A stretch of DNA of 28,771 nucleotides from a virus, in the IMG/VR virus record IMGVR_UViG_3300035070_000425, positions 1-28,771 of that record; one strand, written 5' to 3'. Made by a program: the position numbers and the translations under genes. The notes beneath the pieces were generated by a model. That model saw nothing but the letters and a program-made list of their open reading frames with translations. It did not search any database and had not been told where the DNA came from. Shown in pieces: positions 1 to 28,771 of this stretch. Position 1 is the stretch's first letter, and each line of letters opens with the position of its first letter.

Positions 1-198
1 GGAACGGGGGAGCTCGAAGGAACCGGGGAGCTCGAAGGAACTGGGGAACTCGAAGGAACCGGGGAGCTCGAAGGAACGGGGGAGCTCGAAGGAACCGGGG
101 AGCTCGAAGGAACTGGGGAACTCGAAGGAACCGGGGAGCTCGAAGGAACTGGGGAACTCGAAGGAACTGGGGAACTCGAAGGAACCGGGGAGCTCGAA
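1..198 (+). repeat. Eleven tandem 18-bp repeats encoding GTGELE
   Basis: Units are GGA ACN GGG GAR CTC GAA. Three variants occur: A (ACG, GAG), B (ACC, GAG) and C (ACT, GAA), in the order ABCB ABCB CCB. Every difference is synonymous. The array reaches the window edge, so the true copy number is unknown. Confidence 0.97.
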
Positions 199-1275
199 GG
201 GCGTATCTTCGAGGCTATGGACGCCAGCCAGAAGGAGCTCGTGGCTCTTGTCGGTGCAGCCCGTGACCAGAGCATCCAACTATCGGAAGCGCAGACCGCA
301 GCACTAAACGCCCTAGATGCTAACACACGGGCGCAGTTTGGGGCGGTCTACGACAACCTAGATGCTAGCGAGAAGAAACTAGCTGCAGATATTGTCGCGA
401 GTGAAGGGCGTATCTTCGGGGCTCTGGACGCTAATCAGAAGGAGCTCGTGGCTCTTGTCGGTGCAGCCCGTGACCAGAGCATCCAACTATCGGAGGCGCA
501 AACCGCAGCACTAAACGCCTTAGATGCTAACACACGGGCACAGCTCGGGGCGGTCTACGACAGCCTAAGTGCTACGGAGCAGAACCTAGCTGCGCAGCTT
601 GTTGCAAGCGAAGAGCGTACCGCTTCGCAACTTACTAACATAAGTGACCTAGTGGGTCGTCCGGCACAGATAGTTACCCAACAAGATATCGACGCTATTG
701 CTGATTTAATTCTGGAGGGGCAGGCCGCTAATGCCTCGGTGACTTACACCGACCAGCAGCGAATGTACGACGTCAACGCGGATGGAGTAATAGATGGAGG
801 TGACCAAACAGCTCTACAGCAGCTTATGCAGCAGCAGACTACTGGTATATATACGGGGAGTGGTCTCGGTGGGGGCGGTATAGACCCCAATAGTGTTTTT
901 GCGGGGACGGGTATATACAGCGTTTTAGACCAGCAAAGGGCTGCTGCCGCCCAAGAACAAGCTAATCGGGACGCCGCTGCCGCTGAGAGAAGCGCGCGGT
1001 TAAGAAATTCCTATAACAACTACCGCAGACAACAACAAATTAACCAGCAACTACAACAAGTTTTACAGCCGGGGGCTACAACTAAAGTTACTGGTGGGGG
1101 GCTTGCAGACATCGGTGAATTCTACAATCCAATAGCGGCGAGCGGTATCTTTGCAACTCCGAAGGAAAATGATATGTTTGCCGCTGTTAATCCTTACGGT
1201 TCGCCTAGGGGCCAAAATTCGAGTGCTGCAGGCGTCCTTGGCGAGATAAACCGTATTATGGGGAGATCGGCATGA
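1..1275 (+). CDS. Repeat-rich virion/fibre-like protein, 5' end cut by window edge
   Basis: The frame is open from base 1, so the gene starts upstream; ATG217 lies inside it and is probably not the true start. Three parts are visible. Residues 1-66 are eleven copies of the hexapeptide GTGELE. Residues 73-210 are two nearly identical 69-residue modules rich in Ala, Gln and Glu and probably helical (coiled-coil-like). The C-terminal half holds a 12-residue Ca-binding-type loop, DVNADGVIDGGD (residues 257-268), then Gly- and Gln/Ala-rich stretches. It overlaps the next gene by four bases (ATGA) and heads the rightward structural block. Modular repeats plus a dockerin/EF-hand-like loop suggest an elongated virion appendage or tail-associated protein. 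I do not recognise a named family, and the role is inference. Confidence 0.75.
   Translation, partial: GTGELEGTGELEGTGELEGTGELEGTGELEGTGELEGTGELEGTGELEGTGELEGTGELEGTGELEGRIFEAMDASQKELVALVGAARDQSIQLSEAQTAALNALDANTRAQFGAVYDNLDASEKKLAADIVASEGRIFGALDANQKELVALVGAARDQSIQLSEAQTAALNALDANTRAQLGAVYDSLSATEQNLAAQLVASEERTASQLTNISDLVGRPAQIVTQQDIDAIADLILEGQAANASVTYTDQQRMYDVNADGVIDGGDQTALQQLMQQQTTGIYTGSGLGGGGIDPNSVFAGTGIYSVLDQQRAAAAQEQANRDAAAAERSARLRNSYNNYRRQQQINQQLQQVLQPGATTKVTGGGLADIGEFYNPIAASGIFATPKENDMFAAVNPYGSPRGQNSSAAGVLGEINRIMGRSA
217..630 (+). repeat. Two tandem 207-bp (69-residue) coding repeats
   Basis: Bases 217-423 and 424-630 encode modules beginning MDASQKELVALVGAARDQSI and LDANQKELVALVGAARDQSI. 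The first two thirds are almost identical; the last third has diverged (for example KKLAADIVASEGRIF against QNLAAQLVASEERTA). This points to a fairly recent tandem duplication inside the fibre-like gene. Confidence 0.93.
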
Positions 1276-1922
1276 GCTGGTTCGATGATGTTTTAGACGC
1301 CGCCGGTGACTTCCTCGGCGGTATTGATTATGGCCGGGTCGCAGGAAGCCTTGCGGTCCCTGCCGCGACCTACGGTATCCAGCAACTATTCCCAGATTTT
1401 TTTGAAAACCAGCGGACTATGGCCGGGTACCAAGGAGAAATCCCCAAGTATACGATGCAGCGCGAACAGGTGCCGGGGGCCTACGACCTTGACCGTAGAC
1501 CGGGAGGCTCTGGGCGGCGGTATTTTACTGACCGCCAGTATGTTCCCGAAGGCGGCATACAAGCAGCCCTTAGCGCGGACGAGTTGGCCCGAGCGAACAC
1601 CCTTGCAGCGGCGCGCCCAACGGCTCGGCCTCTTCAACTCCGTAGCGGCGGGATCGCGACCATGGCGCAGGGGCGCTACCTGAACGGTGCTACTGATGGG
1701 ATGGCCGACAAGGTCCCAGCTAATATCGACGGTACGCAAGAAGCCCGCCTCAGTGATGGCGAGTTTGTAATTCCTGCAGACGTCGTAGGGCATCTTGGCA
1801 ACGGCAACTCAAATTCCGGGGCTAAAGAGCTCTACAACATGATGGACCGCGTGCGTAAGGCCCGCACCGGTAGCACCCAGCAGGGTAAACAAATTAACAG
1901 CTCTAATATGCTCCCAGCATAG
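1272..1922 (+). CDS. Virion-associated protein with tape-measure-like C-terminal motif
   Basis: 216 aa. ATG1272 overlaps the previous stop (ATGA) and follows GGGGAG, indicating coupled translation. The N-terminus has a hydrophobic/Gly-rich stretch (about residues 12-40). From about residue 124 it reads SGGIATMAQGRYLNG, then DKVPANIDG, then ARLSDGEFVIPADVVGHLG (about 159-176), then a helical tail. The pattern GGI...G...D.VPA.L.GEFVIPADVV recurs, in my memory, at the C-termini of tail tape-measure and other virion proteins of many phages. That supports a structural role but does not identify the part. The protein is much too short to be a tape measure itself. It sits second in the rightward structural operon. 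Confidence 0.8.
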   Translation: MSWFDDVLDAAGDFLGGIDYGRVAGSLAVPAATYGIQQLFPDFFENQRTMAGYQGEIPKYTMQREQVPGAYDLDRRPGGSGRRYFTDRQYVPEGGIQAALSADELARANTLAAARPTARPLQLRSGGIATMAQGRYLNGATDGMADKVPANIDGTQEARLSDGEFVIPADVVGHLGNGNSNSGAKELYNMMDRVRKARTGSTQQGKQINSSNMLPA

Positions 1923-1931
1923 GAGGTAGAT

Positions 1932-2972
1932 ATGTCTGTAACTGAACAAGACCCCAACGCCGCCGCCGACTCCACGACCACCGGGGCTGTTACCGCTGCT
2001 AACCCTGTAGGGGGGCTAACTGGAACAAACACGGGTTTCGAGTCCTCTCTATCTAATTGGGCGGGGGAGTATGTTACGGACTTCCTTGGGAAGGGGCGCG
2101 CGCTATCAGAGACCCCCTATGAAGCCTACCAAGGACCGCTCACTGCAGGCGAATCAAACCTGCAATCTCAGGCGTTCCAAGGGGCAGGTAGCCTGCAAAT
2201 CCCTCAGACGGAAATGGGTACCTTTACCCCCCGGTCTTATACCGACGAAGGGGTCGCTCAACAATACATGAACCCCTTCCTAGAGCAGATGCTAGCCCCG
2301 CAACTAGCAGAACTTCAACGACAAGCGGATCGTATGCGTATCGATCAAGCGGGTAGGCTTACTCGCGCTGGTGCGTACGGCGGCGGGCGTCAAGCTGTTA
2401 TGGAGTCGGAGCTTAACCGTAATTTGCTAGACGAGATATCTCAGCTAACTGGGCAAGCGTATGCAAGTGCGTACGACCGAGGCGCTAGACAGTTCAACGA
2501 CGAACAGCAGCGGGAAATCGCGACTCAGAATTTAGCTAACAAATACGGGTTTGACGTGCTCCGACGTCTAGAAGAGCTTGGACTCACACAAAGAGCTATT
2601 GAGGCTGAGGGTATTAAGGAAGATCGCGCCGAGTTCGATAAAGAACTCCAATTCCCGTATCAACAGATCAATTACCAACGATCCCTCCTAAGTGGCTTGC
2701 CGGTGGCATCCAAAGACTACACCTACACAGAGCCCAGCCAGCTGGAGCAGTTTATAACAAGCAGTAGCGGTGCTTCTGACCTTGCAGACAGCCTTTTCGG
2801 TCCCGGTACCGTGTCCGATATAACCTCCGGGCTAAGTGATTTTTTCGGTGATCTGTTTGACGGGTCTGATTCAAACCAATGGGTTGGCGATACCGAGATA
2901 GGTGACTCCGGTGAAATATTCGACATATTCCGCGCAGGTGGCATCGTGAACAGCGGTCGAAATATTAAGTAG
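1932..2972 (+). CDS. Virion structural protein of marine-phage type (function unknown)
   Basis: 346 aa. The ATG is preceded by TAGGAGGTAGAT, a strong ribosome binding site, nine bases after the previous stop. The middle (about residues 110-220) is charged and probably long-helical, with AGAYGGGRQAVMESELNR and DRGARQFNDEQQ segments. The C-terminus ends in an acidic, Gly/Ser-rich region and the tag FRAGGIVNSGRNIK, sharing the GGIV signature with both neighbours. Proteins of this appearance are frequent next to tail or ejection genes in uncultured marine phages. I cannot assign it to tail tube, adaptor or ejection protein. No signal peptide or clear membrane segment is seen. Confidence 0.78.
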   Translation: MSVTEQDPNAAADSTTTGAVTAANPVGGLTGTNTGFESSLSNWAGEYVTDFLGKGRALSETPYEAYQGPLTAGESNLQSQAFQGAGSLQIPQTEMGTFTPRSYTDEGVAQQYMNPFLEQMLAPQLAELQRQADRMRIDQAGRLTRAGAYGGGRQAVMESELNRNLLDEISQLTGQAYASAYDRGARQFNDEQQREIATQNLANKYGFDVLRRLEELGLTQRAIEAEGIKEDRAEFDKELQFPYQQINYQRSLLSGLPVASKDYTYTEPSQLEQFITSSSGASDLADSLFGPGTVSDITSGLSDFFGDLFDGSDSNQWVGDTEIGDSGEIFDIFRAGGIVNSGRNIK

Positions 2973-2983
2973 GGGATACGACT

Positions 2984-5290
2984 ATGGCAATAAACATGGG
3001 CGGCGGGATTGATTCGCAGTTGCGCGACCAGACTGACAGATTCCTTATGAACCCCCAGGCTATGCAGAGCGCTCAACAGGAGGCGCAGCGGGCTACTATG
3101 TCCGGTATTGCGCCCGATATGATAGACTTGCTATCCGTCCAGGCAGCGCTGAGCGCGAAGGAGGCCGCTAAGGAAGCCGTAGAGGCGTCCTTGAACCAGC
3201 AGCCGGGGACCATCGCGGCCCAACGTGCGGAGGCTCTGCAGGCTGCAACTAAAGATGAGATTGTAGGGCAGGTTGGCGCTACCTTGGACCAACGGAACAA
3301 ACAAGCGGGTCAGAAGATGGCGCAGCTGCAGAAGGAGCTAGGAGCCCCTACGGCAGGTCCTCAGATGGCGAGCGGTGGTATCGTTGGGTATCAGGCAGGT
3401 GGTTCCGCAGGTGCGGTAAGCCCAGAACAAAAGGCCACCACCATCCTTAAAAGTATAGGCCTTACCCCCGACCAGTATAACTCTATGCCCCCGGAAGGCC
3501 AGCAACGTGTTCTGGCGTCATTGAAATCTATGGGGGGTGGAGCCCCGGCACGCCCCGCACCTCAGATGATGGGTATTGCACAGCAACCTGCGCCGAATAT
3601 GGCCCGTATGGCGGGCGGCGGCATCGTTGCATTCGCCCCTGGTGGGAGCGTGGATGACCCCGACGCTGACTACATTCCTGATCCAGAGTACGCCCGACGC
3701 CTAGAAATTCAAAACAGGGTGTTTAATGCGGTGGGTCTAACCCCCGAGGTGTACGATGGGCTATCTGTTGAAGGACGCCAAAAGGTGTCCGCTATTATTC
3801 GTAGCGTAGAAGGAGCTTCGGCTAGAGAACTAGAACGAACTTTACCGATGCAGCTTGGTGCCGTTCTCCTTAACGAGGCAAAGCTGGTGGACCCTGTGCG
3901 TCAGCGCGAAGCTACGGGCCGCAATCTTTATCAGTCCGCCAACGCAGCGTACGACTTGCGCGGCCCAGACGCGGCGGCTAACTACGAGGAAGCAAGGAGA
4001 AACATAGAAGAAGCCGGTAGGTTGGCGGACGACTTGAGGGGTGCGGCGGGCGAGTTGACGAGTCTTACTAGACAAGAACCCACATCGTTTATTGCGAGTA
4101 TGTTTGGGGTTGAGCCTACCAACGTATTTGCGCAGCCCCCAGCAGCACCAACAGCGGCGGCGGCACCAACAGCGGCGGCACCAGCAGCGGCACCAGCGGC
4201 ACCAACAGCGGCGGCACCAGCGGCACAAACACCTGCGCAAATAGTCTTGGGTCCACAGGGCACCGCAGGTATTACCGGCGCTTTTAACCCTGCATCAATA
4301 CCGCGTCCGGCGAACGTAGGGAGGGCCAAGACCCCCCTTGCATCGGGTGCTATTCCTGCCGCTGAAAAAGCTAGGTTGGCTGGGCGGCTTGGGGGTATAG
4401 ACGCAGTTAACAGAGAGCTACGCAATGCAAGTGGGATAGACGCAGCGCGAGAAAGAGCAGGGTTTGTAAACGAGGCCATGCGTAGAGAGCAGAACCGTGG
4501 GTTGTTAGAGGGCTCTAGAAACGACCGACAGGCGTTACTCGCGCAATACGAAAGAGACGAAGAACTACGAAGAAAAGGTAACCCGTTCGGGCGCATAGCC
4601 GACCAATTAGTTGGGACGGGCGGTATAAGTGGTTTAGGGCGAGTCGGGGCAGCTGCTCGAAACGCCGTACTCGCGGATCGTAGGGCGGGCCTAGCTAGCC
4701 TCGATAAAGACTACGCTATGCGGGGAGAAGAAGTTGCTTTCGATGAGAAAGCTGGCAAGGAGGCGGCTGGTGCAGGACGTGAAGCGTTCAAAGACACCGC
4801 CGCCGGTATACGCCAAGCCTCTGCTAACATGACGAATGTGTATAACACCGAGACCAACGCGGCAAAGGCTGAGGCAGTGAACCTACTCAACAGAAGTATA
4901 GCGGCACTAGACTCAGAAGATAAAGCGCTTCGACGCGCCCTTGACCGTGGTGATAGGATATACAGCGCCGATACAAGACTGCAGGCGGCACAGATGGCAG
5001 CTGCAGCTAAACTCGCCAAAGAGCAAATGGCTAACATTGATAACGAACGGGATCGAGAACAGGCGCGACAGCTTGCAGTGGTAGCAGCGAGAGAGAGCGC
5101 AACGAAACTAACCGCTGAGCTGCATAATGAACTTCTACTCTCCCCGGCGTACCAGAATGCTTCTCCCGAAGATAAAAAAGTTATGTGGGATCGCGCGTCT
5201 GCGGTGGGCGATGAAATGTACCAAGTATCGAGAGATATAATTATCTCTGGTACCCGCCCCCTCCTTCCCGTCAATCCGGTAACCCAATAA
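2984..5290 (+). CDS. Large helical virion/ejection-type protein with duplicated GGIV-GLTP module
   Basis: 768 aa. The start is supported by AGGGG eight bases before the ATG. A module is present twice: SGGIVGYQAGG (131-140) followed by GLTPDQY (159-165) with EGQQRV, and GGGIVAFAPGG (211-221) followed by GLTPEVY (251-257) with EGRQKV. Residues about 384-420 are a low-complexity Ala/Pro/Thr linker made of GCN/ACA codons. The C-terminal 300 residues are strongly charged and helical, Ala/Glu/Lys/Arg-rich. Length, helical content and position between smaller virion proteins and a giant polyvalent protein resemble the internal-core/ejection proteins of podoviruses. This is inference from architecture and no family was recognised. 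Confidence 0.78.
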   Translation: MAINMGGGIDSQLRDQTDRFLMNPQAMQSAQQEAQRATMSGIAPDMIDLLSVQAALSAKEAAKEAVEASLNQQPGTIAAQRAEALQAATKDEIVGQVGATLDQRNKQAGQKMAQLQKELGAPTAGPQMASGGIVGYQAGGSAGAVSPEQKATTILKSIGLTPDQYNSMPPEGQQRVLASLKSMGGGAPARPAPQMMGIAQQPAPNMARMAGGGIVAFAPGGSVDDPDADYIPDPEYARRLEIQNRVFNAVGLTPEVYDGLSVEGRQKVSAIIRSVEGASARELERTLPMQLGAVLLNEAKLVDPVRQREATGRNLYQSANAAYDLRGPDAAANYEEARRNIEEAGRLADDLRGAAGELTSLTRQEPTSFIASMFGVEPTNVFAQPPAAPTAAAAPTAAAPAAAPAAPTAAAPAAQTPAQIVLGPQGTAGITGAFNPASIPRPANVGRAKTPLASGAIPAAEKARLAGRLGGIDAVNRELRNASGIDAARERAGFVNEAMRREQNRGLLEGSRNDRQALLAQYERDEELRRKGNPFGRIADQLVGTGGISGLGRVGAAARNAVLADRRAGLASLDKDYAMRGEEVAFDEKAGKEAAGAGREAFKDTAAGIRQASANMTNVYNTETNAAKAEAVNLLNRSIAALDSEDKALRRALDRGDRIYSADTRLQAAQMAAAAKLAKEQMANIDNERDREQARQLAVVAARESATKLTAELHNELLLSPAYQNASPEDKKVMWDRASAVGDEMYQVSRDIIISGTRPLLPVNPVTQ

Positions 5291-5302
5291 AGAGGGCGTA
5301 CC

Positions 5303-8300
5303 ATGGCGTTATTTGACGTAACTGACCCTAGCGGGAACGTAGTTCGTGTAGAGGCTCCCGCAGATACCTCAGCTAGGGTCCTCAGTGATGCTGTGCTGGA
5401 TCGGTATTACGCCCAGCGACAACGCGAGGCGTTACGCAGCAATAAGAGTGTGGGGATGCCATTCTTTGAGCCTGCTGGTCCTCCCGAAGAAACCACGCTT
5501 GTTGGGAATATTTTTAGGGGGCTAGGGGCTGGCGCTGTTGGTACGCTAGAACAGGCGGCGTTGGGTATAGCTACGGCGCTTAACGAAGAGACAGAACTCG
5601 AAGCGCGCGATGTTATTAAGAGTGTAGCTGATGCTGTAAAACCAGAGTTGGCCAACCCAGAAGAAGTCTCCGCAAAGCTAAGTACAGGTTTAGGGTCTCT
5701 CCTTGGACTAGCTCCCGCACTTCTAGCAGGCCCCGCTGCGCCCCTCGTTGCTGCTGGTATCGGTGGCGCGGCTGGTGCCGGTGAGGCTAGTGAACGTGCT
5801 CGGGCTGACGGCGCGACAGAAGAACAACGTGCCTACGCATCTAGGCTTGGTGTTCTGCCGGGACTCACTGAAGCAGTACCATTTATCCGGTTAGCGCGCG
5901 CTGCGGGGTTTGTGGGTGACGCTGCCCCCGTAGCTGCGGGCGCTATAGCGCGCATAAAAAGAATAGCTGCAACCGGTACATATGAGGGTGTGCAGGAAAT
6001 AGCGCAGAACACCGCTCAGAACCTTATTCAACAAGGGTACAGCCCGGATACCCCCGCGTTTGGTGGTAACTTAGAGGCAGGTCTTCTCGGTGGCGGCGTC
6101 GGTGCCATAGCTCAATCACTAGTCGAACTCGCTATCGGCGGTCGCAGAGGCAGAGGCGGTACAACTCCCGCTGGCCAAACTCCTGTTGACGATGCGCAAG
6201 GAGAGATGTTCCCCGGTGCAGACCTAGGACAGGCACCAACGGGACTAACCCCAGGTCAGCAAGGAGAGATGTTCCCCGGCGCAGACCTCGGTCGTGCCCC
6301 TACGCGCCCTGACGAGCAACAAATGGACTTGTTTGGGGCAAGAGAGACCGAGGAGGCTGTACTTCGGCAGCGGGTTCGCGATGCACAGCTAGAGAAAGAG
6401 CGGGCACTACTTGGTACGTTGGGACGCGAAGACCAAGCGGAACGCCGGTTTATTGGTGAGCCTGATGTAGATGCTTTCGAGGCTGGGCAGGGTATAGCGG
6501 CGCTACGACGTCGTGAGCAGGGCGAACTCCCGTTAAGTTTCCGGCGCAGTGATCGTGATGAGCAGCGAGTTCAGGCCGCTGCCCGAGACCGCGAGGGAGT
6601 TCGAGCCGCTGCACGGGATGATGTGGAGTCGTTTGAGCAGCCTGATTTGTTCGCGCTACAACAGGAGCAAGAACGTCGTAGGCTCGGTCCTGAAGAACTC
6701 CGCCGTCCTGACCAGTTTATGGATACCCGCGAAGAAGCTGAAACTATACCGGTAGATAGCTCCCGACAGTTTGAACTAGAGGACGCCATCGACCTACAAA
6801 CTATGCTGGACGAGGACACTGCTGTCCGCGACGCGCGCGCCCGTGACACAGAAGCCGTTGGTATAGCGTCAGCACTGGAAACAGCGGGTAGGCGTCGGGA
6901 TACTCAACAGCTAGAAGAGACTGCACGGAACCGAGCTGCTGTTCTTGGTGGTGTGCTCGATAACGTAAGTACCGCCAGTAGGACTAATACAGAAAAACGG
7001 TTCTCCCAAGCGCTCGAAGACGCGGGGATCACTAGCACCACCCCCACCCCTGCAGAGCGGGCCACTATCGAACGGGCTACCGACGTATTTGCGGCGACAC
7101 GCCCTACAGCTGAGCCCCCTGTAACCGGCACCCCTACGGCGGAAGGTCCCCGACAGCTAAGCCCCATCGAAGCGCGCATCCCTGAAGACGTACGGCGTGC
7201 GCCTCTTACGCTACCTCCGGTACCTAAAAATGCTAAGCCCCGAGAGCTCGACGCCAAGACACTGGCCGGGTTTAAAATTCCCCCCAGAGCGCCGGTATAC
7301 TCGCGCGTGCTGGACAAAAATTTCAACGACTCGACCGTGCGAGACCAGCTTGTTGAGTACGCGAACACCGTGGGAGCAGAATCTAAAGCGCCTATAGCCG
7401 AGTTCGCTAGGCAGCCCGCCACGGACAAAGCGCGGCAGGTTGCAAAGGAGGCTGATAATAATGACCAGCTGGAACTATTTGGAGACTCCCTCCGTCTTGG
7501 AGACGTTAAGCCTGGAGGAAGTGGAACTGGCGCTGAGGGTGGTCGACCAGGGCCTACTGGAACGCCAGGAGATGATACCGGCGGAACTGCAGGCGCTGTC
7601 GTGCCAGGAGTGGCTACAGCTGCGCGTAATGTTATGGGCGCTGTTAACGGAACAGGAGGAAAGCGCACTCCACTAAAAGGGCAGCAGCAGTTAAACTTCG
7701 ACGCTGCGCCTGAACCCAAGGCTCCGCCTAAACGCAAGGCTTCGCCTAAACGCAAGGCTCCGCCTAAACGTAAGGCTGCGCCGAGGCTCGATGCTACTAA
7801 GACTAAGCGGGCCGGTACCGAAGAAAAACCTACGGGCCGTCCACTATCCGATGCGGAAATTGATGCCTTGGGTGTCACAACTGGGCCTATACGAGCACGG
7901 CTGCGGAGTGGGAATTACACAGTCGGCACCGAGAATGTAAATACCGCGCGTAGCGTTACAGAGATAATCGCCACGGACCCAACCACCCAAAAAGATGTTA
8001 ATGCTGTGGCTAAGCTGTTGGGCACCCCGCCCAAAAAAGGCTCCGACGCTGCTGCGGCGGTCGTATTCTTCGGCAAAAACCCGGACGACCCTAAGATGGG
8101 GCTGGAGGATTTATCGTACGCGCAGGTGTACGCGGACAAGAGATACCGCAAGAGCCCCGGCGATACCCCCGCAGAAACCGCGCGTTTTGAAGGGCAAGGT
8201 ACGATAAACGCCGAGAAAGCACAGAAGTGGGTAGACGCAAACCTATCTGAAAAAGTCCAGAGCTGGCTAAAGACTTCTAGAGAAGACCACAGGCGTACGC

Positions 8301-11300
8301 TGGCGTTTAACAAGGCTAACTACGGTCTGAGCTCTCCCGACGCTGTAAAACAACAAAAGAATAAAGAGGTCGACGAGACGACCGCAGAATACCTTAAACC
8401 ACTACCTACGGACTCCGTCGTGCATCTGGGCACGCCGCTTCACCACGCAGCTAAAGACGCCATCCGTAAGGGGGACTTGGGTAGCGCCCTACGTATACTG
8501 ACTAAGACATCTGGTAGTGATCGTGTAGCCAAGATCGCCGATAAGCTGGGTGCCGTTGTTGGTGACACTAAGGTTGAGGTCGTGAAGAACCTCAAAGGCC
8601 CAGACGGTACTCCGTTGGCTGGGTTGTTCTCGCCTATCACCAACACGATCCAGCTAGACTCTGCTACCGGCATGAATCCTCACACCTTGCTGCATGAAAC
8701 TACTCACGCAGCGGTTTCGGCAACGTTGAGCAAGCCGGGGAACCCCGTAACGAAACAACTCAAGGCGCTGTTTGAAGACGCTAAGCCATCCCTCGAAAAC
8801 TATTATGGCTCTACGTCTGTAGACGAGTTTGTCTCTGAGGTGTTCTCGAACCCTGAGTTTCAAGCGGAGCTTGCCCAGCTAAATCAGTCGGGCAAGCCGG
8901 TCTCCATGCTGCAACGGTTTATGAATATCGTTGGTAACTACGTGCGGCGCTTGATTGGTATGCCCACCAAACCACTTAACTCCGCGCTGAACGCTGCGGA
9001 CATAATGATTGAAAGCATCCTAGCTCCGGCCCCTACCAGCCGCAGTGCTAACGATCTGTTTATGGTATCCAAATTCGGTGACCCTAAGAAGGTTCTAGAC
9101 GGCGCGCTCAATAACATGCCTCGTATGAACAAGGCGGGTGCCAAACGGTTTGTCGACTTTATCTCCGATAGACGTATCCCCATGCGGGCTAGGCAGGCAC
9201 TCCAGTACGCCACCCCGCTGCACGCAGCTGTAGAGGTTGCGGAGAAATATATCCCCCAAGCCCGCGTCCTTAATGATATTGTCCAACGCCAGAGTGGGCA
9301 GCTTAACAAAGGTATTGAGGCCATCGACGGCGTGCTGCGCGGGCTTACGAACTGGCAGAAGGGTAACTCTGAGAAGGCCGACATATTCAACGAACTTGTT
9401 ATGATGTCCACCATGAGTCAGGTCGACCCAGAACTCTCTAGAAGTGCCGCTGAGAAAAAGTACAAAGGCGATCCTGAGCGCATGAGCGACTGGAAAGACG
9501 CTGTGGATATGTACAAGAAGATAGGTGAGGGTGGGCGCACGCAGTACAGAACCTTGCGTAACACCTATAAATCTCTCTTCAAGGATGTCAAGAAAACCCT
9601 CCAGAAACGCCTCAAAGACGAGGTGGGTAGTAAGGAGGGGCAAGCCATATACACCGAGATTAACAAGTCACTGCTGGCGCACGGTGGGCTAGACCCCTAC
9701 TTTCCTCTGTACCGCACCGGTGACTACTGGATATCCTACACCGCCCCCAACCCTAAAACAAAACAGCCAGACTTCTTCCTCGAAGCGTTTGAGAGCTTCT
9801 CGGCGTTTAAGGATGCAAAAGCTAAACTTGTAGCGGATGGCGCGACCAATATAAACGAGTACACCAACAGAGGTGATGTCGATTACAGCAAGGCTCCTCC
9901 TACCAGCTTTGTGAATGACGTCTTAAAAACTCTGAAGGCTCAAGGCATTAACCCAAAGAAGAACGCTACGGACGCCGACACTGCAGCTGACCAGATCATA
10001 CGCTTGTATTTGGACGCCCTGCCAGAACGCTCGATGCTACAAGGATTTAGAAGGCGTAAAAACGAAGGTCGGGGCACCCCCGGCGCTAGAAAAGACGCCG
10101 CACTTGCACTTCGGGCCAAGGGTAAAGGGATCGTACGGCAGTTGGCTCAGATTGAGTATGGTAGAGACATACAAGAATATAGGGACAGTATTAAGAAGTA
10201 CGTAAAAGATCAACGGCAGAAACCTAATGTTACTGTGGAGCAGACGGAGCTCCTAGATACTATAGCTGGTGATCTTGACAGAAGAGCAGCCTTCGCTGCT
10301 AGCCCGAATATATCTAACTACTCGAAAATGGCTAGCTCCATAGGGTTTGGCTTTACATTGGGCCTCAACGTATCTTCGGCGCTTATCAACTTAACTGCTA
10401 TACCTATGATCGTTGTGCCGTACCTTGCTGGAAGGTATCCGGGGGGATACAGGGACATAGCCGGTGTCTTGGGTGACTCCATGAGGATGTTTATGTCCAG
10501 TGGTAGGCAGCGCACGATAGAAACATATGGCCCAGACGGGACGGATAAGGTACGGCAGTCGCAGAACGCTCTGTGGTCGTTAGATAACTACGACTTCGAC
10601 GCTGCCGGTACGTCGCCCGAAATTAAAATGCGTCGTATGTTGGCAGAAGTAGCGCGCGATGCAGGTATGCTCAACCGTTCAATTACCCAAGACGTGCTTA
10701 ATATGGACGGTATGGACACGTCAGCCGGGGCTACCTTCGAGAAGATCAACACCGCCTCTGGGTTCTTCTTCCACCACATGGAACGTATGCAGCGCCAGAT
10801 TACTCTGGATATGGCATACAAGATGGAGCTAGCGAAGCGGACGGGTGTGCCGGTAAAGGAGCTGGGCGCTGCATATAAGTCCGGCAAGATATCCGATGCA
10901 GACATGCGTTCCGCTGCTGAAGACGCGGTGTACGTTACAGAGCTCACTCAAGGTGGTGTGGCCGCTGCCGGTGCTCCGCCTATGACCCAGAACAACGTGG
11001 GTCGTGTAGCACTTATGTTCAAACGCTACGCCGTGTCTATGTACTATATGCTGTGGCAGTTGGCCGAGAAGTCAGTCAAAGGCAGCGCGGCTGATAAGAA
11101 TATGGCGCGTAAACAGCTTGCTGGTGTGTTCGGTGCAACAGGCTTACTTGCTGGTGTAGGCGGTATGCCCATATTTGGTACCCTCGCCATGATCGCTGAT
11201 ATGTTCCTCGACGACGAAGAGGAGGACTTCAGGACCGCGACGCGCCAGTATGTAGGTGAAGGCGTGTATGGTGGTCTTGGTAACTACATATTCGGTATAG

Positions 11301-11950
11301 ATATATCATCCCGTGTGGGGTTATCTGATCTGATCTTCCGCGAAAACCCCATGGCTAAGGACCAGAGCATCTTCTTCTCCGCTCTGGAACAACTGGGTGG
11401 TCCTGTAGTTGGTATCGGCATGAGCGCTGAACGCGGGTTGGATTATATATCGCAGGGTGATGTCACTCGTGGCCTCGAAGCTATGACCCCCGCAGCCATC
11501 CGTAACGTATTCAAAGGTATCCGGTTCGCTACCGAAGGTGCCAAGACACAGCGTGGTGACTCTATCGTCGATGATATCGGCGTAGGGCACTCCCTTGGTC
11601 AGGCGCTTGGTTTTGCCCCCGCCGCTTACTCTCGACAGTTATCGGAGAATATGGCGCGTAAAGGTGTAGATCGCAGTATCGCTGAGAGCCGTCGTGATAT
11701 GCTACGGCGCTATTATATAGCGGTGAGAAACGGAGATAGAAGCGGTATGAAGGACGCTATGGAGCGTATAAACAGACATAACCGTAGGCACCCAACAGCC
11801 GCTATCACTGGTAAAACAATCCGGGCATCCATGCGGAGCCATATGAGAACAACTAGGGATATGGTGAATGGCATCACCCTCAACAGGAACACGCGTGACG
11901 CCATCACGACTGCCATTGCCTTAGATGAGGACGTATCTTTGTTTGATTAA
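5303..11950 (+). CDS. Giant polyvalent protein with HExxH peptidase-like motif and LPD38/PLxRFG-like C-terminus
   Basis: 2215 aa; the start has GAGGG before the ATG. Residues about 70-280 contain Gly/Ala-rich hydrophobic stretches that could be membrane-active. Residues about 290-830 are low complexity, with repeated Q-x-x-[LM]-F motifs (QMDLF 340, QPDLF 446, QLELF 722) and a basic PKRKA repeat (about 807-825). HETTH at 1131-1135 with a following DEFVSE (1174-1179) matches the zinc-metallopeptidase module of phage polyvalent proteins. From about 1670 to the end the sequence resembles the C-terminal region called PLxRFG or LPD38 (ALINLTAIP, VALMFKRYAVSMYYMLWQL, GGMPIFGTL, RGLEAMTPAAIRN). Such proteins are thought to be packaged and injected with DNA to protect or prepare it in the new host (Iyer, Aravind and colleagues). 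Injection here is inference. A 71-aa frame is nested at 7461-7676. Confidence 0.85.
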   Translation: MALFDVTDPSGNVVRVEAPADTSARVLSDAVLDRYYAQRQREALRSNKSVGMPFFEPAGPPEETTLVGNIFRGLGAGAVGTLEQAALGIATALNEETELEARDVIKSVADAVKPELANPEEVSAKLSTGLGSLLGLAPALLAGPAAPLVAAGIGGAAGAGEASERARADGATEEQRAYASRLGVLPGLTEAVPFIRLARAAGFVGDAAPVAAGAIARIKRIAATGTYEGVQEIAQNTAQNLIQQGYSPDTPAFGGNLEAGLLGGGVGAIAQSLVELAIGGRRGRGGTTPAGQTPVDDAQGEMFPGADLGQAPTGLTPGQQGEMFPGADLGRAPTRPDEQQMDLFGARETEEAVLRQRVRDAQLEKERALLGTLGREDQAERRFIGEPDVDAFEAGQGIAALRRREQGELPLSFRRSDRDEQRVQAAARDREGVRAAARDDVESFEQPDLFALQQEQERRRLGPEELRRPDQFMDTREEAETIPVDSSRQFELEDAIDLQTMLDEDTAVRDARARDTEAVGIASALETAGRRRDTQQLEETARNRAAVLGGVLDNVSTASRTNTEKRFSQALEDAGITSTTPTPAERATIERATDVFAATRPTAEPPVTGTPTAEGPRQLSPIEARIPEDVRRAPLTLPPVPKNAKPRELDAKTLAGFKIPPRAPVYSRVLDKNFNDSTVRDQLVEYANTVGAESKAPIAEFARQPATDKARQVAKEADNNDQLELFGDSLRLGDVKPGGSGTGAEGGRPGPTGTPGDDTGGTAGAVVPGVATAARNVMGAVNGTGGKRTPLKGQQQLNFDAAPEPKAPPKRKASPKRKAPPKRKAAPRLDATKTKRAGTEEKPTGRPLSDAEIDALGVTTGPIRARLRSGNYTVGTENVNTARSVTEIIATDPTTQKDVNAVAKLLGTPPKKGSDAAAAVVFFGKNPDDPKMGLEDLSYAQVYADKRYRKSPGDTPAETARFEGQGTINAEKAQKWVDANLSEKVQSWLKTSREDHRRTLAFNKANYGLSSPDAVKQQKNKEVDETTAEYLKPLPTDSVVHLGTPLHHAAKDAIRKGDLGSALRILTKTSGSDRVAKIADKLGAVVGDTKVEVVKNLKGPDGTPLAGLFSPITNTIQLDSATGMNPHTLLHETTHAAVSATLSKPGNPVTKQLKALFEDAKPSLENYYGSTSVDEFVSEVFSNPEFQAELAQLNQSGKPVSMLQRFMNIVGNYVRRLIGMPTKPLNSALNAADIMIESILAPAPTSRSANDLFMVSKFGDPKKVLDGALNNMPRMNKAGAKRFVDFISDRRIPMRARQALQYATPLHAAVEVAEKYIPQARVLNDIVQRQSGQLNKGIEAIDGVLRGLTNWQKGNSEKADIFNELVMMSTMSQVDPELSRSAAEKKYKGDPERMSDWKDAVDMYKKIGEGGRTQYRTLRNTYKSLFKDVKKTLQKRLKDEVGSKEGQAIYTEINKSLLAHGGLDPYFPLYRTGDYWISYTAPNPKTKQPDFFLEAFESFSAFKDAKAKLVADGATNINEYTNRGDVDYSKAPPTSFVNDVLKTLKAQGINPKKNATDADTAADQIIRLYLDALPERSMLQGFRRRKNEGRGTPGARKDAALALRAKGKGIVRQLAQIEYGRDIQEYRDSIKKYVKDQRQKPNVTVEQTELLDTIAGDLDRRAAFAASPNISNYSKMASSIGFGFTLGLNVSSALINLTAIPMIVVPYLAGRYPGGYRDIAGVLGDSMRMFMSSGRQRTIETYGPDGTDKVRQSQNALWSLDNYDFDAAGTSPEIKMRRMLAEVARDAGMLNRSITQDVLNMDGMDTSAGATFEKINTASGFFFHHMERMQRQITLDMAYKMELAKRTGVPVKELGAAYKSGKISDADMRSAAEDAVYVTELTQGGVAAAGAPPMTQNNVGRVALMFKRYAVSMYYMLWQLAEKSVKGSAADKNMARKQLAGVFGATGLLAGVGGMPIFGTLAMIADMFLDDEEEDFRTATRQYVGEGVYGGLGNYIFGIDISSRVGLSDLIFRENPMAKDQSIFFSALEQLGGPVVGIGMSAERGLDYISQGDVTRGLEAMTPAAIRNVFKGIRFATEGAKTQRGDSIVDDIGVGHSLGQALGFAPAAYSRQLSENMARKGVDRSIAESRRDMLRRYYIAVRNGDRSGMKDAMERINRHNRRHPTAAITGKTIRASMRSHMRTTRDMVNGITLNRNTRDAITTAIALDEDVSLFD
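6197..6334 (+). repeat. Imperfect 63-bp coding duplication (QGEMFPGADLG) plus related QMDLF
   Basis: QGEMFPGADLG is encoded at residues 299-309 and again at 320-330, 63 bp apart, with only a few mostly third-position differences. A third, shorter relative, QMDLF, follows at 340-344. The series marks the start of the motif-rich disordered region of the polyvalent protein. Confidence 0.8.
7446..7451 (+). promoter_or_regulatory. Internal Shine-Dalgarno AGGAGG for a nested gene
   Basis: AAAGGAGG occurs inside the polyvalent gene, and AGGAGG ends nine bases before ATG7461, which opens a 71-codon frame in the +1 register. In the polyvalent frame the same bases encode ordinary residues (AKEAD), so the motif is not explained by that protein. 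Confidence 0.6.
7461..7676 (+). CDS. Nested small protein inside the polyvalent gene (+1 frame)
   Basis: 71 aa. It begins MTSWNYLETPSVLETLSLEE and ends LLTEQEESALH. The composition is that of a real folded protein: amphipathic Leu/Glu helices, three Trp, one Cys and little Gly or Pro, unlike typical frame shadows. It has a full AGGAGG site nine bases before the ATG. Over the same bases the host frame encodes a Gly/Pro/Thr-rich, probably disordered segment, as expected where one frame is free to accommodate another. From memory it resembles small phage proteins of the form LxLxELxLAxxxxxxGLLE...W..L...L...E.E.S..H, seen near structural genes of marine phages; I could not verify this. Function is unknown. 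The alternative is a chance open frame. Confidence 0.6.
   Translation: MTSWNYLETPSVLETLSLEEVELALRVVDQGLLERQEMIPAELQALSCQEWLQLRVMLWALLTEQEESALH
7721..7774 (+). repeat. Three tandem 18-bp repeats encoding A-[PS]-P-K-R-K
   Basis: Units at 7721-7738, 7739-7756 and 7757-7774 encode APPKRK, ASPKRK and APPKRK. This gives a short, highly basic and flexible stretch in the polyvalent protein, plausible as a nonspecific DNA-binding tail. Confidence 0.9.
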
Positions 11951-11976
11951 AAAAGCCCCCTGCCGAAGCAGGGGGC
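11949..11976 (-). terminator. Intrinsic terminator at the convergence of the two operons
   Basis: A 9-bp perfect GC-rich stem (11955-11963 with 11968-11976) closes a CGAA loop (TTCG when read on the minus strand). Read leftward it is followed by TTTTTT (11954-11949), a textbook intrinsic terminator for the replication operon. Read rightward no U-tract follows, so it would stop late transcripts less well. Its U-tract overlaps the stop codon of the polyvalent gene. Confidence 0.9.
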
Positions 11977-11996
11977 AATCACACAAGGAGAACAGA

Positions 11997-12022
11997 TAGT
12001 CAGGGAGGAGACCACCTGACTA
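11997..12022. other. 8-bp inverted repeat TAGTCAGG/CCTGACTA
   Basis: Arms 11997-12004 and 12015-12022 are perfect with a 10-base loop. It lies between the terminator and the stop of the 75-aa gene, and is followed on the plus strand by CTATATATC. It may be a weak second, rightward terminator or an mRNA 3'-end stabiliser. Confidence 0.5.
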
Positions 12023-12029
12023 CTATATA

Positions 12030-12257
12030 TCACACCATACGCCAGATGCGAACCCCTAATCTTGTGTATTCTATAACCACCTTCACAACTACCCTGTACC
12101 CCAGTCTCCTAGATATCTTATGAAGCTGAGCGGTGGCGTCCGTCGTGTTTATGCACGGTACAAACATAGAGGTGCCGGGGCCGAATTTATCCCAGTTAAG
12201 GACAATACGTACCCCGTCTGGGTTTAGATCATGTGTCCGTATCACTCCCCACGCCAT
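12030..12257 (-). CDS. Conserved-looking 75-aa protein, last gene of the leftward operon
   Basis: 75 aa, no recognised family. The start ATG12257 has GAGGTG just upstream, and the gene overlaps the 3' end of the primase gene by 29 bp in another frame. The sequence looks like a compact folded domain with SMFVPCINTTDATAQLHKIS and a C-terminal GYRVVVKVVIEYTRLGVRIW strand/helix region. There are no membrane segments and no cysteine cluster. Its last-gene position after the primase suggests a replication accessory or regulator, but nothing in the sequence fixes that. The operon terminator follows about 50 bp downstream. Confidence 0.7.
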   Translation of the reverse strand: MAWGVIRTHDLNPDGVRIVLNWDKFGPGTSMFVPCINTTDATAQLHKISRRLGYRVVVKVVIEYTRLGVRIWRMV

Positions 12258-15051
12258 TCGGCACCTCTATAGAACAGTCCACAACAAGCACCTCGGTGGG
12301 GGGCAGCTGCATGTGCGTGCCCTTGCTTAGGCGCATCTTAGTTTTCTTAGCCCCCATCTCGTCCTTGAGGTCTTGAACTAATGACCCGTAGTTAATCTGG
12401 TGTTCCACACACCACGCTCGGAGGGCTTTAGGTACTAAGTAGGCGCGTTTGATATCAGTCTCATACCGCGCGACTAACTTACCCCGAGGGAGCGCTTCCG
12501 GCACAACTAACGTATCCAGAGCCCCTGCTTCGCCCTTGCGCATATCACTGGTGCTCTTGATCCACAGAACATTGTTCCAGTGCTCGTTTATATAGTCGTT
12601 TAGTATATCCTGCGCGTTCAGCGACATGTCTGCTACTGCGGCTAGGTTCGCCTTCAGCATCCACTCGGCAAACTTAGACACCTTGCTAACGTCATATGAT
12701 AGAAGTCCCAGCCGCCTAGCTAGAATTAGCCCCGCCAATGTATGCGCCACGTGCGCAGACCAGAATCTATTCTCACTGGTGAGGCCCGCCCGCGCATCCA
12801 TACGCTTCTGCACTTCAGCTACGAGATCACGAACGCTCTGTTGGTTCTGCATAACGTATTGCAGGAACTGCACGCCTCCGTGCCCGTAGTTGTTTTCTAG
12901 TGACGCACTGAACCTGTCTTGCTCCTCCTTATCTTTGGATTTGGTGAACAGACGGTCCACCTTCACTTCCATAATGCGCTGCGCTTCCGCTTTCGGCATT
13001 GCCTTGTTAGCCGATAGACGCTCAATAACACTGGCGTTACCCGTAGTTACACAGAGTAAGCTCCACGGCTCACCTTGGAACCGCTCTTTGTTAGCGTTAC
13101 CCGTCAGCCGACCGCGTTGCTTGCCGCTAGTCAGAGCGTAGGCTAGCTCGCTTATCTCCCACGGCTTCAGATTAGTTATTTCGTCTAGGTAATACGGCAG
13201 GCTATGGTAAATCTCGCCGCGATGTAGTTTGTAGTTTAGGGTATCTTTTTTATCTAGCACCAGCGTGTCTGGCTTACCCCATAACGTAGCTCCCGCAAGC
13301 ATGGCCGTGGTCTTGCCAATGCCGGACTCCTTACTGTGTAGATGCAGCGCTGCGCACTTTACCGCAGAAAACTGCATCAGCACTGACCCGAACGCGGTAC
13401 CCACAACGTATTGGTGTAACTCGAACCCGTCACGGTTATAGAAGTCCATATTCCTACGCCACTGCTCGTAGGTACCTCGTGGCATAAAACTCGGCATCAA
13501 CCCGCTGGTGCTGCTAGCGGGAGGATTCAACGCAACCTCGTTCTCAAGTACGACTTGGTTACCTAACACGAAGGCGTCCATGCCATCGCCAATCCAGCCA
13601 AACTGTTTGTTTGCATCATCCGCTTTATTCTTCGATTGTAGTTCGTTCACCCAATCTAACGTGTACTTCATTAGTTCCTCCATCCTTGTAATGGCCACAC
13701 CCTGTGCGGACATATGTTTTCTAAATTCGTCTTTTGATGTTACGGCAGTCAGGGGCAACGTAAATTCCCGAACCCCGTCCTTCGGTAAATGTAGCCGCAT
13801 GAGTAGCGACTCCCCGTCTTCGGGGTCTCTTATGCGTCGTGTGACGTATAAGTCGTTGTGGTATACCGGTACCTCTTCCACCTCCCCGTCGGGCAGCGTC
13901 TTGCGGACGTAGACACCCCCCGCTGCTCCTCGGAAGTACGGGGCCGGGTACGTTGGTATGGTGTATGTCCTAACAGGTACGTTAGGTAAATCTAGGGACG
14001 GGGCTTGAACGACCTCTTCTTCCGTGGCCTCGCGGAACCGCTGCCCTAGAGTTATAGGGGACTTTATCTTCCCCCAGTGCGGACACCCAGTGCATACGCC
14101 CGGTGCGTATTCATCGAACGTAGCACACCGGTACGGCCCCTTGATTCGGTCCATCTTATTGATTGTAGCGATAGCCGAATACTCTGGGTGGTTCCTCGAC
14201 AGAATATCCGCAGCCTTAGCGCCGTCCTCGCAGAACTTGGCTATAGATAGGCCCGCGCGCCATAGCGGTTCTGATACCTCGGCTTGATTCTTGAGCATAT
14301 CGCCCAACTGAGCACAACCGACGCGACGCTGAGTCTTGTCTAGTATATCCTTAAACTTACTCATCTTGTTACCGATAAGCGCGTTAAGGACCGCATTAGC
14401 TTCCGACGGTATGTGTTTTCTAGGAACAGGTATTAGGTCTGCGCCGATAGCGTTGGAGAACGCCTCTAGACTAATTACGGCGGGATATTCCATACCGACA
14501 CAGTGTACGCGTAGGGGTGGGTCAGCCTTATAGTTATGGGTGCCGGGAATACGTAGCACGCGCGCGGCATCGGCTGTTACGGCTGGGTCGGCCAGTAGTT
14601 TGTTGGTAGCGCATACCGCCTTTAGCTTCTCAGCAACTGGTATCCACTCGTCATAGGATACGGACTCATCTAGAAACCAATACCCGTGTATACCTCTACC
14701 AGAGTTTACGAGCAGTGGTTTAGGTAGTCCGGTGTCTTTGCAAAAGAGCTGTAAGGCCTTTATAGCCTCCGGCTGGTTTGGGTAGTCCTTAGTGGGACCG
14801 CAATCTAGGTCCAAGAAAAATGACTGTAGGTGCTTAACATTGTTAACCTTACGCGACCCAGCCTCCTCCAAAGACGCCAATGCAAAATACACGTCGTATC
14901 CGGTGCTATCTAAAGTCTGAGCTGCGTCGAGTAGCGTAGGGATAGTACTGTAGAACTGCTGTACGCGTTTATTTTCAGCGGCTTTTGCGGCGAACAAGCA
15001 GTAATGTCCGGTGTTAGGTAACGTTTTCTCTAGGAACTTTCTTGGTTCCAT
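12229..15051 (-). CDS. AEP primase-polymerase fused to DUF927-like helicase ATPase
   Basis: 940 aa. ATG15051 is preferred over an upstream TTG because GGGAGGT lies directly before it. The N-terminal archaeo-eukaryotic primase (AEP) domain shows FFLDLDCG (acidic pair D81/D83), SGRGIH (117-122) and DAARVLRIPGTHNYK (161-175), the three classical motifs of primase-polymerases. A small Cys patch follows (C309, C320, C323, H326). The C-terminal ATPase has Walker A SGIGKTT (576-582), Walker B YYLDE (620-624) and a sensor-like VTTGN, with the spacing of DUF927/D5-type helicases. The enzyme should unwind the fork and make primers for the phage polymerase. A partial terminator and a dyad in its leader may set its level relative to the upstream genes. 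Domain assignment is from motifs only. Confidence 0.9.
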   Translation of the reverse strand: MEPRKFLEKTLPNTGHYCLFAAKAAENKRVQQFYSTIPTLLDAAQTLDSTGYDVYFALASLEEAGSRKVNNVKHLQSFFLDLDCGPTKDYPNQPEAIKALQLFCKDTGLPKPLLVNSGRGIHGYWFLDESVSYDEWIPVAEKLKAVCATNKLLADPAVTADAARVLRIPGTHNYKADPPLRVHCVGMEYPAVISLEAFSNAIGADLIPVPRKHIPSEANAVLNALIGNKMSKFKDILDKTQRRVGCAQLGDMLKNQAEVSEPLWRAGLSIAKFCEDGAKAADILSRNHPEYSAIATINKMDRIKGPYRCATFDEYAPGVCTGCPHWGKIKSPITLGQRFREATEEEVVQAPSLDLPNVPVRTYTIPTYPAPYFRGAAGGVYVRKTLPDGEVEEVPVYHNDLYVTRRIRDPEDGESLLMRLHLPKDGVREFTLPLTAVTSKDEFRKHMSAQGVAITRMEELMKYTLDWVNELQSKNKADDANKQFGWIGDGMDAFVLGNQVVLENEVALNPPASSTSGLMPSFMPRGTYEQWRRNMDFYNRDGFELHQYVVGTAFGSVLMQFSAVKCAALHLHSKESGIGKTTAMLAGATLWGKPDTLVLDKKDTLNYKLHRGEIYHSLPYYLDEITNLKPWEISELAYALTSGKQRGRLTGNANKERFQGEPWSLLCVTTGNASVIERLSANKAMPKAEAQRIMEVKVDRLFTKSKDKEEQDRFSASLENNYGHGGVQFLQYVMQNQQSVRDLVAEVQKRMDARAGLTSENRFWSAHVAHTLAGLILARRLGLLSYDVSKVSKFAEWMLKANLAAVADMSLNAQDILNDYINEHWNNVLWIKSTSDMRKGEAGALDTLVVPEALPRGKLVARYETDIKRAYLVPKALRAWCVEHQINYGSLVQDLKDEMGAKKTKMRLSKGTHMQLPPTEVLVVDCSIEVPNGVGSDTDT

Positions 15052-15067
15052 CCATACCTCCCAAGTT

Positions 15068-15105
15068 ATCTCACGGCTATCCTCTCCCAAAGACAGCCGT
15101 GAGAT
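15068..15105 (-). promoter_or_regulatory. 11-bp inverted repeat in the primase leader
   Basis: Arms ATCTCACGGCT (15068-15078) and AGCCGTGAGAT (15095-15105) are perfect, with a 16-base loop. On the leftward mRNA the hairpin ends about ten bases before the GGGAGGT ribosome binding site of the primase gene. It has no U-tract, so it is more likely a translational regulator, processing site or operator than a terminator. Confidence 0.6.
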
Positions 15106-15125
15106 TTAGCGCCTTACGGTGACAG

Positions 15126-15164
15126 AAAAGCGCCCGACAAATACTTCGTGCATTATGTCGGGCG
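15126..15164 (-). terminator. Probable partial intrinsic terminator after the ssDNA-binding gene
   Basis: A 9-bp stem CGCCCGACA/TGTCGGGCG (15131-15139 with 15156-15164) with a 16-base loop lies five bases after the stop of the ssDNA-binding-type gene. Read leftward it is followed by CTTTTC. The long loop and short T-run suggest attenuation rather than full termination. Confidence 0.6.
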
Positions 15165-15169
15165 TGTAC

Positions 15170-16093
15170 CTAATCGTCCCAAGCGGCGACTATGGCATCC
15201 AGCTCGGGGTCCGTATCCTCCACGTTTGAAGGTTTCTTTGCAACCCTCTTCGGTTCTTTAGGTTCTTCCTCTTCCTCTTCACCCTCATCCTCGAAGATGG
15301 ATGCCTTCTTAGCTGGTTTGGCTTTCTTAGCCGGTGCCACGGGGGCTACTGGCGCGGCAATAGAGACACCATCTTTTGGTTTGGCTACACTGAACGTGAT
15401 TGCTCGTTGTGTATCTGGGTGCTCCAGTACACCGGCAACTTGTTCTAGTTCAGCCTCCTCCAGTGGACGAGCTGGTTTGAAAAACAGCTTGGGACCTGCG
15501 CTGTCGTCGTCGAAATACATCTCTGTAACGACAGCAATAGGTGGAGTCCTGTTCTCGTTTAGGAACCGTGCGTATGCCTGCATAGGCATCTTACGATCAT
15601 GGACCTCACCGAACACGCTCGTGGCCGGGAGTTGCAGTTGGTACACCTTATCCAGCTGACCCTCGATAACAACCGCGAGCCTTTGTTGGAACCGGCACGC
15701 ACGACTATCGCCTTGTCCTGAGCCCTTTATATTCATGGGGCAGTCCATACACCGAGCGGCCATACGCTGCTCTTCTGGTACGTCAACGGATGGCATGTTA
15801 GTGTCCGCAGACCAACACTGGGGGGCAGAAGGTTTATCGGGTGTATACACCCCCTCGTAGTACATGCGAGAGATGGGGGCAGCGTCGACGATAACGATGT
15901 TCATACTGTTAGACTTACTAACACGCATTTCTTCGCCGCCGACTACTTCGCGGAAACGTTTGCCACGGATACTAATCCGGCGCATACCACCGCCGGAATT
16001 GCCGCCTAGTAGATTGCTACCCGCCCCCTGAAGTTTCTTGAACAGGTCGCTAGATACGAGGGAGTTACCCTCAAACAGTGTTGCTTCAGCCAT
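15170..16093 (-). CDS. Probable single-stranded DNA-binding protein with Cys4 motif and acidic tail
   Basis: 307 aa. ATG16093 is chosen because it has GGAG seven bases upstream and an 8-nt ATG...TGA overlap with the HTH gene; the longer frame adds a Lys/Ser/Thr tail encoded by the HTH gene's repeats. Residues 68-83 (VIVDAAPISRMYYEGV) begin a beta-rich core. Four cysteines (C93, C115, C118, C133) form C-x21-C-x2-C-x14-C inside the core, reminiscent of the zinc site in T4 gp32. The C-terminus is a Lys/Ala linker, an acidic run and a terminal AAWDD, like the acidic tails of SSB and T7 gp2.5. It lies between replication genes where other phages place their DUF2815 ssDNA-binding protein. The assignment is inference from architecture and context. 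Confidence 0.7.
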   Translation of the reverse strand: MAEATLFEGNSLVSSDLFKKLQGAGSNLLGGNSGGGMRRISIRGKRFREVVGGEEMRVSKSNSMNIVIVDAAPISRMYYEGVYTPDKPSAPQCWSADTNMPSVDVPEEQRMAARCMDCPMNIKGSGQGDSRACRFQQRLAVVIEGQLDKVYQLQLPATSVFGEVHDRKMPMQAYARFLNENRTPPIAVVTEMYFDDDSAGPKLFFKPARPLEEAELEQVAGVLEHPDTQRAITFSVAKPKDGVSIAAPVAPVAPAKKAKPAKKASIFEDEGEEEEEEPKEPKRVAKKPSNVEDTDPELDAIVAAWDD

Positions 16094-16352
16094 TTTCGTT
16101 CTCCGTGTTGTTTTCTTCTGTGGTGTCTTCTTCGTGCTCTTCGTGCTCTTCGTGCTCTTCATGGCGCAGAAGTGCGGTAACGACTGCGGCCATATTAAAC
16201 CGGTAGGTGTTACCTACCCGAATGTATGTAGTTGGCGGGATGTGCCCCCTACGTACCCACCCCCGCACCGTAGCCAGAGAGATGTGTAGTTTGCGCGCTA
16301 CCTCATCAATTGGCACGTACTCGATGTCCAGATCGTCGGTAGATGGTTCCAT
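16086..16352 (-). CDS. Excisionase/MerR-like helix-turn-helix protein with HEE repeat tail
   Basis: 88 aa. Residues about 12-60 (YVPIDEVARKLHISLATVRG, then WVRRGHIPPTTYIRVGNTYR) are a typical winged HTH of the excisionase/HTH_17 type, which binds DNA as a small regulator or architectural factor. The tail is HEEHEEHEEHEE followed by an acidic Asn/Glu stretch, encoded by 9-bp repeats. The start has AAGGAGAAA before the ATG and overlaps the upstream stop (TAATG). It could be a recombination directionality factor or an operon regulator. No integrase is visible in the window, so an excisionase role is not supported beyond the fold. Confidence 0.8.
   Translation of the reverse strand: MEPSTDDLDIEYVPIDEVARKLHISLATVRGWVRRGHIPPTTYIRVGNTYRFNMAAVVTALLRHEEHEEHEEHEEDTTEENNTENENG
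16131..16157. repeat. Three perfect 9-bp tandem repeats (TTCGTGCTC)
   Basis: The repeats encode HEE units in the HTH protein; a fourth HEE is encoded by degenerate flanking copies. In another frame the same bases encode KSTKSTKST, which creates a false N-terminal extension of the next gene. Slippage could change the copy number without shifting the frame. Confidence 0.9.
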
Positions 16353-16747
16353 TATTTTCTCCTTATTGAGATTGTGTATTCAGATTCGACGTTTAACCCT
16401 GGTGGTAGTATGTCTGGGTTCTCTGCCAGAAACTCCTTCACCGCAGTTTGATTAAGACGTTTCTCTAGGAACTCGGGTACCCCGTGCGACACTACAAAGC
16501 TGTGCATGGAGCCCCAATCGCTAGTCCAATACCGCTTCTTCTGTGTGCGGTAGAACACCCCAGCGTCAGTTCGTACGCTATCAATGTCGTTGTCTTTGCA
16601 GAACTGCAGGAGAGACATCTTGATCTTATCCTGTTGCCCCTTGAGCCCATCGTCCTGTGTCTTGAATGTGGTCGCCAGCTCCTGGCGCTGAGCGCGTATG
16701 TTTATATATGCCTTGGTCAACTTACCAAGGCGCGACCTCTCTTCCAT
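16352..16747 (-). CDS. Small replication-module protein, coiled-coil N-terminus (function unknown)
   Basis: 131 aa. The first 50 residues are charged and probably coiled-coil (RSRLGKLTKAYINIRAQRQE). The C-terminal part has a compact domain with YRTQKKRYWTSDWGSMHSFV, LEKRLNQTAVKEFL and PPGLNVESEYTISIRRK. From memory this C-terminal pattern recurs in uncharacterised phage proteins located between helicase and ssDNA-binding genes; it also recalls Gam-like host-nuclease inhibitors by layout, but I see no decisive motif. The stop overlaps the next start (TAATG). A possible leftward promoter lies just upstream (16779-16807). Confidence 0.75.
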   Translation of the reverse strand: MEERSRLGKLTKAYINIRAQRQELATTFKTQDDGLKGQQDKIKMSLLQFCKDNDIDSVRTDAGVFYRTQKKRYWTSDWGSMHSFVVSHGVPEFLEKRLNQTAVKEFLAENPDILPPGLNVESEYTISIRRK

Positions 16748-16778
16748 CGTGCCTACCCTGTTTTATTGCGATTGGCTA

Positions 16779-16807
16779 ACTTTAGTGTAGTAAGACACCC
16801 TAGTCAA
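16779..16807 (-). promoter_or_regulatory. Candidate sigma70-type promoter reading left
   Basis: On the minus strand TTGACT (16807-16802) is separated by 17 bases from TAAAGT (16784-16779). It sits in the 52-bp gap after the SNF2 helicase gene, and its -35 overlaps the last helicase codons. It would drive the 131-aa, HTH, ssDNA-binding and primase genes. The -10 is weak (4 of 6). Confidence 0.4.
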
Positions 16808-18335
16808 GCAATTCGTTATATAAATCTATAATTTTTGTGTGTACATCAATTCTCGCATCCAATAGTTTATATACGTGCTGCTCCGCCGGGGAGCCATAAA
16901 GCTGCACCACCGTGCATTTGTTGACTTGTCCCGCCCGGTGTACACGTGCGTTGGCCTGCGAGTATACCTCCAGGGAGCTGGTCGGAGCCCACCAAACAAC
17001 GGTATCGGCGGCGGTTAGCGTTACGCCGTGCGCTGCGGCGGCGGGTTGTATAACTAGGACGCGGGGGTCTTGCTGAGTTTGGAAACGCCTGAACGCATCA
17101 GTACGTTTCGCAGCGGTCACACTACCCTGAATGATCTCGTTGGTTATTCCATCGGCGGATAGTTTCTCAGAGAGTAGGGATATAGCGTGCCGAAAAGGTA
17201 CAAACACAAGTACCTTGCCCCTAGCTTCTTGGACGGACTCCATAAGCACGTTATATCGGTTCTTTATGTCGAACTCTAACGCATCCCCTTCGTCCGTATA
17301 CACAGCTCCCGCAGATATCTGCAGGAGCTTATTCATGTTAACAGCCGCGTTTACGGCGGTAACTTCTTCTCCTGCGGCCTGCATCACCATCCTAGTCTTG
17401 AGCTCTTTGTAATACTTCTTTTGTTGGGGGGTGAGTTCCACCTTCCGTTTGGTGTAAACCATCTCCGGTAGGTCCAGGCACTCTTCCTTGGTGAACCGTA
17501 TAGCGGGGCGGAGGGCATTGAACACGATGTCGGTGGCGGTATCTTTTACCGCCCACTTGAACCTAGTCACTTTGTACATAACTTGGTCGCGGAACGAGCC
17601 GAAGAATTTCGGCACCGCTGTAGCGTTGACGAGTTTAGCTAGGCCGTAGGCGTCAAGAGGACTCTGGGCTGCGGGGGTTCCCGTCATCATCCACAACCAC
17701 GTATCTTTACCCAGTAGTTTATTCAACGCTTTCCAACGTTTGGTCTGTGCGTTCTTATAGTGTGTAGCCTCATCTACAATAACTAAGTCGAAGCCTGCGG
17801 CAGCAATATCGTCAGATACGATATCCACACCGTCATAGTTTATAATGACGTACTGAGCGCCACCGTTGATTACCTTTTGTCGTTTGTTCTTTGCCCCGTA
17901 GGCGACATCCACCGTACGGTGCATAGCAAACGTAAATAGGTCAGCACGCCACGCCGAGTCCATAATGGACAGCGGGCATATGACAAGCACGCGGTTGATG
18001 ACGCCTTGTGACAAGAGAAAATCAGAAGCCCATATCGCGCTGGCGGTTTTACCGGTGCCCTGTTCGTTGAAACAAAAAGCCTTCCGATGCTTAGTTAAGA
18101 ACTCAGCCGTAGTCTTCTGGTGCTCGAAGGGTTTGTACGTTCCTGACCACTGGTATTGTCCCTTGATAGGTGACGGAACGTCTATGTTCAGGCTCTTTAA
18201 TGTGAGGGTCTCCTCTACCCCCCACTTCACAAGCACCTCGTTAGCGCCTACAGCCTTGCTGTTAGGCACCACACTTGTAACTTTGTTTGGGTGTCTAAGG
18301 TTTAGTAGTAGCGCCTTGTTGTTGACGACCTGCAT
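16800..18335 (-). CDS. SNF2-family DNA helicase/translocase
   Basis: 511 aa, close to the usual length of phage SNF2 helicases. Visible motifs in order: Q-like EHQK (71-74), Walker A NEQGTGKTAS (90-99), Ia VLVICPLSIMDSAW, DEAH-type box VDEATHYKN (187-195), III MMTGTPAAQSP (217-227), then helicase domain 2 with VLVFVPFRHAISLLSEKL and motif VI SQANARVHRAGQ. It should translocate on duplex DNA using ATP, in phage replication or recombination. CCAAGGAGAACTACA precedes the ATG. SNF2 genes lie next to VRR-NUC, PolA and Cas4-like genes in many siphophage replication modules, as here. All key ATPase residues are present. Confidence 0.93.
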   Translation of the reverse strand: MQVVNNKALLLNLRHPNKVTSVVPNSKAVGANEVLVKWGVEETLTLKSLNIDVPSPIKGQYQWSGTYKPFEHQKTTAEFLTKHRKAFCFNEQGTGKTASAIWASDFLLSQGVINRVLVICPLSIMDSAWRADLFTFAMHRTVDVAYGAKNKRQKVINGGAQYVIINYDGVDIVSDDIAAAGFDLVIVDEATHYKNAQTKRWKALNKLLGKDTWLWMMTGTPAAQSPLDAYGLAKLVNATAVPKFFGSFRDQVMYKVTRFKWAVKDTATDIVFNALRPAIRFTKEECLDLPEMVYTKRKVELTPQQKKYYKELKTRMVMQAAGEEVTAVNAAVNMNKLLQISAGAVYTDEGDALEFDIKNRYNVLMESVQEARGKVLVFVPFRHAISLLSEKLSADGITNEIIQGSVTAAKRTDAFRRFQTQQDPRVLVIQPAAAAHGVTLTAADTVVWWAPTSSLEVYSQANARVHRAGQVNKCTVVQLYGSPAEQHVYKLLDARIDVHTKIIDLYNELLD

Positions 18336-18360
18336 TGTAGTTCTCCTTGGTGTTCATGGC

Positions 18361-18675
18361 TTAGACCTTTCTGGTCTTTCTTTTTGTGCCCTTGCTTTTT
18401 GGACCCTTGCTTAGCGCCCCTCCGGCAGCGCGGTTACGGGTACGGCTCTGCACAGTCACCCCGTCTTTGTTGGTGCCTCCACGCGATAGGGGTTTCCTGT
18501 GGGCCACATCTTTACCTTCGCGCTTGTCAGCTTTGCCGTTCTTGTTGGCGTCCGCGCCTGTCTTATCCATAGCGCGGCGCGCGCGTTGCCGCTCCATACG
18601 GTCAGGGTGTTCGCCCCGCGCCTGCTGTTGCGCGTACTCTTTTTTGTAAGGACGCTTGGTTTTCTTATATGCCAC
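18361..18675 (-). CDS. Small basic HNH-like protein
   Basis: 104 aa, very rich in Lys and Arg. It starts with GTG18675 (GGGAG six bases upstream), sharing one base with the preceding stop. Residues about 55-82 read GKDVAHRKPLSRGGTNKDGV then TVQSRTRNRAAGG, resembling the core of HNH endonucleases (D-H...PLSKGG.N....L...N). The first catalytic His and the Cys pairs of the usual HNH fold are missing, so it may be a reduced nuclease or a DNA-binding protein derived from one. A stretch DADANKNGKAD-like (ADANKNGKADKREG) precedes it. The C-terminal Lys/Gly tail would bind nucleic acid. Activity is uncertain. Confidence 0.7.
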   Translation of the reverse strand: MAYKKTKRPYKKEYAQQQARGEHPDRMERQRARRAMDKTGADANKNGKADKREGKDVAHRKPLSRGGTNKDGVTVQSRTRNRAAGGALSKGPKSKGTKRKTRKV

Positions 18676-19346
18676 TAGTTTCTCCCGTTATGAGGACATT
18701 CCAATACAGCGCAGTGTTGACGGCACAGTCCACTAGGTCGTGGGTTCCATACACCCGTCGCCAACGCCTTCTCCATTCTAGCATAGTTTGTCAGCCATTT
18801 CTTCCATAAGGCGGGGGCGGTAGCGCTTTGGTAGCTATCCTTTACGAGGGCCTTAGCGATGACAAACAGTAGCCCCGCGTTGACCTTCTTCACCTGCGGG
18901 AAGTGTTTGAATGTGGCTAACGCCATCAACTCCAACTGTCCGGTGTCTGCATACCGGGCGGACTTACCTGTCTTGTAGTCCACTACCCATGCCGTATCGT
19001 CGTTGATGATGATTAAATCCGCGATACCACGGAACCATACGTCGTCAGCGAAGAACTCACAGGGCTCTAGGTTCTCTGTCACACCTAACTTGTACTCACA
19101 CAGCTTCTCACCGGGCATATTCTTTAGCCGTGTGAGCGCGTCCTCCACGAAATCAAACTTCTTTGGTATAGGCGTGTCATCGCGCATAAAGTTCTCAGCA
19201 GCCTCATGGAACAGGGTGCCATACAGCATCGCCTCAGTCTCTTTGTCTTGGTACTCTTTAGTTATCTTCATGTGGTAGAACTGCTTCGGGCATTGCTCGA
19301 AGGCTTTGATCTTACTGAAGGACCAAGGCGATACGCTATATGTCAT
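18675..19346 (-). CDS. Cas4-like PD-(D/E)XK exonuclease with Fe-S cysteines
   Basis: 223 aa. The active site reads H47 (TLFHEAAE), D110 (RGIADLII), D123-x-K125 (VVDYKTGK) and Q137 (GQLELMA), the RecB/Cas4 arrangement of PD-(D/E)XK nucleases. One cysteine near the N-terminus (C19 in EQCPKQFY) and three near the end (C208, C212, C217) match the four-cysteine [4Fe-4S] pattern of Cas4/AddB. Phage members are probably 5'-3' ssDNA exonucleases for recombination and end processing. The ATG overlaps the polymerase stop by four bases. No cas1 or CRISPR array is present, so a replication role is favoured, but spacer-acquisition interference cannot be excluded. Confidence 0.88.
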   Translation of the reverse strand: MTYSVSPWSFSKIKAFEQCPKQFYHMKITKEYQDKETEAMLYGTLFHEAAENFMRDDTPIPKKFDFVEDALTRLKNMPGEKLCEYKLGVTENLEPCEFFADDVWFRGIADLIIINDDTAWVVDYKTGKSARYADTGQLELMALATFKHFPQVKKVNAGLLFVIAKALVKDSYQSATAPALWKKWLTNYARMEKALATGVWNPRPSGLCRQHCAVLECPHNGRN

Positions 19347-21169
19347 TCACAGTCTCCATAGGATTTCCCAACTCCGGCTTCGCAATCAACAGGGAGGCCC
19401 TTGGCCCAGTCGGGCACTGCGCGCATACATTGCTCCACGTATGTCTTAGCTTCCTCCACGTCTGCGTCGGGTACGCAGCATACTATGGAATCGTGCACAG
19501 TTAGAACGACCTTGTAGCGTTTCGCTACATCCAGCATCTGCTCGCCTATGATGCAGCGAGCTATGGCTTGGCATACGTTCTCGACGACCTTGCCACCGTA
19601 TATCCGGGTCCGGCCCCGTCTAGTCCTGTAGCTGTATTCGTATCCTTTGTCTGTCTGCTCCGCGCTCAAATCGCTGTAGCGTAGCAGTAATCCAGACGGT
19701 AGCCGGAGCGCTGATTCGTCGGGCACTGACTCTATCAAATCTCCCACGCCCAGGGGGGTCGCGTCGCCTCGTTCCAACGTAGCGATGGTGTTCTGCGCAT
19801 CACGCCATAACCTGTGTATCTGGTAGTTGGCGCTCCGGTAGATATCTATAACGCGCCGTGCCTCGTCTAGGTCCATGTCAAACCCAAAGTTCTTCAGTTG
19901 CTCCTTAAAACGTACAGCGCCCATACCGTACCCAGCCCCCAAGATTGTTGTCTTACCAACAAACCTTTGGTCTTTGTTTACGTCTTCCTCGTCCACCCCA
20001 TAGATGCGGCTAGCCATCTGTTTGTAGACGTCTTCCTTGTTAGCGAACGCGGTAACTAGGTCTTCCTGCTCCGCAAGCCACGCCAATACGCGCGCCTCGA
20101 TCTGAGAAGAGTCCGCCTCGACTATAGTGTAGCCGTCTGGCGCGACGATGCTGCGTTTGAGGGCCTTAGCATTGGGACCACGCGACGGCAGGTTCTGTAG
20201 ATTTATCTTGTCGTCCCCGCCCCAACGACCTGTGTGCGCGGCGTAGTACCTAACCGGAACCGGCAGTAACCCACGCTTAGCGATGTCGATGAAACGCTGT
20301 GTCCTTGTCTCTTCCAACGTGCTTTTAACACCAAGCCTAGCAGTGACGGCGGTTTGCACTCTTACGTCCGCGTGCTCAGTCAATGCCTTGAACGCTTCAT
20401 CCGACTTAGCGAACGCGAAGGTTTCTTTACCTGTGGTTGGGCTCACTTTCATGGGCGGCTCTACGCCGAAAGCACGTAGTATATCCGCGAACTTTGGGTT
20501 GCTCATGAGGTCCGCGCGTTCGATGTTCGCGTCACGGAGTAGGTTATCCTTAACGTCCTTCGTGTAGGCTAAGTGTCCTTCCAGCAGCCCCATGTCTAGG
20601 TCCAGGGTGGGCTCTATGTACATCCGTAACGTAAGGTCAATGAGCTTCAGCTCCTTGCGAGGGAACCCTACGGACATACGTTTGAATAGTTCGTAGGCCA
20701 GATCGACGTCGTTTACGCAGTAGGCCCCGTATCTAGCTAGTTCACCGCTCGTAAAATCTGTCCGGTGCTTTCCGATGGCGGCGGCGACTTCTGTGCCTTT
20801 AGCTCCGATGTCGTACCTTCCAGCAAGCGCTTTGAGACTTGAACTGTCTTCCACCCCATGTACAGCACGGGACATACACAGAGTATCGGCATAAGCCCGA
20901 GGACGAATACCATAGCGCCAACTAAGAATGGCACCATCAAACATAGTGTTATGAGCAAGTACCATAGCCTCATCCAGATTGAGTGCTTGTAGTTGCGTCT
21001 TGATGTGTTTGTGTGTTCCACTAATCCACTCCGTTTCCCTGTTGTTTACCTTGACCGCCACTCCGACTACCTCGAAGCGGCGATCCCGGATATACTCCTC
21101 CGTCGTTAGTTTACGTAAGGAGTAATCCTTGTCGTAGTACGTCTCAAAATCTAGCGTTACGAAGTCCAT
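19343..21169 (-). CDS. polA: Family A DNA polymerase with 3'-5' exonuclease
   Basis: 608 aa from ATG21169, two bases after the previous stop; the longer frame begins at TTG and overlaps the upstream gene. The DEDD exonuclease is intact: D7-x-E9 (TLDFET), HNTMFD (N74, D78) and YCVNDVD (D154). Polymerase motifs: HTGRWGG (312-318), motif A EADSSQIEAR (351-360, D353), O-helix QRFVGKTTILGAGYG (R402, K406, Y414) and motif C TVHDS (D560). The residue equivalent to E. coli Phe762 is Leu410, and the usual HDE of motif C is HDS. There is no 5'-3' nuclease domain, as in most phage PolA proteins. It should be the main replicase, with proofreading, working with the primase-helicase and SNF2 protein. Confidence 0.95.
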   Translation of the reverse strand: MDFVTLDFETYYDKDYSLRKLTTEEYIRDRRFEVVGVAVKVNNRETEWISGTHKHIKTQLQALNLDEAMVLAHNTMFDGAILSWRYGIRPRAYADTLCMSRAVHGVEDSSSLKALAGRYDIGAKGTEVAAAIGKHRTDFTSGELARYGAYCVNDVDLAYELFKRMSVGFPRKELKLIDLTLRMYIEPTLDLDMGLLEGHLAYTKDVKDNLLRDANIERADLMSNPKFADILRAFGVEPPMKVSPTTGKETFAFAKSDEAFKALTEHADVRVQTAVTARLGVKSTLEETRTQRFIDIAKRGLLPVPVRYYAAHTGRWGGDDKINLQNLPSRGPNAKALKRSIVAPDGYTIVEADSSQIEARVLAWLAEQEDLVTAFANKEDVYKQMASRIYGVDEEDVNKDQRFVGKTTILGAGYGMGAVRFKEQLKNFGFDMDLDEARRVIDIYRSANYQIHRLWRDAQNTIATLERGDATPLGVGDLIESVPDESALRLPSGLLLRYSDLSAEQTDKGYEYSYRTRRGRTRIYGGKVVENVCQAIARCIIGEQMLDVAKRYKVVLTVHDSIVCCVPDADVEEAKTYVEQCMRAVPDWAKGLPVDCEAGVGKSYGDCE

Positions 21170-21171
21170 CG

Positions 21172-21498
21172 CTAGGCCCCCTCGCGCTGGGATAGCTCCC
21201 CACCACAAGCAAGATACCCGGCCCCATCTATATAGTTATCCAGGTGGTTTGATTGGCCATTCTTGATGCGCGCCAGTTTTAGCAACGTCATCATCACCGA
21301 TACGTCTACGGGCGTAACAGGTGTGCCAAGATGTGTGGACCAGTAGGTAGCAATCGTAGAGAAGTTATCCTCCATATTACCATGCGTGCTCGCACGATCC
21401 TTGGTTACGTACTCCTCGGCTGTACGAAGTACCGACGCTCGCCTAGATATTCTTGGGTCCAGGGGCGGGACGAATGGTAGTTCTAGTTGCTCACCCAT
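21172..21498 (-). CDS. DUF6378-like (MazG-like) phage protein
   Basis: 108 aa. The core RASTHGNMEDNFSTIATYWS followed by SVMMTLLKLARIKNG and DNYIDGAGYLACGGEL matches the small helical phage family annotated DUF6378, related in appearance to MazG-type nucleotide pyrophosphohydrolases. The Glu/Asp pattern (MEDN, LDNYIDG) could bind metal. The N-terminus is MGEQLELPF, whose QLELPF fits the hexapeptide beta-clamp-binding consensus QxxLxF. Translation is coupled to the upstream gene by an 8-nt ATGGGTGA overlap. A role in nucleotide-pool housekeeping next to the polymerase is inference. Confidence 0.8.
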   Translation of the reverse strand: MGEQLELPFVPPLDPRISRRASVLRTAEEYVTKDRASTHGNMEDNFSTIATYWSTHLGTPVTPVDVSVMMTLLKLARIKNGQSNHLDNYIDGAGYLACGGELSQREGA

Positions 21499-21862
21499 TA
21501 TTATTCCCCCCTGAGCGCCTTTTGGTACCTTCTTTGGCTGGGTCGGCAGATGCTATCTTCTCAGCGGCTGTTTTTGGCACAGTAAGCCACCCGTATTGAC
21601 CCACCGCACTCGCGCAGTGGCTGCACGTTTTGACGCTCCAGTTCATGCTGGAGATGGAGTGCTTAGTATGGCAGTGTGGGCAGTATATATCCCTACCCCC
21701 CGACGCCCTACAGTACCTCCAAATGCGTACGGCGTTCTTTGGTTTCGGGTGCGTCGTGTCCCGCGTAGCGGCGACTTGTGCTTGTGTTAGTACCGCCTTC
21801 TTAGGTGGTTCCGGCGCGGGTTTCGGGCCAAGTACCCTACGCGCCCAGTCGAATATACCCAT
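21491..21862 (-). CDS. Small zinc-ribbon protein (function unknown)
   Basis: 123 aa. The middle carries CPHCHTKHS and, 19 residues after CPHC, CSHC, giving C-x2-C...C-x2-C, a plausible zinc ribbon. The N-terminus is amphipathic (MGIFDWARRVLG), followed by a Pro/Lys linker; the C-terminus is basic and Gly/Asn-rich. The ATG follows CAAGGAGAAGACCA, the ribosome binding site style seen before many genes here. It lies between the VRR-NUC and DUF6378-like genes. A nucleic-acid-binding or transcription-factor role is possible, but no family is recognised. Confidence 0.75.
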   Translation of the reverse strand: MGIFDWARRVLGPKPAPEPPKKAVLTQAQVAATRDTTHPKPKNAVRIWRYCRASGGRDIYCPHCHTKHSISSMNWSVKTCSHCASAVGQYGWLTVPKTAAEKIASADPAKEGTKRRSGGNNNG

Positions 21863-21876
21863 TGGTCTTCTCCTTG

Positions 21877-22176
21877 TTAGTTTGTTTTTTTGTACCCACT
21901 GAACAACTGGGTTACGTCTTTCATGTTCTCCTCGTTGACCACTAGCGCTAAGCCGCCCGCGTCGGAGATATCACGTAGGTTCTTATCCTGTAGAGCCGTT
22001 GGTTTATTCTTTCCGGCCTTACACTCGATGCCGAAGAACACACCCTTCCAGCACCCAACGATATCGGGGACGCCACTACGTCCGTAACCCCCGGTAGCGG
22101 GAAAGAAATAGTATGCCTTCAACTCTTTGAGTTGGTTCACAACCACGCGCTTAACGCGATTCTCTGGTGTTGCCAT
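21877..22176 (-). CDS. VRR-NUC domain nuclease
   Basis: 99 aa from ATG22176, which has GGGAGG five bases upstream; a longer frame from 22194 lacks such a site. It is the minimal VRR-NUC fold of the PD-(D/E)XK superfamily: N-terminal E6 (TPENRVKR), GRSGVPDIVGCW (PD at 37-38), then IECKAGKNKPTALQ with E51-x-K53 and Q63. Stand-alone VRR-NUC proteins in phages are probably structure-specific nucleases acting on branched DNA such as Holliday junctions. It is encoded upstream of the polymerase in the same operon, as in many siphophage replication modules. The length is typical for the phage version. Confidence 0.92.
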   Translation of the reverse strand: MATPENRVKRVVVNQLKELKAYYFFPATGGYGRSGVPDIVGCWKGVFFGIECKAGKNKPTALQDKNLRDISDAGGLALVVNEENMKDVTQLFSGYKKTN

Positions 22177-22201
22177 GTAGTCCTCCCGTAGCAACTGGTA
22201 T

Positions 22202-22261
22202 CATGTGAGAAACTATCTGTCGTATATCCAGCATGTGAGAAACTATCTGTCGTATATCCAG
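22202..22261. repeat. Perfect 30-bp tandem duplication at the end of a gene
   Basis: Bases 22202-22231 and 22232-22261 are identical. On the minus strand each copy contains the codons WIYDR and a TAG stop, so the 3' end of the 109-codon gene is duplicated just beyond its own stop. The period is a multiple of three, so both copies are in frame. Confidence 0.97.
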
Positions 22262-22521
22262 AACGTGTTCTCATCCATTCTCCTACCCACCCCCAGTATC
22301 TCGGGGGTGGGCGGTGTGAAGCTGAGCATGGACAGCAGAGCCATCTTCTTTTGAATCCAGCTTGGTAGTTCTTGTACATCCTTATATATACGCTCTGGTC
22401 CAGCGTCAACGCTTTCTAAGCCAAAACGTATAACATAGACGCGTTTTGTGTGTGAGTTTATAAAAACACGATGTACTATGACGTCCGTCGACGTCTGCTG
22501 ATGTCCTCCTACGTCTATCAA
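22243..22521 (-). CDS. Small protein of unknown function, start uncertain
   Basis: About 92 aa from TTG22521, which has TGAGGGG nine bases upstream and lies after the previous stop. The frame stays open to a GTG at 22572, overlapping the upstream gene. No ATG is available except near the end. Visible features are VIVHRVFINSHTKRVYVIRF, a beta-hairpin-like stretch, and ERIYKDVQELPSWIQKKMAL, a helix. The C-terminus ENTFWIYDR ends at TAG within the first copy of a 30-bp tandem repeat. No family is recognised. It lies between the unrecognised 324-aa gene and VRR-NUC. Confidence 0.6.
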   Translation of the reverse strand: MIDVGGHQQTSTDVIVHRVFINSHTKRVYVIRFGLESVDAGPERIYKDVQELPSWIQKKMALLSMLSFTPPTPEILGVGRRMDENTFWIYDR

Positions 22522-22534
22522 TGTCTTATACCCC

Positions 22535-23509
22535 TCAGTCGGCGTAGACCAAGAATGAGGTTGCCCCCACACGTATACCTATGTCCTCCACGGGTTGATA
22601 TCGGTCGCATATAGATAACGCCCCAACGCGCGACATCTCTGAGTCTGTTAAGGGTACCGAGTAGGCACAAAAAGTATCGCTGTGACGGCGGTAATAGTAC
22701 GTATCGGGTTCCAAAGATATGCACACCTTGAAGGTATCGGGCGTGATGTACTTAACGTACAGCACGCGGGAGACTACCTTATCTAGCTCGTCGAGTGCCC
22801 GTTGCGCCCTGTCCAATTTACCCATGAATTCGGTTATCTCCTCCGTGATAAAGGTATAACCTGAGCGGTGTATGTGTAGAAGCTCCGTATTCAGGGCGGA
22901 CTCCAACTGCGCAGTCGTGAAGTTTTCTGTAGAGTAGCCGTAGCTACTCAATGAAAATCTGGCGTCGTTGAGGTTACTCCTGTGCCTGTCTGTATCCTTG
23001 TGAAACCATTGCCGTGGGCGCTGTGGTGTATTACGGCCCTCCAACGCCATATCCATATGCCAAATCTTCTCGGCCTCTTCACCGTCAAGTATGATTCGGG
23101 CGTGCCGTTTGACGTTAGTTATAAAGCTCCGTGGTATTGTGGTGGCTATTTCTTCATATTTCGGATTGTAATTGGCGTACTTGTGATTGCACACGCTAGG
23201 AGCTGAAGTCATGAACCTCGGGCTCCCTTCACCGTATTGCCAACGTACGTGGGCGGCGTCGATGGCGCAGCCATCGTAACCGATGTACACCACGTCTGTA
23301 TCATCGCCATAGACGCCATCGGTAAAGAACTTACAACGTAGTGCGGTCTGTATTTCTGCGAGCACCGAGAAGAAAACGGCATTACCCTCGGCAACGCTTA
23401 CTTCAAACGGTGTACAATCGGGTCGGGGGGTATTATGCGAATCGTCGGGCTTGGGCACCGCCCACTCCGTGAGGTCTTCTAGCATTGTATGTTGGTAGTT
23501 AGCGGACAT
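22535..23509 (-). CDS. Protein of unknown function, 324 aa
   Basis: 324 aa, no family recognised. The ATG follows CACAAGGAGAACACACC, a strong site, directly downstream of an 18-bp palindrome. The sequence is aromatic-rich and acidic, with DTDVVYIGYDGCAIDAAHVR, FITNVKRHARIILDGEEAEK and a helical region EEITEFMGKLDRAQRALDEL. No transmembrane segment, signal peptide or obvious catalytic motif is seen. The N-terminal half is beta-rich and the second half has a coiled-coil-like helix (about 220-250). Its place between the lysin and the replication genes does not point to a specific role. Confidence 0.75.
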   Translation of the reverse strand: MSANYQHTMLEDLTEWAVPKPDDSHNTPRPDCTPFEVSVAEGNAVFFSVLAEIQTALRCKFFTDGVYGDDTDVVYIGYDGCAIDAAHVRWQYGEGSPRFMTSAPSVCNHKYANYNPKYEEIATTIPRSFITNVKRHARIILDGEEAEKIWHMDMALEGRNTPQRPRQWFHKDTDRHRSNLNDARFSLSSYGYSTENFTTAQLESALNTELLHIHRSGYTFITEEITEFMGKLDRAQRALDELDKVVSRVLYVKYITPDTFKVCISLEPDTYYYRRHSDTFCAYSVPLTDSEMSRVGALSICDRYQPVEDIGIRVGATSFLVYAD

Positions 23510-23527
23510 GGTGTGTTCTCCTTGTGT

Positions 23528-23545
23528 GTTAGGGAGCTCCCTAAC
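23528..23545. repeat. 18-bp palindrome, copy 1
   Basis: GTTAGGGAGCTCCCTAAC, perfectly self-complementary. It lies between the 126-aa and 324-aa genes and supplies the TAG stop of the former (23543-23541). The AAGGAG site for the next gene follows at once. Confidence 0.97.
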
Positions 23546-23921
23546 TTCTGTTTGGTTTATCGAAGCCGAGCCTTTTGTTGATCCAACGATGGAACAGGGC
23601 TCTTATCCTCCACTGGGGGAAAGGTATCTCTCCGCCCGGTCGTCTATCCCATTTGTGTGTTTCCTTCCTCCAGCAAATACCGTGGCTACCTCTAGCAGAT
23701 TGTAGCAAGAAGTGCTTTAACAAGTCTATTCGTGCAGGATCATTATAATCCTTTACAGCCTGTAATGCAACATCTGCGGACATAGCCTCGACGCGGAGCT
23801 TTGAATCCAGTACGTCCCCTAGGCTGACCATAGGCACGACGGGTGCCATAGCCAGCATCCATAGCCAGAACTCTTCTATGTCCTCGCGGTGTTTGGCTTT
23901 CTCCTCCTTATCTATAGCCAT
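23541..23921 (-). CDS. Protein of unknown function, 126 aa, next to the lysin
   Basis: 126 aa. The start is two bases after the lysin stop, with only a weak GGTGAC site, suggesting translational coupling. A moderately hydrophobic patch near the N-terminus (EFWLWMLAMAPVVPMV, about 17-32) could be membrane-associated, but it is single, flanked by acidic residues and not typical of a holin. The rest is Trp/Arg-rich (ICWRKETHKWDRRPG, FPQWRIRALFHRWINK). The stop codon is formed by the 18-bp palindrome. No family is recognised. Adjacency to the lysin makes a lysis accessory role possible, but this is speculation. Confidence 0.7.
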   Translation of the reverse strand: MAIDKEEKAKHREDIEEFWLWMLAMAPVVPMVSLGDVLDSKLRVEAMSADVALQAVKDYNDPARIDLLKHFLLQSARGSHGICWRKETHKWDRRPGGEIPFPQWRIRALFHRWINKRLGFDKPNRS

Positions 23922-23922
23922 G

Positions 23923-24306
23923 TCACCGTCGATCTTCCGAGTAGAAGATGTGGGTGCCTATCTTGCCGAGACGTGTCATCTTATTACTACGTGACCACGG
24001 TGGGCTGACGTAATCGGCATGGTAGTGGGTAGCCCCGACGTTTTCCCAGGGGTTCTCCCAAGCCTCACGTACAGAGAGCTGTGCTGTGGCCCATGCCTGT
24101 GCATCTCTAGGGTTTTCATCCTTACCGTCCCAGTAAAAACTGAACGCGTCTTTCTGCTTGACTACAGCGCAGGCATCGTCCGGCCATGCACTGTGGTTGA
24201 CGCGGTTCTCTATGACGTGAACCACCTGACGTTGGCCTTCCGGTGATTCCCCCCGCGCTTCGTAATACACAGCGAGAGCTATACACATGAATGGTATCTC
24301 AAACAT
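23923..24306 (-). CDS. SleB/CwlJ-type cell-wall hydrolase (endolysin)
   Basis: 127 aa from ATG24306, which shares an 8-nt ATGTTTGA overlap with the zinc-finger gene and has GGAGG upstream. It consists almost wholly of the Hydrolase_2 (SleB) domain: IALAVYYEARGESPEGQRQV with the catalytic Glu at residue 16, VIENRVNH, DAFSFYWDGK and a C-terminal GATHYHADYVSPPWS followed by GTHIFYSE. SleB-type enzymes act as lytic transglycosylases on peptidoglycan and serve as lysins in many marine and alphaproteobacterial phages. No signal peptide or SAR segment is seen, so export needs a holin that I cannot find in the window. It is unusual in lying in the leftward block. Confidence 0.88.
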   Translation of the reverse strand: MFEIPFMCIALAVYYEARGESPEGQRQVVHVIENRVNHSAWPDDACAVVKQKDAFSFYWDGKDENPRDAQAWATAQLSVREAWENPWENVGATHYHADYVSPPWSRSNKMTRLGKIGTHIFYSEDRR

Positions 24307-24451
24307 CTCCGTGGTCCTCCACTTCACCAGACCCATAGCAGTCGGGGCAGTCGCTCAAATCCTCGCGGATATAGCCGCCATGGTTCCAATCGGCTACGGC
24401 GATTTCGATCACAACCCGGCCTTCTCCTAAGCACTCTTGACAAACAGCCAT
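24299..24451 (-). CDS. DnaJ-type CxxCxGxG zinc-finger miniprotein
   Basis: 50 aa from ATG24451; the start overlaps the upstream TAA (TAATG) and has GGGAGGG seven bases before it. Two repeats, CQECLGEGR (4-12) and CPDCYGSGE (about 35-43), form one DnaJ-like zinc module, separated by a short beta-rich spacer. In DnaJ such modules bind unfolded protein; free-standing copies in phages have no settled role. Being translationally coupled to the VWA gene, it may be an adaptor for the AAA+/VWA system. This is inference from context. Confidence 0.85.
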   Translation of the reverse strand: MAVCQECLGEGRVVIEIAVADWNHGGYIREDLSDCPDCYGSGEVEDHGDV

Positions 24452-25650
24452 TACAAATCCCTCCCAGTAACGTGTACAGTTTTGCCGCAATCGGGCTTGG
24501 CGTTGCGGTTATCAAGGATGCACCACAGCAATGGTATCGACCACGTACCCCAGCCCCGGTACAGATCGCCGTCTGTTAGAACAATCGTAGCCTGAGCATT
24601 GATATTGTTCTCCGCGATGTACGCCGGAACGCACTCTACATCGGTGCCACCACCGCCAGCGGGCTTAGTGCTGCTCGGTAACTTGTCCAGTTCGTGCACT
24701 TCGTACACTTCCTCTGCACACACCGTTGTGTCCCAGTACAGCACGCGCACACGTTCGGGCTTGGCCATGTCGCATATACCTCTGACCTCCGACAGGAACC
24801 GCGTGAGCTCGTGCGTACCGATAGACCCAGACGTGTCAATGGCAACTACAAGTTCGCCGACCTGCTCGGTGATACCGCTAGGCATGTACTGACCTGTTGC
24901 GATGTACCGACGGTTGGGGCGACGCCATGTAGAGTAGTCACTGCCCGTGCATGTCGACGTGATGAACTCGCGCAACACCTCACGCCAATCAACCTGCGGC
25001 TTGAGTAGTTCTTCAATGCTGCGGTCCTCACCTGAGCCCATCTTACCAGCGATCAACGCGCCCTGTCGCACAGCCTCGTCGATGTCACGGGCCAGCTCGC
25101 GCTTCTCATCATCGGTGAGCTCTTGCGCGCCGTCCCAATCATGGTCATCAAATCCCACTGCTGTATTGTTATTACCCGTTGTTTGAGAATCGTCACGTTG
25201 ATCCTCACTCTGTAACAAGTCATGGAATACTGCAGCGCTGTCCATGTCCCGATACTTGGGGTCGAGTAGGCCTCCCTCCGGCATGGTTGCCCAGCCGGTA
25301 GGGTTATCGTCCGTTATCTTGCAGTTGATGACGTAATCACACGCCCGGTTGGCAAGGTCCGCGTCCTGCTCATACAGGTGCCGCCACGTAGTCAAGTGCC
25401 GGTACAGTTTGTGGTACACCTCATGTAGTACGAGGAACCGTAGCTCGGCATCGCTGAGCTTCTCGACGAACGCACGCCCGTACATCTCGTCACGCCCGTT
25501 AGTACATGCGGTGGGGATGTCGTCACGTACTGTGCGATCCCCGATCATCAGTACACCTGCGAGGGCTACGTACTTGTCGTTGGCCATGATGTCGACAACG
25601 GCTTTCCCAAGCCGCTGCTCAACAGTGAGTTCTCTACCTATTGCTAGCAT
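24451..25650 (-). CDS. DUF2201-type metallopeptidase-like protein with VWA domain
   Basis: 399 aa. The N-terminal domain has LHEVYHKLYRH (HExxH at 76-80) in a helical context, as in the DUF2201 putative metallopeptidase-like region. An acidic linker (about 145-195) follows. The C-terminal von Willebrand factor A domain has a full MIDAS: DTSGS (272-276), the Thr of GGGGTD (336) and LTDGD (D360). GGGAG precedes the ATG, and the gene starts 11 bases after the stop of the AAA+ gene. MoxR-type ATPases and VWA proteins are known partners that remodel or activate targets (RavA-ViaA, CbbQ-CbbO, NorQ-NorD). In this phage the target is unknown. Whether the HExxH is catalytic cannot be told from sequence. 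Confidence 0.88.
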   Translation of the reverse strand: MLAIGRELTVEQRLGKAVVDIMANDKYVALAGVLMIGDRTVRDDIPTACTNGRDEMYGRAFVEKLSDAELRFLVLHEVYHKLYRHLTTWRHLYEQDADLANRACDYVINCKITDDNPTGWATMPEGGLLDPKYRDMDSAAVFHDLLQSEDQRDDSQTTGNNNTAVGFDDHDWDGAQELTDDEKRELARDIDEAVRQGALIAGKMGSGEDRSIEELLKPQVDWREVLREFITSTCTGSDYSTWRRPNRRYIATGQYMPSGITEQVGELVVAIDTSGSIGTHELTRFLSEVRGICDMAKPERVRVLYWDTTVCAEEVYEVHELDKLPSSTKPAGGGGTDVECVPAYIAENNINAQATIVLTDGDLYRGWGTWSIPLLWCILDNRNAKPDCGKTVHVTGRDL

Positions 25651-25661
25651 GTCAGTGCTCC

Positions 25662-26753
25662 CTATTTCTTATCTGCTGCGAACATGTAGTTGTGGGCCAT
25701 GGCCCAGTCCGTGAACTTGCGGTTGGTCATAACCACAGACTGCTTGCTGTACTTTGGTGCGCGCACGCCGTTGGCGAACATGCCCTGTGCCTCGGGGTCG
25801 AGGCGCACAAGGTAAGTCATCCACGCGTCCACCCAATCACGCTCCATCGTGGCGAGCGCTCGATACACCACCATACAGATGGCTGCGGCGGAGCTCGGTA
25901 TCATGGCCGTATCCGGCGTCTGCTTGATGCTGTCGAGGCTCGGCAGCTGATCTGCCAACTTGACGAACGCCATCAGGTCCATCGCACCACGTGCGCCGAT
26001 GGTACCCATCAGCAAACCTGTCAGCGTTTGGTCGTCGACGTGCTCCCGCTGCTTGAGCCAATCGGACGCTGCTTCCATCGACCGGGGTGTGACAAATGCT
26101 GATCGCTGATCTTGGGGGTGATAGATGTACGGGTTTTCTTCTGGGTTCCGTACGTCCTCAAAGCTCGCAAAGAGCTGCGGGTTATCTTTCGCCCAGCCAA
26201 GTAAACTGTGGTCGATCCCATTGTTGATACCCCATTCAATCCATTCGATGTTGCTCGGCTTGCGAGCGTTGATGACAGTCATACGATTCCGTGCGTGTGG
26301 CGGTAGCAGATCACCCACGCCCTCGGCTCCGAGGTTGGTGGTAGCAAACACTAACGAGTCAGGGTGTAGTGTATAGCTACCGATCTTGCGCTCCAGCATA
26401 AGGCGGAGCAGCGCGTTCTTCACGGCAGGGTTTGCCTTGCCATACTCGTCGATCATCAGGACAATCGGCTTGCCCAGGTGCACACCGAGCTCCTCGTTCG
26501 TCACATACGTGACGTATCCGGCGTCGTCGATGGTGGCCAGCTTGGGGATGGTAATGTCCCCCAGGTCTTTGGTCGTGCAATCGAAGTAGCACGCCGTATG
26601 TTTCGGCAGCTCACGCGCAAGGACGTTGAGCAGGCTGCTCTTGCCCGTACCCATGTGGCCCTGCACCAATACGGTGCGCTTGTTGCCGCCGACCTTGATC
26701 GCCGTGGCGATCTGATCCAGGCCCAGTGCATACATCTGTGTTGCGGTTGTCAT
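25662..26753 (-). CDS. MoxR/CbbQ-type AAA+ ATPase
   Basis: 363 aa. Walker A GHMGTGKS (32-39), Walker B VLMIDEYGK (98-106), sensor-1 FATTN (136-140) and the arginine-rich PPHARNRM (151-158) are all present, arranged as in MoxR/CbbQ/CobS ATPases. The C-terminal 150 residues form the usual helical lid. Such enzymes act as hexamers that remodel a target together with a VWA partner, here encoded 11 bp downstream. The leader AGGAGAACACGTTATGA is nearly identical to that of the 76-aa gene upstream, which suggests local duplication or shared translational control. The gene belongs to the accessory cassette 24.3-28.0 kb. Confidence 0.92.
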   Translation of the reverse strand: MTTATQMYALGLDQIATAIKVGGNKRTVLVQGHMGTGKSSLLNVLARELPKHTACYFDCTTKDLGDITIPKLATIDDAGYVTYVTNEELGVHLGKPIVLMIDEYGKANPAVKNALLRLMLERKIGSYTLHPDSLVFATTNLGAEGVGDLLPPHARNRMTVINARKPSNIEWIEWGINNGIDHSLLGWAKDNPQLFASFEDVRNPEENPYIYHPQDQRSAFVTPRSMEAASDWLKQREHVDDQTLTGLLMGTIGARGAMDLMAFVKLADQLPSLDSIKQTPDTAMIPSSAAAICMVVYRALATMERDWVDAWMTYLVRLDPEAQGMFANGVRAPKYSKQSVVMTNRKFTDWAMAHNYMFAADKK

Positions 26754-26777
26754 AACGTGTTCTCCTTGGTGTGAGGC

Positions 26778-27008
26778 TTAGCCCCGGTTCTCGTTGTTCT
26801 CGTTGCGGTAGGTGACGCCCTCGTCGAGGGTGCCCCAGTCAATCACATCAACGGCGTGGCCGTTGTCGACATCGCACCCGATGCGGTACGCCTGATCGAC
26901 CTTGATGTTGCGCCGATACATATCGGCAAGCTGGCTCTCTGTGAGTGGGCAGGACGTGAAGCCCATCTTGGCAAACTCACGCTGTACTGTTGCGATGTAC
27001 CATTTCAT
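26778..27008 (-). CDS. Small protein of unknown function in the AAA+/VWA cassette
   Basis: 76 aa from ATG27008, chosen because AGGAG lies eight bases upstream and the longer frame would read back through the preceding gene. It begins MKWYIATVQREFAKMGFTSC and ends NENNENRG. It has two Cys and a short Asp-rich region (DNGHAVDVIDWGTLDEG). No family is recognised. It is placed between the 321-aa gene and the AAA+ ATPase with gaps of 61 and 24 bp, so it is probably co-expressed and may be a small adaptor. An 18-bp palindrome lies in its leader. Confidence 0.72.
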   Translation of the reverse strand: MKWYIATVQREFAKMGFTSCPLTESQLADMYRRNIKVDQAYRIGCDVDNGHAVDVIDWGTLDEGVTYRNENNENRG

Positions 27009-27048
27009 AACGTGTTCTCCTGTGGTTATTAACAAATTGAACCCATTT

Positions 27049-27066
27049 GTTAGGGAGCTCCCTAAC
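27049..27066. repeat. 18-bp palindrome, copy 2
   Basis: GTTAGGGAGCTCCCTAAC lies three bases after the stop of the 321-aa gene and 40 bases before the start of the 76-aa gene. A partial repeat of the arm (TAGGGAG) covers the stop codon itself. Confidence 0.97.
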
Positions 27067-27069
27067 TCC

Positions 27070-28035
27070 CTACAGGTCCAGGCTTGGAAGGGTTGCGATG
27101 GTGTCGTCGATCTGCTGCTTGACATCCCGGCGGAACGTGTCGTCCTCCCGTAGTGCTTCCGGTGTGACACCGCGCATGGTCATATCCAACGTGCGTGCCA
27201 TCGCTGCCATCTGTACGTCATCGGTGACGTTGCAAACGTTGAGCAGGTCAATGAGCCCGACGACATTCTCCACGAGGCTGTCGCGGAAAATCTTCTTCTT
27301 GTCGGTGGCAGTGTAGTCGAGCCGCTCGGACATGGCGGACAGAGCTTTGTAGGTGCGCTGCCACACATCGTTCATGGCGGAGTTCAGCTGCCGGGAGTAG
27401 TACTCCTGATAATGTGTCTTGACCTGCGCCATGGCGTCGTTGCCGATGTCGACCCGGAAGTCACCCGCGTCTGGCAGCGGGATGTAGTTGAGCCGGAAGG
27501 CGAACTTGCCCTCCAACGCCTCACGTGTTGGGTACTCGTCACGGTCAAACAGATCACCCAGTGACGTCTGAGCGACGCTGATCTCCCAGTCATACGCGTT
27601 GAGGAACTCGTCGACGCGCGCTTGCCACTCTTGGCGCATCGAGTCCATCTGCTGATGGTACTTGAAGTACTGCGCCGTCGGTACGAGTCGCATACCGGTA
27701 TCACTCCACGGCATAGTCATCGACGCGTGGAGATTGCGGATAGAAGCGGTGAGTTTCTGCACCGTGACCAATTCGGCGCAGTCGCCGAGCAGTTTCTTGT
27801 TGACGCTAGCCACGCCCGTTGCGGCGTAGTTCTGCCGGGTGACATCTTCCGACGCCTTCTTGTCCTTTTTACGGCCCGTCCATACGCTGATGGACAACTC
27901 AACCAGCATCGCGCTTGATGCAATGCTCGGCACGGATGGTGCCGGTGCCGGTTCGCTTGGGTTGTTAGGGAGCTCCCTAACTTCTGCTTCCGTTGTCGTC
28001 ACTTTGTTGGCCGCAGCCCCTACGTACATTGTCAT
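27070..28035 (-). CDS. Possible DUF3150-like protein heading the AAA+/VWA cassette
   Basis: 321 aa. The ATG follows CACAGGAGAATAGGTT and lies downstream of a good promoter. A flexible N-terminus (residues 1-40, containing VRELPN encoded exactly by the 18-bp palindrome) precedes a helical body: LSISVWTGRKKDKKASEDV, GVASVNKKLLGDCAELVTVQ, TMPWSDTGMRLVPTAQYFKY, LPDAGDFRVDIG. The layout and the SVWTGRKKDKKAS...MPWSDTGMRLLP-type motifs recall DUF3150, a family I remember beside CbbQ/CobS-like ATPase and CobT/VWA genes on mobile elements; this identification is not secure. It is probably the first gene of the leftward operon. Confidence 0.75.
   Translation of the reverse strand: MTMYVGAAANKVTTTEAEVRELPNNPSEPAPAPSVPSIASSAMLVELSISVWTGRKKDKKASEDVTRQNYAATGVASVNKKLLGDCAELVTVQKLTASIRNLHASMTMPWSDTGMRLVPTAQYFKYHQQMDSMRQEWQARVDEFLNAYDWEISVAQTSLGDLFDRDEYPTREALEGKFAFRLNYIPLPDAGDFRVDIGNDAMAQVKTHYQEYYSRQLNSAMNDVWQRTYKALSAMSERLDYTATDKKKIFRDSLVENVVGLIDLLNVCNVTDDVQMAAMARTLDMTMRGVTPEALREDDTFRRDVKQQIDDTIATLPSLDL
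27964..27981. repeat. 18-bp palindrome, copy 3 (inside a coding region)
   Basis: It is exactly six codons (GTT AGG GAG CTC CCT AAC, VRELPN, residues 19-24) of the 321-aa protein, in a Pro/Ala/Ser-rich flexible segment that would tolerate an insertion. Confidence 0.97.
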
Positions 28036-28056
28036 AACCTATTCTCCTGTGTTCGC

Positions 28057-28073
28057 TGATAGGTGATCTATCA
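28057..28073. promoter_or_regulatory. Operator-like dyad TGATAG-N5-CTATCA
   Basis: Perfect 6-bp arms at 28057-28062 and 28068-28073 lie ten bases downstream of the -10 of the leftward promoter, around its expected transcription start and the first leader bases. A bound repressor would block the promoter. Confidence 0.5.
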
Positions 28074-28082
28074 ACTGTCAAT

Positions 28083-28111
28083 ATAGTACCATACGTGTCT
28101 ACACATGTCAA
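28083..28111 (-). promoter_or_regulatory. Leftward sigma70-type promoter
   Basis: On the minus strand TTGACA (28111-28106) is separated by 17 bases from TACTAT (28088-28083): a consensus -35 with ideal spacing and a 4-of-6 -10. It points at the 321-aa gene, whose ATG is about 48 bases beyond the -10, and is probably the main early promoter of the leftward block. Confidence 0.7.
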
Positions 28112-28312
28112 TGTATGTGAACAAATATCTTTTTATAAAGTTTTATCGTGTTTCATAGCGTACAGTGTGAGCAAATTTCGACGCATGGAAGTAAAATGCA
28201 AAAACGTGTAATGTGCTGAAATGTTCTCTTGGTGGGGGTCTGCAAGTGCTTGATAAATCTGCAATGTTCAAATGTGTCAGTTTTTTGTAAAACAGTCGCT
28301 TGAGCACGATAA

Positions 28313-28330
28313 GTTAGGGAGCTCCCTAAC
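28313..28330. repeat. 18-bp palindrome, copy 4
   Basis: GTTAGGGAGCTCCCTAAC in the control region, about 200 bp upstream of the leftward promoter and 14 bp before a C5/G5 hairpin. Confidence 0.97.
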
Positions 28331-28344
28331 AACTAGGAACAAAG

Positions 28345-28359
28345 CCCCCAAAGAGGGGG
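28345..28359. terminator. Weak C5/G5 hairpin
   Basis: CCCCC (28345-28349), loop AAAGA, GGGGG (28355-28359), then GTATTTTGG on the plus strand. This could be a short intrinsic terminator insulating the leftward promoter from rightward transcription, or vice versa. The T-run is poor. Confidence 0.3.
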
Positions 28360-28509
28360 GTATTTTGGAAGGACATACCGCCTTAAACAGAGAAACGGAA
28401 CAATAGGGTACTTATAATAAATTATAATAAAATGTAACGAATTGGTAGGCAAAAAACAGAGCTTCCTGCAACTCCTGCATACGAAAAGACACCGGAGGAC
28501 ATAAAAGTG

Positions 28510-28554
28510 AATGTAGCAACGAGTTTACTACATTAGGGGTTTTTTTGCTACATT
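28510..28554. promoter_or_regulatory. CTACATT cluster with 10-bp inverted repeat
   Basis: AATGTAGCAA (28510-28519) and TTGCTACATT (28545-28554) are perfect inverted arms 25 bp apart. A third CTACATT lies between them at 28528-28534. The arrangement suggests a multi-site protein-binding region such as an operator or origin iterons. Confidence 0.45.
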
Positions 28555-28704
28555 ACATTTTCACAATCCAACATAATCGTTGCATATCAAACACTTAACA
28601 AGGAACATTGTTTTTGCCCCCAAAAAGAACATTACCACACCAAAAGAAAATAACACGTGGTGTCTGGGCTCGGGGCCGCTCGGTGTAACTGGTATCAAAG
28701 AGCT

Positions 28705-28722
28705 GTTAGGGAGCTCCCTAAC
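28705..28722. repeat. 18-bp palindrome, copy 5
   Basis: GTTAGGGAGCTCCCTAAC, 49 bp from the right edge of the window. AA follows, as at copies 4 (plus strand), 2 and 3 (minus strand). Confidence 0.97.
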
Positions 28723-28771
28723 AAATTCTCGTGCAGAGCACCGCGAGCACCGAAACGGTGCGGAACGGTGA

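Follow-up and report, generated by a model that had tools for sequence, protein, structure and literature searches.

A conserved small gene nested out of frame within a giant polyvalent-protein gene of uncultured phages

Genes nested out of frame within other genes have been described before, and several of these cases share features with the locus analyzed here. In lambda and its relatives, Rz1 is a complete small +1-frame gene with its own start signals inside a larger late phage gene, Rz, and in phiX174 and similar small phages, overprinted genes such as E in D combine an out-of-frame position with internal initiation. In these small phages, space in the genome is scarce and selection constrains the outer protein. 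A cellular parallel is comS in srfA of Bacillus subtilis, a short functional gene for a regulatory peptide in another frame of a giant multidomain gene, to which no sequence relation is claimed. The gene described here differs from Rz1, whose product is a short lysis-cassette lipoprotein, in that its product is predicted to be soluble, without a membrane segment, and is encoded within a polyvalent/virion-type gene of about 2200 codons. It differs from E in D in that the outer frame is neutral over the overlap whereas the nested gene is constrained. The outer gene itself belongs to the same class as P1 DarB/DdrB and the N4 virion RNA polymerase (LPD39, DarB-like, HExxH motif). In the literature on overlapping genes with polyvalent proteins, on PLxRFG and on nested phage genes, we did not find this gene described, nor the family to which it belongs, its giant polyvalent setting or a neutral outer frame of this sort; in the part of the paper on polyvalent proteins covered here (PMC5512222), the word ‘overlap’ is absent and no nested gene is described.

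The window, that is, the whole 28,771-nt stretch analyzed (IMG/VR record IMGVR_UViG_3300035070_000425, positions 1 to 28,771), contains the following features of interest:

5303–11950, plus strand: large PLxRFG/DarB-like polyvalent gene, 2215 aa, with the nested gene inside it, in the +1 register
7444–7451, plus strand: Shine-Dalgarno sequence AAAGGAGG of the nested gene, 9 nt upstream of the ATG at 7461
7460–7679, plus strand: the overlap as read in the large frame, a Gly/Pro/Thr-rich linker, neutral at the protein level
7461–7676, plus strand: nested overprinted gene, 71 aa (MTSWNYLETPSVLETLSLEEVELALRVVDQGLLERQEMIPAELQALSCQEWLQLRVMLWALLTEQEESALH), recognized from the ORF, its homologues and selection analysis
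8693–8710, plus strand: HExxHA motif (zincin-like metallopeptidase) of the large protein, 3’ of the linker, a motif match only
9206–9622, plus strand: LPD39 domain of the large protein (Pfam PF18858, E 3.9e-10)
9692–11887, plus strand: DarB-like/PLxRFG C-terminal region of the large protein (phrog_10089, E 3.5e-58)

The product of 5303–11950 is a giant multidomain phage protein with LPD and DarB-like domains, and thus of the polyvalent class; its relatives carry the annotations PLxRFG protein or DarB-like antirestriction protein. The nested ORF runs from ATG 7461–7463 through 71 codons to TAA 7674–7676, with an offset of (7461–5303) mod 3 = 1 relative to the large ORF, and is therefore a complete start-to-stop ORF in another frame on the same strand, as expected of an overprinted gene. 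The first-pass annotation of this DNA had pointed to AAAGGAGG, followed nine bases later by an ATG and a 71-codon +1 frame in a 2215-codon gene, and the sequence and ORF listing bear it out in every particular. It was also correct in contrasting a small helical product rich in Trp, Leu and Glu with the Gly/Pro/Thr-rich stretch of the large frame, a compositional asymmetry that arises because the nested frame is the constrained one. The RGLG/GGLGG recurrence of the large frame consists of EDWE codons read with a one-base shift, and the L that recurs where the large-frame overlap ends is the product of the CAY-TAA/TAG end of the nested gene.

Taken by itself, the window gives an ORF signal that is above chance but modest. 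When the large gene was shuffled among synonymous codons, the +1 frame stayed open across the overlap in 10 of 500 shuffles, and an out-of-frame ATG ORF of at least 66 aa with a Shine-Dalgarno match of at least 6 nt arose in 6 of 300. An open frame produced by chance from the composition of this G+C-rich, low-complexity linker would draw some support from the fact that long out-of-frame ORFs are common in the large gene if the Shine-Dalgarno sequence is ignored (mean of 1.15 out-of-frame ATG ORFs of at least 66 aa per shuffle). However, the status of the gene is settled by the comparative evidence across relatives: the protein is conserved in dozens of divergent lineages together with its Shine-Dalgarno sequence and stop, and selection is reversed between the two frames.

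A search of viral contigs for the 71-aa product yielded one contig, the nearest relative, with an 86% identical copy inside the same large gene. A two-sequence profile then matched the L007/L008 copy (E 4.6e-5), in which the large protein is only 32% identical. To collect relatives, we took the DarB-like/PLxRFG C-terminus of the large protein as bait, and scanned these in six frames with the nested-protein profile. The next profile matched 37 loci, all in the +1 frame, and the matches grew from 37 to 76 to 122. Each of the 122 matches, which represent 79 distinct C-termini from IMG/VR contigs, is in the +1 frame relative to a large ORF of 1043–2468 aa, and none stands alone. Collecting loci through the large gene biases the sample toward nested copies, and to counter this we ran three scans for sequence motifs of the small protein, which reach moderately close relatives only and cover contigs that are metagenomic fragments; every copy retrieved in this way was nested in the same large-gene family and in the same frame. 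The nested ORF keeps its frame in relatives in which the C-terminus of the large protein is only ~32–37% identical, and its amino acid conservation extends to members at 25–40% identity, with the consensus LxxLxxxxxExALxVVDxAW...PxxLxHLxxxDWExxxxxLxxLxxxxxxSxxH-stop and a conserved stop. The protein/HMM search that the annotation had proposed thus supports its claim that the 71-aa frame is a real gene, as nested homologues are present and the frame is open in them. Very probably, then, 7461–7676 is a genuine, fully nested +1-frame gene of a conserved family with an independent Shine-Dalgarno/ATG start; at the level of sequence, the comparison demonstrates its coding status, frame, start signals and restriction to one large-gene family. 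Because gene callers normally discard same-strand ORFs within longer genes, no protein family in the databases searched corresponds to this nested family, which has ~80 distinct members.

In nearly all members, a Shine-Dalgarno-like site stands at suitable spacing before the start codon, just upstream of the conserved core, so that, as a sequence signal, the nested gene has a translation start of its own. GGAGG, AGGAGG, AAGGAGG and AGGAGGT are the frequent forms, and the nested gene of L003 carries AAGGAGG, as in the window; a minority of members have a weak site (3–4 nt) or a GTG/TTG start. As a background, only 3.5% of the other +1-frame ATGs in the same large genes have a Shine-Dalgarno match of at least 5 nt. 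In two members (L038 and L089), the ATG immediately follows an in-frame stop, so the frame can be entered only there and cannot be fed by a frameshift upstream.

These starts bear on the alternative that what is constrained is an RNA or DNA element or else a frameshift product, rather than an independently started protein. Synonymous constraint alone does not separate such an element from a protein, which leaves this reading some ground. An element of this kind is nevertheless at odds with the codon periodicity of the nested frame (124/80/238 differences at codon positions 1/2/3) and with conservation reaching members only 25–40% identical, and a frameshift product with the recurrence of the Shine-Dalgarno sequence and start and with the arrangement in L038 and L089; we consider it highly improbable.

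The periodicity comes from 14 independent close pairs, in which sites were counted by their effect in both frames, the substitution analysis that the annotation had called for. In these pairs, the nested frame has dNN/dSN = 0.27 (95% CI 0.215–0.322), whereas the large frame has dNN/dNS = 1.13 (CI 0.88–1.42). In the large frame, pS drops to 0.076 in the overlap, against 0.407 in the 150-codon flanks and 0.467 elsewhere, which amounts to strong synonymous constraint, and pN/pS rises to 2.0, against 0.32 in the flanks and 0.24 elsewhere. Together, these ratios and the pS/pN pattern show that the nested gene is under purifying selection and that the large frame evolves nearly neutrally over the overlap; purifying selection in the nested frame greater than the large frame can account for is the pattern expected of an overprinted gene. 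Two earlier suggestions, that the small gene is the constrained partner and that the large protein merely reads through it, are thereby upheld. Three observations had been named as fatal to the gene, namely, no homologue in any phage, a frame broken in relatives and a lack of synonymous constraint in the large frame, and the opposite was found in each case. The reversed selection in the two frames, along with 122 of 122 profile matches being nested, refutes the chance-frame explanation, to which we assign a practically negligible probability.

How the arrangement arose is a separate matter. The annotation had pointed to similar small proteins encoded separately in marine phages, which would make the gene captured rather than born by overprinting: a stand-alone small phage gene would have entered the giant gene, whose frame was opened through it afterwards. 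In favor of capture, the constrained partner is the small gene and not the large frame, the nested gene lies in a variable linker, and in the window codon usage is closer to that of the large gene in the nested frame (0.00) than in the large frame (−0.27). However, the codon usage score is higher for the nested frame in just 23 of 37 members, which clearly favors neither frame as the older, no stand-alone homologue appeared at any sensitivity tried in the databases and phages scanned, and all copies retrieved through small-protein motifs are nested in the same large-gene family and frame. Searching 50,697 phage records by tblastn with four members (P0001, L007, L066 and L022) and the family consensus returned nothing, or matches with E >= 2 only; a GTDB genome scan found no homologue, nor did a profile scan of the records of P-SSP7, HTVC010P, HTVC019P, HMO-2011 and RHph_TM3_14A. 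Scans of PHROGs, Pfam, NCBIfam and PADLOC returned nothing beyond sporadic weak matches by one or two members. Those to phrog_37486 (0.0013), phrog_20406 (0.0039) and others each involve a single member of 29–47 and are for this reason taken as chance. The sensitivity of these searches is bounded by BLAST masking of low-complexity sequence and by the scanning of PHROGs with single members, so that very remote relatives may escape. Because no stand-alone homologue was found, the capture idea is unsupported and appears improbable, and the gene probably arose by overprinting within the linker of a large ancestral gene.

The large protein can be aligned in its N- and C-terminal parts, which flank the overlap; the stretch between them gives no blastp similarity in most of the distant pairs, whether the gene is present or absent. 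In a tree of the C-terminal region, a clade of 65 uncultured sequences has the nested gene in both of the branches that part at its base, and the presence and absence of the gene require 7 changes, compared to a mean of 21.0 for shuffled labels. The simplest reading of this tree is one early gain at the root of the uncultured clade followed by several losses. In 16 uncultured relatives that span the region, we detected no copy, either nested or at any other place in the record, so some lineages can do without the gene; genomes that lack the nested copy carry no alternative nested ORF of the family. Among cultured PLxRFG phages, outgroups to this clade, no nested homologue was found in the stretches examined of SopranoGao, Parlo, douglas 12A4, Itty13 and 1F273_PE002, or of Atu_ph08, Mel-JY34, Mwe-JY07, VS-ABTNL-3 and F116. 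One further locus (L023:1591–1821) has a nested copy seemingly without the N-terminal ~28 codons, about half of the gene, within an intact large frame.

The nested product is 63–91 aa long and acidic on average (median pI 4.9, range 4.05–9.03). AlphaFold2 (AF2) models of two members, built with 47 sequences, give helices at 12–15, 18–30, 32–35 and 48–68 for the window protein (pLDDT 80) and at 8–23 and 43–63 for the L022 member (pLDDT 81), and no membrane segment was found in 47 members, with a maximum 19-residue hydropathy of 0.97. Overall, a soluble protein of two helices, acidic in most members, is predicted. Comparison of its fold with PDB and BFVD gave no significant match, which does not establish a new fold, and a sequence profile search of PDB gave at best E 0.61.

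We infer from its sequence signals that the nested protein is translated in vivo. Ribosomes would start the nested gene independently at its own Shine-Dalgarno/ATG within the late transcript of the giant gene, so the small and giant proteins would be made at the same time and place. The disordered linker of the giant protein can accommodate almost any sequence, leaving the small gene to set the selection in the overlap. Phage polyvalent proteins are often packaged in virions, as reported for P1 DarB and the N4 virion RNA polymerase (PMC5512222). From this nature of the large protein, the presumed late structural operon and synthesis in cis, we tentatively suggest, as the likeliest role, that the small protein might work late as a partner of the virion or the giant protein, aiding assembly, packaging or solubility. 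Equally tentative is a broader proposal, that this is a cryptic gene throughout the clade, always inside the disordered linker and never separate, whose late product is made in cis and might act on the giant protein as an assembly chaperone, a packaging adaptor or an inhibitor of the peptidase-like domain; if so, the linker would persist mainly as the carrier of the hidden gene.

A rival view is that the product is a lysis, anti-defense or inhibitor protein functionally unrelated to the giant protein. Among the nested phage genes known so far, many function in lysis, such as Rz1 in Rz and E in D, but a lysis role is disfavored here because the product has no membrane segment (maximum 19-residue hydropathy 0.97) and so lacks the transmembrane segment of the spanin/holin type. 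The average acidity of the family also speaks for this view, yet a pI range of 4.05–9.03 means that charge is not conserved as it is in DNA mimics, and PADLOC gave no match of weight. We regard a function unrelated to the giant protein as less likely than not, with an anti-defense or inhibitor role plausible, and keep the partner role as our working suggestion.

Whatever its role, the family provides a clear tailed-phage case of an overlap in which selection acts on the small hidden gene and not on the large annotated one. It offers a testable model, in which giant proteins with disordered linkers may carry second genes, and a warning that, in a giant phage protein, a Gly/Pro/Thr-rich linker may be the shadow cast by a gene hidden in it.

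Several minor features of these loci deserve mention. Compared with L003, the window is 91% identical over 7347–7737 and 96% over 8365–18076, whereas 7738–8364 does not align, marking a sharp mosaic break close 3’ of the nested gene. In some of the large genes, synonymous divergence also dips locally away from the nested gene (L098/L102, aa 1299–1348; L049/L052, 872–916; L022/L028, 1520–1559); these dips share no one common place and perhaps reflect recombination or further constraint. Upstream of the nested gene, residues 361–417 of the L038 large protein weakly match the FtsK gamma domain (E 5.7e-6, under the Pfam cut-off). At the start of the overlap, the large frame of the window encodes QLELF (7466–7480), which resembles beta-clamp-binding motifs; QLxLF-like peptides (QLELF, QLTLF, QLDLF, LNVF) occur at the same place in L073, L086, L132 and L064, and QQQLNF lies just past the overlap in the large protein of the window.
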